From the NCBI GenBank assembly GCA_027592755.1, contig JAQCLE010000003.1:1-64000 (forward strand): DNA of 64,000 bases, in the 5' to 3' direction. Shown piece after piece: positions 1-64,000 of this stretch. Under the pieces are notes generated by a model, which was given only the letters and a program-made list of their open reading frames with translations, had not been told where the DNA came from and did no database searches. The position numbers and the translations under genes were made by a program. The stretch is from Bacteroidota bacterium (GTDB lineage Bacteria > Bacteroidota > Bacteroidia > Cytophagales > Cyclobacteriaceae). Positions within the stretch are counted from its first letter, which is position 1. Each line of letters starts with the position of its first letter.

Positions 1-117
1 CACCGCACTATAATGATGTTCAAAGCCTGGCTTAGAGGAATTCACCATTCAGTTGATAACCTCCAGGGAATCTTGATCAGTATTGTTACAGGTTCAATAT
101 CCCCTTTTTCATTTTAG
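1..117 (+). mobile_element. IS1595-family transposase, degraded C-terminal remnant
   Basis: The window opens inside a reading frame encoding FKAWLRGIHHSVDNLQG, which I recognise as the conserved C-terminal segment of IS1595 (ISXO2-type) transposases. After codon CAG at 64-66 the family pattern continues in another frame as NLDQYCYRFN (69-98), so one base has been lost or two gained near 67-69. The rest of the transposase lies outside the window. No terminal inverted repeat can be confirmed. This is an inactive remnant by inspection; family assignment rests on memory of the motif only. Confidence 0.6.
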
Positions 118-155
118 GGCGTTTCAATTCCTCCTTTTAACCCAGAATACACGTC

Positions 156-1727
156 ATGCTCACTGTCATTTCCTTTGTTGGATTCACATTATTTGTTGCA
201 TTTTTTTCCTGGTATAAGTTGAGGAAAGAAAACCTTCGCTCGAAGGATGGGTATTTTTTGGGTGGAAGGTCCTTGACTGGTGGAGTGATTGCGGGATCCA
301 TGATTCTGACCAATATTTCGACGGAGCATCTGATTGGAATGAACGGCTCGGCCTACAAAAACGGCATGATCATAATTGCTTGGGAAGTTACTTCTACGAT
401 TGCTTTGGTGATTGCTGCATTGTACTTTTTGCCGATTTACATGAGGCTAGGCTTGTCAACGATTCCTCAGTATCTGGAGATTCGATTTGATGCAACTACA
501 AAAACCATAGTCTCGCTATTGCTGATGCTTTCTTTCGTGGTCACGCTACTGCCTATCGTGCTGTATACCGGAGCAATCAATCTGGAGAGTCTGTTCACTA
601 TTTCTGAGGTTTTTCAAATTAGTAAGTCAGAAGGAATTTGGTTGACAGTAATTACAATCGGGGTAATAGGTTCTGTTTATGCTATTTTGGGAGGATTAAA
701 AGCTGTTGCATTTTCTGATTCTATGAATGCAATCGGGCTAATGATTGGAGGGCTTATGGTTCCGTTTTTTGCTCTTTGGGAAATTGGCAGCGGAAATCTG
801 ATCACTGGATTTAGTAAAGTATATCAGACTATACCCGAAAAATTCAATGTCATCGGTGCTGAGGATTCGGTTTTGCCTTTTAGTACACTTTTCACTGGAT
901 TGATGATCAACCAAGTATATTTTTGGGGAATGAACCAAACAATTATTCAGCGTGCCCTTGGAGCAAAGAATATGGCTGAGGCCCAAAAAGGGCTTTTATT
1001 AACGGGAATATTCAAGATATTGATTCCTTTAATTATCGTTCTTCCGGGGATTATTGCTTTTTATTTTTACGGGGAACAATACTTTGGAGATCAAGATTTT
1101 ATTTATCCTGTTTTGGTCAAAAAAGTTCTCCCACTAAGTCTGATTGGCTTTTTTGCGGCAGTAGTTTTGGGTGCAGTTCTCAGTACATTCAATTCAGTTT
1201 TGAATTCTGCAGCTACGATTTTCAGTTTGGATCTTTATAAAAAAATCATTCAGCCCTCTGCATCTGATCAAGTTCTCGTTAGAGTGGGCAAAGTAAGTTC
1301 GTTGATCCTGGCAGTTTTGGCGATTTTGATTGCCCCAATGGTTGCTAATGCTCCCGACGGGCTGTATCAGTTGATGCAGCAACTCAACGGAATATTTTTC
1401 ATTCCCATCGCTTCCATTCTCATAGCTGGGTTCTTTATTCCCAAAATCTCAGCAATGGGGGCCAAAGTCGGGTTGGTAACAGGATTTTCTTTTTACCTGC
1501 TGACAACGTTTCTCGTGGAAGTAAACCTCCATTTCATCCATATTTGGGGCATAGAGTTTTTACTTAATCTAGGCGTGATGTATTTAGTAAGTTTGAAGTT
1601 TCCACCAAAAGTCCCGCTTATGAGTCCCGCTGGACCTCTGAATCTTCAGGAATGGAACTTTGCAAAGTTACTCTCTGTGGTACTTTGCCTGGTGACTTTG
1701 TTGATTTATTACTTTTTGGGAAGGTAA
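156..1727 (+). CDS. Sodium:solute symporter (SSS/SLC5 family)
   Basis: A 523-residue polytopic inner-membrane protein, the usual length for the SSS family, which couples sodium entry to uptake of sugars, polyols or similar solutes. It has about 13-14 hydrophobic segments. Family signatures visible are STIPQYLEIRFD at about 101-112 and GGLKAVAFSD at 179-188. The N-terminus (TNISTEHLIGMNGSAY, about 52-67) resembles the sugar/inositol branch. The substrate cannot be read from sequence, but the nearby inositol oxygenase gene (3995) makes myo-inositol a reasonable guess. ATG at 156 starts the first membrane helix directly. Confidence 0.85.
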   Translation: MLTVISFVGFTLFVAFFSWYKLRKENLRSKDGYFLGGRSLTGGVIAGSMILTNISTEHLIGMNGSAYKNGMIIIAWEVTSTIALVIAALYFLPIYMRLGLSTIPQYLEIRFDATTKTIVSLLLMLSFVVTLLPIVLYTGAINLESLFTISEVFQISKSEGIWLTVITIGVIGSVYAILGGLKAVAFSDSMNAIGLMIGGLMVPFFALWEIGSGNLITGFSKVYQTIPEKFNVIGAEDSVLPFSTLFTGLMINQVYFWGMNQTIIQRALGAKNMAEAQKGLLLTGIFKILIPLIIVLPGIIAFYFYGEQYFGDQDFIYPVLVKKVLPLSLIGFFAAVVLGAVLSTFNSVLNSAATIFSLDLYKKIIQPSASDQVLVRVGKVSSLILAVLAILIAPMVANAPDGLYQLMQQLNGIFFIPIASILIAGFFIPKISAMGAKVGLVTGFSFYLLTTFLVEVNLHFIHIWGIEFLLNLGVMYLVSLKFPPKVPLMSPAGPLNLQEWNFAKLLSVVLCLVTLLIYYFLGR

Positions 1728-1900
1728 AAATTCAGCATGTGAAGTTTTGAGCTTCATTGACGGGATGTTATTTAGGCTTGGTTATCAATTTGGATTGTAG
1801 TGTTAACACGGGTCATATCAGTAACGATATGAATTCGATTTTTAAGCCAATACAGACGATTTAAGGTGTTATTATCTCTTCAACCTAAAATGATACAAAC

Positions 1901-2530
1901 ATGAAACAGAAACAGCCCTATAATGCATATTATATGCGCACCAGTCACTTCCTTCAAAACATCATAACCCAAGTTGAACAAATACCAGAAGGTGCTGTCG
2001 TTTTTAAAGATGAGGGTGTATCTGGAAGAATAAATTTCGATCAGCGTAAATCCGCATCTAAGTTATTAGATGAGATTCGAGCAGGACGTATAAGATCATT
2101 ATCAGTTTTGTCTTCGGATCGCCTTGGTCGCTCGACATCAGATATATTGAATACCATTAATGTAGCCCACGAGCACAAGGTGCCAATTAAACTTATCCGT
2201 GAAGGAATCACCACATTGGATGAGAAAGGTAATGTTACCCCAATGACCATGCTTATGACTAACTTATTGTCAACTCTAGCAGAGTTTGCTTATTTGACCC
2301 AGCGTGAAAAATTTTTATCCGGGGTAGCAGCAGCTAAAGCTCTTGGAAAGTACACAGGAAGAAAGCCTGGTTCCATTGAAGATTTATCCAAGTTCCTATC
2401 CAAACCTAAAGTGGTTAAAATCCATACCTTATTAAAAGAAGGTATTGGTGTACGGAAAATATGTAGGGTAACAGAATCTTCACCCAACTATGTCTACAAG
2501 GTTAAGACCAGAATGTTAGAGACCGCCTAA
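1901..2530 (+). CDS. Small serine recombinase (resolvase/invertase type)
   Basis: A 209-residue protein of resolvase/invertase size. The N-terminal catalytic domain has the nucleophile in YMRTSHFLQ (Ser15), DEGVSGR at 37-43 and the arginine-bearing motif SDRLGR at 72-77. The C-terminal 50 residues (IHTLLKEGIGVRKICR onward) fit a helix-turn-helix DNA-binding domain. Serine recombinases of this size perform site-specific resolution or inversion. No partner transposase or obvious paired crossover sites are seen nearby, but a transposase remnant lies 1.8 kb upstream and the next gene downstream is truncated, so it may mark an old integration event. Confidence 0.85.
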   Translation: MKQKQPYNAYYMRTSHFLQNIITQVEQIPEGAVVFKDEGVSGRINFDQRKSASKLLDEIRAGRIRSLSVLSSDRLGRSTSDILNTINVAHEHKVPIKLIREGITTLDEKGNVTPMTMLMTNLLSTLAEFAYLTQREKFLSGVAAAKALGKYTGRKPGSIEDLSKFLSKPKVVKIHTLLKEGIGVRKICRVTESSPNYVYKVKTRMLETA

Positions 2531-2531
2531 A

Positions 2532-2558
2532 GCCCAGCACCCCTTTATGGGGATGGGC
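2532..2558 (+). terminator. GC-rich hairpin just after the recombinase stop
   Basis: GCCCA (2532-2536) pairs with TGGGC (2554-2558), and CCCC (2540-2543) with GGGG (2549-2552) around a TTTAT loop. An alternative outer stem ACCGCC/GGCGGT (2522-2527 with 2556-2561) overlaps the stop codon region. There is no T-tract, so termination is only a possibility. Confidence 0.3.
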
Positions 2559-2565
2559 GGTATAA

Positions 2566-2590
2566 GCCACGAGGACTTTATCCGAGTGGC
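2566..2590. repeat. Short inverted repeat with symmetric internal GA pairs
   Basis: GCCAC (2566-2570) and GTGGC (2586-2590) are perfect arms. Inside them GA-GGA and TCC-GA are arranged symmetrically around CTTTA, giving a 25-base hairpin with facing GA dinucleotides. It follows the recombinase gene and another hairpin. It could be a recombinase-related site or an RNA structure; no function can be assigned. Confidence 0.3.
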
Positions 2591-2709
2591 GACTATTACA
2601 GTCAGGTATTTAGATCACATGATTCATACGAACCCTATCCTCGGCTGGATAAAAAAAATAGATTTATTTGAAATCAGTTGGGGTGGTGTTCTGGATATTG
2701 ATGTCCGCC

Positions 2710-3567
2710 TCATTGATCACCATGCCCTTCTGCTCCCAGGTATTCCCGTATTTGTCCAATGGACCGGTCCATGGCTGTGATTTCCGCAAAACGTTCCCTC
2801 AAAACGTCCCGCTGCAGTCTTTCCACCGGATATCCTGTTTCATTGGAAGTCAGTGTCACCAATTTGTCACCAAATTCCTCTGGCAATCCCTCATAAAGTG
2901 CCAGGTCTTCGGGCAAAGCGCTGTAAGGTTCATGAGGGGAACCATACCAAATCACCAAGAAGAAAGGCTGGCCTTTTTCTTTGGATTTTTTGATAAATTG
3001 AATGGCTTCGGTAATGAGAATTTCGGAACTTTCCCCTACAAACTGTTGCTCGGCAGCCCCGTTTCGGGAAAGATGAGGATTCATTTCAAAAAAATTGTCA
3101 TGTGACAGGTATTCGTCAAAACCCATGGCTTTGGGATTGGTTGGTGAATCTGCCTTCACCGGTCCCAAGTGCCATTTACCAAAATGTGCCGTGGCATAAC
3201 CGGCATCTTTCATGATTTTGGCTATACTGATCTCCTCTGGCCGGATCGAATACCCTGGGGAAAAAGTCCCATAACGATTCGGATGTCTACCTGTAATTAT
3301 ACTCCCTCGAGTAGGTGAGCAAACCGGTGAGGCAGCATAAAAACGGTCCAATCGAAGACCTTTCGCTGCCATCTCATCCAATACAGGTGTATGCAGATAA
3401 GGGTGACCGTTATAGGCGGTTTCGTCCCAGCCGTGATCGTCGCCCATTAGTAGGACGATGTTGGGCAACTCGTTTTGAAGGTTTTTTGCATTGCTTTCTT
3501 GGCAAGAAAGCAGCGTAAGCAATGCTAATAGACAAAAGAAAATGTGAGCTATCAATGGATTCTTCAT
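2710..3567 (-). pseudogene. Sulfatase lipoprotein, C-terminally truncated
   Basis: A 285-residue product versus about 450 or more for family I sulfatases. It has a lipoprotein signal (LLSC, Cys22), metal-binding aspartates in GDDHG (42-46), the formylglycine signature CSPTR (Cys83 to Arg87) and GKWHLG. Similarity runs through FAEITAMDRSIGQIREYL near the C-terminus, exactly where family members continue into a DNG-type metal site; here the frame ends a few codons later in unrelated sequence. The missing part supplies calcium and substrate contacts, so the product is probably inactive. No downstream continuation appears in any frame, so this looks like a deletion or insertion junction close to the recombinase gene. 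Confidence 0.75.
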
Positions 3568-3994
3568 GAATATTTTGGGAATTAATTATTTGATTCTTGC
3601 GTTTTTCAAAAATACCAAGAAAATAATTTCAATTTTTTCCTTATTTGCTTCATTTACTCCCCAATTGTTGGTGCAGGAAATCCAAAGTCCAACAGACAAT
3701 TTAGTTTTGCAGGCTAGTGAGAAGCCTACCTCTTTGCTTTCAAACTTTAATTCCTTTTTATATTTGCTTTCTGATTTGAAGAGCTTTGAATCTTTACTTC
3801 TACAAGGGATGAATCTAGTGGTGATAAGCTGTTTTCAGGGCTAATTTCTCTTAGCATTTACTGGAATTCCTTATTTATTGCAGACCAATGCTGAATAACC
3901 AATTCAGAATTAAAAATTTTGAATTTTTGTTTCAAAATCTCATTGATGAGAACTTGAATTATTTTTTTATATTTATTTCCAAAATTGCAACCCT
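3568..3994. other. Intergenic region between divergent sulfatase remnant and inositol oxygenase
   Basis: About 430 bases of AT-rich sequence. A 92-codon open frame at 3566-3844 has low-complexity, unconvincing content and I do not call it a gene. The last 60 bases before 3995 are very AT-rich and should hold the inositol oxygenase promoter, but I see no clean TAnnTTTG element. Confidence 0.4.
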
Positions 3995-4876
3995 ATGAAA
4001 ATCAAGCTCTCAGAATCTGAAATTGCTCCGCTTCAGTCAATAGAGGAATGGGAAGATGACCTCTTGGTGAGGTATCCTGAACCAAAAGACAAGCAAGCCA
4101 AAGCGAAGGACGATTACCGGAATTACCATGATTCTGAGAAAGTGGATACTGTAAGGCAGTTTTATAAACTTAACCATACCTACCAGACCTATGATTTTGT
4201 TCTGGAGAAGGAAAGGGAATTTTTGAAATTTGGGGAAAAGGAAATGCCGTTTTGGGAGGCGGTTGATTACCTCAATACACTGATTGATGATTCAGATCCG
4301 GATACCAATTTGGACCAGTTGCAGCATTTGCTGCAGACTTCAGAAGCTATTCGTGCAGATGGGCATCCTGATTGGTTTGTACTAACAGGGTTTATCCATG
4401 ATTTGGGCAAAGTGTTGTGCTTGTTTGGTGAGCCTCAATGGGCAGTAGTTGGCGATACTTTTCCGGTTGGATGCAGACATTCGGATGCTATAGTTTACCC
4501 AGAGTTTTTCGAAGTAAACCCTGATTCAAAAGACGATCGCTACAATACCAAATACGGGGTGTATTCGCATCAGTGTGGCCTGGATCAGGTCAAAATGTCC
4601 TGGGGACATGATGAATATTTATATCAGATGGTCAAGGACTACCTCCCGGAACCTGCACTTTATATGATTAGGTATCATTCTTTTTATTCGCAGCATAGGG
4701 AAAATGCCTACGATCACTTATTAAATGATCACGACAGAGAGATGTTTAAATGGGTAGATAAATTCAATCCTTACGACTTGTATTCCAAAGTGCCAGTACC
4801 ACCGGATTCCAAGGCCTTGAGACCTTATTATGAGGAATTGGTCGCCAAATATCTCCCAGCAACAATGAGATTTTAA
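3995..4876 (+). CDS. myo-Inositol oxygenase
   Basis: A 293-residue protein matching the eukaryote-type MIOX family (human enzyme 285 residues), which cleaves myo-inositol with oxygen to give D-glucuronate at a mixed-valent di-iron centre. By alignment from memory with the human enzyme the iron ligands are His111, His135, Asp136 (FIHDLGK), His205 (SWGHDEY), His228 (RYHSFY) and Asp261 (NPYDLY), all present. It is cytosolic, with no signal peptide. The symporter at 156 might supply substrate, but genes between them are remnants and no further uronate-pathway gene is seen in the window. Confidence 0.92.
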
Positions 4877-5032
4877 GGCAAAACTATAAATGAAAAAAGG
4901 GACGTTTCGATAGTAATATGAAAAGTGGAATATTTGATAACCTGTTGGCTAAAATGGTTGACCACAAGCCATGTCCTTACAAAGTGATCTGTATTTATTA
5001 AGTGCCTACTTCAATAATTTTAAATTACCTAA

Positions 5033-5039
5033 GAGGAGA
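5033..5039 (+). promoter_or_regulatory. Strong Shine-Dalgarno site before the LamG-like lipoprotein gene
   Basis: GAGGAGA lies 6 bases before the ATG at 5046. Most other starts in this window lack such a site, as is normal in Bacteroidota. It fixes the start of the following gene and suggests that the gene came from another lineage. Confidence 0.6.
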
Positions 5040-5045
5040 ACAATC

Positions 5046-5911
5046 ATGAATAAAATCTTAAATTCAACAGTCATTAACCTGTTTTTACTGGCCGCCTGTA
5101 CCCAAAGTCCCACTCTTATTACCAACGGGCTCATCCTTGACCTTGACGCTGATAAGGGCGTAACTCTTGAGGACGGAAACATGGTCATCAACTGGAAGAA
5201 CCAGGTAGTCGGATTCGCAGCTCAGGACTTCGCCCAACGCGACAAAGGCCGCGACATTCCCGGATCAGGGCGCCCAACCTGAAAGAAAACATTGCTGAGC
5301 TTGGCGGACACAACAGTCTGATCTTCCGGGAAGATGAACTGATAAACATGGACGAAGACGCTTTCGACCATCTTATTACAGGCAGCGGATACACCTGGTT
5401 TACGGTCATGAACGCCTACGCTCAGGTTGGGAAACTGAAAGACGTAAGTGTTTTTTTCGGAAACCTCGGTTGTCATCCAGGTAGGCATTGTGAGGGATTC
5501 TGGGCCGGCTTTGAGGATGACAGCGATCTTTGGACGGGCCCGCGGAATGGCATGACCTTCGGCCGTTACAATACAGACAACCCGAAGCTCATGGGGCCCA
5601 GGTTTGAGGAAAACAAGTATTATGTGGTCGCAGGGCGACTTGCCTCAGGTACCGGCACCGTCATAACTGATGTTTTTGTCGACAGCGCTGTACCGTACGG
5701 TTCGGTGGAGTTCCCCGTCAATCCCAAAGCAGACGCTTCTGTAATGGCAATAGGGACAGAACGTGACGCCTGGCAGCATCCAGGCCAGGAATCGTTCGAC
5801 GGAGAACTTGTCAGGATGTTGTTTTACGAACGTTCCCTCTCTGATGAAGAGATGGTCAAAACAATGGCCATTCTCAAGAAAATCTATTTCGATACGGCAT
5901 CAACGGAATAA
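5046..5911 (+). pseudogene. LamG/concanavalin-like lipoprotein, single frameshift
   Basis: Two overlapping pieces make one protein of about 288 residues. The first (5046 to about 5278) starts with a lipoprotein signal (LLAAC) and ends at GRPT-stop. The second resumes in another frame with NLKENIAELGGHNSLIF and runs to 5911, ending in the FDGELVRMLFYERSLSDEE pattern typical of LamG/laminin-G-like sugar-binding domains. One base lost near 5277-5279 explains the break. The segment is much more GC-rich than its surroundings (39 of 60 bases at 5221-5280, 34 of 60 at 5521-5580). Together with the Shine-Dalgarno site this suggests recent transfer. Binding partner unknown. Confidence 0.72.
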
Positions 5912-5938
5912 AACGATTTTAAATAAAAAAACTGAAGA

Positions 5939-6493
5939 ATGGCTGCCACTCCGTCAAACATGCTTCCCTTAGGTACTAAAGCTCCTGATTTCAATTTGCC
6001 CGATACAGTATCTGGTAAGAACATTGGCCTGGAAACAATAAAATCCTCGAAGGGTACGGTTATCATGTTCATCTGCAACCATTGCCCCTTTGTCCTACAT
6101 GTACAGAAGGAGATAGTAAAAATTTCTCAGGAATATCACGACAAGGGATTTTCATTCGTCGCCATTAGTTCCAATGATGTTCAGAACTACCCACAGGATT
6201 CACCAGAAAAAATGAAGCAACATGCCAAAACTCATGATTTCAATTTTCCTTACCTCTATGATGAAAGCCAGTACATTGCGAAAGCTTACCAGGCCGCATG
6301 TACCCCGGATTTCTATGTTTTCGATGCAAATCTCAAACTCTATTATCGCGGGCGAATGGATGAATCCACACCAGGTAATTCGATTCCGGTAACGGGCCAT
6401 GACCTCCGATTAGCATTGGATGCTCTCAACGAAGGTCATCCATCCCCTACCGATCAGTCCCCAAGTATCGGTTGTAATATCAAATGGAAATAG
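5939..6493 (+). CDS. Thioredoxin-fold redoxin (AhpC/TSA-like)
   Basis: A 184-residue cytosolic thioredoxin-fold protein. The redox motif is CNHCPF with Cys46 and Cys49, a CxxC in the position of the thioredoxin/peroxiredoxin active site after the APDFNLPD entry motif (15-22). This subfamily is widespread and thought to act as a thiol-disulfide reductase or peroxide-related enzyme; its substrate is not defined. It ends 4 bases from the convergent superoxide dismutase gene, a pairing compatible with oxidative-stress defence. The ATG at 5939 precedes a compact N-terminus with no signal peptide. Confidence 0.85.
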   Translation: MAATPSNMLPLGTKAPDFNLPDTVSGKNIGLETIKSSKGTVIMFICNHCPFVLHVQKEIVKISQEYHDKGFSFVAISSNDVQNYPQDSPEKMKQHAKTHDFNFPYLYDESQYIAKAYQAACTPDFYVFDANLKLYYRGRMDESTPGNSIPVTGHDLRLALDALNEGHPSPTDQSPSIGCNIKWK

Positions 6494-6497
6494 AAAT

Positions 6498-7106
6498 TTA
6501 TTTGCCTGCCGAATATCGCCTGGCAACCTCATTCCAATTGATAACATTAAAAAATGCTGCTATATAATCTGGTCTACGGTTTTGGTAGTTTAAATAATAC
6601 GCATGTTCCCATACATCCAGACCCAGGATCGGATTACCACCACAACCAACCCCAGGCATAAGAGAATTGTCCTGGTTAGGTGTAGAACAAATCTCGACAC
6701 GTCCTCCTGAGTGAACACACAACCAGGCCCAACCAGATCCAAATCTTGTTGCAGCAGCTTTTGAAAAAGCCTCTTTGAATTCCCGGAAAGAGCCACATGC
6801 GCTATCGATTGCTGTAGCAAGATCTCCGGAAGGCTCTCCACCACCACTGGGTGACATGATAGTCCAGAAAAGAGAATGATTGAAATGACCCCCGCCATTG
6901 TTCCTAACAGCAGGTGGCGCTTGTTCAATACCCTTCATAATTTCCTCAAGGGATTTATTTTCAAATGAGGTACCCACAATCGCATTATTGAGGTTGGTAA
7001 CATAGGCATTGTGATGTTTTCCGTGATGAATTTCCATTGTTCTTGTATCAATGTGCGGCTCCAGGGCATCGTGAGCATATGGTAATTTTGGTAATTCAAA
7101 GGCCAT
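6498..7106 (-). CDS. Fe/Mn superoxide dismutase
   Basis: A 202-residue enzyme that converts superoxide to hydrogen peroxide and oxygen. Metal ligands His27, His77, Asp164 and His168 sit in [18 protein letters not shown] and [10 protein letters not shown]. It is cytosolic, with no signal peptide. Residues around GSGWAWL and the DVWEHAYY block do not let me fix iron versus manganese. It is convergent with the redoxin gene at 5939. Confidence 0.96.
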
Positions 7107-7240
7107 CTTATTTGTGTTTTAAGGTTTAAAAAAGTGTTATAGTTTATTTGAGACTTAACCCATCAAAAATTCAAGATTTAAAATGAATCAGGATAGTAAA
7201 GCTAATGATGATGGATAAAAAGACCTATGCAGTTGATCAA

Positions 7241-7690
7241 TTACTTCCGTAATTCTTTGAAAAACTCTCTGACAAGGTCACCACATTCTTTTGCCATCAA
7301 GCCTGATTCAAAAGAGGTCTTTGAGTGAAGAACTTCCTGTTTAATTTTAGTGAACCCTCTTGCATTATCACTTGCACCAAACACCAGCCTATCAATTTGA
7401 GCCCAATACAGCGCACCGACACACATCAAGCAGGGTTCAAGCGTAACAAACATCGTACACCCTTTCAGGTATTTTGCACCCAAATAATTTTGTGCTGCGG
7501 TGATTGCCAGGATTTCAGCATGCGCCGTTACGTCATTTAGTTTTTCAGTCTGATTGTATCCCTTGCCAATTATCCTGTTTTCACAAATAACTACAGCCCC
7601 AACGGGAATTTCATCTTCTTCCCTGGCTTGAAGTGCTAACTTGTAGGCTTCGTTCATAAAATGTTCATCACTAAATACACTCAAAGGCAT
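7241..7690 (-). CDS. tadA: tRNA adenosine(34) deaminase
   Basis: A 149-residue zinc-dependent deaminase that makes inosine at the wobble position of tRNA-Arg(ACG). The zinc and catalytic site are visible as HAE (His57, Glu59) and PCLMC (Cys87, Cys90). Length and the motif TLEPCLMCVGAL fit TadA better than cytidine or guanine deaminases. It starts 2 bases after the upstream gene at 7693-8274 and is probably co-transcribed with it. Confidence 0.92.
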   Translation of the reverse strand: MPLSVFSDEHFMNEAYKLALQAREEDEIPVGAVVICENRIIGKGYNQTEKLNDVTAHAEILAITAAQNYLGAKYLKGCTMFVTLEPCLMCVGALYWAQIDRLVFGASDNARGFTKIKQEVLHSKTSFESGLMAKECGDLVREFFKELRK

Positions 7691-7692
7691 AG

Positions 7693-8274
7693 CTACTTGA
7701 GGGCGATGCCTTCCATTATTTCATTAGCAACAGGAGACCATTGGTTCTTGGTTTTAGCGTCGGAAGTGAAATTGTAAATAAGCGTGGTTTCCTTATAAAC
7801 CGTATACATGATATAGGTGTATTTTCTCAAGGCAGTCGGACCCCGAAATGATTTCTCATCTTCTCTTAGGGTTGATATAAATTCAAAAACGGCAAATTGC
7901 TGACCCCTCACATCTTTGATTTCCTCCTTGGAAAACTCCGCATCATCGTATAGGCTCAAAATATTTGCTTTGTAGAAATCTTTATAGATCTCAATATCCT
8001 CCTGTCTCCAGCGGCTAACATTTTGACTGATCGAAAGATCAATTTCACCGGTTGGGTCAGTATAAAATGCGACCGGAGCCCTATAGTGACCATGCCTTTC
8101 GAATACGGCATTATCCGGAAGGAGAATGAAATTTGCCGGAATGCTTAATGAAATTTCATTGGTGGCATTTACACGAACAAACTTCCCTGATTGACCGGGA
8201 TAGAGAAAAGGAAGAAGAGCTAATAATAAGAGCATGGACGTACATTTAAGTTTAACAAAATTAACCTTAACCAA
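7693..8274 (-). CDS. Exported protein of unknown function
   Basis: A 193-residue protein with a hydrophobic N-terminal segment (SMLLLLALLPFLYPG) consistent with a signal peptide; the real start could be the internal Met14. The mature part contains ISLSIPANFILLPD and a beta-rich pattern that faintly resembles PsbP-like or lipoprotein-sorting folds, but I do not recognise the family. It is probably periplasmic. It lies 2 bases upstream of tadA on the same strand and is divergent from aspS. Confidence 0.7.
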   Translation of the reverse strand: MVKVNFVKLKCTSMLLLLALLPFLYPGQSGKFVRVNATNEISLSIPANFILLPDNAVFERHGHYRAPVAFYTDPTGEIDLSISQNVSRWRQEDIEIYKDFYKANILSLYDDAEFSKEEIKDVRGQQFAVFEFISTLREDEKSFRGPTALRKYTYIMYTVYKETTLIYNFTSDAKTKNQWSPVANEIMEGIALK

Positions 8275-8290
8275 AGATTACACCAGAATC

Positions 8291-8324
8291 TTTAAGTGTA
8301 AGATGATTTCAAGTTTAACTTTGC
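8291..8324 (+). promoter_or_regulatory. Bacteroidota-type promoter of aspS
   Basis: TAACTTTGC at 8316-8324 matches the -7 element TAnnTTTGY perfectly. TTTA at 8291-8294 is a one-mismatch -33 TTTG at 21-base spacing. Predicted initiation is near 8330, leaving a leader of about 14 bases before ATG 8344. Confidence 0.5.
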
Positions 8325-8343
8325 CCACTTTAAATTTTAAGCA

Positions 8344-10098
8344 ATGTTAAGGACACATACTTGTGGTGAACTAAGAAAGCAAAATACTGGCGAAGAAGTA
8401 ACAGTCAGCGGATGGGTGCAACGCCTCCGGGATAAGGGAGGCATGGTGTGGATAGATATTAGGGATAGATATGGAATCACCCAATTGATGTTCGAGGAAG
8501 GTGTTTGTGAGCCTGCCGTAATGGAAGCTGCAAAAAAAGTAGGCCGGGAGGATGTTATAAGTGCCTCGGGGAAGGTCGTCGATCGCATCTCAAAAAATGA
8601 CAAAATCCTAACAGGAGAAGTTGAAATCCGGGTAAGGCAATTAACCACACTTAACAAATCAAAGCTACCCCCTTTTCTTATTGAAGATGAAACAGACGGA
8701 GGTGAAGAACTCCGGATGAAGTACCGATACCTCGACTTAAGGCGAAATCCGGTAAGGAAGAACCTTGAGTTTAGGCATAAAATGATGCAGCAAACTAGAA
8801 CATTCCTTGACAGCAAAGGTTTTATTGAGATAGAAACACCTGTCTTAATCAAATCCACACCCGAGGGCGCCCGAGATTTTGTGGTGCCATCGAGAATGAG
8901 CCCTGGAGAATTTTATGCTTTGCCACAATCTCCACAAACTTTTAAGCAGTTGCTCATGGTAGCTGGTTTTGATAAATATTTTCAATTGGTGAAATGCTTT
9001 CGGGACGAAGACCTAAGGGCCGACCGTCAACCGGAATTCACGCAAATTGACTGTGAAATGTCATTCATCTCCAGGCAGGACATTATTGAGACATTTGAAT
9101 CATTAACGCGGCATCTATTCAAAACAATGCTGAATCTGGAAGTTGATCCTTTTCCTGTGATGAGTTATGGGGAAGCAATCTCAAATTATGGTTCCGATAA
9201 GCCGGATACACGATTTGGGATGACGTTTGTTGAACTTAATAAAGTTGCTCAGGGTAAAGGTTTTAATGTTTTCGATCAGGCCGAATTAGTTGTGGGCATC
9301 AACGCGGTTGGTTGTTCTGAGTATACCCGCAAACAGCTGGATGAGCTGACAGATTTTGTGAGAAAACCCCAAATAGGAGCAAAGGGGATGGTTTATGTCA
9401 AGTGCAATGGAGATGGCACATTTAAATCCTCAGTCGACAAGTTTTACAGCCAGGAAGATTTAAAACAATGGAGTAATGCTTTTGGAAGTAATCCAGGTGA
9501 TTTATTACTGATCCTATCAGGTGAAGGCGGTTCGACTAGAAAAGCAATGAATGAATTGCGATTGCACATGGCCACTCTTTTGGAGTTAAGAAAAAAGGGT
9601 GATTTTAAACCGCTCTGGATAGTGGATTTTCCACTTTTAGAATGGGATGAGGAAACGCAGCGATTTCATGCCATGCACCATCCTTTTACGTCCCCGAACC
9701 CGGAGGATATGCACTTGCTCGAATCCGATCCAGGAAATGTCAGAGCGAATGCTTATGATCTGGTGATTAACGGTGTAGAAATCGGTGGAGGATCGATAAG
9801 AATTCATGACCGCGGTATTCAACAACAGATGTTTAAGGCATTAGGTTTCACAGATGAAGAAGCAAAAGCGCAGTTTGGCTTTTTAATGGATGCTTTTGAA
9901 TACGGCGCTCCACCCCATGGTGGTATCGCATTTGGTTTTGACAGGATCTGTGCTGTCTTCTCTGGACAGGAATCTATTCGGGATTTTATTGCATTCCCAA
10001 AGAATACTTCGGGCAGAGACGTGATGATTGATACGCCTTCAAAGATTTCAGTTGATCAAATGAAGGAACTTTCGATCAAACTTGACTTGAAACAGTAA
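8344..10098 (+). CDS. aspS: Aspartyl-tRNA synthetase
   Basis: A 584-residue bacterial-type class II synthetase that charges tRNA-Asp. Layout: N-terminal OB-fold anticodon-binding domain (about 1-110), catalytic core with motif 2 [16 protein letters not shown] (219-234), a GAD insertion (about 300-420), and motif 3 ending in GFDR (531-534). Family length is about 580-590, so it is complete. The perfect TAnnTTTG promoter just upstream supports the ATG at 8344. Whether it is discriminating or non-discriminating (also charging tRNA-Asn) cannot be judged here. Confidence 0.97.
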
Positions 10099-10149
10099 GA
10101 CTTAAGTAAGAAAATCTTTTGTCTTTCATCTTTATACTTTTATCTGCCT

Positions 10150-10158
10150 TATTTTTGC
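10150..10158 (+). promoter_or_regulatory. -7 element upstream of tRNA-Leu
   Basis: TATTTTTGC matches TAnnTTTGY exactly, with its end 14 bases before the tRNA. A TTTC at 10124-10127 is a possible weak -33 at 22-base spacing; the only perfect TTTG (10118-10121) is too far away. Confidence 0.4.
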
Positions 10159-10172
10159 CGTCCCTTTTAAAA

Positions 10173-10256
10173 GCGCATGTGGTGAAATTGGTATACACGC
10201 CAGCTTGAGGGGCTGGTGGGCGCAAGCCCGTGGAGGTTCGAGTCCTCTCATGCGCA
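10173..10256 (+). tRNA. tRNA-Leu (anticodon GAG)
   Basis: An 84-base class II tRNA. The acceptor arms GCGCATG and CATGCGC pair fully. The anticodon stem CCAGC/GCTGG encloses the loop TTGAGGG, giving anticodon GAG for CUC/CUU codons. A long variable arm (TGGGCGCAAGCCCG region) and the T-arm GGTTCGAGTCC are present. CCA is not encoded. Confidence 0.95.
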
Positions 10257-10323
10257 CTTTTTGCTTTTCCTTCTTCTCAATGATTGTAATTGAAAAAGAA
10301 CTCCCCTATCATTAACTTAATGT

Positions 10324-10658
10324 TGTGGAACCTCCACTTTACCTTATTCAAACTCAACAAAATCAATTCAAGATATTGCTTCAGAGCTGAATGTAGATGC
10401 TTTAATTGAAGCTTCAATTCTCAGTGCAGGCACAATACCCTTGCTGAGATCAGTAACGCCACATTTGTTCCTCCAAGTACAATCCTGATACTAAACACTT
10501 TAGCAGGTAACAAAGATAAATCACTTGATTGGTTAGAAAATTTATATCTAAGAAGAGATCCTAATTTACCCTATTGGGCCATAAGGGGGCCACTAACAAA
10601 TGAGCTCTAGGATGAGCCTCGTTATATTGAAATAATGAAACGAATCAATCTCCGATAA
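10324..10658 (+). pseudogene. Remnant of an adenylate-cyclase-type TPR protein
   Basis: Two fragments of one gene family are fused. The first (from 10324) reads SNSTKSIQDIASELNVDALI followed by EASILSAG, the conserved segment of cyclase- or kinase-linked TPR proteins that precedes the TPR array. The second reads LENLYLRRDPNLPYW, then an in-frame TAG at 10608-10610, then DEPRYIEIMKRINLR and a TAA at 10656-10658, which is how these proteins end. The catalytic/DNA-binding N-terminus and all TPR repeats are missing. It fills the gap between tRNA-Leu and crcB and is certainly non-functional as a protein. Confidence 0.65.
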
Positions 10659-10713
10659 GATTTAATATTATTTAGGACTGCGCTCGAGAAGATTAATTCT
10701 TGGATTAATACGG

Positions 10714-11094
10714 TTAGGACAAGCTTCTGGCAGCCAAAGTACCCAGCCAGGTAAAGAGCAGGCCAACAAAAACACTTAATGCGATATAGGCTATTGAGAG
10801 AATGATTTTTGAACTATTTAGCAAATTAATACTCTCATAAGCAAAGGTAGAAAAGGTGGTAAAGGCACCACAAAAACCCGTTGCGAAAAACCAGACCAAT
10901 GGTTGCGAAAGGTCATTGCCAGCAACAACGTATCCAAGAATCAATCCGATCAGAAAGCAGCCTATCATGTTCGCTGCGAATGTCCCCCAGGGATAATCAG
11001 ATCCTCCATTACGAAAGAAATAATTGTAAATAAGAAAGCGACAAATGCTGCCCAAAAACCCTCCGAAACCAACAAATAACAGCATCCGAATCAT
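10714..11094 (-). CDS. crcB: Fluoride ion channel CrcB/Fluc
   Basis: A 126-residue four-helix membrane protein that exports fluoride as a dual-topology dimer. Family motifs are GGFLGSICR (Arg19), the pore asparagine in GTFAANMIGCF (Asn42) and TGFCGAFTTFSTF (72-84) with the phenylalanine box and the central sodium-site region. It is a single-gene unit. I looked for a fluoride riboswitch in the 180 bases upstream and saw none. Confidence 0.93.
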   Translation of the reverse strand: MIRMLLFVGFGGFLGSICRFLIYNYFFRNGGSDYPWGTFAANMIGCFLIGLILGYVVAGNDLSQPLVWFFATGFCGAFTTFSTFAYESINLLNSSKIILSIAYIALSVFVGLLFTWLGTLAARSLS

Positions 11095-11219
11095 AATTGA
11101 CTACTCTATTTTCTTTAAAGTGATTGTTCCAACTTCTGAAGTATCATCCTACTCCAGTTTGGTATAAAATTAAACATCCAATTGATAACATCATTTGTTG
11201 CTATAAATTTCAGGATGTT

Positions 11220-11252
11220 ATTGTCTTCAATAAGTCGAATACTATACATTTG
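11220..11252 (+). promoter_or_regulatory. Promoter of the 1-Cys peroxiredoxin gene
   Basis: TACATTTG at 11245-11252 fits TAnnTTTG, and ATTG at 11220-11223 is a near-match -33 element at 21-base spacing. Initiation would fall near 11258, 20 bases before the ATG. Confidence 0.42.
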
Positions 11253-11277
11253 AATTTTACTTTAAAACATAAATAAG

Positions 11278-11913
11278 ATGAGCTTAAGATTAATGGATAC
11301 GACTCCTGATTTCACTGCTGAAACGACTGAAGGAACAATCCAGTTTCATGAGTGGTTGGGGAGCAGTTGGGGGATTTTATTCTCCCACCCGGCAGATTAT
11401 ACACCTGTTTGCACAACTGAGTTGGGAACTGCCTCAAAGTACAAAGAACAGTTTGACGCAAGGAATGTTAAAATGATCGCTGTAAGTGTTGATCCCCTTG
11501 ATAGCCATAATGGCTGGATCAGCGACATCAATGAAACACAGAATACGACTGTGAATCTTCCGATTATTGCTGACGCCGACAGGAATGTGGCGACGCTTTA
11601 CGATATGATTCATCCAAATGCGAATGATGCGATGACGGTTCGTTCGGTTTTCATAATTGATCCGGCAAAAAAGATCAGGTTGATGTTAACTTACCCCGCG
11701 AGTTGTGGTCGTAATTTTGACGAGATCCTGCGTACGGTTGACTCACTTCAACTTACCTCAAAATACAGTGTAGCTACTCCAGCCAACTGGAAAGATGGTG
11801 ATAATGTGATTATCGCTCCGGCTGTTTCTGATAAGGATGCTGATGACAAATTCCCAAAGGGTTATCAGAAGGTAAAGCCCTACCTGAGGATAACACCTCA
11901 ACCCAATAAATAA
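11278..11913 (+). CDS. 1-Cys peroxiredoxin (Prx6-like)
   Basis: A 211-residue thiol peroxidase of the Prx6 class. The peroxidatic cysteine is Cys45 in HPADYTPVCTTELG. The long C-terminal arm with TYPASCGRNFDEILR and TPANWKDGD is diagnostic of Prx6 proteins; no canonical resolving-cysteine pattern is seen, although Cys in YPASCGRN is conserved in many bacterial members. It reduces hydrogen peroxide and organic hydroperoxides in the cytosol. It is a single-gene unit that converges on the TonB-dependent receptor gene. Confidence 0.95.
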   Translation: MSLRLMDTTPDFTAETTEGTIQFHEWLGSSWGILFSHPADYTPVCTTELGTASKYKEQFDARNVKMIAVSVDPLDSHNGWISDINETQNTTVNLPIIADADRNVATLYDMIHPNANDAMTVRSVFIIDPAKKIRLMLTYPASCGRNFDEILRTVDSLQLTSKYSVATPANWKDGDNVIIAPAVSDKDADDKFPKGYQKVKPYLRITPQPNK

Positions 11914-11922
11914 TTGTTTGCT

Positions 11923-11950
11923 TCAGGGTGGGCCTAAAATCTCACCCTGA
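11923..11950. terminator. Inverted repeat between convergent genes
   Basis: TCAGGGTG (11923-11930) and CACCCTGA (11943-11950) form an 8-bp stem with a 12-base loop, between the peroxiredoxin stop and the last codons of the receptor gene. There is no T-tract on either strand, so it is only a candidate bidirectional terminator. Confidence 0.4.
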
Positions 11951-14009
11951 GCATTCCATAAAAATTCCTTGGAGGCTGAACCCGATAACCGGGCCCATCC
12001 ACAACTCCATCAAAATTGAAATCTACCGGGCTGCCATCAGTAAAGTACATCTCATCCAGAATATTATTGATAATGAATGATAATGTTACTTTTTCAGAAA
12101 CATCAAAATTTACCCTTGAATCAAGTACAAAGAAATCAGGAAGTTTAAAGTCGGAATCATTAGACAATTCCATGTAGGAATGATCCACATAACGACCGGA
12201 TAAATTGATTGACCATCTTGGGGAAGGTTTAAAGACTAAAGAAGGGGAAATAATCCACTTTGGTGAAAAAATGTGTTCAACATTATCAATTGCCTCACTG
12301 TTCGCATTTAAGAAATGGTTCACTTTGGTCGATAAGTAACTTGCGGTAAGCATAATGTCAAACTTTGCATCGAACTTCCAGCCGATAATGGTCTCCAGGC
12401 CGCTTCTTCTGCTTCTATCGACATTTTGTCGCAGCGGTATATAAGATGTTGCGGCTAAAGCCCCCACCAATGAAATCTCGTTTTCGAAGGTCATGTGGAA
12501 GTAATTAACCGTTAAATCTAGCTTTTCGCTACCGAATCGATACCCAACTTCTAAGTCATTAACATATTCTTCTTTGACAACATCTGGATCAATGGCTGAG
12601 AAGTAGTTGTAATCATAAATACCTGACCCATCACCCTGGAGGATATCCGTTCGTGTGGGTTCTCGCCCCGATCGGCCAAATGAAGCGTATGCGTTTGATC
12701 TTTTACCCATTGAATAATTAACACCAATCTTCGGATTGACAAAAACCCATTGGCGGGAAGAAGAATTCTGTCCTGACAGGTCAAGTAAACTTTGGCCCTT
12801 AAATCCGAGACTTACATACCTCATTTGTATATCTCCATAGATATGAAATGAACCAACATTATAGCTCACTTTTGTAAAAACACTGATTTCCTCTTTGTCT
12901 GTTTTGTCCTCATAATCGGGCTGTGCGGAATTAGGTGCCAGGCTATTAAAATTTTCCCGGCGGAATAAATATCCGTGTACACCAGCAGTAAAATCGACGG
13001 TGTAATTGTCATAATTCACATCCGAAAAGAACCCGTAATGGTTGTTATTCAATCCAAACAATAGCTGAGTCATATTGTCAATTCCGAATGGGAAAACACC
13101 TCGTGCCCCTCCATAATACAACATCGAATTGGATGTCCAATCCGGGTTCAGGATTCTGGAATACTGTAATTGAATGAGTTCCTGCTCAAAGTCATCTGTA
13201 TCGTTAGGATGGTTATAATTGGTTTTGGGATTCTTTTGGATATCAGTTAGCCACACCGGGAGGTAAGATTGATCATTTTGCGTTTTGCCCGCAAATGCGG
13301 TAATTTTTATAACATCCTTCTTTCCGAGGTACCCACCAGAAAAAAAGTACGAATAAGAGTCGGAGCCCGAATGATTCTTATAGCCATCTGATGTCGTTCT
13401 TGTGAACCTTGAATAGAGAGCAAGATCATTTTTCAACCTCCCCGTATTCACTTCTCCAGAAATTCGTAATGTTTTAAAAGAACCAGCAACTAACTGTAGC
13501 TCCGCGGATGGTTCATCTTTGTTTAACCGGGTCGATTCAAAATTTACGGATCCACCATAAGAGGCAACACCATTGGAACTGGTGCCCACACCCCTCTGCA
13601 CCTGGATGGATTCAACGCTGTTGGCAAAGTCAGAGAAATTAGAGAAAAAGACCCCCTGGTCAATCATATCGTTTAAGGGAACTCCGTTTAGCGTAACATT
13701 AATTCTCGTCTGATCAATACCCCGCAACCGGAACTGATTGTAATTTCCAATGGTGGAACCCGCGTCTGAAAAAGTGATAATTGAAGGGGTTAACCGCTCA
13801 AGAATTACGGATGCATCCTGTCCGGAATAAATGCTTTCAATCTTTTTTACATCGATCGTAGTCTGAGTCACCGGGTCATATTCACCTGCCCTGATTCCTT
13901 TTATAACTAACTCTTCAAGCTCCCTCGTTTGAATAGTGTCCGCAACGTTTTGTGCGAAACCAATCACTGGTTGAATGATTATCAGCAACGAAATGCTAAA
14001 AGTTTTCAA
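11934..14009 (-). CDS. TonB-dependent outer-membrane receptor (probable thiamine receptor)
   Basis: A 691-residue receptor with signal peptide (to about residue 20, GFAQ), plug domain (about 40-160, with FRLRGIDQTRINVTLNGVPL) and a 22-strand-type barrel ending in a terminal Phe (MLRVRF). It has no N-terminal carboxypeptidase-like extension, so it is not of the SusC type. A TPP riboswitch sits directly upstream, which in Bacteroidota marks receptors for thiamine or its derivatives; the substrate is therefore an inference from regulation. It would take energy from TonB-ExbBD, which are not in the window. Confidence 0.9.
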   Translation of the reverse strand: MKTFSISLLIIIQPVIGFAQNVADTIQTRELEELVIKGIRAGEYDPVTQTTIDVKKIESIYSGQDASVILERLTPSIITFSDAGSTIGNYNQFRLRGIDQTRINVTLNGVPLNDMIDQGVFFSNFSDFANSVESIQVQRGVGTSSNGVASYGGSVNFESTRLNKDEPSAELQLVAGSFKTLRISGEVNTGRLKNDLALYSRFTRTTSDGYKNHSGSDSYSYFFSGGYLGKKDVIKITAFAGKTQNDQSYLPVWLTDIQKNPKTNYNHPNDTDDFEQELIQLQYSRILNPDWTSNSMLYYGGARGVFPFGIDNMTQLLFGLNNNHYGFFSDVNYDNYTVDFTAGVHGYLFRRENFNSLAPNSAQPDYEDKTDKEEISVFTKVSYNVGSFHIYGDIQMRYVSLGFKGQSLLDLSGQNSSSRQWVFVNPKIGVNYSMGKRSNAYASFGRSGREPTRTDILQGDGSGIYDYNYFSAIDPDVVKEEYVNDLEVGYRFGSEKLDLTVNYFHMTFENEISLVGALAATSYIPLRQNVDRSRRSGLETIIGWKFDAKFDIMLTASYLSTKVNHFLNANSEAIDNVEHIFSPKWIISPSLVFKPSPRWSINLSGRYVDHSYMELSNDSDFKLPDFFVLDSRVNFDVSEKVTLSFIINNILDEMYFTDGSPVDFNFDGVVDGPGYRVQPPRNFYGMLRVRF

Positions 14010-14040
14010 TACCTTAAGTTTTAGTTCAACAAAATAAAAG

Positions 14041-14172
14041 ATAAAGGGGAACTTCTGCTTTCCTTGTTTTGCTGCCTATCTTCCCTGCGCCGGCATTACC
14101 CGGATCAGGTTCAACGGGTATAATCTCAGCCTGTTTTTACTCCCAATTAAATTGGGAAAGGCACCCCTTTAT
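14041..14172 (-). promoter_or_regulatory. TPP riboswitch (THI element) and expression platform
   Basis: On the minus strand the aptamer core runs from about 14169 down to 14078: GGGGTGC, then CTGAGA, then ACCCGTTGAACCTGATC, GGGTAATGCCGGCGCAGGGA, all canonical conserved blocks. The receptor ATG at 14009 follows after about 70 bases. The 9-base sequence ATAAAGGGG at the 5' edge of the aptamer (plus strand CCCCTTTAT, 14164-14172) is perfectly complementary to CCCCTTTAT in the platform RNA (plus strand ATAAAGGGG, 14041-14049). This could be the switching helix. TPP binding is expected to lower expression of the receptor. Confidence 0.92.
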
Positions 14173-14192
14173 TTAAATCAAAATTACTTGTG

Positions 14193-14714
14193 TCAACTCC
14201 GGATTCCAAATTCTCTCAATGCCGTGAGGGAATTATGCAGCCTTGCATCACCAGTGCCCTTTATAATGCAATAAGGTAACTTTCTCTGCTCAAGGAATTG
14301 CAGGTAAACCTCAAAAAGTTCGGTAAGCTCATCCGGATGCTCGCGTAAGGGGTCGTTCTCCCATGTCAAATCAGGATAAGTGAGCAGGTGTACGTCATAT
14401 GATCTTATAGAAGACATTTTCTTTATTAAAGAATTTATCCGGTTATACTTAAAATATCCCCACACCTCAATTTCCAAAAGATTAGTGTCACATATTAAGA
14501 TTTTGGGATGTCCTTCCAGTGCACTCTCTTCAAGTGTGAGCTGTCCCTTGGCAATATTTATCAGATCCGACTCTAAATATTTGCTGCCATGAGCAGAGAG
14601 ATACTGCCTGGCATATTCATAAACGACCGGTGCCTTTAATACACTTGAGAGTGCCTTTGCAAGGGTAGTTTTGCCAGTGGATTCGGGGCCTACTATGGCA
14701 ATTTTAGTTGTCAT
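14193..14714 (-). CDS. NadR-like P-loop nucleoside/vitamin kinase
   Basis: A 173-residue AAA_28-type protein corresponding to the kinase domain of NadR (ribosylnicotinamide kinase), without the adenylyltransferase or HTH domains. The Walker A motif is GPESTGKTT (9-17); DTNLLEIEVW resembles the substrate-side Walker B region. It overlaps the PnuC-like gene by 4 bases, so the pair is translationally coupled: importer plus trapping kinase. The substrate could be nicotinamide riboside, but the nearby thiamine-regulated receptor makes a thiamine kinase role possible. Confidence 0.85.
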   Translation of the reverse strand: MTTKIAIVGPESTGKTTLAKALSSVLKAPVVYEYARQYLSAHGSKYLESDLINIAKGQLTLEESALEGHPKILICDTNLLEIEVWGYFKYNRINSLIKKMSSIRSYDVHLLTYPDLTWENDPLREHPDELTELFEVYLQFLEQRKLPYCIIKGTGDARLHNSLTALREFGIRS

Positions 14715-15325
14715 TTTCCCATCGCCTTTTTTCTCCAGCTAATGAGACCCATTATTGCCAGAATAAGAAATATCAGGTACTGAAAACTAAATAAGACCAG
14801 CCCTTTAGAAAAATAGAGTGGAATGGAAATCAAGTTACCGATTATCCAGGCGTACCAGTTTTCTATCTTTTTTTCAGCCAGCAGCCACATGGCCGTAATG
14901 AAAAAGGCTGTTGTCAGGCTGTCCCAAAAAGCAACATCGCTGTCAGTAAATTTCGTCAGACCAAAGAGTAAGATTAGAAATGAACCTCCTCCAAGCACCA
15001 TCATTATAATCCGATCATTCCGATTACAATATCCAACCAATAAAGTCTTCTTTCCATCATTCTTCCTGGTCCAATTGATCCATCCATAAATACTCATGAA
15101 AAAATAATAAACGTTAATCCCCATATCGGCATACAAGCCTACTGTAAGACATACATAAACGGACAACAGCACATTAACAATCCCGGTCGGGAAGACAAGG
15201 ATATTTTCTTGCTTTTCATACCATACACTCACTACTCCGAAGCCAAAAGCGACCACCTCAACCCAGGTGATTTGGTTTAGTCCGGTGTACAGTCCGTCAA
15301 TGAGAAAATTGATCCAATCTGTCAA
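14711..15325 (-). CDS. PnuC-family vitamin transporter (nicotinamide riboside or thiamine)
   Basis: A 204-residue inner-membrane protein with about seven helices and the tryptophan-rich PnuC pattern (VVSVWYEKQENILVFPTG near the N-terminus, YGWINWTRK around 100, NWYAWIIGN near 160). PnuC/PnuT proteins are SWEET-like facilitators whose substrate is trapped by phosphorylation, here plausibly by the coupled kinase. Transcription starts in the 90-base gap divergent from guaB, where I see no riboswitch. PnuT (thiamine) and PnuC (nicotinamide riboside) cannot be separated by eye. Confidence 0.88.
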   Translation of the reverse strand: MTDWINFLIDGLYTGLNQITWVEVVAFGFGVVSVWYEKQENILVFPTGIVNVLLSVYVCLTVGLYADMGINVYYFFMSIYGWINWTRKNDGKKTLLVGYCNRNDRIIMMVLGGGSFLILLFGLTKFTDSDVAFWDSLTTAFFITAMWLLAEKKIENWYAWIIGNLISIPLYFSKGLVLFSFQYLIFLILAIMGLISWRKKAMGK

Positions 15326-15415
15326 GGAGAAAATATTTTAGGTAAATGAAAGTAATCTCAACACGGCATCTTAGCTTTACGCTGCAAATAATACGGTGAA
15401 TTTATTATTTGCAAA

Positions 15416-16888
15416 ATGAGCTTTGACAATTCCAAATTCCTTTTTGAAGCCCTCACATATGATGATGTGCTTCTCCTCCCGGGTTATTCCGAGGTTCTTC
15501 CAAGAGAAACAGACACTTCAACCTTCCTTACCCGAGAGATAAAACTTAATATTCCTTTTACATCAGCTGCTATGGACACCGTCACTGAAACTGACCTTGC
15601 CATAGCCATGGCGCTGGAAGGAGGATTGGGTTTCATTCATAAAAACATGCCGATCGAGGAACAGGCCAAACAGGTAAGAAAGGTAAAGCGTTCTCAAAGT
15701 GGGATGATTCTTGATCCAATCACGCTAGACATTAATTCCAAAGTCGGCGATGCCATGGCCATCATGAAGGAATATAAAATTGGCGGGATTCCTGTTATTG
15801 ATGGTGATCATAAGCTGATCGGAATAGTGACAAACAGGGATCTTCGATTTGAAAAAGATCCACGTAAAGCGGTGGAAGAAGTAATGACTAAAGATCATTT
15901 AATCACGGGCAATCCAGGAATTACGTTAGAAGAAGCAGAGGAAATTTTACAGGAATATAAAATTGAAAAACTACCAATAATTAACAAAAAAGGAAAACTC
16001 AGCGGTTTAATAACGTATAAAGACATCTTGAAAAATAAAGATCGTCCGAATGCGTGTAAAGATGAATTTGGAAGGTTGAGGGTGGGGGCCGCCGTTGGGG
16101 TCACCATCGATATTTTGGATAGAATCGAGCTTTTAATGACGGCAGGAGTAGACGTAATTACCATTGACACTGCCCATGGCCACTCAAAAGGAGTTATCGA
16201 GGCTTGCAAAAAAGTAAAACAAAAATATCCGGATTTACAAGTCGTTGCCGGTAATATCGCAACAGGTGAAGGAGCAATTGCGCTTGCCGAAGCTGGCGTT
16301 GATTGTGTAAAAGTGGGTGTTGGTCCAGGGAGTATTTGTACAACCAGAGTAATTGCAGGTGTTGGGGTTCCACAACTATCAGCGGTATATGAAGCAGCCA
16401 AAGCTCTTAAGAAAATGAAAATTCCGGTTATTGCAGATGGTGGCATTCGTTTCTCCGGAGATGTAGTGAAAGCACTTGCTGCCGGTGCAAATGCCGTTAT
16501 GATTGGTTCGCTTCTTGGTGGAACTGACGAAGCTCCAGGAGAGGTAATTATCTATGAGGGTAGAAAATTTAAGACTTACCGCGGTATGGGTTCAATTGAG
16601 GCTATGGAAGATGGATCCAAAGACAGATACTTCCAGGACGCCGAAGACGACATAACAAAGCTAGTTCCAGAAGGAATAGTTGGACGCGTACCATTTAAAG
16701 GTCTGGTTTCTGAAGTGCTCTACCAATTAACTGGTGGCCTAAAAGCTGGTATGGGATATTGTGGATCAAGTACGATAGAAAAATTGAAAAAGGCTAAATT
16801 CGTGAAAATAACCGGGGCCGGAGTGCGTGAGAGTCACCCACATGATATTCAAATAACCCGAGAGGCTCCCAATTACTCAACAAGATAG
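15416..16888 (+). CDS. guaB: Inosine-5'-monophosphate dehydrogenase
   Basis: A 490-residue enzyme that oxidises IMP to XMP with NAD, the committed step to GMP. The TIM-barrel catalytic domain is interrupted by a tandem CBS (Bateman) module at about 94-205. The catalytic cysteine is Cys308 in GPGSICTTR; the flap motif around YRGMGS and the GGLKAGMGYCG block are present. Length is typical. It ends 2 bases from the convergent pyk gene. Confidence 0.97.
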   Translation: MSFDNSKFLFEALTYDDVLLLPGYSEVLPRETDTSTFLTREIKLNIPFTSAAMDTVTETDLAIAMALEGGLGFIHKNMPIEEQAKQVRKVKRSQSGMILDPITLDINSKVGDAMAIMKEYKIGGIPVIDGDHKLIGIVTNRDLRFEKDPRKAVEEVMTKDHLITGNPGITLEEAEEILQEYKIEKLPIINKKGKLSGLITYKDILKNKDRPNACKDEFGRLRVGAAVGVTIDILDRIELLMTAGVDVITIDTAHGHSKGVIEACKKVKQKYPDLQVVAGNIATGEGAIALAEAGVDCVKVGVGPGSICTTRVIAGVGVPQLSAVYEAAKALKKMKIPVIADGGIRFSGDVVKALAAGANAVMIGSLLGGTDEAPGEVIIYEGRKFKTYRGMGSIEAMEDGSKDRYFQDAEDDITKLVPEGIVGRVPFKGLVSEVLYQLTGGLKAGMGYCGSSTIEKLKKAKFVKITGAGVRESHPHDIQITREAPNYSTR

Positions 16889-16890
16889 GT

Positions 16891-18327
16891 TCAGTCCACC
16901 ACCTTGATCTTAAGCATATTTGTTTTGCTTTTCCAATGCAGCGGCATGGCAGCGGTATTAATGATAATGTCTCCCGAGTGAAGGTGTCCTTCTTCACCAA
17001 GAATCTTTTCAGTCTGTTCAAATGTCTCATCCACACTCTCTTCTTTATCGTAATAGAAACCTCGGATGCCCCATACAATATTCATTTGACGTAGCAACCT
17101 CGTATTTCGTGTGAATATAAAAATATCTGCTTTCGGACGGTTCATGGCAATTCTAAACCCAGTATAACCAGACTGTGTCATTCCTATAATGGCGGTTGCA
17201 TTTACAGCATCGCTTAACCGACAAGCCGCCCTCACCAGCGTATCATGGACAAAAGATTCAGAATCTTCTGTCACCTTGTAGTTTTTATTGTAAATCGATT
17301 CAGCGGCTTGCTCCACTGAGAGAATAGTACGAGCCATGCTTTTCACTGACTCAACAGGGAATTTCCCTGAAGCCGATTCTGCAGAGAGCATCATCGCGTC
17401 AGCTCCATCCATAACCGCATTAGCAACATCGTTGGTCTCAGCCCTTGTTGGCCTTGGATTCTCAATCATACTCTCCATCATCTGGGTAGCGATGATTACA
17501 GGTTTTCCTTTTTGATTGCATTTTTTAACCAATAATTTCTGTGCAACAGGAACATCTTCCATTGCAATTTCCACACCCAAGTCACCCCTGGCAACCATGA
17601 GCCCATCTGTTGCATCAATTATCTCATCAATGTTTTTGAGCGCTTCTGGCTTCTCAATTTTCGCTATGATTTTAGTGTCTTTACCTGCTGCCTTAATTTT
17701 TTCACGGAGTCTATGAATATCGTCCGCCGTTCTTACAAATGAAAGTGCAATCCACTCCACATCATTGGCCAATCCAAACTGCAAATCGAGCTCGTCTTTA
17801 TCAGTCAATGAAGGTGCTGAAACCCTCGTATTGGGCAAATTAATTCCCTTCCTTGATTTCAAAGGACCTCCATGAATTACCGTTGTAACCACTGAATCAC
17901 TTGTAGTGCTTTCAACAAGCAACTCAATTTTACCGTCATCCACCAATATAGAATCGCCGACTTTCACATCGGAAGGAAGATTTTTGTAAGTGGTACCAAT
18001 GGTCTCACTATTGCCTGTTATGTCTTTGGTAGTGATGGTTAACTTTTGACCAGGAACTATTATGACCTCATCATTTTCTATAAGTGTAGTCCTGATCTTC
18101 GGTCCTTGAAGATCTTGCAAAAGACAGATGTGAGTCCCTAATTCTTCATTTAGCTCCCGAACCTTTTCAATTACTTTTTTATGATCTTCATGAGTGCCAT
18201 GTGAGAAATTAAGTCTGAAAACATCCACTCCTGTTTTGATGAGATCGCTTAAAACTTCTTTAGAGTTACTGGCCGGTCCGATAGTGGCTACAATCTTGGT
18301 TTTATTAAAAAGTATTGTTGGTTTCAT
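16891..18327 (-). CDS. pyk: Pyruvate kinase
   Basis: A 478-residue glycolytic enzyme making ATP and pyruvate from phosphoenolpyruvate and ADP. Visible are KIVATIGPAS near the N-terminus, the NFSHG substrate motif, QDLQGPKIRT, the B domain (about 75-170), the catalytic stretch IIAKIEKPEAL and ARGDLGVEI, and ATQMMESMI. Complete length. One base separates it from the upstream IPExxxVDY gene, a pairing seen across Bacteroidota. Confidence 0.97.
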   Translation of the reverse strand: MKPTILFNKTKIVATIGPASNSKEVLSDLIKTGVDVFRLNFSHGTHEDHKKVIEKVRELNEELGTHICLLQDLQGPKIRTTLIENDEVIIVPGQKLTITTKDITGNSETIGTTYKNLPSDVKVGDSILVDDGKIELLVESTTSDSVVTTVIHGGPLKSRKGINLPNTRVSAPSLTDKDELDLQFGLANDVEWIALSFVRTADDIHRLREKIKAAGKDTKIIAKIEKPEALKNIDEIIDATDGLMVARGDLGVEIAMEDVPVAQKLLVKKCNQKGKPVIIATQMMESMIENPRPTRAETNDVANAVMDGADAMMLSAESASGKFPVESVKSMARTILSVEQAAESIYNKNYKVTEDSESFVHDTLVRAACRLSDAVNATAIIGMTQSGYTGFRIAMNRPKADIFIFTRNTRLLRQMNIVWGIRGFYYDKEESVDETFEQTEKILGEEGHLHSGDIIINTAAMPLHWKSKTNMLKIKVVD

Positions 18328-18328
18328 A

Positions 18329-18757
18329 TTAAAAAATTAGGTTGTCTTTGTTCTTCAGTTTATCGATTTCAATCAGCGTTAAGTAATCAATTACCGATAT
18401 TGCTTTTAACAACCGGATTAATTCCTGGGAGCCAAAATTGTCACCCTCGTCTCGTACAACAAAAAAGTGGGTGAAATTAGACAATTCAGGGATAAGATTC
18501 GCTTTACCACCATCTGACGAACCAACGGACCTGTTTCCAATTAATCTTAAAGACGAATTTTCAGTTTCAAAAAGCAGATTGGTAATTGTCAGGTCACCTT
18601 GGTTAGCCATTGGTATCAAAATATCCTTTTGTTTAACCAGATTGATTTTTAAACCCTTATTAATACTCCATGCCAATTTATACTCCCTGGCGTTCGTCAC
18701 AATGCCATATAACTGGAAGTCATAGTCATAATCTATTTTGAGTTTTGTTTTTTTCAA
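18329..18757 (-). CDS. IPExxxVDY family protein
   Basis: A 142-residue Bacteroidota-specific protein of unknown function, recognised mainly from its place directly upstream of pyk and from the IPE motif at 89-91 (LIPELSNFTHFFV). The second half of the name motif is divergent here: Phe95-Thr96-His97 instead of Val-Asp-Tyr. No signal peptide or membrane segment. Co-transcription with pyk suggests a link to glycolysis or its control, but nothing more can be said. Confidence 0.75.
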   Translation of the reverse strand: MKKTKLKIDYDYDFQLYGIVTNAREYKLAWSINKGLKINLVKQKDILIPMANQGDLTITNLLFETENSSLRLIGNRSVGSSDGGKANLIPELSNFTHFFVVRDEGDNFGSQELIRLLKAISVIDYLTLIEIDKLKNKDNLIF

Positions 18758-18916
18758 GCTGACCTAAATGAGATTAAACCCATCACAAAAGGATAATTCG
18801 ATACTTGATATAGTTATTGCTTAGGGTGATCAACAAGCTTTTCGATGGTGTAAATTTGAACTAAAATATTTTCGTAATCAAAGACTTTTAGAGTGTTATC
18901 TGACCTTCAAAAAATT

Positions 18917-18949
18917 TTTGACTATGTTGATCATTATCTCTTTCTTTGC
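18917..18949 (+). promoter_or_regulatory. Candidate promoter of acpP-fabF-rnc
   Basis: TTTG at 18917-18920 and TTTCTTTGC at 18941-18949 fit the -33/-7 pattern at 20-base spacing, with one mismatch (TT for TA) in the -7 element. The acpP ATG follows at 18978. Confidence 0.38.
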
Positions 18950-18977
18950 ACAGATTTTAAACCAACGGTATTAAAAA

Positions 18978-19214
18978 ATGTCAGAAATTGCACAAAAAGT
19001 AAAGAGCATAATCATTGATAAATTGGGTGTCGAAGAATCGGAGGTTACCCCGGAGGCCAGCTTTACCAATGATCTAGGTGCCGATTCTTTGGACACTGTT
19101 GAGCTCATCATGGAATTCGAAAAGGAATTCAATATCTCTATTCCTGACGATCAGGCTGAAAATATTTCTACTGTTGGTCAGGCTATATCTTACCTTGAAG
19201 AAAACGTCAAGTAA
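18978..19214 (+). CDS. acpP: Acyl carrier protein
   Basis: A 78-residue acidic helical protein that carries fatty-acyl intermediates on a 4'-phosphopantetheine attached to Ser37 in [10 protein letters not shown]. Length and sequence are standard. It is the first gene of a plus-strand cluster with fabF 27 bases downstream and then rnc, the classical fatty-acid/RNase III arrangement. Confidence 0.97.
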
Positions 19215-19241
19215 ACTTCTTTCTGAATATTAAATTCTTTC

Positions 19242-20492
19242 ATGAATTTAAAACGCGTAGTAGTCACTGGACTTGGTGCCCTCACTCCAATAGGTAACAA
19301 TGTTGATGAATATTGGGAAAGTTTGGTCAATGGCATCAGTGGTGCTGCTCCAATTACGCGATTCAATGCAGAGAAATTTAGGACAACTTTCGCTTGCGAA
19401 GTAAAGGGATATGATCCAGAAAATTATTTCAATAGGAAAGAAGCTCGCAAAATGGATCCATTTGCCCAATTCGCTGTCATTGCCAGTGATGAAGCAATAA
19501 AGGATTCAGGATTGGATCTTGAAAAGATCGATCTGGATCGATCTGGAGTAATTTGGGGCTCAGGTATTGGTGGATTGAAGAACTTTCAGGATGAAGTCAC
19601 TTATTTCGCCCAGGGAGATGGTACACCAAGGTTTAATCCATTCTTTATTCCTAAGATGATCGGTGATATTGCTGCAGGGTGGATTTCAATGAAGTATAAT
19701 TTCAGGGGACCGAACTTTGTAACAACGTCAGCCTGTGCCTCTGCTACCAATGCGCTTATTGACTCGTTCAATTACATTCGATTGGACATGGCCAGCGTAA
19801 TTATTTCCGGTGGCTCCGAACATGCAATTACAGAAGCCGGCATTGGAGGTTTCAATGCTATGAAAGCGTTGTCTGAGCGAAACGATTCACCCGAAACAGC
19901 GTCAAGACCGTTTGATAAGGACCGTGATGGATTTGTTTTAGGCGAAGGAGCAGGAGCTATCATTCTGGAAGAATATGAGCATGCCAAAGCTCGTGGCGCA
20001 AAAATCTATGCCGAAGTCATCGGTGGTGGCATGTCTGCTGATGCCTATCATTTAACTGCTCCTCATCCCGAGGGCATTGGTATTACCAATGTGATGAAAA
20101 ATGCACTTCGCGACGCCAAATTAGACCCGACAGAAATTGACTACATCAATGTTCACGGCACTTCAACCCCATTGGGAGATATCGGAGAATGCCGGGCCAT
20201 AGAAAATGTTTTCAAAGAACATGCCTACGAAGTGAGCATTAGTTCCACAAAATCGATGACTGGTCACCTTCTTGGAGCAGCCGGGGCCATTGAAGGCATT
20301 GCTTGCATAAAAGCAATTAACCATGGTATCGTTCCGCCAACTATTAATCACTTTACTGACGACGATCAGATCAATTCCAGGCTTAAGCTTACATTCAACA
20401 AATCAATTAGCAAGCCCATAAACGTAACATTAAGCAACACATTTGGTTTTGGAGGTCATAACACCTCAATTATATTCCGAAAAGTGCCTTAA
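19242..20492 (+). CDS. fabF: 3-oxoacyl-[acyl-carrier-protein] synthase II
   Basis: A 416-residue condensing enzyme that elongates acyl-ACP with malonyl-ACP. The Cys-His-His triad is Cys165 (TTSACAS), His305 (INVHGTSTP) and His342 (KSMTGHLLGAAG). Typical FabF length. It is located between acpP and rnc; its stop codon TAA overlaps the rnc ATG by one base, indicating translational coupling. Confidence 0.97.
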   Translation: MNLKRVVVTGLGALTPIGNNVDEYWESLVNGISGAAPITRFNAEKFRTTFACEVKGYDPENYFNRKEARKMDPFAQFAVIASDEAIKDSGLDLEKIDLDRSGVIWGSGIGGLKNFQDEVTYFAQGDGTPRFNPFFIPKMIGDIAAGWISMKYNFRGPNFVTTSACASATNALIDSFNYIRLDMASVIISGGSEHAITEAGIGGFNAMKALSERNDSPETASRPFDKDRDGFVLGEGAGAIILEEYEHAKARGAKIYAEVIGGGMSADAYHLTAPHPEGIGITNVMKNALRDAKLDPTEIDYINVHGTSTPLGDIGECRAIENVFKEHAYEVSISSTKSMTGHLLGAAGAIEGIACIKAINHGIVPPTINHFTDDDQINSRLKLTFNKSISKPINVTLSNTFGFGGHNTSIIFRKVP

Positions 20493-21238
20493 TGACAGGT
20501 ACCCTCAAAAAGTGGTTAACTAAAATCTTCAAACTCTACTCCGGAAAAGATCGTAAAGTTGCCGAAGCAGTTCATATGATAACGGGCGGCTGGCCCGGAA
20601 ATATCCAATTGTACAAGTTGGCCATGAAGCACAGTTCAATGGCCAATGAAAATGCTCAAGGAGTCAAAGAATCCAATGAACGGCTTGAATATTTGGGTGA
20701 CGCCATTTTAGGAGCAGTTGTGGCGGAATACCTTTTTTGCAAGTTTCCCTATAAGAGCGAGGGATTCCTCACTGAAATTCGTTCACGCATAGTGAATAGA
20801 GAGACTATGAACAGGCTTTCGAAAAAGATCGGCGTTGGAACATTAGTAGAATATGATCATTCCACCAGGGGCTCTATTTCTCCTAAGTCATTGTATGGGG
20901 ATACACTTGAAGCCCTTATTGGAGCAACTTTCCTTGATAAAGGCTTCAAATGGAGTAGGGCATTTATTATTAAAAAATTAATTATCCCACATTTTGATAT
21001 TGAAGAAATTGTTTCTAACAACCTAAACTACAAAAGTAAGATCATTGAATGGGCTCAAAAAGCCAATCGCGAGATTCGGTTTGACATCGTAGATATTGAG
21101 GAAAAAAATCATCTGAAGAAATTTACAGCACAGGTCTTCCTTGAGGATAAGCCTCTGGGGGTTGGATATGGTCTTAGTAAGAAGAAAGCAGAACAAGATG
21201 CAGCCCTAAAATCATGCGACCTTTTGAGCATAGATTAA
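20492..21238 (+). CDS. rnc: Ribonuclease III
   Basis: A 248-residue double-stranded-RNA endonuclease for rRNA and mRNA processing. The signature NERLEYLGDAIL is at 62-73, with the magnesium-binding glutamate further on in DTLEALIGATFLDKG; a C-terminal dsRNA-binding domain (about 175-245) ends in KKKAEQDAALKS. The start overlaps the fabF stop by one base. An N-terminal extension of about 30 residues compared with E. coli is common in Bacteroidota. Confidence 0.95.
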   Translation: MTGTLKKWLTKIFKLYSGKDRKVAEAVHMITGGWPGNIQLYKLAMKHSSMANENAQGVKESNERLEYLGDAILGAVVAEYLFCKFPYKSEGFLTEIRSRIVNRETMNRLSKKIGVGTLVEYDHSTRGSISPKSLYGDTLEALIGATFLDKGFKWSRAFIIKKLIIPHFDIEEIVSNNLNYKSKIIEWAQKANREIRFDIVDIEEKNHLKKFTAQVFLEDKPLGVGYGLSKKKAEQDAALKSCDLLSID

Positions 21239-21299
21239 TTCAAAATCCTCTCAATTAAGAATTAAAAATCTCCAATTTTGGGGCGTTACTAAGAATGGT

Positions 21300-23147
21300 A
21301 TGACGAAATTTAAGGTTTGTGGCGCAACACTCAATCAAATTCCACTGGATTGGGAAAATAACCTGTCCAACATCAAGGAGGCAATTCTTCGTGCCCGAAA
21401 TGAAAATGTCAAAATCTTAAATCTTCCTGAGCTATGCATAACCGGTTACGGTTGTGAAGACATGTTCCTGAGTGAGTGGGTGCCTGATAAAGCGCTAAAA
21501 TGTCTTCACTCCCTACTTCCACTCACAAAATCAATTACTGTTATAGTCGGCCTGCCTTTTAGCTATGACAATGGCCTGTTCAACTGTTCCGCAATTCTCA
21601 GGAATCAGGAAATCCTGGGGATTTATGCTAAAAGGCATCTCGCCCGAGAAGGTGTCCACTATGAACCGAGATGGTTTAACAGCTGGCCTGCTGAAAAAGT
21701 TGAATATCATACGCTTTGGGACAAAACAATTCCAATCGGGGATCTGTCAATCGAAATAGAAGGGATTAAGGTTGGTTTCGAAATTTGTGAGGATGCATGG
21801 CGACCTGACAGGCCCGCTTGCAAATATGAGAATAGATCGATTGACTTGATTTTGAATCCCAGTGCGAGTCATTTTGCATTTGGAAAGGCTGCTTTTAGGG
21901 AAAATCTCGTTGTTGAAAGCTCCAAACAATTCGACTGTTTTTACCTCTATACAAATCTTCTCGGAAACGAATCCGGAAGGATGATTTTTGATGGGGATAT
22001 TATTTTGGCAGGCAGGGGTATGCTGATCCAGCGTAACAAAAGACTCTCTTTCGAAAATATTAACCTCCTCGTTGAGGAAATCGATTTCGAAAGGAAAACT
22101 ACGAAATCAACTCCCTTAATGGAGGATTTCAAAAGTCAAAATGAGGAATTTGCATCTGTAGCATCTCTTGCTTTGTTTGATTATTTTAGAAAATCTCGAT
22201 CCAAAGGTTTTGTGCTATCCCTAAGTGGCGGAGCTGATTCTTCATGTTGCGCCATTTTGGTTTCAGAAATGGTTAGACGGGGCATTAAACAGCTTGGTCA
22301 GGATGGTTTTATATCAAAATTGGGAATAGATGCAAATGTTGGCACTAAATCAGCCAAAGAAATTGTTCAAAAGATTCTTTTCACAGCATATCAGGGAACA
22401 AAAAACTCTTCCGTTAAAACATTAGATTCTGCAACGGAGCTCGCGAACTCGCTGGGGGCCAGGTTTTTTAATTGGTCTATTGATGAGGAGGTTAATCTTT
22501 ATACTCAAACAATTGAGAAGGCACTTGGAAAGCATCTGACATGGGAAAATGATGACATCACCCTTCAAAACATTCAGGCCAGGGCAAGATCTCCGATTAT
22601 TTGGATGATCGCAAACATTCAAAATGCCATTTTACTCACCACATCCAACCGGAGCGAAGGAGACGTAGGTTACGCCACCATGGATGGTGATACTTCCGGA
22701 AGCCTGGCGCCAATTGCTGCCATTGACAAGCCCTTTATTCTTCAATGGCTTCAATGGGCAGAAGAGGAACTCGGTTATGATGAATTGCACCGGGTAAATT
22801 CATTGATACCTACAGCCGAACTCAGACCAACTGGTCAGGATCAAACTGATGAAAAAGATTTGATGCCCTATGCTATCATGGTTCGAATTGAACGTCTGGC
22901 CATTAAGGAAAAAATGTCACCTCGTCAAACCCTTGACCTTCTCGCAGAACAAACGCCGAACTTACGAAAGGAATTAGGCGGTTATGTTAAGAAGTTCTTC
23001 GGTCTGTGGGCAAAAAATCAGTGGAAAAGGGAAAGAATTGCTCCATCGTTCCATTATGATGACTTTAATGTTGACCCCCGGTCGTGGATGCGATTCCCAA
23101 TATTATCTTCTGGATTTAAGGAAGAATTGAAGGAGTTGGAGGGATAA
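21300..23147 (+). CDS. nadE: Glutamine-dependent NAD+ synthetase
   Basis: A 615-residue two-domain enzyme making NAD from deamido-NAD, ATP and glutamine. The N-terminal nitrilase-fold glutaminase domain (about 1-270) has nucleophile Cys163 in EICEDAW, with Glu in LPELCITGYG. The C-terminal synthetase domain has the PP-loop SGGADSS at 309-315 and LTTSNRSEGDVGYAT. It is complete and 61 bases downstream of rnc. It lies in the same window as a PnuC/NadR-like pair, but not in one operon. Confidence 0.95.
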   Translation: MTKFKVCGATLNQIPLDWENNLSNIKEAILRARNENVKILNLPELCITGYGCEDMFLSEWVPDKALKCLHSLLPLTKSITVIVGLPFSYDNGLFNCSAILRNQEILGIYAKRHLAREGVHYEPRWFNSWPAEKVEYHTLWDKTIPIGDLSIEIEGIKVGFEICEDAWRPDRPACKYENRSIDLILNPSASHFAFGKAAFRENLVVESSKQFDCFYLYTNLLGNESGRMIFDGDIILAGRGMLIQRNKRLSFENINLLVEEIDFERKTTKSTPLMEDFKSQNEEFASVASLALFDYFRKSRSKGFVLSLSGGADSSCCAILVSEMVRRGIKQLGQDGFISKLGIDANVGTKSAKEIVQKILFTAYQGTKNSSVKTLDSATELANSLGARFFNWSIDEEVNLYTQTIEKALGKHLTWENDDITLQNIQARARSPIIWMIANIQNAILLTTSNRSEGDVGYATMDGDTSGSLAPIAAIDKPFILQWLQWAEEELGYDELHRVNSLIPTAELRPTGQDQTDEKDLMPYAIMVRIERLAIKEKMSPRQTLDLLAEQTPNLRKELGGYVKKFFGLWAKNQWKRERIAPSFHYDDFNVDPRSWMRFPILSSGFKEELKELEG

Positions 23148-23242
23148 AGAGTTAATCTCCAGTCGAAAATCCCTGGGGCCGTGCGCAGTTTTATTCAGCC
23201 CCAACAATAACATTCAAATCTCTTGCTTTCTTATCAGTTTTA

Positions 23243-23578
23243 CTACAAAAAAACCACATCGTCAATCACACTTTCTGAAAACTCCCGGTTCAAAATTTCC
23301 AACACCTTTTTTTTAGAATGATCAAGCTCACTTCTCAAGGGAGCAGAATTGAGATGCACATAAAGTTTCCTATTGTTGATGTATAGCTTCTCCGTTCGTA
23401 CGGCAATTGGCTTGCCCATTAACTTACTCCATGAGCTGATAAGGTTTTTCTCCTTGAATTTATGATCGATATGATACTCATTCAATAAATCATTGAAAGC
23501 GTCTTTGATTGAAATGGTCTCTGATTTTCTCTTATTGTTCGCCCCTTTTACCATGTCACGAGATTTTATGTACTCCAT
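23243..23578 (-). CDS. DUF721 (DciA-like) protein
   Basis: A 111-residue small basic protein of the DUF721 family that habitually sits next to recF. The core reads WSKLMGKPIAVRTEKLYI and ends in EILNREF. DciA members load the replicative helicase; Bacteroidota versions are poorly studied. The first codon is uncertain: Met9 is an alternative, and with the annotated ATG the gene overlaps recF by 23 bases. Lies downstream of recF in the same transcription direction. Confidence 0.8.
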   Translation of the reverse strand: MEYIKSRDMVKGANNKRKSETISIKDAFNDLLNEYHIDHKFKEKNLISSWSKLMGKPIAVRTEKLYINNRKLYVHLNSAPLRSELDHSKKKVLEILNREFSESVIDDVVFL

Positions 23579-24659
23579 CTTTCACAACTTCAAATATCTC
23601 AACTTCTGCTTCAATTTCTTTTACAAGTTCCTGGGTTCTTTCCATTCTGGCATCCGTAATGAAAATCTGACCTAGAGAATCTTCGTTCAGTATTTTTGAC
23701 AGGCTTTTTATACGTTCATCGTCGAGTTTGTCGAAAATATCATCCAGTAGAAGGATGGGTTTGAACTTTTTTTCATTACAGATCATCGCATATTGGCCAA
23801 GTCGTAATGCGATTACAAATGACTTTTGTTGTCCCTGCGAACCAATCTTTTTCAAAGGCTTCCCTGCCAGGAGAAATTCAAAGTCATCACGATGAATGCC
23901 GAAACCAGTTCTTTGAGTGGCCAGGTCACGTGCATAGTGTTTTTTGAAGTTCTCATAAAAGTCTCCTTTTGCGTAATCTGATTGATAAGCAATTTGGGCC
24001 ACTTCTTTTCCGGCAAGTTTTCTATAGTATGACTCAAAATAAGGAAGATAGGCAGCAAGGTAATCTCTACGTTTTTCCCATATTACTGAGCCGCTTATAA
24101 CGAGTTCCAGGTCGTACTTCTCAATTAATTCACGATCCTGATTTTTTCTTTCTGCAAAAAGTTTGAGCAGGCTGTTTCTTTGCTTCAAATAGTGATTGTA
24201 TTTTACAAGACACTGAAAATATTCCTTATCAATCTGACAGAGCAAAGTATCAAAAAACTTTCTTCTTAAATCACTCCACTCCCTTACCAAATCTGTATCG
24301 TTAGGGCTTATCAACACTGCAGGGAATTCTCCAATATGATCACTAAGCTTTTCATAAGGGCAGTCATCTACATGAAATACTTTTTTTAATCCGTTCTGAT
24401 AGGAGCACTGTACTTTGTAATTTTTACTTTCTTTGTTGAGCGTTCCTATTATAGAAAAAAAATCTTCCCCATGATTAATATTCTGTTGATCGGAAGAATT
24501 AATGGCACTTTTTGTAAATGAGAGATAGTAGATAGCATCCAACAGGTTTGTCTTTCCCATTCCATTACGCCCAATCAACGATACTACGTTCGATTTAAAG
24601 GTAATGTCTATCTTTCTGTAATTCTTAAAATTAACCAGTCGAAGTCGTTTGATGAACAT
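23556..24659 (-). CDS. recF: DNA replication and repair protein RecF
   Basis: A 367-residue SMC-like ATPase that helps load RecA at single-strand gaps. Walker A GRNGMGKTN is at 30-38; the ABC signature region is KIGSQGQQKSFVIALRL, and Walker B is ILLLDDIFDKLD. Full length. Transcribed away from pdhA and followed by DUF721. The dnaA-recF linkage of many bacteria is not seen here. Confidence 0.96.
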   Translation of the reverse strand: MFIKRLRLVNFKNYRKIDITFKSNVVSLIGRNGMGKTNLLDAIYYLSFTKSAINSSDQQNINHGEDFFSIIGTLNKESKNYKVQCSYQNGLKKVFHVDDCPYEKLSDHIGEFPAVLISPNDTDLVREWSDLRRKFFDTLLCQIDKEYFQCLVKYNHYLKQRNSLLKLFAERKNQDRELIEKYDLELVISGSVIWEKRRDYLAAYLPYFESYYRKLAGKEVAQIAYQSDYAKGDFYENFKKHYARDLATQRTGFGIHRDDFEFLLAGKPLKKIGSQGQQKSFVIALRLGQYAMICNEKKFKPILLLDDIFDKLDDERIKSLSKILNEDSLGQIFITDARMERTQELVKEIEAEVEIFEVVKDGVHKIS

Positions 24660-24745
24660 ATGTAATGTTATCCATTTTTTGGCCTCAGGGTCTTTTAGTA
24701 ATTTCGCTGACTCAAAAAGCTTTCGGAGAAGCGAAAATATATAAG

Positions 24746-25777
24746 ATGGCAGCTACAAAAACTAAAACTCTAACTAAATCTAAAACGAACAATAGTTTTC
24801 CAAAAGAAACCTACATGTTCTGGTATGAGTCAATGCTGCTCATTCGTCGATTTGAAGAGAAATCCGGGCAGTTATACGGACAACAAAAAATCCGCGGTTT
24901 TTGCCATCTCTACATTGGTCAGGAAGCAGTGGCAGCTGGCTCAGTCTCAGCACTTAGAGAAGGGGATAAGTACATTACTGCCTATCGTGATCATGCACAT
25001 CCGCTTGTCTTGGGTTCGGATCCTCGTGCCGTAATGGCTGAATTATTCGGCAAATCAACGGGTATCTCAAAGGGCAAAGGAGGATCCATGCATATGTTCG
25101 ATAAAGCCAAAGGGTTCTTCGGTGGTCATGGAATTGTTGGTGGTCAAATTCCTCTTGGTGCAGGCATTGCATTCGCGGAACAATATAAGGGCACCGGAAA
25201 TCTCTGTATCTGCTATATGGGAGATGGCGCTGTAAGACAGGGATCTTTTCATGAAACACTTAATATGGCCATGAACTTTCAAATTCCGGTCATTTTTGCC
25301 ATCGAGAATAATGGCTATGCCATGGGTACTTCAGTTAAGAGAACATCAAATGTAACTGAGCTATACCAACTTGGTGAATCTTATGACATTCCATCATTTC
25401 CAGTAGATGCTATGTCAGTAATTAATGTTCACAATGCAGTAGCCGAAGCTGCTGTTAGAGCACGAAATGGGGATGGGCCTACACTCCTTGAACTTCGCAC
25501 CTACAGGTATAAAGGACATTCGATGTCCGACCCGGCCAAATACCGAACGAGAGAAGAGGTTGATGAATATCGAAAGAAAGACCCAATTGAGCAGGTGAAA
25601 AACGATATTTTGACAAATAAGATTGCAACTGAAAAAGAGTTGATCGCGATCGAAGCTAAGATTAAAGACACAATTGAGGAAGCCGTGAAATTTGCTGAGG
25701 AGTCACCTTACCCAGATCCTTCAGAAGCTCTGAAAGATGTTTACCACCAGGAGGATTATCCATTCACCATTGACTGA
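24746..25777 (+). CDS. pdhA: Pyruvate dehydrogenase E1 component, alpha subunit
   Basis: About 343 residues from the ATG at 24746; the frame is open further upstream to 24665, but that part (rich in Phe, Trp and Leu) lies in the recF-pdhA spacer and is unlikely to be translated. The thiamine-diphosphate motif runs from GDGAVRQGS to ENNGYAMGT. With E1-beta it decarboxylates pyruvate for acetyl-CoA production. Partner genes pdhB and pdhC are not adjacent. The phosphorylation-loop-like segment YRYKGHSMSDPAKYR is standard. Confidence 0.93.
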   Translation: MAATKTKTLTKSKTNNSFPKETYMFWYESMLLIRRFEEKSGQLYGQQKIRGFCHLYIGQEAVAAGSVSALREGDKYITAYRDHAHPLVLGSDPRAVMAELFGKSTGISKGKGGSMHMFDKAKGFFGGHGIVGGQIPLGAGIAFAEQYKGTGNLCICYMGDGAVRQGSFHETLNMAMNFQIPVIFAIENNGYAMGTSVKRTSNVTELYQLGESYDIPSFPVDAMSVINVHNAVAEAAVRARNGDGPTLLELRTYRYKGHSMSDPAKYRTREEVDEYRKKDPIEQVKNDILTNKIATEKELIAIEAKIKDTIEEAVKFAEESPYPDPSEALKDVYHQEDYPFTID

Positions 25778-25867
25778 TACCCGGCACTCAATCCCAACAA
25801 AAATGAATCTGTGTATAGCCAAAGTTTCTAGTTGTTTGATTTGTTTTTAAATACTGATTAATCCCGC

Positions 25868-25876
25868 TAAATTTGC
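25868..25876 (+). promoter_or_regulatory. -7 promoter element before the TPR gene
   Basis: TAAATTTGC is a perfect TAnnTTTGY match 20 bases before the ATG at 25896. The best -33 TTTG is at 25840-25843, 24 bases away, slightly longer than usual. Confidence 0.42.
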
Positions 25877-25895
25877 GACCCAAATTTTTGAAGTA

Positions 25896-26600
25896 ATGGC
25901 AAAGACGAAGAAGGCGCCTCCCAAGGGCAATGAATTTTTAGAAAACCCTCAAGCGCTGGCAGATCAGCTGACAAAGACAGAAGAATTCATTGAGAAGAAT
26001 CAGAAAGCTGTATACATATTTGCGGGAATAATTGTTTTGGTTATAGCTGGTGTTTTTGGATACCGGTACTATATCGGAAACCAAAATGATTTGGCTCAAA
26101 ACGAAATGTTTCAGGCCGTATTCTATTTTGAAGCCGATAGCCTCGGGCAGGCGTTAAATGGAGACGGTCTCAACTACGGCTTCCTTGACGTGATCAGTGA
26201 ATATCCGGGAACCAAAGCTGCAAACCTGGCATATTATTACAGCGGAGCTATTTATATGCTTTTAGGAGATTATGAATCTGCGCTGCGTAATTTGGATAAC
26301 TTTGACGGTGGCGGTCATATTCTTCAAGCCCAGGCTTTTGCGTTAACGGGTGAGGCGTATATGGAACTTAAAGATTATGAGCAAGCGGCTCAGAATTTTA
26401 CAAAAGCAGCTAATTTTAAAGCCAATGATGAATTTTCTCCTCTCTATTTGCAAAAAGCTGCCCTCGCTTATGAAAAATCAAACAAATTGAAGGACGCTCT
26501 CGAAGCGTATTCAACGATTATTGAAAAATATTTTGAATCAACACAATTCCAGGATGCCCGAAAACATAAGGCGCGTTTGGAAATGTTGATGAAAAGTTGA
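25896..26600 (+). CDS. Membrane-anchored TPR protein
   Basis: A 234-residue protein with a charged cytosolic N-terminus, one transmembrane helix at about 39-59 (AVYIFAGIIVLVIAGVFGY) and about four TPR-like helical hairpins (ANLAYYYSGAIYMLLGDY, FALTGEAYMELKDYEQAA). It resembles YfgM-type periplasmic chaperone/adaptor proteins in layout; exact role unknown. It has its own promoter and a terminator-like hairpin after the stop. Confidence 0.82.
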   Translation: MAKTKKAPPKGNEFLENPQALADQLTKTEEFIEKNQKAVYIFAGIIVLVIAGVFGYRYYIGNQNDLAQNEMFQAVFYFEADSLGQALNGDGLNYGFLDVISEYPGTKAANLAYYYSGAIYMLLGDYESALRNLDNFDGGGHILQAQAFALTGEAYMELKDYEQAAQNFTKAANFKANDEFSPLYLQKAALAYEKSNKLKDALEAYSTIIEKYFESTQFQDARKHKARLEMLMKS

Positions 26601-26623
26601 CATTGGAGAAATTTGGTAACAAC

Positions 26624-26658
26624 AGGGATGGAGCCAAATGCTGCATCCCTTTTTTTTT
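26624..26658 (+). terminator. Rho-independent terminator-like hairpin
   Basis: AGGGATG (26624-26630) pairs with CATCCCT (26644-26650) around a 13-base loop, followed by a run of nine T (26650-26658). It ends the TPR gene, but lies only 8 bases before the ribH start codon. Confidence 0.72.
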
Positions 26659-26666
26659 AATTATTA

Positions 26667-27161
26667 ATGGCTTCAACTCAAAAGAATCTCAATACTTACT
26701 CTGAGAAAAATATTGGAAATCTTAGTCTTAAAAGATTTGGTATAGTTGTTTCAGAATGGAATACCGATGTCACCGGGCTCTTATTCGAAGGGGCTATCCA
26801 AACGCTTGCCAAATACGGCGTTTCAAAAGTCAATATTGTAAAAGCCGAAGTTCCCGGAAGTTTTGAATTGAGCCTTGGTTCACAAATGATGGCACTCAAA
26901 GATGAGATTGACGCCGTCATTTGTCTTGGATGTGTGATCCAGGGCGAAACACGGCATTTCGAATTTATATGTCAAGCCGTGGCTCACGGTATCACGAATG
27001 TAGGGCTCAAGTATAATAAGCCTGTTATTTTTGGAATTCTCACCACTGACAATCAGAAACAAGCCTTGGAAAGAGCTGGAGGACGTTATGGAAACAAAGG
27101 GGAAGAAGCGGCCATTACAGCAATTAAAATGTTAGGATTTAACCCAATAGCCCTTGATTAA
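26667..27161 (+). CDS. ribH: 6,7-Dimethyl-8-ribityllumazine synthase
   Basis: A 164-residue enzyme of the penultimate riboflavin step, assembling into an icosahedral or pentameric shell. Family motifs: VVSEWNTDVT near the N-terminus, PGSFELSLGSQMM, LGCVIQGETRHFEF (catalytic His in the T-R-H-F motif) and FGILTTDNQKQALERAGG. Length normal. It begins directly after the terminator hairpin; no other riboflavin genes or FMN riboswitch are present. Confidence 0.95.
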   Translation: MASTQKNLNTYSEKNIGNLSLKRFGIVVSEWNTDVTGLLFEGAIQTLAKYGVSKVNIVKAEVPGSFELSLGSQMMALKDEIDAVICLGCVIQGETRHFEFICQAVAHGITNVGLKYNKPVIFGILTTDNQKQALERAGGRYGNKGEEAAITAIKMLGFNPIALD

Positions 27162-27192
27162 TAAAATGTTCTATATCTTTTATGGTTAAATA

Positions 27193-28512
27193 ATGCAGGT
27201 TTATAAGTTTGGTGGTACTTCTGTTGGCAGCCCTGAGCGCATGCGCCATGTGGCTCAAATAGTTGCTGGTTCGTCTGAGCAAAAAATAGTTGTACTTTCA
27301 GCTCTAGCGGGCACAACGAATCAGCTGGTATCCATTTCCGAATCATTTTCATCTGGAAATCAAGACGAGGCTAGAAATCAATGTAATGATATCAAGGCCA
27401 CTTATTTTGAATTCGTAGGGGAGCTTTTCAGCACTGAAGTGGGTAAAAAGAAAGGCATAGATATCGTTGAAAAATTTTTTGGGCAAATAGAAAAATTAAT
27501 CGGGCAGCCATACTATGAAAAAGCCAGTAAGCTAATTTTAGCACAAGGAGAAATCATCAGTACTAATTTATTCCAACTCTTTCTGGAAGAATCTGGCCAA
27601 TCATCAGTGCTTATTAATGCCCTTGATTTCATGTATTTAGATGAGAATCAGGAACCCAACCTTCCATTAATTGGGCGCAAGCTTAAACCTATTCTTTCAA
27701 ATATTAAAGATATTCCAATAATAGTGACCCAGGGTTATATCTGTCGAACGCATTCAGGAGGCATTGATAATTTGCAGCGAGGTGGGAGTGATTACACAGC
27801 AACACTTATTGGAGCCGCCGTAAATGCAAACGAAGTGCAAATCTGGACAGATATCGATGGTGTTCACAACAATGATCCAAGGATAGTTGAGAATACAATG
27901 CCAATCGCTGAGCTTTCGTTTGAAGAGGCGGGTGAGCTCGCATATTTTGGTGCAAAAATCCTTCATCCGTCTTGTATCTTACCTGCCCAGCAACAAAACG
28001 TGCCGGTGAGGATTAAAAATACTTTGAGACCAGAGGCAAAAGGCACGCTTATTACATCCAATAAAAACCCAGAAAAAATTAAGGCCATTGCCGTTAAAGA
28101 TGGAATAACTGCCATTAAGATCAAATCCACCAGAATGGTGAACGCCTATGGATTCCTCCGTAAGATCTTTGAAGTTTTTGAGAAGTACAAGACTTCAATC
28201 GATATGGTCACAACTTCCGAAATCGCTGTGTCTCTTTCAATTGATGATTCTACTTTTTTACAAAACATTATAGACGAACTTAAACCTTTTGGAATCATTG
28301 AAGTTGACAAGGACCAATCCATCATATGCATCGTTGGTGATTTCGTGGCCGAGAGAAAAGGTGTTGGGAAGGATATTTTTGCTTCTCTGGAAGCAATTCC
28401 TATTCGGATGATCTCTTATGGCGGAAGTAAGAACAATATCTCCGTTCTCATTGATACCCGCTACAAAAAAGATTCCCTTCAAGCGCTAAACAAAGGTCTC
28501 TTTAATCTTTGA
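27193..28512 (+). CDS. Aspartate kinase (monofunctional)
   Basis: A 439-residue enzyme catalysing the first step of lysine, threonine and methionine synthesis. The kinase domain opens with VYKFGGTSVGSPERM and contains RGGSDYTATLIGAAV and WTDIDGV; the C-terminal third carries ACT regulatory domains (about 300-430), so feedback inhibition is expected. No homoserine dehydrogenase fusion. Follows ribH by 31 bases on the same strand. Confidence 0.93.
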   Translation: MQVYKFGGTSVGSPERMRHVAQIVAGSSEQKIVVLSALAGTTNQLVSISESFSSGNQDEARNQCNDIKATYFEFVGELFSTEVGKKKGIDIVEKFFGQIEKLIGQPYYEKASKLILAQGEIISTNLFQLFLEESGQSSVLINALDFMYLDENQEPNLPLIGRKLKPILSNIKDIPIIVTQGYICRTHSGGIDNLQRGGSDYTATLIGAAVNANEVQIWTDIDGVHNNDPRIVENTMPIAELSFEEAGELAYFGAKILHPSCILPAQQQNVPVRIKNTLRPEAKGTLITSNKNPEKIKAIAVKDGITAIKIKSTRMVNAYGFLRKIFEVFEKYKTSIDMVTTSEIAVSLSIDDSTFLQNIIDELKPFGIIEVDKDQSIICIVGDFVAERKGVGKDIFASLEAIPIRMISYGGSKNNISVLIDTRYKKDSLQALNKGLFNL

Positions 28513-28515
28513 AAA

Positions 28516-29097
28516 TCATATGAGCTTGCGTTTTAACATTTGTTCATAGATTTTCAGGCATATCCATGCATCAGTTGCTGCATAAATTTTTTGAGCAGGT
28601 GTTAATATCCTATTTTCCCAATTCGAGGTTTGTTGACTTTTAGAAATCCGGCCGGAGAGAAAAATGCCGGAGAGATTCTTTGCTCCTATTTTATCCAAAC
28701 CAATGCCGTGCGCAATCACATTGAGGTCATGAAAGCCTGAGGGTTTAAACTTTCTGATCTTCTTAAGATCAATAAGATCGTCTCGGATTGCAATCCCAAT
28801 TTTTAATATATCACCGTTTTCAAAAAATTCAACCAAACTATCTGAAAATCCGGTTGATTGTATACGGATCAGAAATACAATATCATTAGCAGCAAGTTGA
28901 ACTAATGATGTCGGATGATATTCCCCCTTCCGGAATGCTGGTCTCGATTCTGTATCGATGCCAATAATTTTTTGCTCAGACAATGCCTCAATCGCGTTAT
29001 CCAACGATTTGGTGGAATCAATCATGGTGATCTTTCCTTCATATTGCAGGGGACGCAATAGTAGAAGTTCTTCCTTAGTGATTGACAAGGTCTTCAT
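28516..29097 (-). CDS. RNase D-like 3'-5' exonuclease
   Basis: About 193 residues from Met at 29097; the frame extends 19 codons further into the end of the upstream antiporter gene, which is unlikely to be the true start. It is a DnaQ/RNase D-type exonuclease domain with metal residues Asp48 and Glu50 (GIDTES), Asp in FHDLNVIAHG and the third motif YAATDAWICLKIYE. No HRDC domain, so shorter than RNase D of E. coli. Last gene of a four-gene minus-strand run. Confidence 0.88.
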   Translation of the reverse strand: MKTLSITKEELLLLRPLQYEGKITMIDSTKSLDNAIEALSEQKIIGIDTESRPAFRKGEYHPTSLVQLAANDIVFLIRIQSTGFSDSLVEFFENGDILKIGIAIRDDLIDLKKIRKFKPSGFHDLNVIAHGIGLDKIGAKNLSGIFLSGRISKSQQTSNWENRILTPAQKIYAATDAWICLKIYEQMLKRKLI

Positions 29098-29099
29098 TT

Positions 29100-30617
29100 T
29101 CAAGCGGCCTGACGTTTCGATTTTATCTTCTCCCCTAATTTCCTGATTTTCCATCCCATTACACCAAATAATATTGTCATAAAAGGGCTAATTATATTGA
29201 AAAAACAATAAGGGGCATATGTAAATGTCGATACTCCCAAAACTGAAGATTGCGTTGCACCACAAGTATTCCACGGAATCAAAACTGAAGTTACTGTTCC
29301 ACTATCCTCCAATGTGCGGCTTAGATTCTCGGGGCTTAAACCTCTTTTTTTATAGATTTTGGAGTACATCCTGCCTGGAACAACAATTGCAAGGTATTGA
29401 TCAGACGCCGTAATATTAAAGAATATACATGTTCCAACGGTCGCTGCTATTAGGGATCCGGTACCGTTGACAAGTTGAATTACCCATTGAGCAATTCTTC
29501 TCAAAAAACCTGCAGATTCCATTACCCCACCAAAAATCATTGCTGAAATAATTAACCAGATAGTGGGTAACATACCAGCCATCCCCGAGGTAGACAACAA
29601 TTCATTAACCGCTTCATTTGCAGTAGGAATTATCAAATCACCATACATGGCAATCATGATGGTAGCAAATTGTTCAGAAAAAGGAAAATTAAATATGTGG
29701 CCAGGTGTAAAAAGATTCCTTCCTAACTCGTTCACTAAATTTGATTGAAATACCAGTGCAAAAAGTGCACCTAGCAGTGTACCTGCCAACATTGCTGGTG
29801 CTGCGGGTATTCTCTTTGCAATCATAATAATAACTATAGCAGGCACGACAAAGAGCCAAGGAGAAATAAAAAATGACCCTTTCAAAGCAGTCAAAACTGG
29901 GGCTATGTCATCCATTTCGGCGCCTGTGTCTCTAAAAAAACCAACCAAAAGAAAAATAATTAATGTTATGCCGATACTCGGGCCAGTTGTGACTGACATG
30001 TACTTAATGTGAGTAAAAAGATCCGTGCCAGCCATAGCAGGAGCCAGGTTCGTTGTGTCGGATAACGGGCTCATCTTATCGCCAAAGTAAGCACCTGAGA
30101 TAATGGCACCTGCTACAATTCCCTCTTGAAGCCCCAGCGCACGACCAATGACGAGCAGAGCGATCCCGATTGTAGCAATCGTTGACCAGGAACTACCTGT
30201 CGCAAGTGAAACTATCGAGCAAATAACACATGCTGCGAAAAGAAAAATTGTTGGATTCAGAATTTGAAGCCCATAATAAACCATTGTGGGAACAATTCCA
30301 CTCAATATCCAGGTACCTGATAGCGAACCAATAAGTAATAAGATAATTATTGATGGCATTGCAGACCCAATGCTTTGGACCATCTTCTTTTGCATCCTAT
30401 CCCAGCTGACTCCAATGCGAAGGGCTACGATTCCCGCTACTGAAGCTGCTAAAAGTAACACCATTTGATTTGAACCATCGAGCGAATCAGACCCAAAAAT
30501 CCAGACATTAATAAAGAGAAGTGCTATGAGGAAAATTAAAGGCACAAATGCTTGAAACAATGTTGGCTCCAGATGTTTTGCGCCACTATCCCTATCTGTC
30601 ATTCCTGATAATTTCAA
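29100..30617 (-). CDS. nhaC: Na+/H+ antiporter, NhaC family
   Basis: A 505-residue polytopic membrane protein with about 11-13 helices. Family features are ATGSSWSTIATIGIAL, GAIISGAYFGDKMSPLSDTTNLAP (ion-site region, quoted in two overlapping thoughts as GDKMSPLSDTTNLAP) and a long C-terminal hydrophobic half. It exchanges sodium for protons; related members exchange malate-lactate. Met1 and Met6 are both possible starts. It sits 25 bases downstream of the FAD oxidoreductase gene. Confidence 0.88.
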   Translation of the reverse strand: MKLSGMTDRDSGAKHLEPTLFQAFVPLIFLIALLFINVWIFGSDSLDGSNQMVLLLAASVAGIVALRIGVSWDRMQKKMVQSIGSAMPSIIILLLIGSLSGTWILSGIVPTMVYYGLQILNPTIFLFAACVICSIVSLATGSSWSTIATIGIALLVIGRALGLQEGIVAGAIISGAYFGDKMSPLSDTTNLAPAMAGTDLFTHIKYMSVTTGPSIGITLIIFLLVGFFRDTGAEMDDIAPVLTALKGSFFISPWLFVVPAIVIIMIAKRIPAAPAMLAGTLLGALFALVFQSNLVNELGRNLFTPGHIFNFPFSEQFATIMIAMYGDLIIPTANEAVNELLSTSGMAGMLPTIWLIISAMIFGGVMESAGFLRRIAQWVIQLVNGTGSLIAATVGTCIFFNITASDQYLAIVVPGRMYSKIYKKRGLSPENLSRTLEDSGTVTSVLIPWNTCGATQSSVLGVSTFTYAPYCFFNIISPFMTILFGVMGWKIRKLGEKIKSKRQAA

Positions 30618-30642
30618 AATTTTTTGAAGTTAAATATTTTTT

Positions 30643-31791
30643 TTATTCCCCAATCAGCAGATCGGCTAGTTCCTCACCGACGAGCGTACCCATAGCAACA
30701 CCCATTCCTCCTAATTTAACACCAATAACAATCTTGTCCGATTCTCTTCTGATTATTGGTTGTTTATCCTTTCCAAAGGCCATGATTCCAGACCAGCTCA
30801 TTTCAATTTCTACCTCTTTTTGTAATATTCTCTCAAACAAAAGTTTTCTCAGGTGATTAAAAATCTTTTCATTAATGCCGAATTGGTCTACTCCCTCTTC
30901 ATCAAAGGCCAGATTCCTTCCTCCTCCTAACAATATGCGATCATCAATATCCCTGAAATAATTGAACCCCTCATCAAAATTAAATGTTCCCGATAATTGA
31001 AGGTTTTTGATGGGCTCTGTTATCAAGACTAGGCCACGTCCTGGCTTAATATCAAGGTTTTTAAAAAATTGCTGTGAAAAAGCATTGGTACAAACAGCCA
31101 TCTGACTTGCCTTGAGTTCAGTATCTTCTGTGTTTGACCTAACGCTTAGTACGATTTGATTCTGATTTTCCTGAAAGGTTTGTACCTCGATTCCAGATAA
31201 GATATTCACCCCTAACAATTGAGCATAGCCTTGAAGGCTCTTCATCATTTCTCCGGTATCCAATTGTCCTTCCAGGGGATTAAATATTGCACTGCAAAAA
31301 AATTGATCATCTAATTGAAACTGACTAAGGGCCGTTTTACTCTCTTCAAATACACGCTTTTCAAATATCGGATAAAGGATTTCATTGAGATAATCTATCT
31401 TTTCTAATACCTGTAGACGTTCTTTGGTGAGCAACTCAAACCCTCCTTTATTTTGAAATCGAATCCGGGAGTCTCCCAGTCGTTGACGCAGTTTCTTCAG
31501 GCCACTCCATCTTCTAATGACAAGGTCAAGCGTTTCATTTTCACCCATGACATCAATGTCTGACAATAACTCGGACGGGCTTCCAAAACAGGCAAAACCA
31601 GCATTTCTTGTACTCGCACCAGTCGGAAATACACCCCGCTCAAGAACAGCAACTGATAGACTTCTGTCTTTCTCTTTAACCGAAACTGCTGTTGACAAGC
31701 CGACGATACCGCCTCCGACTATGATAACATCGTATGTCTGGAAAGATTTTCTCTCCCAATAACTTAAATCGCGAAACGGCTTGGCTTTCAT
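30643..31791 (-). CDS. FAD-dependent oxidoreductase (DAO family)
   Basis: A 382-residue flavoprotein of the glycine/D-amino-acid oxidase fold. The FAD-binding dinucleotide motif is VIIVGGGIVGLSTA (about 22-35), followed by RGVFPTGASTRNAGFACFG, a common arrangement in this family, and a C-terminal second FAD motif (GVKLGGMGVAMGT). It oxidises an unknown amine or amino acid. It follows the D-2-hydroxyacid dehydrogenase by 6 bases in the same direction. Confidence 0.85.
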   Translation of the reverse strand: MKAKPFRDLSYWERKSFQTYDVIIVGGGIVGLSTAVSVKEKDRSLSVAVLERGVFPTGASTRNAGFACFGSPSELLSDIDVMGENETLDLVIRRWSGLKKLRQRLGDSRIRFQNKGGFELLTKERLQVLEKIDYLNEILYPIFEKRVFEESKTALSQFQLDDQFFCSAIFNPLEGQLDTGEMMKSLQGYAQLLGVNILSGIEVQTFQENQNQIVLSVRSNTEDTELKASQMAVCTNAFSQQFFKNLDIKPGRGLVLITEPIKNLQLSGTFNFDEGFNYFRDIDDRILLGGGRNLAFDEEGVDQFGINEKIFNHLRKLLFERILQKEVEIEMSWSGIMAFGKDKQPIIRRESDKIVIGVKLGGMGVAMGTLVGEELADLLIGE

Positions 31792-31797
31792 AAACGC

Positions 31798-32745
31798 TCA
31801 ATTCACAACGTTTTGAGGATTGCCCTCAATGAAGGCTTTAATGTTATCAAGAGTAATATCCATTAGTCTTTGACGAGCCTCCCTGGTTGCCCAGGCATGG
31901 TGCGGTGTCAGAATGCAGTTTTCAATTCCAATGAGAGGATTGTCGCCAGGCGGTTCGGAAGAAAGTACATCGAGGCCAGCTCCAGCAATTCTTTTGGATT
32001 TCAATGCTTTGGCTAATTCTGTTTCATTTATGAGTTGACCTCTCCCTGTATTGATGATAAAAGCCGTCGATTTCATTAAATTAAGTCGCTCTGAATTTAC
32101 CAGCTGATCCGTTAATTCATTTAAAGGGCAGTGAAGTGAAACTACATCTGACTGAAGGAAAAGCTCCTCCATCGACACATAATTATATGTTACATTTTTC
32201 GGCTGAGGAGTATGATAAACAACCTTCATGCCAAAAGAAGTGGCTATGCGGGCGACTTTCTGACCAATAGCGCCGAGGCCAACAATCCCCAATGTTTTAT
32301 TCGTTAGCTCTGTAAGAGGTTTGTCCCAGTAAGACCAGTCTCCTGCCTCATCCCATTTTCCTTTATTGACATCAGCTGAATATTTCCCGACGTGATTAGA
32401 CAACTCCAAAATCAGCGCCATAGCATGTTGCGCTACGGAATCTGTTCCATATCTGGGAACATTTGTTACAGTAATTCCCATTTTCCTGGCAAGAAGTAGA
32501 TTGACAATATTAACCCCTGTGGCAGTTACACCAATGTATTTGAGGTTTTTTAATTTTACCAGAACATCATCCGCAATGATCGTCTTGTTAGTCAGTATTA
32601 TTTCACAATCTTTTGCACGTGAAAATACTTCGGCAGTGCTTGTTCTATCGTAAATGGTCAATTGACCAATTTTGTGAAGATCATCCCAGCTAAGATCCCC
32701 CGGATTTAGTGTGAACCCATCGGTAACTACAATTTTTAATCCCAC
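31798..32745 (-). CDS. D-2-hydroxyacid dehydrogenase
   Basis: A 315-residue NAD-dependent dehydrogenase. The Rossmann motif GLGAIGQKVARIA, the catalytic Arg region FIINTGRGQLI, the Glu region GLDVLSSEPP and the catalytic His in LTPHHAWAT are all present. Closest by feel to glycerate/hydroxypyruvate reductases (HprA-like); SerA is less likely because no ACT domain follows. Leads the four-gene minus-strand run and is divergent from the small zinc-ribbon gene. Confidence 0.9.
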   Translation of the reverse strand: MGLKIVVTDGFTLNPGDLSWDDLHKIGQLTIYDRTSTAEVFSRAKDCEIILTNKTIIADDVLVKLKNLKYIGVTATGVNIVNLLLARKMGITVTNVPRYGTDSVAQHAMALILELSNHVGKYSADVNKGKWDEAGDWSYWDKPLTELTNKTLGIVGLGAIGQKVARIATSFGMKVVYHTPQPKNVTYNYVSMEELFLQSDVVSLHCPLNELTDQLVNSERLNLMKSTAFIINTGRGQLINETELAKALKSKRIAGAGLDVLSSEPPGDNPLIGIENCILTPHHAWATREARQRLMDITLDNIKAFIEGNPQNVVN

Positions 32746-32790
32746 CGAATTGATAAGTTTGTTCCACGATAAAAGTATTAAATTCTTTAG

Positions 32791-32946
32791 ATGAAAAAGA
32801 AAGAATGTCCTTCTTGTGCAATGGAAGTTGATTCTGGAGCCAAAGAATGTCCCATTTGTGGATATGAATTTGCAAATACCAGTGCGAGCCTGAAGTTGAT
32901 CGCTCTTCTGTTGGCTTTGCTATTTCTACTATTTATGTTGCTATAA
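32791..32946 (+). CDS. Small zinc-ribbon membrane protein
   Basis: A 51-codon gene: an N-terminal zinc ribbon with two pairs CPSC and CPIC (Cys6, Cys9, Cys20, Cys23) and a C-terminal hydrophobic helix made of Leu, Ala and Phe (about 34-51). Such short zinc-ribbon/TM proteins recur in Bacteroidota with unknown function. It is divergent from the dehydrogenase and convergent with the FKBP gene 3 bases away. Confidence 0.7.
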   Translation: MKKKECPSCAMEVDSGAKECPICGYEFANTSASLKLIALLLALLFLLFMLL

Positions 32947-32949
32947 TTG

Positions 32950-33507
32950 CTACTGCCTTCTGATCCTCACCAGTGTTAACTCGAATTTGAGTATGCGATT
33001 AGGTGCAATTGATCCCCTTGCGGTGCTACCAAATGCCCTTCTTGAAGGAATCACTAACAGGGCTTTTTGGCCTTCTTTCATATAAGACAAACCATCACTC
33101 CAGCCGATGATTATATCAGTTGATCCTAAATTCATCACTAAAGGATGATAAGGGAACCCCTGAATAAAGATACCCGCTTCCATCGCAACGTCTTCATGGC
33201 TTGTATCAAATACAGCCCCGTAAACAAATGAACCAGTGTAATCGACAGATAGAATATCACCGGGATTCGGCGGATCTCCTTCCACAAATGTCAAAGGCAC
33301 TATTCTTACACCAGAAGAAGTAATAAAAACAGAGTCATATTCCTGCTCAGCAATAAATTGATCTATTGTGTCTTCCTCCAGGGCCATTCTCTGCTCGATA
33401 GACAGCGTGTCTACAAACAATTCAATGCGATTTGGGTCACTGCATCCGGACCAAGTTGCTAGAAGACCGAACATCCCAACTGGTAAAGCGAGAAAGAAAT
33501 TTTTCAT
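32950..33507 (-). CDS. FKBP-type peptidyl-prolyl isomerase lipoprotein
   Basis: A 185-residue lipoprotein (lipobox before Cys22, ATWSGC) with one FKBP domain (about 85-183): DILSVDYTGSFVYGAVFDTS, then GWSDGLSYMKEGQKALLVIPS and a C-terminal ILKFELTLVRI. It probably assists folding of envelope proteins. It is 12 bases downstream of a second FKBP gene. In gliding Bacteroidota the FKBP protein GldI is found in this context; whether this or the neighbour is the counterpart is unresolved. Confidence 0.88.
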   Translation of the reverse strand: MKNFFLALPVGMFGLLATWSGCSDPNRIELFVDTLSIEQRMALEEDTIDQFIAEQEYDSVFITSSGVRIVPLTFVEGDPPNPGDILSVDYTGSFVYGAVFDTSHEDVAMEAGIFIQGFPYHPLVMNLGSTDIIIGWSDGLSYMKEGQKALLVIPSRRAFGSTARGSIAPNRILKFELTLVRIRRQ

Positions 33508-33519
33508 TGATAAAGTATC

Positions 33520-34365
33520 TTACTGGATTTCAACCAGCTCAACATCAAATTTTAGTATTGAATTAGGGCCAATTTGTTCTCCGGCCGCACTGCTACCATA
33601 AGCTAATGATGAAGGAATGTAAAGCGTTGCTTTTGCCCCCGTATTCAAAAGTGCAATTCCTTCATCCCAACCCCGGATAACCCGGCCCTGTCCTAATACA
33701 AAGGAAAATGGGTCACCCCTATCATATGATGAGTCAAACTTTGTTCCATCTAATAAGGTGCCATGATAGTGAACAAGAACATTGTCGCCGGCTTGGGCAT
33801 TTCTTCCTGTTCCTTCATTTGTAATGACATATCGTAATCCTGATGAGGTGGTTTGTGTTTCAATCTGATTTTCGGTTAAAAAATCCTCGATGATTTTGGA
33901 ATCAATTTGAAGTTGACCGCTTTCCTGTTTGCTTACATATGCCTCCATCGTTGTTACTTCAACAAGTCCACACTTGAACGAAACCAGGCTTTCTGAAGGT
34001 ATTGAGTCTGGAACGGCAACCTGAAAGGATTTTTCGAATAGGTCTTTCGCAGGAATTTGGAAGGAAACGCTATCTCCAGCTTTTAAAAGTGAAAGAACCT
34101 CGTAAAGCAATCCCTGTGCTTTCCATTGCATTGTGTCAAACATCATTGGTACCGGTCCGTTTTCAGTTTGAAAAAGAACTTTACCCTTTTCGTCTGAATA
34201 CGCAATATTCATTGTCAAAATTTCTCCGTGAACCGGAATTTCTCCATCTCCTTTTGTCACAAATTTAACTTGTACTCCTCCCGCGGTCTGAACCGTTTCC
34301 TCACCTGAACCGCAAGCAAAGGCAATCAAGGAAAGAACCCATAAAACTGACTTAATATTTTTCAT
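33520..34365 (-). CDS. Two-domain FKBP-type isomerase lipoprotein
   Basis: A 281-residue lipoprotein (Cys18 in AFACGS). The C-terminal FKBP domain (about 160-280) is complete, with NVLVHYHGTLLDGTKFDSSYDR split by me into GTLLDGTKFDSSYDR and GWDEGIALLNTGAKATLYIPS. The region at about 30-135 has a second, degenerate FKBP-like pattern (SFQIPAKDLFEKS). It starts 1 base after nrnA ends, so all three genes form one unit. Confidence 0.88.
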   Translation of the reverse strand: MKNIKSVLWVLSLIAFACGSGEETVQTAGGVQVKFVTKGDGEIPVHGEILTMNIAYSDEKGKVLFQTENGPVPMMFDTMQWKAQGLLYEVLSLLKAGDSVSFQIPAKDLFEKSFQVAVPDSIPSESLVSFKCGLVEVTTMEAYVSKQESGQLQIDSKIIEDFLTENQIETQTTSSGLRYVITNEGTGRNAQAGDNVLVHYHGTLLDGTKFDSSYDRGDPFSFVLGQGRVIRGWDEGIALLNTGAKATLYIPSSLAYGSSAAGEQIGPNSILKFDVELVEIQ

Positions 34366-35379
34366 CTATGTAATTTTTAATTGGTTAGTATATTCTTCGA
34401 GATGACTTTCGAATTTCTTAATAGTTTCTTCTAGTGAGACAGCTGATTTACCTCCGGCAGCATTCTTATGCCCACCCCCCGAAAAATGACGTCTTGCAAA
34501 TTCATTCACAGAAAAATCCCCTAGAGAACGAAATGAAATTCTTACACCATCTTCTCTTTCAATAAATGTCGCTGCCATTTTGATGCCTTTAATGGACAAT
34601 CCGTAGTTCACCAGACCTTCAGAATCACCGGTTTGATAATTGTACCTCTTAAGATCTGTAGATGATAAAGCGAAGAAAGCAACATTATATTCCGGTATTA
34701 CCTTTAACCGCTCAGACAATGCAAACCCCATCAGTTTCAGTCTGTTCAATGTATTAGAATCATAAATTCTTTGGGCGATCTGGTTTACATCGGCACCACA
34801 ATGAATCAATCGGGCAACTGTTTCATGTACCTTTGCGGTAGTTGACGAATGCCGAAACTGACCTGTGTCCGTCATAATACCTGCGTATAAATTTTCAGCA
34901 ATGTCTTTATCAATAAGTGATATATCTCCCATTAGAGTAATAAGATCGACTATTAACTCGGCTGTTGCAGCAGCTTCAGTTGACCACAATTTGAAATCAG
35001 CAAAATCTTCAGGGTCGAGATGATGGTCAATCAGAACTTTCCTGGAAGGAGAAGCCCTGATGATCTCCCCCAAACCATCTAATCGATTCAAACTGGAAAA
35101 ATCGAGACAAAATATCAATTCAGCTTCGTGGATAAGTCGCCTGGTTTGAATCTCGTTTCCAGAATTATAGATGATTACGCCCTCGTTGCCTTTCATCCAT
35201 TTGAGAAAATCAGGGTAATCGCTGGGTGATATTACGTCTACGCGATGATTTCGCTTTTTTAAATAAGCCGCCAAACCAAGTGAGGAGCCAAGGGCATCCG
35301 CATCTGGTTTTGTGTGCATTATAATTACACATCGCCTGGGGAAACTTAGAAGTTCCTTGAAGTTCTTGAAGTTCTGCAT
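34366..35379 (-). CDS. DHH-family bifunctional oligoribonuclease/PAP phosphatase (NrnA-like)
   Basis: A 337-residue DHH/DHHA1 phosphoesterase. Manganese motifs are MHTKPDADALGSS (about 21-33), CLDFSSLNRLDGLG and LIDHHLDPEDF (DHH 118-120); the DHHA1 substrate motif is FSGGGHKNAAGG near the C-terminus. NrnA-type enzymes degrade short oligonucleotides and pAp; related enzymes degrade cyclic dinucleotides, but no CdA/GdpP-type sensor domain is present. It is first in the nrnA-FKBP-FKBP unit and divergent from ndk. Confidence 0.9.
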   Translation of the reverse strand: MQNFKNFKELLSFPRRCVIIMHTKPDADALGSSLGLAAYLKKRNHRVDVISPSDYPDFLKWMKGNEGVIIYNSGNEIQTRRLIHEAELIFCLDFSSLNRLDGLGEIIRASPSRKVLIDHHLDPEDFADFKLWSTEAAATAELIVDLITLMGDISLIDKDIAENLYAGIMTDTGQFRHSSTTAKVHETVARLIHCGADVNQIAQRIYDSNTLNRLKLMGFALSERLKVIPEYNVAFFALSSTDLKRYNYQTGDSEGLVNYGLSIKGIKMAATFIEREDGVRISFRSLGDFSVNEFARRHFSGGGHKNAAGGKSAVSLEETIKKFESHLEEYTNQLKIT

Positions 35380-35492
35380 TAAAAGAAGCCCACTGGTTAA
35401 AGGCTCAAAAAATGGAAGTGCAAAAGTGTGGAGATTAAATGAATTACAAAAATGGAATGAGAACTCATCGAATGGTAATAGTCAATTTGTAG

Positions 35493-35501
35493 TATTTTTG
35501 C
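35493..35501 (+). promoter_or_regulatory. -7 promoter element of ndk
   Basis: TATTTTTGC is an exact TAnnTTTGY match 36 bases before the ndk ATG. No good -33 TTTG is found at normal spacing. Confidence 0.4.
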
Positions 35502-35537
35502 CCTCGTTTTTGCTTTGTCTAACTCAAACTCAAAATA

Positions 35538-35966
35538 ATGTCTGGAAATTTAACTTTTACGATGATCAAGCCTGATGCCTTCAGAGCAGGGAATTCAGGA
35601 GCTATAATTAAAATTATTATTGAGGCTGGTTATGGCATCAGAGCCATGAAGCTGACTCGTCTTTCTGAACGTAAAGCCGGGCAATTTTATAACATTCATA
35701 AAGAGCGACCTTTTTATAAAGATCTTTGCGCTTATATGAGTTCAGGACCAATAATCCCTATTGTATTAGTAAAAGAAAATGCCGTCGAAGATTTTCGAAA
35801 GCTAATTGGTGCCACTGACCCAACTAAAGCTGAAAAAGGAACCATAAGACAAATGTTTGCGAAGTCGATTGAAGCAAATGCAATTCATGGATCAGATTCT
35901 GATGACAACGCACTGATTGAAGGTAATTTCTTCTTTTCAGAATTAGAAAAATTCTATCAGGATTAA
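35538..35966 (+). CDS. ndk: Nucleoside-diphosphate kinase
   Basis: A 142-residue enzyme that balances NTP pools by ping-pong phosphotransfer. The phosphorylated histidine is His117 in NAIHGSDSDDNA, the family hallmark; the N-terminal TFTMIKPDAFRAG is standard. The stop codon abuts the convergent scpA gene. Divergent from nrnA. Confidence 0.97.
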   Translation: MSGNLTFTMIKPDAFRAGNSGAIIKIIIEAGYGIRAMKLTRLSERKAGQFYNIHKERPFYKDLCAYMSSGPIIPIVLVKENAVEDFRKLIGATDPTKAEKGTIRQMFAKSIEANAIHGSDSDDNALIEGNFFFSELEKFYQD

Positions 35967-36731
35967 TCAGGCAGCCTGGACTTGTTCGACATAATCTACC
36001 CAAAAATTGTTGAAGCCGATCCCAACCTGGATATGAATCGATTGAAGCTGTAGCAGCTCGAGAATGGCGAGGAAATTATAAATAACAGCAATTTTTGAAG
36101 GCATCATTTGAATAATATCCATGAACGATACTTTCTTTTTTCCTTTCAACTTGCCAAGGATATATATCTTTTGGTCTTGGATCGTGTAAGGATACTGCAC
36201 TACAGTATGGATAGGCCTTTTCTTTTCAATTTCATAACGATTGAGGACGTTTTGGTAAACTTTTAGTAGCTTATAAAGATCAAGGTTTTGCAATTCTGCT
36301 TCAACGTTGACAGATTCCGACAATTTTTTAATTTCGCTAAAGAGATTGCCTCTTTTTTCCTTTTCAAGTCGAAGCTTTTCCATTTCGGCCATCTGGGTTA
36401 CAACTTCCTTGTATCGTTTGTATTCCAAAAGATGTTTGACTAACTCATCGCGTGGATCAATTTCATTTCCTTCTTCATCAAGTTGAGGTCTCGGTAATAA
36501 CATTTTGGCTTTAATCCTCATCAATTTGGCTGCAACCAAAATGAACTCACTAGCGACCTCAAGATTGAGATGGTCAAGCTGATGAATATAATCCAGGAAA
36601 TCATTGGTGATTTTTGCAATTGGAATGTCATGTATATCCAATTCATCACGTTCAATGAAAAACAGTAAAAGATCGAAAGGACCCTCAAAGAGGGAAAGCC
36701 TAATTTCGAATTTGTCTTCCATCCCAATCAT
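35967..36731 (-). CDS. scpA: Segregation and condensation protein A (kleisin)
   Basis: A 254-residue kleisin that bridges SMC heads for chromosome compaction. It begins with FEIRLSLFEGPFDLLLFFIE, the hallmark of ScpA, followed by DIPIAKITNDFLDYI; a charged middle helix region (about 110-150) and winged-helix C-terminus follow. Met4 is an alternative start. No scpB is adjacent. Confidence 0.94.
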   Translation of the reverse strand: MIGMEDKFEIRLSLFEGPFDLLLFFIERDELDIHDIPIAKITNDFLDYIHQLDHLNLEVASEFILVAAKLMRIKAKMLLPRPQLDEEGNEIDPRDELVKHLLEYKRYKEVVTQMAEMEKLRLEKEKRGNLFSEIKKLSESVNVEAELQNLDLYKLLKVYQNVLNRYEIEKKRPIHTVVQYPYTIQDQKIYILGKLKGKKKVSFMDIIQMMPSKIAVIYNFLAILELLQLQSIHIQVGIGFNNFWVDYVEQVQAA

Positions 36732-36793
36732 CAGTCAAAGATAAACTTCCCGTTATATAAAACCTAGTAGTAAATACCTTAATATAAAAATCT

Positions 36794-36802
36794 TAATTTT
36801 GC
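36794..36802 (+). promoter_or_regulatory. -7 promoter element of dxs
   Basis: TAATTTTGC fits TAnnTTTGY exactly, about 80 bases before the dxs start. A convincing -33 element is not seen. Confidence 0.38.
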
Positions 36803-36881
36803 AGCTATCTTAAAATTGCGGGTCAGCTAAGTTGGACATCTCAAGTTTTAAAATAACTTTTTAATATAGTTACTGACACCC

Positions 36882-38789
36882 ATGTTAATAAAGCCCGGTC
36901 CTAAGCTATCGACAATTAAATCCCCTGCGGACTTAAGAGACTTCGATACCACGGAACTTGTGGAAATTTGCGATGAATTGCGTCAGTTCATCGTTGACAA
37001 TGTATCTGTATATGGCGGCCATTTCGGCGCCAGCCTTGGCGTTGTTGAACTCACAGTGGCTCTTCACTATGCGTTCAACACACCCGTTGATCAAATAGTT
37101 TGGGACGTTGGCCATCAGGCTTATGGTCATAAAATTTTAACCGGAAGGGCTAACGAATTTCATACTAACAGAGTCTATAAAGGATTATCTGGATTTCCGA
37201 AAAGAAGCGAAAGCGAGTACGATACCTTCGGTGTAGGTCACGCCAGTACTTCAATATCTGCAGCTTTAGGTATGGCTACGGCAAATCATTATAAGGGGGA
37301 TTTGCGTCAGCACATTGCCGTAATAGGCGATGGTGCCATGACAGGCGGACTCGCTTTCGAAGGAATGAATAATGCTGGAGTCTCTAACTCCAATCTTCTT
37401 ATTGTGTTGAATGATAATTGCATGTCAATCGATCCCAATGTTGGGGCATTAAAAGATTATTTAACAGATATTACTACTTCAAAAGCGTACAATAAGATCA
37501 GGGATGAGATATGGAATATTTTGGGGAAGTTCAGCAAATTCGGGCCAAATCCTCGTGAAATAGTCTCCAAAATTGAGAATAGCGTCAAAACATTTTTGCT
37601 TCAACAGAGTAATATGTTCGAGTCCCTTAACTTAAGATATTTTGGGCCAGTTGACGGTCACGACGTTAACCATCTTGTCGAGATCTTTAATGATCTCAAA
37701 AATATACCGGGACCAAAAATCCTTCATTGTATTACTGTAAAGGGCAAAGGTTATTCTGAAGCTGAAAAAGATCAAACCCTTTGGCATGCCCCTGGGAAAT
37801 TTGACAAAGTCACAGGCGTCATTCATAAGAAAGATCATGAAACTCCCCAACCCCCAAAATATCAAGATGTTTTTGGGCAATCAATAGTTGAACTGGCTAA
37901 TAAAAACCCCAAAATAATGGGTATCACACCTGCAATGCCCTCCGGATCTTCCATGAATATCATGATGAAAGCCCTGCCAGAGCGAACATTTGATGTAGGT
38001 ATAGCTGAGCAACATGCCGTCACTTTTTCAGCTGGACTGTCAACACAAGGGTTGATCCCGTTCTGCAATATTTATAGTTCTTTTATGCAAAGGGCGTATG
38101 ATCAGGTAATCCACGATGTTTGTATACAGAATCTTCATGTCGTTTTTTGTCTTGACAGAGCAGGTTTGGCTGGGGCGGATGGCGCTACTCACCACGGTTG
38201 CTATGATATAGCCTATATGCGATGCCTGCCAAATATGGTTATTTCGGCGCCCATGAACGAACAGGAACTCCGCAACCTGATGTATTCTGCACAATTAGAA
38301 CACAATAATTTTCCTATGACCATTCGTTACCCAAGAGGTCAGGGAGTAATGCCAGAATGGCAAACCAAATTTGAAGAAATAGAAATTGGAAAAGGAAGGA
38401 TTATTCGTGAAGGAAGTGATGTGGCAATATTATCATTCGGGCATATCGGCAACTATGCTGTAGAAGCGACGATAAACCTGAAAGAAGAAGGTCATGATGT
38501 TGCCCATTATGACTTGAGATTTGCCAAACCTCTGGATTCAGAATTACTTCATGAAATCTTTAATCGGTTTGATGAGATTTTAACAATAGAAGATGGCAGC
38601 CTAATGGGTGGTTTTGGGAGTGCTATTCTGGAATTTGCCTCGGATTACAACTACAAAGCAAATATTAAGCGCCTCGGTATACCTGATTCAATAATTGAAC
38701 ATGGAACGCAGGAACAATTGCACAAAGAATGCGGTTTCGATACTGAAGGCATTGTAGCTGCAGTCAAATCCATATTAGCAAAGGTATGA
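36882..38789 (+). CDS. dxs: 1-Deoxy-D-xylulose-5-phosphate synthase
   Basis: A 635-residue TPP enzyme joining pyruvate and glyceraldehyde 3-phosphate in the MEP isoprenoid pathway. Domain I has GGHFGASLGVVELT and the TPP/Mg motif GDGAMTGGLAFE to NDNCMSI; domain II has FNVGIAEQHAVTF-type residues (here FDVGIAEQHAVTFSAG) and DRAGLAGADGATHHG; domain III follows. Complete length. First gene of the dxs-apbE-ZIP series on the plus strand. Confidence 0.97.
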   Translation: MLIKPGPKLSTIKSPADLRDFDTTELVEICDELRQFIVDNVSVYGGHFGASLGVVELTVALHYAFNTPVDQIVWDVGHQAYGHKILTGRANEFHTNRVYKGLSGFPKRSESEYDTFGVGHASTSISAALGMATANHYKGDLRQHIAVIGDGAMTGGLAFEGMNNAGVSNSNLLIVLNDNCMSIDPNVGALKDYLTDITTSKAYNKIRDEIWNILGKFSKFGPNPREIVSKIENSVKTFLLQQSNMFESLNLRYFGPVDGHDVNHLVEIFNDLKNIPGPKILHCITVKGKGYSEAEKDQTLWHAPGKFDKVTGVIHKKDHETPQPPKYQDVFGQSIVELANKNPKIMGITPAMPSGSSMNIMMKALPERTFDVGIAEQHAVTFSAGLSTQGLIPFCNIYSSFMQRAYDQVIHDVCIQNLHVVFCLDRAGLAGADGATHHGCYDIAYMRCLPNMVISAPMNEQELRNLMYSAQLEHNNFPMTIRYPRGQGVMPEWQTKFEEIEIGKGRIIREGSDVAILSFGHIGNYAVEATINLKEEGHDVAHYDLRFAKPLDSELLHEIFNRFDEILTIEDGSLMGGFGSAILEFASDYNYKANIKRLGIPDSIIEHGTQEQLHKECGFDTEGIVAAVKSILAKV

Positions 38790-38886
38790 CAGGCCTCCGC
38801 CTATTTATTCATCATCCAAATTTTCCGATTAGACACTTTACAATACATAACCAGAAGTGAACTATTTGCACATACTTGATTGAGTA

Positions 38887-39915
38887 ATGCTTAAAAACTG
38901 GGATAAAAGAAAGTTGGTGCCTCTTATTATCCTCATCGTCTTTTTAGGATTTTGGCAGATCAATAAATTCCAGAGAACATCTCACTATCTTGGAATTTCT
39001 GGAACAACAATGGGGCCGATCACCTATAATATAAAATACGCAGATCAGGAAAATAGAAATCTCCAACCAGCAATCGATTCAATTCTTAACGATTTTAATA
39101 ATGCATTGTCCACGTATGTAGAAAATTCAGAAATAAGCCTGTTTAACATTACTGACTCAATTATTTATCAATCACCTTATTTATTTCCTGTTTTTGCTGA
39201 AAGCAAGAAAATATATACTGCTACTGATGGAGCATTTGATCCGACAGTGGGTCCTTTGGTTAATGCTTATGGTTTCGGGCCTGGTTCCGAACGCGTAATA
39301 GATGCTTTGAACTTCGATTCTCTTCTTGATCTTGTTGGTTTTGATAACGTTTCTTTTGATAACGTGATGGCCAAAAAATCGATCAAAGGATCATATCTGG
39401 ATTTTAGTGCGATTGCTAAAGGATATGCCGTCGACGTTATTCACAGTTATCTTAGGTCTTGCAACATCACCGATTTTATGGTTGAAATTGGTGGTGAGGT
39501 TAGCTGTTTTGGAAGGAATCCTGATGGAAATATTTGGCGAATTGGTATCGAGGATCCTATGGTTTCTGATGATGAGGTTCGATTGAAAGCCACTGTCGAA
39601 CTCAAGGATCTTACAATGGCGACATCCGGGAATTACAGGAATTTTTATGAAATCGATGGTAAAAAATATTCCCATACCATAAATCCCAAAACCGGAAATC
39701 CTGTAGAGCATTCATTACTTAGCGTTTCCGTTTTTGCCCCTACATGCATGACTGCTGATGCCTTTGCAACCAGTTTTATGGTTATGGGACTTGAGAAGTC
39801 TCTAGAAAAAGTAAACCTTATAGACTCTGTGGAAGCTTTTTTCATATATGCCAATGAGCAAGGGGCGGTGGAAACAATTGCTACAGACGGTATCAAGAAA
39901 ATGATTACTCAATAA
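38887..39915 (+). CDS. apbE: FAD:protein FMN transferase (ApbE)
   Basis: A 342-residue periplasm-facing enzyme with an N-terminal anchor helix (about 10-25, LVPLIILIVFLGFWQ) that attaches FMN covalently to Ser/Thr of flavoproteins such as NqrB/C and RnfG. Family marks: TDGAFDPTVGPLVNAYGFGP, LDFSAIAKGYAVD, VEIGGEVSCFG, ATSGNYRNF and SHTINPKTG. Its stop overlaps the ZIP gene start by one base. Target flavoproteins are not in the window. Confidence 0.94.
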   Translation: MLKNWDKRKLVPLIILIVFLGFWQINKFQRTSHYLGISGTTMGPITYNIKYADQENRNLQPAIDSILNDFNNALSTYVENSEISLFNITDSIIYQSPYLFPVFAESKKIYTATDGAFDPTVGPLVNAYGFGPGSERVIDALNFDSLLDLVGFDNVSFDNVMAKKSIKGSYLDFSAIAKGYAVDVIHSYLRSCNITDFMVEIGGEVSCFGRNPDGNIWRIGIEDPMVSDDEVRLKATVELKDLTMATSGNYRNFYEIDGKKYSHTINPKTGNPVEHSLLSVSVFAPTCMTADAFATSFMVMGLEKSLEKVNLIDSVEAFFIYANEQGAVETIATDGIKKMITQ

Positions 39916-40652
39916 TGTTGGGCAGCATTACAATACTATTTGCTGTTACCTTCTTTTCAGGAGGTCTTGTTTACCTGATGCCCAACTGGAAAGGTGAAAA
40001 TTTCAATCTGACTCTGATTTTTGCCGGTTCCTATCTATTCGGTATCACCATTATTCACATTCTCCCTGAGCTTTTTAGCTACCGAGCTTCGAATGAATTC
40101 ATTGGTGGGATGATTCTGGCTGGCTTTTTTCTGCAGTTAATCCTCGAATATTTCACAGCAGGGGTGGAACATGGGCATGTGCACAAGCATAATCAAAAGC
40201 ATTCACTGGTTTCATCGGTTTCATTGATGGTTGCTCTCTGTTTTCATGCCTTTCTAGAGGGAACACTTTTGGCGCACCCTATTACTTTGCATGAACATCA
40301 TCCATCCGCTTCACTACTTCTTGGTATAACTGTACATAAAATCCCTGTATCATTTGCATTAATGTCTGTATTGACATGTCACTACAGCAGCAAGGTTAAG
40401 CCCATCATTTTTCTCATAATATTTTCCCTCGCTTCTCCTTTAGGTTTGATTATTTCCGAAAGTCTTAGCAAAGCAAATATCATTTCTGAAAATGTGTTTT
40501 TGATCCTCTTTGCTATAGTTAGTGGAAGCTTCCTTAAAATATCTACAACAATATTTTTTGAAAGTGCCCCGGAACATAAATCAAACTTGAATAAAATTAT
40601 AGTAAGTATTGCCGCAGCGCTTTTGGCGCTTTTGGCGGACAACATGTTTTAG
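39915..40652 (+). CDS. ZIP-family metal transporter
   Basis: A 245-residue inner-membrane protein with about eight helices and a histidine-rich loop (EHGHVHKHNQKH, about 77-88), as in ZIP divalent-metal importers (zinc, iron or manganese). Helix motifs HAFLEGTLLAHP and HKIPVSFALMS carry the metal-site His residues typical of helices IV and V. Its start overlaps apbE by one base. Direction and metal are inferred from the family. Confidence 0.85.
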   Translation: MLGSITILFAVTFFSGGLVYLMPNWKGENFNLTLIFAGSYLFGITIIHILPELFSYRASNEFIGGMILAGFFLQLILEYFTAGVEHGHVHKHNQKHSLVSSVSLMVALCFHAFLEGTLLAHPITLHEHHPSASLLLGITVHKIPVSFALMSVLTCHYSSKVKPIIFLIIFSLASPLGLIISESLSKANIISENVFLILFAIVSGSFLKISTTIFFESAPEHKSNLNKIIVSIAAALLALLADNMF

Positions 40653-40702
40653 AGTTTCAGACAAACTATTTGTCTTAGTTTTGCATTTAGCTTCGACAAG
40701 TT

Positions 40703-41518
40703 TTGCGCATTTTTCCTTCGATATTAATTATTCTAATGATCTCGGATATTTATTCGATATCAGCACAGACAAGATCATCGAACTATGAAGGAAGGGTGCT
40801 TAGTGCTACTGATTCTCTACCCGTTCCCTTCGTTAATATTTATACAGTTGACTATGCGAAATTTACTTCCACAAGTGGAGGTGGTAACTTTTCTATTGAA
40901 ATTAATGCGGGTGATACGCTTAATTTTTCTGCTGTGGGTTATAGATCCAAGCAAATTATAGTTTATTTCATTTCCGATATTATCCAAATCATTCAGTTGA
41001 ACCCTGTCACTTATGAGTTACCAGGATTAACCATTTATGGAAGGGATCCAATGGAAGGGTTTTTTGACCACAACAGGCTCCACGAAACAAAAACTGACCA
41101 AACTTTTGATCAAAAATATCCAGGGCCATCTTTGGGAATAGGCCAGAGTGGTGCTGCTTTCACAGGTCTATTGACTCTATTGGCCAACCAGTTCAATTCA
41201 GAATATAAGCAGTTAAAGAAACTTCAGGAAATAGAAAAACGAGAATATACTTATTACAGACGGCTAGAATTGATCTTTTCACGATTGAATGCTGATTTTA
41301 TTTCTTCGAAGACTTCCTTGCGAAGGGAAGAAGTCCAGGAATTTATAGATTTTTGGAACCCTTCAATTCAGTTTATGGAAGCTGCAACTGAATATGAATT
41401 AGTTGCCATGATACAAAATCAAGAGGAAAAATACTTCGACATGATCCGTCGAAATAATACCGGAAGAAACGTTGTTTCAACCATTGAATTAAGAAAATTA
41501 TTAGATTCTGGTCGCTAA
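40703..41518 (+). CDS. Carboxypeptidase-regulatory-like domain secreted protein
   Basis: A 271-residue exported protein with signal peptide (about 1-21, ending ISAQ). Residues about 28-100 form a CarboxypepD-reg-like beta-sandwich (NYEGRVLSATDSLPVPFVNI, NFSAVGYRSKQI); the rest is helical with no recognised domain. This type is common in Bacteroidota as envelope-associated structural proteins, and the C-terminal helical half is lineage-specific. Confidence 0.8.
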   Translation: MRIFPSILIILMISDIYSISAQTRSSNYEGRVLSATDSLPVPFVNIYTVDYAKFTSTSGGGNFSIEINAGDTLNFSAVGYRSKQIIVYFISDIIQIIQLNPVTYELPGLTIYGRDPMEGFFDHNRLHETKTDQTFDQKYPGPSLGIGQSGAAFTGLLTLLANQFNSEYKQLKKLQEIEKREYTYYRRLELIFSRLNADFISSKTSLRREEVQEFIDFWNPSIQFMEAATEYELVAMIQNQEEKYFDMIRRNNTGRNVVSTIELRKLLDSGR

Positions 41519-41540
41519 AGCCTCCTTCTAAATAAATAAA

Positions 41541-41894
41541 ATGATTAAAAAGGATTTGGAACTTGAACGGAAATGGCATAGCCTTCTGGGAGTTCTTCAA
41601 AATACTATTGGAAAAAAACCGGCCGATCTGAACAGTGTCCTTTTCCTTATTGGCGTTCAGGAACTTGGTAAAGGTCCCCAAAACTTCTCAAAGGAAGAAA
41701 AACAGGATCTTATGCATATTGCCATTTGCAAAGTTCTAAGTCTGTCAGGATTTTATGAACTTGAGGGTCTTGATGAATCTGGATGGCCCCACTGGAAGCT
41801 CGTAAAAACGCTTCCCAGATTTGACTTACTCGAACAGGAAAAACTTTTGAAAATGCATGTAATTGAGTATTTCGAAAACGAGAGCGCACTCTAA
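41541..41894 (+). CDS. Conserved small protein of unknown function
   Basis: A 117-residue soluble, helix-rich protein with no signal peptide or metal motif. It has a balanced composition and an intact frame followed by a terminator, which support a real gene. I recognise a Cytophagales-type conserved hypothetical pattern (LFLIGVQELGKG) but no function. It starts 23 bases after the upstream gene. Confidence 0.7.
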   Translation: MIKKDLELERKWHSLLGVLQNTIGKKPADLNSVLFLIGVQELGKGPQNFSKEEKQDLMHIAICKVLSLSGFYELEGLDESGWPHWKLVKTLPRFDLLEQEKLLKMHVIEYFENESAL

Positions 41895-41963
41895 AACCAA
41901 TCTAATGGCATGTTTCCTGACCAATCAACAGCAATTTCCTGAAGGATGAATATTTTTAATTAG

Positions 41964-41991
41964 AAAATGGGTAAATTCTCAACCCATTTTT
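41964..41991 (+). terminator. Rho-independent terminator
   Basis: AAAATGGGT (41964-41972) pairs with ACCCATTTT (41982-41990) over a 9-base loop, and the stem runs into a T-tract. It ends the unit closing with the gene at 41541-41894 and precedes the DUF4175 gene. Confidence 0.68.
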
Positions 41992-42020
41992 ACGTATTAA
42001 GTGATTAAACGAGTACTCAA

Positions 42021-45000
42021 ATGGTAACAAGGCCTCCAGAAAATAATGGTTTCGAACTGATAGTCGACAAGCTAAAAGAGTTCAAAAAGAAGTATTATCT
42101 CAACACACTCCTCAAAGGAATAATTCTTTCTATCTCAATCTTGATTTCCGTTTTTCTAATTTTCAACACCCTGGAATTTACGTTAAGATTTAATTCCATG
42201 ATCAGAGGGCTGTTCTTTTTCTCATTCCTGGTTGCTTTTACTCTTGTAATTTATTTCTGGGTAATTATCCCAATTAATAAATTATTCAGGAACGGTCAGC
42301 AAATTTCTGATGAAGAGGCAGCAAGACAAATTGGATCCTATTTTCCAAATATTTCAGATAAGCTACTGAATACCATTCAGTTACAAAAGATCAGCAGCGT
42401 TGATAACAGCTTAATTTTAGCGAGTATTGCACAAAGAACAAGTGAAATACGATTAGTGTCCTTTGCCGATGCAATCGATTTAAGACAAAATAAAAAATTT
42501 CTAAAATTCCTGGCAGGACCTGCATTAGCGCTTTTTATCCTTATGATTTTCGTACCTCAAATGCTCACCGAGAGCACGACGAGAATTATCAGATATAAAG
42601 AAGCATTTTTACCTGAAGCACCCTTTAAATTTAAAATACTTAACGATCAGCTTCTTGGCTTTAAGAATGAAGACTATACTTTGAATTTGGGATTTGAGGG
42701 CCATTTCATGCCTGATCAGGCCTATATGAATCTTAATGGTAGAAAAATGAAAATGAAGAAAGGTTCAGATGGCCTTTTTTCATATACGTTTAAAAAATTA
42801 CAATCCTCGGCGGATATGTCATTCGAAGCCGCGGGATTTAATTCTGATGACTACCACATAAAAGTCGTTTCCCGACCTAATCTAAAGGGCTTCAATGTTT
42901 ACCTGGTTTATCCTTCTTATGTTAATAAAGAAAATGAAAGACTTAACAATGTCGGCAACTTGCAAATTGTCGAAGGAACCAAAGTCAAATGGCAAATAAG
43001 CACAATCGAAGCTGATAGCATGTCATTTAAATTTGAAAGTGATGATTTTCTTTCCAATACTACATTGGTTGATAATCAACTTTTTGAAATTGAAAGAAAG
43101 ATCCTGGAATCTGATAATTACTCGATTCACCTAACTAATAAATACAGTGACAACCGAGAAAATATCAACTATCACATTGATGCAAAAAAGGATGAGCATC
43201 CGACAATAAATCTAGACCAGCTACAAGATACCGTGCTATTCAGTTATGTGATATTAGGTGGTGCTATCAGCGACGATTACGGGTTAACACAATTGCAAGT
43301 AAATTATAAGATTGTGCAAGGTTCAAAGGAATCAGAAATGCGAAGATTTAATCTGCCAATCCAGTCTCCAATTTCACAGGGATTCTTTCATCATTGGCCC
43401 CTTGACAGCCTTGGACTAAATGAGGGAGATCAGGTTAAATACGCGCTACAAGTTTGGGATAACGATGGCATTAACGGAAGGAAATCCACCCAAACCGGAT
43501 TTTATAGTATTAATATACCTACGAAAAAAGAAGTTCGGGAAAAGCTAGAAAAAGAGTCACAAGGCACTCATAATCAAATAGATAACTCGTTGGAAAAAAC
43601 CCGTGAACTCCAGGAAAAACTGAAAAGTCTTGAAGAACGGTTAAAGACCAAAAAAAATCTCGAATGGCAGGATGAGCGCCTAATAGAAGAGTTACTCAAA
43701 GAGAAAGAAGAACTGAACAAAGAAATCGAAAAACTCCAGGAAAAGAATGAATCCAATCGTCAACAAAGAGAACGATTTACAAAACAGGACGAGAAAATTG
43801 CCGAAAAGATGCAGCAACTGCAGGAGTTAATGGACGAACTCATGGATGAAGAGACCAAAAAACTTTACGAAGAACTTAAGAAACTTCTTGAAGAAAAAAG
43901 AGGACTCAATGAGGTTCAAGAAGCCATTGAAAATATAAGAAACAAGGAAGAAACACTTGAAAAGGAATTAGAGAGAACTCTAGAACTATTCAAGAGGATG
44001 AAGATGGAGTATAAAATGGAAGAGGTTATCAATGACCTGGAGGAACTTGCGGTGCAACAGGAAGAACTCGCCAATGAGACACTAGAAGAACAAAATTCAA
44101 ATGAAGATCTCTCCGAAACTCAGGAAGACCTCATGGAGGAGTTTGATCAAATTGAGCAAGATATGGAGGACATAAATGAACTAAATCAGGAACTAAAAAA
44201 CCCTGAACCAATTCAGGATACCTCCGAAGAACAAAGTGACATAAAGCAAGATCAACAGAAAAGCAAAGAAGCAATTGATGAGAACAAACGTCAAAATTCG
44301 AATCAATCGCAAAAGAGCGCTGCTGAAAAAATGAAGAAACTATCTGCACAGATGCAGGAAATGCAGGCAGGCATGGAGATGGAGATGATGCAAGTGAACC
44401 TCGACAACCTTCGGAATATCGTTGATAATCTGGTGACATTGTCATTTGATCAGGAAGAATTAATGAATGATTTCAGGGAGGTAAACCAAAGTGATCCTCG
44501 GTTTATCGAGCTCTCTCAGAATCAACTTAAACTTAAGGATGACGCTAAAATAATCGAAGATAGCCTGCGATCTCTCGCAAGTAGAGTGTTTCAAATTGCT
44601 TCGTTTGTTACCAGAGAAGTAGACGACATGAACAAGCATATAAACGAAAGTATTGAATCGTTAAGGGACCGGAATAAAGCCCAGTCAATCAGTAAGCAAC
44701 AATTTGCGATGACCTCGATGAACAACCTGGCATTGTTGCTGGATGATGTACTTCAAAATATGCAGCAAATGATGGCTGATGCAATGGGTAACCCAAAAGC
44801 CGGCCAGAAGAAGGGACAAAAGAACATGCCGGGCATGAGCGAATTGCAGCAGCAATTGAATAGAAAAATTGAGGAATTGAAGCGAAGTGGCAATCCCGGA
44901 AGAGAAATGTCTGAAGAATTAGCAAAAATGGCGGCTCAGCAAGAATTGATAAGGCAGTCAATTGAAGAAATGCAAAGAAAATTAGATCAATTGAACAATG

Positions 45001-45350
45001 AGAAGGGAGAAAATGGTGGAGGTAGTAAAATTAGTGACGTCATTCAGAAAATGGAGCAAACTGAACTTGATTTGGTAAATAAGCAGCTTACGGATCAAAT
45101 GATACGCAGGCAACGGGACATTCTTACTAGATTACTTGAATCTGAAAAAGCCTTGAGGGAACGAGAGCTTGACGACGAAAGAGAGGGTGAAAGGGCAAAT
45201 GATTACGAAACAATATTCCCATCAGCAATGGATGAATATTTGAAAGCAAAGGAAAAAGAAATAGAATTATTAAAAACTATACCCCCAAAGTTAAATCCTT
45301 ATTATAAAAAAGAAGTAAATGATTACTTTAGGCGGCTTGGAAGTCAATGA
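42021..45350 (+). CDS. DUF4175 family large coiled-coil membrane protein
   Basis: A 1109-residue protein. It has two N-terminal membrane helices (about 30-50 and 58-84), a third near 160-178, a beta-rich extracytoplasmic region (about 185-500), and then long charged heptad-type coiled coils (about 500-900) rich in Glu, Lys and Gln, ending with a PYYKKEVNDYFRRL tail. This matches the Bacteroidota DUF4175 family. Function unknown; a scaffold or force-bearing envelope role is only a guess. It precedes the ATP-binding protein gene by 9 bases and is likely co-transcribed with it. Confidence 0.85.
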   Translation: MVTRPPENNGFELIVDKLKEFKKKYYLNTLLKGIILSISILISVFLIFNTLEFTLRFNSMIRGLFFFSFLVAFTLVIYFWVIIPINKLFRNGQQISDEEAARQIGSYFPNISDKLLNTIQLQKISSVDNSLILASIAQRTSEIRLVSFADAIDLRQNKKFLKFLAGPALALFILMIFVPQMLTESTTRIIRYKEAFLPEAPFKFKILNDQLLGFKNEDYTLNLGFEGHFMPDQAYMNLNGRKMKMKKGSDGLFSYTFKKLQSSADMSFEAAGFNSDDYHIKVVSRPNLKGFNVYLVYPSYVNKENERLNNVGNLQIVEGTKVKWQISTIEADSMSFKFESDDFLSNTTLVDNQLFEIERKILESDNYSIHLTNKYSDNRENINYHIDAKKDEHPTINLDQLQDTVLFSYVILGGAISDDYGLTQLQVNYKIVQGSKESEMRRFNLPIQSPISQGFFHHWPLDSLGLNEGDQVKYALQVWDNDGINGRKSTQTGFYSINIPTKKEVREKLEKESQGTHNQIDNSLEKTRELQEKLKSLEERLKTKKNLEWQDERLIEELLKEKEELNKEIEKLQEKNESNRQQRERFTKQDEKIAEKMQQLQELMDELMDEETKKLYEELKKLLEEKRGLNEVQEAIENIRNKEETLEKELERTLELFKRMKMEYKMEEVINDLEELAVQQEELANETLEEQNSNEDLSETQEDLMEEFDQIEQDMEDINELNQELKNPEPIQDTSEEQSDIKQDQQKSKEAIDENKRQNSNQSQKSAAEKMKKLSAQMQEMQAGMEMEMMQVNLDNLRNIVDNLVTLSFDQEELMNDFREVNQSDPRFIELSQNQLKLKDDAKIIEDSLRSLASRVFQIASFVTREVDDMNKHINESIESLRDRNKAQSISKQQFAMTSMNNLALLLDDVLQNMQQMMADAMGNPKAGQKKGQKNMPGMSELQQQLNRKIEELKRSGNPGREMSEELAKMAAQQELIRQSIEEMQRKLDQLNNEKGENGGGSKISDVIQKMEQTELDLVNKQLTDQMIRRQRDILTRLLESEKALRERELDDEREGERANDYETIFPSAMDEYLKAKEKEIELLKTIPPKLNPYYKKEVNDYFRRLGSQ

Positions 45351-45359
45351 TTTGAGTTT

Positions 45360-45770
45360 ATGACAGTAGTAAATATCAATAGGATTAAGATACCATCCCT
45401 AAAGGAGAACATCAGGATTGTCGAAAGTTTCATTGACAATGCCAAAGATAGCAATAGGCTCAATGATGACATATATGGTAACATCATGGTAGCTGTAACG
45501 GAATCCGTGAATAATGCCATCAAACATGGCAATGGGGAAAACAAAGAAAAGAATGTTTGGTTGAGTTTGTCCTATGAAGGCAAGATGATAAAGTTTGTCG
45601 TTGAAGACGAAGGCATTGGGTTTGATTATAAAAACCTCCCTGATCCCACAGCTCCGGAGAATATTGACAAACCTGATGGGCGGGGCATCTTTTTAATGAA
45701 ACATTTGTCAGATGAAGTCAATTTCAGGGATGAGGGGAAGGTAGTTGAATTATGCTTTTACCTTGATTAA
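45360..45770 (+). CDS. RsbW-like histidine-kinase-fold ATP-binding protein
   Basis: A 136-residue GHKL ATPase domain as in anti-sigma factor kinases. The N-box is VTESVNNAIKHGN (Glu48, Asn52), the G1 box is VEDEGIGFDY (81-90) and the G2 region is GRGIFLMKHL. In the RsbW/SpoIIAB family these proteins phosphorylate an anti-anti-sigma partner and hold a sigma factor; no partner gene is next to it. It overlaps ybeY by one base. Confidence 0.85.
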   Translation: MTVVNINRIKIPSLKENIRIVESFIDNAKDSNRLNDDIYGNIMVAVTESVNNAIKHGNGENKEKNVWLSLSYEGKMIKFVVEDEGIGFDYKNLPDPTAPENIDKPDGRGIFLMKHLSDEVNFRDEGKVVELCFYLD

Positions 45771-46195
45771 TGTCCAAAATTCATTTTTTCTATGAAGAGG
45801 TCTCTTTCCGTTTAGAACATAAGAAAATCATTCGTCATTGGATAGAAAGCATAATTCTGTCACATAATAAGGTCCTCCAGTCAATTAATTATATTTTTTG
45901 CTCAGACGATTATTTATTCGAACTGAATCGGAAGTACCTCTATCATGATACATTAACCGATATTCTCACATTCGACAATTCAAATGATCCAAATGTGATC
46001 GAGGGGGATATCTTTATCAGCACGGATAGGGTCAGCGAAAATTCAATTGATTTGGGCTACCTCTTCGAAAAAGAGCTTCATCGTGTGATGATACATGGGA
46101 TATTGCACCTCATGGGCTACTCTGACAAAACAAAAGATCAGAAATCAGTTATGAGAGAAAACGAGGATGCTTCCCTATCTTTGCTGCCGTTTTAA
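45770..46195 (+). CDS. ybeY: Endoribonuclease YbeY (rRNA maturation factor)
   Basis: A 141-residue metalloprotein for 16S rRNA 3'-end maturation. The motif HGILHLMGYSD has the first two histidines, but the third ligand position (normally His) is Asp, a variant I associate with many Bacteroidota. It lies downstream of the ATP-binding protein (one-base overlap) and ends 1 base before the parS-like site. Confidence 0.88.
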   Translation: MSKIHFFYEEVSFRLEHKKIIRHWIESIILSHNKVLQSINYIFCSDDYLFELNRKYLYHDTLTDILTFDNSNDPNVIEGDIFISTDRVSENSIDLGYLFEKELHRVMIHGILHLMGYSDKTKDQKSVMRENEDASLSLLPF

Positions 46196-46211
46196 TGTTC
46201 CACGTGGAACC
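46196..46211. other. parS-like ParB binding site 1
   Basis: TGTTCCACGTGGAACC is 14 bases of perfect palindrome (GTTCCACGTGGAAC) and differs from the 16-bp parS consensus form TGTTCCACGTGGAACA only in the last base. It begins directly after the ybeY stop codon, in the 59-base ybeY-mnmG gap. Confidence 0.85.
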
Positions 46212-46230
46212 TCCAGTGTTAAGATAATTT

Positions 46231-46246
46231 AGTTCCACGTGAAACT
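46231..46246. other. parS-like ParB binding site 2
   Basis: AGTTCCACGTGAAACT keeps the core GTTCCACGTGAAAC, one base from a perfect palindrome. Its centre is 35 bp from that of site 1, about three and a half helical turns, and it ends 8 bases before the mnmG start codon. Confidence 0.8.
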
Positions 46247-46254
46247 TCCTTGAT

Positions 46255-48117
46255 GTGTTTCCAGAATATGATGTAATTGTGGTGGGCGCCGGTCATGCCG
46301 GTTGCGAGGCAGCTGCTGCTGCTGCTAATATGGGATCCAAGGTCATGCTTGTGACCATGAATATGCAGACTATTGCCCAAATGTCATGCAACCCAGCGAT
46401 GGGCGGTATCGCGAAAGGGCAAATTGTAAGAGAAATAGATGCGCTCGGAGGATATTCAGGAATCATTTCCGATGAGTCCATGATCCAATTTCGGATGCTC
46501 AATTTATCCAAAGGTCCTGCAATGTGGAGCCCCAGAACACAAAATGATAGAATGAAATTCGCCGAAAAATGGAGGCTCGCACTTGAAAGAATTTCTAATC
46601 TTGATTTTTGGCAAGAAATGGTCAATGGGATAATAGTTAAGGATGGGAAGGCATGTGGGGTTATTACCGGCATGGGACTTAAGATCCTGTCAAAGACAGT
46701 TATTCTTACGAATGGTACTTTTCTTAATGGAGTAATTCATATTGGGGAAAAGCAGTTTGGGGGCGGAAGAACTGGCGAGAAAGCAGCAACAGGGATTACA
46801 GAGCAGCTAATTGAATTGGGTTTTGAGTCTGGGAGAATGAAAACTGGTACTCCCCCAAGGGTTGATGGAAGAAGTTTGAACTATCATGTCATGGAAGAAC
46901 AACCAGGTGATGAAAATCCCTGGAAGTTTTCTTATTCTAATACGGCTCCCCTGACAAACCAACGAAGCTGCCATATAACATATACAAATACTCAGGTTCA
47001 TAAAGTGCTCGAAAAGGGCTTTGATCAATCCCCCATGTTCACAGGCAGAATCAAAGGTATTGGACCAAGGTATTGTCCATCTATTGAGGATAAAATCAAC
47101 CGGTTTTCTGAGAGGGATCGCCATCAGATTTTCGTTGAGCCGGAAGGTTGGAATACAGTAGAGGTTTATGTTAATGGATTCTCTACATCCTTGCCTGAAA
47201 ACATTCAAAATGAAGCGCTTCGGCTTATTCCAGGGTTCGAAAACGTAAAAATGTTCAGGCCTGGGTATGCAATTGAATATGACTATTTCCCGCCAACACA
47301 ACTGAGCGCTTCTCTGGAGACGCATCTTATCAAAAACCTTTATTTCGCAGGCCAAATAAATGGTACAACCGGATATGAAGAAGCAGCGTGTCAGGGATTA
47401 ATGGCTGGGATAAACGCCCATCGCAATGTTCATAACCTCAATGCATTTATTTTACAACGGTCTCAGGCCTATATCGGTGTTTTAATAGATGATCTTATAA
47501 ATAAAGGTACCAACGAGCCTTATCGCATGTTTACCTCCCGGGCTGAGTTTAGGATCTTGTTGAGGCAGGATAACGCTGATATTCGCCTTACTGAACTTGG
47601 GCACAGCATTGGTTTGGCAGATGATAATCGATTAGAAGCAACTTTGGATAAAAAGCTTGAAACAAAGGAAGTAATTGAGTTACTTCATAATTTCAAAGTA
47701 TCACCGGAAAGCATTAATGACAATCTGGAGAATGTCCAAACTGCTACCATTCGGGAAAAAGTCTCCTGTCACAAGCTTATAAAGCGGCCTCGGCTTTCAA
47801 TCAAAATATTAAGATCCATGAGCAAAGAACTGAATAAACTGTGCCTCAAATATTCAGATGAAGTACTGGAACAGGCAGAAATTCAGATTAAATATGAAAC
47901 TTATATTGATAAGGAAGAAAAGTTAGTTGTAAAGATTGCAGGCTTTGAGAACCACAAAATTCCGATGGTGTTAGATTATTCAAAAGTTCATGCGCTGTCA
48001 TCGGAAGCAGTTGAAAAACTTAACAAAGTACGTCCAGAAACTATAGGGCAAGCCTCTAGGATTAGTGGTGTATCTCCTGCAGATATTTCAATTATTATGG
48101 TTTATCTCGGCAAATAA
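46255..48117 (+). CDS. mnmG: tRNA uridine-5-carboxymethylaminomethyl modification enzyme MnmG (GidA)
   Basis: A 620-residue FAD enzyme that with MnmE modifies wobble uridines of tRNA. The FAD motif VGAGHAGCEAA is at 10-20; SCNPAMGGIAKG and GLMAGINAH are standard blocks. The start is GTG at 46255: the conserved FPEYDVIVVGAGHAG follows directly and no in-frame ATG is closer. The gene begins 9 bases after parS-like site 2. In many bacteria mnmG flanks the replication origin. Confidence 0.96.
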   Translation: MFPEYDVIVVGAGHAGCEAAAAAANMGSKVMLVTMNMQTIAQMSCNPAMGGIAKGQIVREIDALGGYSGIISDESMIQFRMLNLSKGPAMWSPRTQNDRMKFAEKWRLALERISNLDFWQEMVNGIIVKDGKACGVITGMGLKILSKTVILTNGTFLNGVIHIGEKQFGGGRTGEKAATGITEQLIELGFESGRMKTGTPPRVDGRSLNYHVMEEQPGDENPWKFSYSNTAPLTNQRSCHITYTNTQVHKVLEKGFDQSPMFTGRIKGIGPRYCPSIEDKINRFSERDRHQIFVEPEGWNTVEVYVNGFSTSLPENIQNEALRLIPGFENVKMFRPGYAIEYDYFPPTQLSASLETHLIKNLYFAGQINGTTGYEEAACQGLMAGINAHRNVHNLNAFILQRSQAYIGVLIDDLINKGTNEPYRMFTSRAEFRILLRQDNADIRLTELGHSIGLADDNRLEATLDKKLETKEVIELLHNFKVSPESINDNLENVQTATIREKVSCHKLIKRPRLSIKILRSMSKELNKLCLKYSDEVLEQAEIQIKYETYIDKEEKLVVKIAGFENHKIPMVLDYSKVHALSSEAVEKLNKVRPETIGQASRISGVSPADISIIMVYLGK

Positions 48118-48119
48118 AG

Positions 48120-49007
48120 ATGTATGAGAAACTAAAAGAATGCCCCGTTTGTAAGCACGAGGAGTTCTCTAATTTTTTAATTTGTTCAGATCACTTACTT
48201 ACTGACGAAAGTTTTGCTATCGTACAATGTGCCAATTGTGGTTTAAAATTCACTAACCCGAGACCTACGCCTGATAATATTGATAGGTACTATCAATCCA
48301 ATGAATACGCTTCCCATCAATCAAAAAGCCTCACTTTAACAGATCACATTTATAATCTTGTTAGAAAATTTACGCTCAAAAAGAAACTTGGATTAGTTAA
48401 CAGCGTAGCTGAACAGAGAGGTAACCTGTTGGATGTCGGTTGTGGAACAGGCCTTTTTCTAAAAACGTGTAAAGCCGGCGGGTGGGAAACTACAGGTGTT
48501 GAGACAAATGTAAAAGCAAGAACGATTGCCATCTCTAACAATTGTGGCGAAATCCATGACCATGTTGCGAATCTTCAGGGGAAAATGAAATTTCGAATAA
48601 TCACCCTATGGCATGTGTTAGAACACCTCCATGATCTTAACGGTTCAATGGAGCTCTTTAGAAGACTTTTAAAGAAAGATGGCAAGCTTATTATAGCAGT
48701 ACCAAACAGCAATTCGTGGGATTGTCATCACTATGGGGACATGTGGGGAGCATATGATGTTCCGCGTCACCTCTACCATTTTAATCAATTGACTATCAAC
48801 TACTTAGCCAAACAATGTAAATTCAGAGTTCAACATGTCGTTCCTATGAAACTTGATGCATTTTATGTTAGTTTGCTCAGTGAAAAATATCTCCATGGAT
48901 CAAATAGGTTCATACGTGCTATCAAGAGTGGATTGAAATCGAATCAATGGGCAAAGCGCAATCAAAACAATTATTCCAGTCTCATTTATATTCTTTCAAA
49001 AAAATAA
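48120..49007 (+). CDS. Class I SAM-dependent methyltransferase with N-terminal zinc-ribbon-like motif
   Basis: A 295-residue protein. The N-terminal CPVC (8-11) and CANC (37-40) pairs suggest a zinc-binding module. The Rossmann methyltransferase core has motif I LLDVGCGTG at 103-111, then WHVLEHLHD and VPNSNSWD typical of Methyltransf_23 family, which often act on sugars, quinone precursors or small molecules. Substrate unknown. Starts 2 bases after mnmG; its end overlaps the next gene by 61 bases. Confidence 0.85.
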   Translation: MYEKLKECPVCKHEEFSNFLICSDHLLTDESFAIVQCANCGLKFTNPRPTPDNIDRYYQSNEYASHQSKSLTLTDHIYNLVRKFTLKKKLGLVNSVAEQRGNLLDVGCGTGLFLKTCKAGGWETTGVETNVKARTIAISNNCGEIHDHVANLQGKMKFRIITLWHVLEHLHDLNGSMELFRRLLKKDGKLIIAVPNSNSWDCHHYGDMWGAYDVPRHLYHFNQLTINYLAKQCKFRVQHVVPMKLDAFYVSLLSEKYLHGSNRFIRAIKSGLKSNQWAKRNQNNYSSLIYILSKK

Positions 49008-50791
49008 GAACGCTATTTCTTCCGGTTTTTGGAGTTATTCTCTATGGTTCCTTCCTTTTTTCCTGTGCCAACAAGGGGACGCTCACCGGGGGTGAAAAAG
49101 ATACCATACCACCGACATTAATTTCATCATTTCCAATTCAGGAAACTTTGAATTTTGATGGTACTGAAATAATATTGACGTTCGATGAGCGAATTCAAGC
49201 TTTGCAATTGCAACGAAAATTATTGATCACACCGTTTTCGGATGTTAAATACAAGGTGAAAGCCGACAAAAATGTATTGCAACTCAACTTCGAAGAACCA
49301 TTTGCAGACAGTACTACTTACACCATCAATTTTGCGGACGGTGTAACTGACGTCACAGAAAACAATCCCGTTTTAAACCTGTCCCTGGCATTTAGTACTG
49401 GTGATGTAATCGATTCTCTTTTCATTTTTGGTAAGGTTATAAATCTTATGACAAACCTACCTCCAGAAGTTGCTGGCATCTCGCTCTATCCCGCAAATGA
49501 TACACTTGACATATTTTCAGGTAAACCATATTATTTTACTTACTCAGACGAAAAAGGTGCTTTCAGAATTAATAATATGAAAAATGGGGAGTACCGTATT
49601 TATGCTTTCATTGATGAAAACAACAATTTTCTAAACGAATCCGGCCAAGAGCCTCATGGATTCCTGCCCGATACTTTCAATCTTTCCGACTTCTCAGACT
49701 CACTCACAATCAAATTATACCAACAAGACGTTCAGGAATTAAAATTGGTCAATAGCCGGGCTTTGGGCTCTCACTTCGATGTCAGATTTAATAAGCCAAT
49801 TGTGTCATATTCTTTATCAACTCTTGATTCCTCGTCTTCAAGTCTTAAAACACACATAACACCAGATAGTCTCATTCTGAGATTCTATAACTCCAAAATC
49901 CCTCTGGTCGATAGTGCGGCTTATATCGTTCATGCGGTTGACAAAGTAGGAAATTTTTCCAATGACACTGTCTACGCTAAATTCACCGATAGGGAAATAA
50001 AATTCGAAGCCTTAAAATTAAACGTAAGTCCCCCGGATAAAGCCCAAGTTCTGGATCAGATAATGCTCAATTTCACTTTCAATAAACCCATTAATTATTT
50101 CAATGGTGACAGCCTTCTTGTGAAATACGATACATTAAGAACTGATCGTTTAGATTCCATAACAGATTTGACCTGGAATAATACTAAAACCGAATTAACT
50201 GCAATATTGATTCCCGATCGTCAATATCTCATTGATTTAGAGGCCCTAAATAAATTAAGATCCGATAGCATAAAAATTTTACAGGACTCTTTAAAAGTTC
50301 TCGGCATAGTAGATACAACAAGTCTTGTTGGTACACCAAAAGGAAGTTCCAAAGACACGGCCAAACCCCTTCAGACCAATCGTTTAAGACTCTATTTAGG
50401 AAAGGGAGCTTTTATCTCAATTGAAAATGATTCCTCCAAACTCATTAATTATATCTACTCCTACAGAGAGCCGGAGAAATATGGCAAAATCAGCGGTATT
50501 GTTCAAACCGCATCAACCAGTTTTTTCATCCAATTGATTGACCAAAAGTTCAAAGTGATAGACGAAGTTTATAATCAAAAGAATTATCAATTCGAATTCG
50601 TTCCTCCTGGCAAATACAAAATTCGCGTCTTAATTGATTCTAATTTAGACGGTCAATGGTCGGCTGGAAATGTTAGAGAATGGAAATCCCCCGAACCAAT
50701 TTATTTTTTTCCAGAGTTCATTGAATTGAGGGAAAACTGGGAGATAAACGAGATAAACCTGAACATAGAAAACATCGTTGATAAACTGTGA
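48947..50791 (+). CDS. Ig-like domain lipoprotein (SbsA-type)
   Basis: A 614-residue lipoprotein with Cys40 in FLFSCANKG, followed by the TLTGGEKDTIPPTLISS entry seen in a common Bacteroidota family. One bacterial Ig-like domain (about 55-140) precedes further beta-rich repeats and a C-terminal carboxypeptidase-like fold (DSNLDGQWSAGN). It is probably outer-membrane anchored. The ATG at 48947 lies inside the methyltransferase frame, and I found no later in-frame ATG before the signal, so the 61-base overlap is likely real. Confidence 0.8.
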   Translation: MGKAQSKQLFQSHLYSFKKIRTLFLPVFGVILYGSFLFSCANKGTLTGGEKDTIPPTLISSFPIQETLNFDGTEIILTFDERIQALQLQRKLLITPFSDVKYKVKADKNVLQLNFEEPFADSTTYTINFADGVTDVTENNPVLNLSLAFSTGDVIDSLFIFGKVINLMTNLPPEVAGISLYPANDTLDIFSGKPYYFTYSDEKGAFRINNMKNGEYRIYAFIDENNNFLNESGQEPHGFLPDTFNLSDFSDSLTIKLYQQDVQELKLVNSRALGSHFDVRFNKPIVSYSLSTLDSSSSSLKTHITPDSLILRFYNSKIPLVDSAAYIVHAVDKVGNFSNDTVYAKFTDREIKFEALKLNVSPPDKAQVLDQIMLNFTFNKPINYFNGDSLLVKYDTLRTDRLDSITDLTWNNTKTELTAILIPDRQYLIDLEALNKLRSDSIKILQDSLKVLGIVDTTSLVGTPKGSSKDTAKPLQTNRLRLYLGKGAFISIENDSSKLINYIYSYREPEKYGKISGIVQTASTSFFIQLIDQKFKVIDEVYNQKNYQFEFVPPGKYKIRVLIDSNLDGQWSAGNVREWKSPEPIYFFPEFIELRENWEINEINLNIENIVDKL

Positions 50792-51164
50792 AATTAAACT
50801 CCTGAAGAAGTTTAAAACTTAGTGAAGTAGATTAAATGAATAGATTAAATGAATTACAAGATTCTTCATGTTAATCAATCGAAGGTTATGAACTTTTTAG
50901 TAAGAAAATGATTTAGATCTGTGATTTATTAACAATCTGGTCCAATTTATGGATAAGTTTATAAAACACTGATAATCAATATATTATAAATAATATTGAT
51001 GTTAATATTTAACTATTTATCCAAATCTAATTAACATAATACTTAAATTGATTCATATGTCTTGCATTATCAACATATTCACAGCCCTAATAAATAATAA
51101 TAATTAAATTATAGATTAATATTTTTATTATACATCAATGTAAAATGTGTATAACCGTTCCCGA
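50792..51164. other. AT-rich gene-free region, candidate chromosomal replication origin (oriC)
   Basis: No gene fits here. Over 50941-51120 only 32 of 180 bases are G or C. DnaA-box-like 9-mers (consensus TTATNCACA): TTATACACA on the minus strand at 51146-51154 (perfect), ATATTCACA at 51075-51083 (one mismatch), TTATCAACA at 51067-51075 (one mismatch), TTATCCAAA at 51017-51025 and minus-strand TTATCCATA at 50948-50956 (one mismatch each). A palindrome ATCAATAT/ATATTGAT spans 50975-51000. mnmG and two parS-like sites lie about 4.6 kb away. Confidence 0.55.
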
Positions 51165-52979
51165 ATGAATTGTATTAAGTCATATCTTTTTTTATTCATA
51201 ATAATAAATTCATTGAATTCGTTTGCTCAAAATGCTGGACAAATTCAACTCGCTAACGAATATTACCTCATGGGTGAATTAGAAAAGGCCATCGATATTT
51301 ATAGTGAACTGGCAAAGGATTCTAAGAATGTTCCACTTATTCATAGTAATTATTTTAACCTATTGATAAATGCGGAAGAGTATAAAGAGGCTGAAAAATA
51401 TATTCGAAATATTATAAAACAATTCAAGGATAACCTCTATTACAAGATTGATTATGGAATATTAATGTTGGCCCAGGGTAATGACTCAGAGGCAAATAAA
51501 CAGTTTGCAACAATAATTGAAGAGATCAAGGAGGATCAATATCGGTTGAGAATAACTGCGCAATATTTGGTCCAGAAACAATTACGGGAATGGGCACTTA
51601 CTGCGTATCTGGACGGAAGGAAAGCAAACGATAATCCCTGGGCTTATTCTCTTGAGTTGGCAAATATCTACCGCCTGATTAACAAGAAAGATAAAATGGT
51701 TGAAGAGTATTTAAATTATGTTAACCAGAATCCAGCCAACATCAGCTATGTAAAAAATATTCTTCAAAATTTACTGGCTGAACCTGCGGATTTAGTAAGT
51801 CTCGAAAATATTTTGATACAAAAGGTTCAGAAATTTCCAAACGAGAATATTTATTCAGACTTACTCATTTGGGTGAACCTTCAACAAAAGAATTTTTTTG
51901 GAGCTTTTATTCAAGCAAGGGCTGTTGATAAAAAATCAAAAGCTGAAGGAACGGGTGTCTTGGAAATTGGAATGATTGCTCTAAAAAATAGCGCCTATGA
52001 GGATGCGATTGAGATATTTAACTACGTTATTAAAAATCATCCAAAGTCAATTAATTACTCTATTGCGAGACGACTTGTAATTCAGGCAAGGGAAGGAATG
52101 GTAAAAAATACGTTTCCAATTGATGAATTGGAAATTCGGAAGCTTATCACGGAGTATGAAAATTTGATTTCTGAACTTGGCGTTAATTCGAATACAGTAG
52201 AAGCCATGCGAAACAAAGCCCTACTCCACGCATTTTATCTCGATGAGAAGGACTCCGCTATAAATATTCTCAATAGGATTATTGATATGCCAAGAGTAAA
52301 TGTCGGTATCAAAGCAAAAAGCAAACTCGATTTAGGAGATATCTACATTCTGACCGGAGAATCGTGGGAGTCAACATTGTTGTATTCTCAGGTTGAAAAA
52401 ACAAACAAAGAGCAGCCCATCGGATACGAGGCTAAATTAAAAAACGCAAAACTGAGTTATTATAATGGAGACTTTGAACTTGCCAAGGCCCACCTCGACG
52501 TATTAAAAGAAGCAACGACAAGAGAAATTTCCAATGATGCAATCGATTTAAGTTTGCTTATTCACGACAATACGTTTCTTGACTCGACGGATGCCATAAT
52601 GAAGCAATATTCATACGTTGAGTTGCTTCTTTTCCAGAATAAGAAAAATGAAGCACTGGATTCCTTGGATCAAATGTTGAAGAGTTATCCCGATCACAGT
52701 CTTGTGGACGAAATTTATTTCCTTTCAGCTAAAATCAATCGTCAGATAGGTTCATTTGAAACGGCCATTCAATATCTCGGAAAAATTGATGAAAGTTATG
52801 CAGAGGACATTCTGGGCGACGATGCATTATTCATGATGGCTCTTATTTATGAAAATGACCTGAAAATGAAAGATAAGGCCCGGGAGATTTATCAAAACTT
52901 TCTGACGAAATATCCAGGGAGTGTCTTTATCGCCGAAGCAAGAAAGCATTTTAGGACTCTTCGGGGCGATACTATTTAG
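51165..52979 (+). CDS. TPR-repeat secreted protein
   Basis: About 604 residues from the ATG at 51165, which begins a clear signal peptide (SYLFLFIIINSLNSFAQ); an upstream GTG frame start overlaps a DnaA-box-like site and is less likely. The mature protein is an array of TPR-like helical pairs from ANEYYLMGELEKAIDIYSEL to YQNFLTKYPGSVFIAEARKH. A scaffold role in the envelope is likely, but no specific function is known. The gene ends with a 4-base overlap with the convergent NAT gene. Confidence 0.82.
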   Translation: MNCIKSYLFLFIIINSLNSFAQNAGQIQLANEYYLMGELEKAIDIYSELAKDSKNVPLIHSNYFNLLINAEEYKEAEKYIRNIIKQFKDNLYYKIDYGILMLAQGNDSEANKQFATIIEEIKEDQYRLRITAQYLVQKQLREWALTAYLDGRKANDNPWAYSLELANIYRLINKKDKMVEEYLNYVNQNPANISYVKNILQNLLAEPADLVSLENILIQKVQKFPNENIYSDLLIWVNLQQKNFFGAFIQARAVDKKSKAEGTGVLEIGMIALKNSAYEDAIEIFNYVIKNHPKSINYSIARRLVIQAREGMVKNTFPIDELEIRKLITEYENLISELGVNSNTVEAMRNKALLHAFYLDEKDSAINILNRIIDMPRVNVGIKAKSKLDLGDIYILTGESWESTLLYSQVEKTNKEQPIGYEAKLKNAKLSYYNGDFELAKAHLDVLKEATTREISNDAIDLSLLIHDNTFLDSTDAIMKQYSYVELLLFQNKKNEALDSLDQMLKSYPDHSLVDEIYFLSAKINRQIGSFETAIQYLGKIDESYAEDILGDDALFMMALIYENDLKMKDKAREIYQNFLTKYPGSVFIAEARKHFRTLRGDTI

Positions 52980-53782
52980 TTGTGGCCAATCCGAAAAAGC
53001 TCCCGAAGCTTGGCATTGAAATCATCCGAATTTAAAAGAAGCGTTTCAGTCCTCTTACCTTTAACTGTTTCGATTAGTTTGATATCCGTTAGCGATACCC
53101 TGCCATCAGGTGTAGCTATTGAACATATCTTTTTTTGATAAAAATGTGATTCTTCAGATGTTTGATGCCATTTACACCTCGGCATAAACTCGATAAACTG
53201 TTTTATCGTATCGATAAAAATATACTCTTTTTTGAATTCGCTGCAATCTGCTGAACTTGTCAATATGAACTCATCATTTGGTAATGAGAGGAGCTTGAAA
53301 TATTTGGTGTAATCAACCTGTAAGATATCGGGAGTCAATTTTTTTGGTTCCAGGAATAATTCTCCGAATCCAACATCAGCCAGGTACTTCACATTGTCTA
53401 TATCGACAATAAGAGCCATATGGTCATAATCCGAACCCTGGGTTCCTTTTTCATTAAAAACACGTGCACTTATAAGATAACATTTAAAACCAAGGTTTAA
53501 CAGGAGGCTGTAAAACAGCCCATTGAGCTCATAGCAAAACCCTCCCCTCTTGTTGACTATGACTTTGTTATAAATTTTATCAATGTCCAGAATAATTTCT
53601 CGGTGCCAATGAATGTCCAGGTTCTCAAAGGGAATTGAGAGGAGATGGTGCTTGTGAAGTTTTTTCAGGTATCCCAAAGTGGGATGAGAAGGAGCTTCAT
53701 ATTTGATGCGTCTTAAATATCTTTCAACATCAATCTTTGGTACTTTTTGCTTGCGCTTAAAATTGTGTGGTGCTGGAGGCAA
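52976..53782 (-). CDS. nat: Arylamine N-acetyltransferase
   Basis: A 268-residue NAT-fold enzyme that transfers acetyl from acetyl-CoA to arylamines or related substrates. The catalytic triad is Cys83 (RGGFCYELNG), His121 (DYDHMALIV) and Asp136 (LADVGFGE). Usual length. Natural substrate in this lineage unknown; NAT-like proteins also act in secondary-metabolite acylation. Confidence 0.9.
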   Translation of the reverse strand: MPPAPHNFKRKQKVPKIDVERYLRRIKYEAPSHPTLGYLKKLHKHHLLSIPFENLDIHWHREIILDIDKIYNKVIVNKRGGFCYELNGLFYSLLLNLGFKCYLISARVFNEKGTQGSDYDHMALIVDIDNVKYLADVGFGELFLEPKKLTPDILQVDYTKYFKLLSLPNDEFILTSSADCSEFKKEYIFIDTIKQFIEFMPRCKWHQTSEESHFYQKKICSIATPDGRVSLTDIKLIETVKGKRTETLLLNSDDFNAKLRELFRIGHN

Positions 53783-53857
53783 GATACTAAAATTTACAAT
53801 CCAATAAGATCAACGGAGACATCAGAGTACAAAATATACCAATATCTATATTCAAAA

Positions 53858-54271
53858 TTATGCTAAAGTGATCTTGTCCTTATTCTTCACTTTGGCATAT
53901 CCATCAAGAACAAGCTTACCGGTCGCTGTATCGTATATTCGGGTTTGGATAGAAGCAATGTGTTTTCCTTCTATAACCTCAGTTACCTCAAGTACGGCTC
54001 GATATTCCTGATCAGGATAAACGGGACGTTTAAATTCCAGATTTTGACCCAGGTAAATTGTACCGGCTCCAGGAAATTCCATACCGATAATTTGAGAGAA
54101 TATGCTGATTGTTAAAACCCCATGGACTATTGGCTTTCCAAACGAACTTTTACCTGCATATTCCGGATTGATATGCAATGGATTTTTGTCCCCGGATAGT
54201 TCAGCGAATTGATCAATTTGTCGTTGGGAAAAAGAAAACAATTTTTCGAAATAGTCTCCTAATTTAAGCAT
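53858..54271 (-). CDS. MaoC-like (R)-specific enoyl-CoA hydratase
   Basis: A 137-residue hot-dog-fold hydratase. The catalytic motif is GDKNPLHINPEYA with Asp28 and His33. It hydrates enoyl-CoA or is a related dehydratase; single-domain members of this length act in fatty-acid or polyhydroxyalkanoate metabolism. It appears to be a single-gene unit. Confidence 0.87.
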   Translation of the reverse strand: MLKLGDYFEKLFSFSQRQIDQFAELSGDKNPLHINPEYAGKSSFGKPIVHGVLTISIFSQIIGMEFPGAGTIYLGQNLEFKRPVYPDQEYRAVLEVTEVIEGKHIASIQTRIYDTATGKLVLDGYAKVKNKDKITLA

Positions 54272-54373
54272 TATATGATGATGTTTAGGATGTGTAACAT
54301 TAGGCTTAGAATTTATTATTAAATGATAAAATCAAAAAAATGGCGTTTCCCCTTTAATGAGCTAAAATAACTT

Positions 54374-54937
54374 TTAAGTCAATTCCTTATATCGGAAACA
54401 ATCGGTGACATGGTCGTTGACCATACCAATTGCCTGCATGTGTGCATACATAATGGTACTCCCAACAAATTTGAAACCCCGCTTTTTCAAATCTTTGGAA
54501 AGGGTATCAGATTCTTTTGATGTTGCCGGAATCTCCTGGTCCATCTTCCATTCATTAATGAGTGGCTTACCGCCAACAAATGACCATATATATTTATCAA
54601 AAGTTCCGAACTCCTCCCTTACCTTAATGAACGCCTTTGCATTGGTGATAGCAGAATTAACTTTTAGCTTATTCCGAATGATGCCTTTATCTTGAAGCAG
54701 TTGATCAATTTTTTTCTGATTGAATTTAGCCACTGCCTCAAAGTCGAATTTAGAAAAGGCATTCCGATAGCCATTCCGACGCTTAAGAATGGTACTCCAA
54801 CTTAAGCCAGCTTGTGCACCTTCAAGAATCAAAAATTCGAATTGTTTCTTATCATCATGAATTGGGACACCCCATTCCTCATCATGATATTTCACATATT
54901 CCGGGAAACTATTTTCGCACCAGCGACAACGTTTCAT
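54374..54937 (-). CDS. tag: DNA-3-methyladenine glycosylase I
   Basis: A 187-residue repair enzyme that excises 3-methyladenine. The zinc ligands Cys4, His18, His176 and Cys180 correspond to Cys4, His17, His175 and Cys179 in E. coli Tag. The entry RCRWCENS and the catalytic Glu38 in LEGAQAGLSWSTIL are present. Complete and standard. Confidence 0.95.
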   Translation of the reverse strand: MKRCRWCENSFPEYVKYHDEEWGVPIHDDKKQFEFLILEGAQAGLSWSTILKRRNGYRNAFSKFDFEAVAKFNQKKIDQLLQDKGIIRNKLKVNSAITNAKAFIKVREEFGTFDKYIWSFVGGKPLINEWKMDQEIPATSKESDTLSKDLKKRGFKFVGSTIMYAHMQAIGMVNDHVTDCFRYKELT

Positions 54938-55049
54938 TATAGTAGCTTTATTTTTAGTCTAATCTTTTATCACATAAAGAAAGTTTAAATTTATTACGAT
55001 TTGATCATATTTGTTTGTTAATGCATAAGCATTAATCTTTTCATTCCAT

Positions 55050-56174
55050 ATGAGATATTTTCTCTTATTTTTTGTTTTACTTTTCTCGGCGAGGGCAATA
55101 TGCCAGGTTGAAATCCCGAATCTCCCTGATAACAATCTTCTGGATTACACCAATTCTATTCCTCCGGACCTGATGTCAAGTCGGTCAGTTGTATTTATTG
55201 ATTTTCCTGATATCAAGGGAAATGTCGCTTTACGTGGCGATTGGAAGGGTTTCGGCCGCAAAGTACATGAGGAATTTAAACGAATTGGCATTGATGCCGT
55301 CGCCTACTATCACTTGTCTGATTTTTATAGTGGAGTTGATGCTACAATAGGTTTCATGAAACTTGTTAAAACCCGAAATATTGAAAACCTTATTTTCATA
55401 AGCCAGGCCAACAATGCATTGGGTACTGAGATTGAAATAATTATTGTCCCAAACCAAGCACCCGATAGGTTGTTGATTCCAAATCAAAAGGCTTATAGGT
55501 TACAGGGGACCGAGTTAAGAACCTTGACTCAAAAGCTTGGCCGGGATATTTATCGGGCCAACCTAGTAAATAAGAATTTTCTAATAATAGACCAACCAGA
55601 GTTTTTTACTGATACCGATGTTGTTAAAGGCCGGCGTTATGAGACTTTTTCAAGAGATTTAAATGTAGGGAAACTTGCCGTTCCTCTTTTTTCGAAATAC
55701 ACTTTCCCAACGGGTATGGATTCAAGTGACTTAAAAGCCGATAAGGTCAGGATAATTCAGGATTACAATGCTGCCATTGATAGGCTCAATTACAAATTGG
55801 GGTTAATTATGGAAAACTATCCTTACAAATATGAGCTCGTTGATTATTCGGTAGGTGAAGATCATTTGTACAGAAGAGAGTTCTCTTATGTTTTGATGTA
55901 CCTGCATGCTCCTGGGAGAAATATTCGTGAACTTCTGAATTATGAGATTGATTATACGGAGACAGATTACATTACACTTAAAACAATTATGGATGAGGTC
56001 ACTACTTTGGAGCAAATCTCAGTTAATGCTCCGGTTTATAAGTATTACATGAAACAATTGGTGAATAAGGAAATTTATATGGGTACCCAATGGGACGCAG
56101 ACCTGACCTGGGAGGGTGCCTTGCTAAATCACATTAACAATTTTAAACAGGCTTTGGAAGACGAAAATAATTGA
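55050..56174 (+). CDS. Secreted protein of unknown function
   Basis: A 374-residue protein with signal peptide (about 1-18, ending ARAIC). I do not recognise the family. It shows mixed alpha/beta composition with no metal or nucleotide motif, and no membrane helix after the signal. The pattern SRSVVFIDFPDIKGN and VDYSVGEDHLYRREFSYVL recalls conserved hypothetical Cytophagales proteins. It ends 20 bases before recJ, so co-transcription is possible. Confidence 0.75.
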   Translation: MRYFLLFFVLLFSARAICQVEIPNLPDNNLLDYTNSIPPDLMSSRSVVFIDFPDIKGNVALRGDWKGFGRKVHEEFKRIGIDAVAYYHLSDFYSGVDATIGFMKLVKTRNIENLIFISQANNALGTEIEIIIVPNQAPDRLLIPNQKAYRLQGTELRTLTQKLGRDIYRANLVNKNFLIIDQPEFFTDTDVVKGRRYETFSRDLNVGKLAVPLFSKYTFPTGMDSSDLKADKVRIIQDYNAAIDRLNYKLGLIMENYPYKYELVDYSVGEDHLYRREFSYVLMYLHAPGRNIRELLNYEIDYTETDYITLKTIMDEVTTLEQISVNAPVYKYYMKQLVNKEIYMGTQWDADLTWEGALLNHINNFKQALEDENN

Positions 56175-56194
56175 GAATCTAAAATCGTCTTCAA

Positions 56195-57898
56195 ATGGAA
56201 AAAAAGTGGATTTACCCCAAGCCCGCCGATAAGGAAAGGGTTTGGCATCTTGCAAAAGCGATTAACATCGACCCTTTGTTGGCCGAGTTATTGGTACGAC
56301 GAAAAATAGAGTCGTTTGATCAGGCTCGTGATTTCTTCAGGCCCAATCTGGAGCATCTTCATGATCCGTTTCTCCTTGTCGACATGGGCAAAGCAGTTGA
56401 AAGGTTAAACGAAGCACTTTTTAAAAAGGAAAAAGTACTTATCTATGGGGATTATGATGTCGATGGTACAACCGCAATTGCGCTTGTGTATCAATTTTTA
56501 CGAGATCATGGACATGATTCAGTTTCGTATTATGTTCCCGACAGGTATGAGGAGGGATACGGTATTTCAGAGAAAGGAATTAGATGGGCTGCCGAGAATA
56601 GCTTCACCCTGGTAATCGCTCTTGATTGTGGCATAAAGGCCTTTAACAATGCCTCATTAGCAAAGAATCTTGGAATTGATCTGATAATCTGTGACCATCA
56701 TTTGCCGGGAGATCATTTGCCTGATGCTTTCGCCATCCTGGATCCAAAAAGAACAGACTGCAATTATCCATTTGATGGTTTGAGTGGTTGTGGAGTCGGG
56801 TTCAAATTTTTGCAAGCATTTTGTCAACAAAATACAATAGACCTGAAAGAACTCTATCAATACCTCGATCTTGTTGCCGTCAGTATTGCCTCAGATTTAG
56901 TTCCTATCATTGATGAAAACAGGATTATGACTTTTTTTGGTCTTCAGAAACTGACTCAGGCACCATCAGTTGGTCTTAAAGCGTTGAAAAAAATCAGTGG
57001 AATTACCGGCGTTGTCGACATTCAATCAATTGTATTTGGCATTGGACCCAGGATAAATGCAGCCGGGCGAATTGACCATGCAAAAGATGCTGTGAAATTA
57101 TTGGTCGCAACCAATGATTTAGAGGCAGAGGCAATCGCAGTTATAGTGAATAAAAATAATACAAGGCGTAAGGATTTTGATAAAGACATAACATTAGAGG
57201 CCTTGGAGGAGATTGAAGATGACAATCTTCAATACGCGAAGAGTACAGTATTATTCAATAAAAATTGGCATAAAGGAGTAATTGGGATTGTTGCTTCTCG
57301 GTGCATTGAAAAATACTATCGACCTACCATTATTTTGACCGAATCAAATGGAAAAGCTACCGGATCGGCAAGGTCCGTTGCGGGATTTGATGTTTATGAA
57401 GCCATTGCCGCTTGTTCAGATTTGCTGGATCAATACGGAGGGCATCGTTTTGCAGCAGGACTAACAATGCCGTTGGAGAACATTGAAGACTTTAAAGAAA
57501 AATTTGAGGAAGTGGTAAGCGCAGTAATAACCGAAGACATACTTACGCCTAAAATCAATATAGACCTCAAAATCCATTTGGATTCACTTGGATTTAAATT
57601 TAATAGCGTACTTCAGCAGATGTCTCCATTTGGCCCCGGGAATATGGAACCAATTTTTGCTTCGGATGATTTAGTCTTGGTAGGGGAACCAAGAATTATG
57701 AAAGAGTTACATATGAAATTCTTTATCAGGCAAAAAGACAGTAAGAAATCTTTTGAAGTCATCGCATTTAACCAGGCTCATTTGGCGAAGGATATCAAAG
57801 AACACAGCTTTAAACTAGCTTATAATCTCCAAAAAACAACTTATATGGGTGAGACAGCATTACAATTGAATGCAAAAGACATTCTATTGAATGATTAG
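56195..57898 (+). CDS. recJ: Single-stranded-DNA-specific exonuclease RecJ
   Basis: A 567-residue 5'-3' exonuclease of the RecF pathway and base-excision/mismatch repair. DHH-superfamily motifs: DYDVDG (86-91), Asp144 in ALDCG, DHH (167-169) and [12 protein letters not shown]; the DHHA1 domain follows with [11 protein letters not shown]. Full length. Followed by lptB 11 bases downstream of the stop. Confidence 0.95.
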
Positions 57899-57909
57899 AT
57901 TTGCGGACT

Positions 57910-58662
57910 ATGTTATTGAAAGCTGAAGCACTTGTAAAGAAATACAAAGGGAGAAAGGTCGTAGATGACGTTAGCGTTGAGGTTAAGCAAGGCGAAATTG
58001 TTGGCTTGCTTGGCCCAAATGGTGCGGGGAAAACTACTTCATTCTACATGATTGTTGGATTAATCAAACCCAATGAAGGCCGAATTTTTCTTGATCGTGA
58101 GGAATTAACGCATTTGCCTATGTACCGTAGGGCCAAACTTGGAATAGGATACCTGGCGCAAGAGGCGTCGGTATTTCGGAAACTCACAGTTGAAGAAAAC
58201 CTGATGGCCGTTTTAGAAATGACAAAACTTCCCAAAAGTGTTCAACGAGAAAAAATGGAGTCGCTCCTGGAGGAATTCGGTCTTACCCATGTTCGTAAGA
58301 ATCTAGGGATGGTGTTATCCGGTGGGGAAAGGCGTCGGACAGAAATAGCAAGGGCTTTGGCTGTCGATCCAAAATTCGTACTTCTGGATGAGCCATTTGC
58401 AGGAGTTGATCCTATTGCGGTGGAAGAAATTCAAACAATAGTTGCCAAATTAAAGACCAAAAACATTGGCATCCTTATTACAGACCATAACGTAAATGAG
58501 ACCCTCTCAATCACTGACAGGGCCTACCTCATGTTTGAAGGGAAACTCTTGAAAGCCGGAACTGCTGAAGAATTGGCCGCAGATGAGCAAGTTCGACGGG
58601 TTTATCTGGGGAAAAATTTTCAACTGCGTAGGAAAGATCTCGTGTCAGAGATTCAAAAATGA
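57910..58662 (+). CDS. lptB: Lipopolysaccharide export ABC ATPase LptB
   Basis: About 250 residues from the ATG at 57910; an earlier TTG in frame at 57901 would add three residues. Walker A is GPNGAGKTT, the ABC signature is [15 protein letters not shown], and Walker B is [13 protein letters not shown], all typical of LptB, which drives LPS transport with LptFG. It overlaps the LolE-like permease gene by 4 bases. LptF/LptG genes are not seen here. Confidence 0.93.
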
Positions 58663-59888
58663 ACTTACCCTTCTTTATTGCCCGCCGATATTTTTTTTCA
58701 ACAAGAAAAAAAACATTCATTAATGTTATTTCAATTATTTCAATTATAGGGGTATCGGTTGGTACTTGTGTTTTAATCATTGTGTTGTCGGTTTTCAATG
58801 GGCTTGAAGGGTTGATGAGATCATTGTTGGGATCGTTTGATGCCGAAATAAAGATTGAAGGCACATACGGCAAATCCTTTGAAGTGGATGATCGAATGTT
58901 GATCGATATCCGGAATGTAAAAGGGGTTGAAGTAGTTACCGAGGTGATTGAGGATAACGCCGTGGTGAAATACAAAGAAAATCAGGTTGTTGTAAGGTTA
59001 AAAGGCGTTGCGGATAATTTCATAAACCAGCAAAGAATGAATGACGCCATAGTTTATGGAGAATTGAAATTGCGGGAAGAAAATATTCCATTTGCTGTGA
59101 TCGGCAGGGGTGTACAATATGCACTTTCTCTAAATCCTTCCAATGAAATGTATCCTTTGCAATTTTTTTATCCAAGAAACTCCAGAATGGTCTCGGCTGA
59201 TCCATCAAAAATGTTGACCAGAAAGAATGTGTTATTAGGAGGAATTTTTGCTATTGAAAAGCAATACGATGAAAACTATGTAATAGTACCACTTTCATTT
59301 GCTCAGGAGCTTCTCGATTATGGTGAAAAGAGAACAGCACTGGAATTGAAATTGTCAGAAAATGCCAATGGAAGCGAAGTTCAGTCATCATTGTCCGAAT
59401 TACTGGGGAGTAACTTCAAGGTTCTGAATGACGAGCAGCAACATGGCGATATCTACAAACTCATGCGAATTGAGAAGTTTTTTGTTTTCATAATTTTCTC
59501 AATCATACTTGGCATTGCTTCATTCAATATTTTTTTCAGCCTGACCATGCTGGCAATTGATAAGAAAAAAGATATTGCAGTCCTTTTTTCCATGGGAGCC
59601 ACTCAAAGACTGGTTACAAGAATCTTTTTAGGTGAAGGAGCGATTATTGCAATTGGCGGCGCATCTATTGGTTTGGTTTTCGGGTTTCTTATCGTTTTTT
59701 TCCAGCAGGAGTATGGTCTTGTATCCATGGGGATGCAAACTTCCGTTTTAGCTGCTTATCCCGTGAAAATGAAAGTGTTGGATTTTGTATTTACAGCCAT
59801 TACAATTGTTTTGATTACATTTCTTGCGTCCATCCGCCCGGCAATGGTTGCTGCCAAATCGGATATTCTTGCCGGCTTGATTGCCTGA
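58659..59888 (+). CDS. LolC/E-like ABC transporter permease (FtsX domain)
   Basis: A 409-residue membrane protein of the LolC/LolE type. One helix near the N-terminus (about 20-47, [17 protein letters not shown]), a large periplasmic domain (about 55-270) and three C-terminal helices forming the FtsX-like module. In this family it extracts lipoproteins from the inner membrane with LolD; here it overlaps lptB by 4 bases and no lolD is adjacent, so the ATPase partner is uncertain. Confidence 0.86.
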
Positions 59889-60020
59889 CTTTTTTATTGA
59901 AGACTAAATAAAGATGAATTTTCACATCTAATTCAATAAACCTTCAAGACTTTTTGATGGAGTCCATTTTTCCTTTGACTCGAACTAATATCTTTAGGGC
60001 AATTATTTAAAATTTTAATA

Positions 60021-61427
60021 ATGGCATTAAGAGGCACTTTTAGCAGTCGGGCTGGTTTCATTGCAGCGGCGGCGGGATCGGCAGTTGGCCTAGGAAATAT
60101 TTGGAAATTTCCTTTTGAGGTCGAACGGGGAGGAGGAGCTGCTTTTGTGGTGATGTATTTGGTTTTCGCTTTTTTACTATGCTTTCCTGTGATGGTTACG
60201 GAAATAGCTATTGGTCGAAAAACCAATAAAAATCCAGTGGCTGCTTTTGGAAGTTTAGGCTTCCCAAAATGGAACCTGATTGGGAAAGTTGGTACATTCT
60301 GTGGCGTATTGATACTCTCTTATTATAATATTGTGGCGGGTTGGGCCCTTGGGTATCTCATCGAAATGCTCATGGGGAATTTCGATATTGGAAATCAATT
60401 TTCACAAGCTCAGGTTGGTGCTGGTGAATATTACTATGCCGGGGATATTTTAAAAGTTGTCGTTTACAGTATCATTTTTATGTGGATGACCAGTTACGTT
60501 GTTGGTAAGGGAATATCTGGAGGAATTGAAAAAGCCGCCAAAGTTCTCATGCCAAGTTTGATAATAATGTTGTTTTGCATGGTAGGATATGCGCTAACCT
60601 TGCCTTATGCGATGGATGGGCTCAAATACTACCTGATTCCGGAATTTGGTGAAATCAATGCATCTTCAATAGGAGGAGCCCTACGGCAAGCATTTTTCTC
60701 TCTCTCTTTAGGAATGGGGACATTAATTACATATGGTAGCTACCTTTCCAAAAAGGAAAATATTGTCTCGGCTTCCGCATTAATAACACTGGCAGACGTT
60801 GCGATTGCGTTCATCGCCGGCCTTATGGTTTTTCCACTGATTGCATTTAATAATTCAGGAGATCTCACGAACCTTGTTTCCGGGCCAGGATTGTTATTTG
60901 TAAATCTACCCAATGCCTTCGGAAGTATGGGGCCAGGCATTGGTGTTGCGGTTGGATCTTTCTTTTTTCTATTGATTGCTTTTGCCGCCCTAACCTCAAC
61001 CGTGTCTTTGCTGGAAGTGCCAGTTGCCTATGTTGTCGACGAATTAAAAGTAAAACGAAAAAAGGCGGTTTGGCTTGTTGCCGGTGTAATTTATTTGGTA
61101 GGAATTCCTTCCTTACTGGGAAATGGGGCTTCGGAATTTTTTACCTATGCGTTTAAATTACCGGCGTCTTCTGATTTTCTTTCTCTGGCGGCACAGCTAT
61201 CGGATACTTTGTTGCTGCTCGGTGGATTTTTTATCGTGACTTTTACCGCCTATGTCTGGAAACGAGAAAATTTTAATGCTGAATTAGCACAAGGTTTTGA
61301 TGGATTTGAAAATTCTCTTGTCAGCAAATTTCTCAATATTGCTATCAGCTACATTTGCCCTTTTTTGTTAGGGTTATTATTTATTGTTGTTCTTTTGAGT
61401 AACTTCTTTGGAATAAACCTTATTTAA
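60021..61427 (+). CDS. Neurotransmitter:sodium symporter (NSS) family transporter
   Basis: A 468-residue LeuT-fold transporter. The signature SRAGFIAAAAGSAVGLGN with NIWKFPF (about 8-32) carries sodium-site and substrate residues; about 11-12 membrane helices follow. Members import amino acids or related solutes with sodium. Substrate not inferable. Preceded by a 130-base gap after the LolE-like gene. Confidence 0.92.
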   Translation: MALRGTFSSRAGFIAAAAGSAVGLGNIWKFPFEVERGGGAAFVVMYLVFAFLLCFPVMVTEIAIGRKTNKNPVAAFGSLGFPKWNLIGKVGTFCGVLILSYYNIVAGWALGYLIEMLMGNFDIGNQFSQAQVGAGEYYYAGDILKVVVYSIIFMWMTSYVVGKGISGGIEKAAKVLMPSLIIMLFCMVGYALTLPYAMDGLKYYLIPEFGEINASSIGGALRQAFFSLSLGMGTLITYGSYLSKKENIVSASALITLADVAIAFIAGLMVFPLIAFNNSGDLTNLVSGPGLLFVNLPNAFGSMGPGIGVAVGSFFFLLIAFAALTSTVSLLEVPVAYVVDELKVKRKKAVWLVAGVIYLVGIPSLLGNGASEFFTYAFKLPASSDFLSLAAQLSDTLLLLGGFFIVTFTAYVWKRENFNAELAQGFDGFENSLVSKFLNIAISYICPFLLGLLFIVVLLSNFFGINLI

Positions 61428-61457
61428 AATCGCTTACAGTTAAGCTAAATTTAGACT

Positions 61458-62303
61458 ATGGAAGAAAACCAGCTTTATCCTAATAGCCGATTCAAAAAGA
61501 AGCTCTATACAATTATTTTTAAAACTGATACTAAGGCGGGAAAAATATTTGATTTAATTGTTCTCTATGCCATTCTTCTGAGTGTAATGGCGGTAATGCT
61601 TGAGAGTGTTAAAAGCCTCGAAGAAAGTTTTGGTGAATATTTAACCATCATTGAATGGACTTTCACCATCCTCTTTACAATCGAATACTCAGCCCGGCTT
61701 TATGTAAGCGAAAAACCCCTCAAATATGCTTTAAGTTTTCTGGGATTGATTGACCTGTTCTCCATCGTACCCACTTACCTCACGCTTTTTGTAACCGGCA
61801 CCCATTTTTTAGTGGTTATTAGAACCATCCGACTGCTTCGGGTGTTCAGGATTTTGAAACTTACCAGGTACATCAGTGAGGCTAAGGTTTTGGGCGATGC
61901 GTTGAAAGCCAGTCGCTATAAAATCCTCATTTTCATGCTATCGGTATTTAGTCTACAGATTATTTCCGGAACCATCATGTACCTCATTGAAGGGGCAGAT
62001 AATGGATTTACCAGCATACCGCGTAGTATTTACTGGGCCATTGTAACCCTGACTACTGTCGGGTACGGAGATATAGCGCCCGTCACTGTTATTGGACAGG
62101 CTTTCGCGTCCCTTTTAATGATTACCGGATATGCGATTCTTGCCGTTCCAACAGGGATAATTACTTCAGAAATTACCAAAGAACATTTGAAAGGAAAGAA
62201 GTTCAAGGTATGTGAAAACTGCTTTCATGATGAGCATGATAAGGATGCTCCTTATTGTAAAATGTGCGGATCAAAGTTGGAATGGCGCACTTTTCAAGGG
62301 TAA
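61458..62303 (+). CDS. Voltage-gated-type potassium channel with C-terminal zinc ribbon
   Basis: A 281-residue six-helix channel. The S4-like helix has regularly spaced arginines in RTIRLLRVFRILKLTRYI (about 116-133). The selectivity filter is TTVGYGD (199-205). After S6 the cytoplasmic tail ends in a zinc-ribbon pattern CENCFHDEHD to CKMCGSK. It is likely a K+ channel; gating and the function of the ribbon are unknown. Confidence 0.9.
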   Translation: MEENQLYPNSRFKKKLYTIIFKTDTKAGKIFDLIVLYAILLSVMAVMLESVKSLEESFGEYLTIIEWTFTILFTIEYSARLYVSEKPLKYALSFLGLIDLFSIVPTYLTLFVTGTHFLVVIRTIRLLRVFRILKLTRYISEAKVLGDALKASRYKILIFMLSVFSLQIISGTIMYLIEGADNGFTSIPRSIYWAIVTLTTVGYGDIAPVTVIGQAFASLLMITGYAILAVPTGIITSEITKEHLKGKKFKVCENCFHDEHDKDAPYCKMCGSKLEWRTFQG

Positions 62304-62304
62304 A

Positions 62305-62492
62305 CTATTCTAAACCGGATTGCTTATATATACTTCTTAAAGTCCCCGCAGGAACTTCATCAGATAACTGGTGTCCGGCAATTATTAAATTCCGGGGTAT
62401 TGACGGTGTCGGTAAATCCGATGGCTGCCTTTTTGTCTTTTTAGATAACAGCCATTGGCCTTAATTAGCTTGATAACTTCTCGATACTTCAT
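62305..62492 (-). pseudogene. hicA: HicA-family mRNA interferase toxin, frameshifted
   Basis: The minus strand from ATG 62492 encodes MKYREVIKLIKANGCYLKRQ and KGSHRIYRH, the HicA dsRBD-like fold with catalytic His in GSHR. A one-base deletion after the codon for His (near CACC) shifts the frame; the continuation PSIPRNLIIAGHQLSDEVPA and GTLRSIYKQSGLE ends at TAG (62305). Restored length is 62 residues, as usual. It overlaps the hicB remnant by 4 bases (ATGA). Inactive as it stands. Confidence 0.8.
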
Positions 62493-62699
62493 TCAACTTC
62501 CAACACCGACACTTCCACAGTTGGTTCCGGAGCTTTTAATCCATCTTCTTTAAACCTTCAATATATAGATTAATGGCTTCTATAATATTTAGCTCCACTT
62601 CTTTACGGTCACTTCCCGCAGAAGTACAGCCTGGTAAATCGGCACAAAGGCAGAATAGCCACCCTTGCTTTTTTCGTAGAGAACAACATATTTTTTCAT
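62489..62699 (-). pseudogene. hicB: HicB-family antitoxin, two frameshifts
   Basis: The minus strand from ATG 62699 reads MKKYVVLYEKSKGGYSAFVP, then after a one-base loss DLPGCTSAGSDRKEVELNII and EAINLYIEGLK, then after a second one-base loss EDGLKAPEPTVEVSVLEVE and stop. This is the HicB partial RNase H fold domain, 70 residues when restored. It is upstream of hicA with an ATGA overlap, so this is an ancient coupled toxin-antitoxin pair that has been inactivated. Confidence 0.8.
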
Positions 62700-62712
62700 A
62701 GTAATAAAATTA

Positions 62713-63816
62713 CTAAGATTTATAATACACCTTCTCGCTTAACTCCGCCCAGCCATTAATCCCAGTTCGAAACGATTCATATGCTTCGTAGATCCTTTTC
62801 GCGCTCTCACTTGATTCCGTGAGTTCGGCTAAAACCTCATTGGTATAAATTTTCAAGTTAGCAAGAACCTCAGTTGGAAACGCTCGAGGAACAACACCCT
62901 CCTCCTTAAATTTCTTCACATAGATGCTGTTTTTAGACTCAAACTCTAGCCAAATCCAGGTATTAACCCGGGCGGAAGCCTGACGAATTATTGATTGCAA
63001 GTCGGAGGGCAACGAATAAAATTTGGGTTTGTTTATCAGGAGTTCTAAAATGGAGCCCGGTTCATGCCAGCCAGGGTAGTAATAATATTTAGCCACCCTG
63101 TGAAAACCCATGATATAATCATGGTAGGGGCCAATCCATTCTGTTGCATCTATTACCCCCCGCTCCAGGTTGGTGAAAATTTCACCGCCAGCGACCGTAA
63201 CCGCAGTACCCCCGGCTTTGTTCAACACCTTTCCTCCCAGTCCCGGAATCCTCATTTTTAGGCCATCCAAATCCTGGATAGAATTGATCTCTTTATTGAA
63301 CCACCCACCCATTTGTGCTCCGGTACTTCCGCAAACTATAGGCAACAAATCAAAGGGGGCATATATTTCTTCCCATAGTGTATTACCTCCACCATTGATG
63401 ATCCATGCCATTGCCTGTTGTGTATTCATTCCAAATGGAACGGAGGCAAAAAACTGGCCCTCGGCAACTTTACCCGCCCAGTAATACCCTGCTCCGTGGC
63501 CTAGCTCAACGGCACCATTGCTAACAGCATCAAAAGTTTCGAGGGCTGGGATTAACTCACCTCCACCGTATACCTGGATTTTCATTCTTCCACCAGACAT
63601 CTCTTCGATGATTTTTGAGAATAAATTGCATCCTTCACCAACAACAGGAAAATTTGGAGGCCAGGAAGTCACCATTTTCCACAAATAGTTTTTATTGAAG
63701 TTGATGTTCGGAGTGGCGATTTTCGATTCATTCTTAGGTGAACACCCTGCCATGGCTGATGTCCCTAAAGCAGCGAGAGCTCCAACTCTCAAAAAATTCC
63801 TTCTTTTGTTTGACAT
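62713..63816 (-). CDS. TRAP-type substrate-binding lipoprotein (DctP family)
   Basis: A 367-residue extracytoplasmic binding protein. The N-terminus has a Tat-like RRNFLRVGALAALG stretch followed by a lipobox ending in AMAGC (about Cys25), so export via Tat and lipid anchoring is plausible. The DctP fold is seen in WPPNFPVVGEGCNLFSKIIE, LKMRIPGLGGKVL and GVIDATEWIGPYHD. It binds an organic acid or related solute for a TRAP transporter; DctQ/M genes are not seen in the window and may lie beyond the right edge. Confidence 0.88.
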   Translation of the reverse strand: MSNKRRNFLRVGALAALGTSAMAGCSPKNESKIATPNINFNKNYLWKMVTSWPPNFPVVGEGCNLFSKIIEEMSGGRMKIQVYGGGELIPALETFDAVSNGAVELGHGAGYYWAGKVAEGQFFASVPFGMNTQQAMAWIINGGGNTLWEEIYAPFDLLPIVCGSTGAQMGGWFNKEINSIQDLDGLKMRIPGLGGKVLNKAGGTAVTVAGGEIFTNLERGVIDATEWIGPYHDYIMGFHRVAKYYYYPGWHEPGSILELLINKPKFYSLPSDLQSIIRQASARVNTWIWLEFESKNSIYVKKFKEEGVVPRAFPTEVLANLKIYTNEVLAELTESSESAKRIYEAYESFRTGINGWAELSEKVYYKS

Positions 63817-64000
63817 AAATTTTGGGTTTTAGCTGATTCCGTTATTCAGGTTTATGGAAATCCCTTTGCCGGGAAATTCTTTATAACCCCCAAACATAAG
63901 TATCAAAGATGCCAGATTTGTCGGCATGACCATATAATGGATACAAAGATTAACAAAAACTTCCTTTTGAAATTGCTCTAAATTTAGATGACAAATTGAC
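63817..64000. other. Upstream region of the TRAP binding-protein gene
   Basis: About 180 bases to the window edge, with no gene or clear promoter that I can identify. Confidence 0.4.

Follow-up and report, generated by a model that had tools for sequence, protein, structure and literature searches.

A probable chromosomal replication origin in a Cytophagales genome, with a conserved DnaA-box layout and a DnaA box facing back across an AT-rich element

The window analyzed here comprises bases 1-64000 of contig C103 from a draft genome of 4.21 Mb in 196 contigs. Between a Big_5 (Ig-like), lipoprotein-like gene (48947-50791, plus strand) and a gene for a TPR-repeat protein (51147-52979, plus strand), which starts with GTG, 355 bases carry no gene, and no open reading frame of at least 80 amino acids was found between the two. 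Further along on the Big_5 side lies mnmG (gidA; 46255-48117, plus strand), a gene that also neighbors the Escherichia coli oriC. In named records, the two proteins closest to the TPR protein come from MAGs, one assigned to Cyclobacteriaceae (50% identity) and one, a chromosome, to Cytophagaceae (49%), which makes the genome probably a member of the Cytophagales. The gap (50792-51146) has a GC content of 20% (20.4% over 50792-51154), and it holds the lowest 180-base segment of the 64 kb (15.6% GC, at 50953); away from the gap, the lowest value is 24.4%, at 54905. The original prediction had singled out this gap as gene-free and extremely AT-rich, which these values bear out, and an AT-rich unwinding element is expected of a DnaA-dependent oriC. 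The palindrome that it had also listed exists (50975-50982 / 50993-51000), but it is short. Two other readings of the gap were considered and rejected: as a promoter or terminator region, since 50500-51500 has 7 promoter-like sites against 7.2 expected and no terminator, and as a known RNA element, since the gap has no Rfam match at the gathering threshold. Elsewhere in the window, a TPP riboswitch (14065-14178, minus strand) is, apart from one tRNA, the sole Rfam match at that threshold, and tRNA-Leu (GAG) at 10173-10257 (plus strand) is the sole tRNA found.

DnaA boxes were defined by at most one mismatch to TTATCCACA, and offsets are counted from the first base of a pair of tandem boxes (0 = 51067). 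Four such boxes were found: TTATCCATA at 50948-50956 (minus strand, one mismatch, offset -119), TTATCCAAA at 51017-51025 (plus strand, one mismatch, -50), TTATCAACA at 51067-51075 (plus strand, 0), and TTATACACA at 51146-51154 (minus strand, +79), the last overlapping the TPR start codon. The second of the tandem boxes, ATATTCACA (51075-51083, plus strand, +8), has two mismatches. Two further degenerate boxes, also with two mismatches, occupy positions that are conserved in relatives, namely, TTATCAACG at 50776-50784 (minus strand, -291, conserved at -290), within the 3' end of the Big_5 gene, and TTATTAACA at 50926-50934 (plus strand, -141, conserved at -150/-140). The boxes of this gap are weak, none of them being an exact TTATCCACA. 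The box at 51146, which had been described as perfect, has one mismatch to TTATCCACA and fits the relaxed form TTWTnCACA given in PMC10380432. The cluster itself stands: four boxes compare with a mean of 0.16 in 2000 dinucleotide shuffles, of which one reaches four, and this is the densest cluster of the window (4 per 400 bases versus at most 2 elsewhere), the kind of above-chance clustering expected of a DnaA-dependent oriC.

Downstream of the tandem boxes, a GCC(C) spacer leads into the trio-like repeat CTA-ATA-(A)-ATA-ATA-ATA-ATT (51084-51105, plus strand), whose minus strand can be read as NAN trios once a one-base slip is allowed. Together, tandem boxes, spacer, and repeat resemble the basal unwinding system (BUS) of the Bacillus subtilis oriC, described as tandem DnaA boxes, a GC-rich spacer, and DnaA-trios (PMC6669920, PMC8287927); the order of spacer and then trios is that described for the BUS in PMC8287927, with the B. 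subtilis trios as in PMC10316083. The rule given in PMC8287927 (one or more DnaA boxes, a spacer of up to 16, and at least three NAN trios) fits the box at 51075-51083, with its two mismatches, a spacer of 10, and 4 trios; because of the slip, an unbroken reading from the nearest trio yields only 2. Since the lax rule, with a box within two mismatches, holds at 72 places of the window, agreement with it is weak evidence and only conservation discriminates. The AT-rich stretch at 51084-51145, between the tandem boxes and the box facing them at 51146, is the presumed DNA-unwinding element.

To assess conservation, a profile, R1, was built from 25 relatives, the window's genome being excluded. 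In a search of that genome in which 150 of 1915 first-look candidates were scored, R1 ranked 51067-51132 first of 7 matches, with a modest E value of 0.024 and the next match at 0.48. The BUS-like module thus has a conserved placement in the alignment of 25 relatives and the top rank here, and the possibility of a stronger site elsewhere in the genome, raised by the original prediction, was answered in its favor within those candidates by the conserved-site profile rather than by a count of boxes. The TPR protein was matched in 52 of 59 genomes. Among 29 loci (the 30 best TPR matches including the window, minus one with short upstream sequence), 26 carry at least three DnaA boxes with up to one mismatch in the 700 nt preceding the TPR gene; no box was found there in the other three (L027, L028, and L029, from G039, G058, and G038). 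G038 has its best profile match elsewhere, beside a Big_5 gene (L162), and model R1 gave no convincing match in G039 and G058. Four of six loci with TPR relatives of 28-32% identity had no R1 match.

R1 was also run against 20 genomes that lacked the TPR gene or its boxes or had not yet been examined for them. The best match adjoins a Big_5 relative in 11 of them, and the remaining 9 had no match beside a Big_5 relative. In 9 of the 11 Big_5-linked loci the TPR gene, a common but variable right neighbor among relatives, was not found beside the site. Open frames read by eye in six of these nine show right neighbors that vary by locus: L158-L160 have an AMP-binding acyl-CoA ligase, L161 and L163 a MarR-type regulator and, after it, a 3-hydroxyacyl-CoA dehydrogenase, and L162 an aminotransferase. 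In these genomes, the Big_5 flank is thus kept and the genes on the opposite flank change right at the origin, so that rearrangement borders seem to fall at oriC.

The layout of the site was compared across 39 loci: 26 upstream of the TPR gene (the window included), with anchors placed by eye, the 11 Big_5-linked R1 loci, and L182 and L183. Omitted were L001 (the same place as L002), L007 (20 nt upstream), L027-L029 (no site), L184-L187 (no R1 match), and the weak best matches of the remaining R1-searched genomes. Because the 39 loci are related, they cannot be counted as that many separate events; behind the boxes, their ungapped identity has a mean of 0.41 and a maximum of 0.81. In relatives, boxes recur at about -290 (minus strand), -190 and -150/-140 (plus), -70 (minus), 0 (plus, tandem), and +70/+80 (minus); the window has degenerate boxes at -291 and -141 and sites at -119, -50, 0, +8, and +79. 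The tandem boxes are followed by a short spacer and a TAATAA-type repeat; on the minus strand, a TAG adjoins the box, and TAT trios, interrupted by a slip of one base, come after it. A further fixed element is an IHF-like site, AATCAATATATTA (50974-50986, plus strand, offset -93), which matches exactly the IHF consensus WATCAANNNNTTR as given in PMC10380432. Exact matches occur at offsets -95 to -92 in 8 of the 39 loci, all on the plus strand, and with up to one mismatch the site is found within -98 to -89 in 17 of 39, versus 0-7 (plus strand) and 0-8 (minus strand) in other 10-nt bins. One gene of the HU/IHF family was found in the window's genome, and we infer that a protein of this family would bind the site. 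The BUS-like module, the fixed IHF-like site, and the conserved distance of the 51146 box are additions to what had originally been predicted.

Since the window's genome is in 196 contigs, the argument from GC skew is one by homology. Skew was sampled in 5 single-contig relatives as 20 stretches of 20 kb round the circle, starting from the homologous gap (1779 masked bases in the G036 set). It was positive in 46 of 50 right-half stretches and negative in 46 of 50 left-half stretches, and the sign changes at the homologous site in all five relatives, as expected of an oriC. In four of them, the best division of the circle into two halves coincides with the candidate, and in one it is a single sampling step away; the pattern is weakest in G040, with positive skew in 6 of 10 stretches on the right and a sampled cumulative minimum two steps off. 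On the window's own 97-kb contig, position 51000 separates a left part with a skew of +0.006 from a right part with +0.057; the cumulative minimum is at 35198, and this contig alone is therefore weak skew evidence.

Two parS sites, with the cores GTTCCACGTGGAAC (46196-46211) and GTTCCACGTGAAAC (46231-46246), lie near the gap. Sites of this kind are found 4.4-5.0 kb away on the mnmG side here, in G012 (one, 4.4 kb), and in G036 (three, 4.9 kb), both of which also keep mnmG and Big_5 on the same side of the site, and no perfect parS was found in 2 Mb of sampled far stretches. The two parS-like sites noted originally are thus real, and the GC-skew check that had been proposed, run on closed relatives, favors an origin. 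Taken with the conserved box layout and parS about 5 kb off, the sign change in relatives supports the original proposal: by comparison, we consider the gap at 50792-51146 to be the chromosomal origin, oriC, with a probability of roughly 95%.

Two competing placements of the origin were weighed against this evidence. The gap could be a DnaA-titration or regulatory site (datA/DARS-like) or a DnaA-regulated TPR promoter, with the real origin elsewhere. An IHF site combined with DnaA boxes is also found in datA (PMC10380432), the 51146 box overlaps the TPR start codon, and over 200 contiguous kb (5000 masked bases in the G012 stretch) the cumulative skew minimum lies off the site, 27 kb away in G012 and 44 kb in G036, both times on the mnmG side; at 0.5-0.7% of the chromosome, these distances also count in favor of the origin reading. 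However, the sign change at the homologous site in five of five relatives and the nearby parS speak against titration or regulation, and the tandem and facing boxes persist at loci where no TPR gene adjoins them, so that we regard this explanation as very improbable. Alternatively, some assemblies are numbered from dnaA, which would place the origin there; the single contig of G028 is one of them (G028:C1:391). Yet the skew of G028 switches about 0.96 Mb from dnaA, and in Bacteroidetes oriC is commonly far from dnaA (PMC4755523). The circular distance from the site to dnaA is about 0.86-2.8 Mb in G012, G013, G028, G030, G036, and G040 and about 0.76 Mb in G045, so that in these seven closed or nearly closed relatives the expectation of a Bacteroidota origin far from dnaA, on which the original prediction had drawn, holds. 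In the window's genome dnaA is on another contig (C102), and adjacency to dnaA, which is usual for oriC and not required, is lacking. Given the skew switch and the dnaA distance in relatives, dnaA was rejected as the origin, a placement to which we give almost no credence.

Within the preferred reading of the gap as oriC, the box at 51146 deserves separate treatment. In 24 of the 39 loci, the far side of the AT-rich element carries a minus-strand box with up to one mismatch, 70-82 bases from where the tandem boxes start, compared with a mean of 0.8 and a maximum of 4 in 300 shuffles; at the same stringency, a box of the opposite orientation was found at this distance in none of the 39. With up to two mismatches and within 64-85 bases, the facing box is present in 32 of 39, and its distances cluster at 68-76 in 15 loci and at 78-82 in 17, with means of 71.7 and 79.8, about 8 bases apart. 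In 5 of the 39 loci no facing box within two mismatches was found. The box is kept in 8 of the 9 loci without an adjoining TPR gene, and we therefore rejected the view that it is part of the TPR start. A second facing box in tandem was mostly not found, the corresponding position having at least 3 mismatches in 16 of 17 longer-spacing and 15 of 15 shorter-spacing loci. A mirrored spacer/trio motif behind the facing box, chosen after looking at the loci, occurs in 19 of 32, against a shuffle mean of 3.6 and a maximum of 10.

Of 291 genomes of the order, from 116 genera, 29 (14 genera) match the exact convergent pattern and 6 (6 genera) match the version with the box turned round; backward-read controls gave 4 of 291 and 10 of 291, respectively. 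Many of the convergent matches come from one genus (g48), and judged by eye, about five of the 29 convergent genomes and all six turned-round ones look like chance. The window itself has no match to this strict pattern. One convergent match, G100:C21:30248-30319, fits on both strands and represents a nearly symmetric origin core. At the class level the convergent pattern was found in 3 of 198 genomes, one of them an order member (G066) and one that looks coding by eye; since the backward control also gave 3 of 198, the exact pattern is demonstrated only within the order.

These observations suggest how the origin may work. DnaA would bind the boxes upstream, which in relatives sit at about -290, -150/-140, and -70, and an IHF/HU-family protein would bend the DNA at the fixed -93 site, the bend delivering DnaA to the tandem boxes at 51067-51083. 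From there, a DnaA oligomer would grow along the trio-like repeat and melt the AT-rich element at 51084-51145, with the facing box at 51146-51154 marking its far end. Opening from the tandem boxes is the most likely course because the known BUS works in this way. More speculatively, the facing box could nucleate a second DnaA assembly on the other strand, each strand would then receive a helicase with DciA as helper, and replication would leave both ways.

Whether the facing box has this second role is weighed here within the oriC reading. It may be an extra regulatory DnaA site only, with one-sided unwinding as in B. subtilis, and we lean slightly toward this assignment. The left boxes are tandem while a second right box is mostly lacking, some loci have no facing box, and the order-wide excess is smaller when counted by genus (14 versus 6 of 116). 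The narrow distances and strict orientation (none of 39 reversed) argue in the other direction, as do the persistence of the box where the TPR gene is absent and the 29 convergent versus 6 tandem genomes of 291. From the conserved arrangement we infer that the facing box may load DnaA on the other strand, and a fuller proposal, which we hold tentatively and as possible rather than probable, is that the Cytophagales origin is two-sided: two BUS-like modules would face each other across an unwinding element of about 50-65 bp, with DnaA on both strands and both helicases placed by the same rule, without a DnaD-type strand selector. If so, the two spacing classes would be explained either by an additional degenerate 9-base box or by geometric limits on how the two assemblies fit together. 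PF07261, which we take to be the DnaD-type domain, was not found in any of six genomes, while B. subtilis and Lactococcus were positive as controls; DciA was found in all six. DciA is considered the ancestral helicase helper (PMC5109545). Two-sided loading is attractive since PMC10201434 calls it unclear how the helicase reaches the opposite strand, with DnaD bound opposite the trios as the proposal for B. subtilis.

Compared with known origins, the site shares with the B. subtilis BUS tandem DnaA boxes, a short GC-containing spacer, and NAN trios with TAG nearest the box. It differs in that the tandem boxes of the window share one base, its trios, mostly TAT, are broken by a one-base slip, the DnaD-type domain was not found in the six genomes searched, the origin lies away from dnaA, and a DnaA box faces back from beyond the AT-rich element. 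As in the E. coli oriC and Vibrio cholerae oriC1 (PMC10380432, PMC10316083), boxes occur in both orientations and an IHF-type consensus has a set place; in those origins, however, the box groups form one region flanking the DUE, whereas here one box faces from the other side. Origins predicted in Bacteroidetes by Ori-Finder/DoriC, such as that of Prevotella intermedia (PMC4755523), likewise have a DnaA-box cluster at the skew transition and far from dnaA; neighbor genes, a facing box, and a fixed IHF-like site are not among the features described in the passages of that source on such predictions. An oriC plasmid has been used in C. hutchinsonii, according to the plasmid table of PMC5288383. 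In a limited test of the open-access literature, no description of this origin arrangement was recognized. The unusual feature is the fixed arrangement, in which an IHF-like site is combined with a DnaA box that points back over the AT-rich element; distance from dnaA is already common in Bacteroidetes, as reported in PMC4755523.

The site would locate the start of replication in a large bacterial group in which an assembly may be numbered from dnaA and the origin lie elsewhere, as in G028; with an origin away from dnaA, chromosome maps and replication-rate estimates therefore need another zero point. The facing box offers a concrete candidate answer to the question of how the helicase reaches the opposite strand, and it can be mutated singly. 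Finally, dciA (PF05258) adjoins a RecF-like gene (SMC_N profile) in the window (23243-24659, minus strand), about 27 kb from the putative oriC and on a different contig from dnaA; in five relatives, dciA lies roughly 260-630 kb from the origin.
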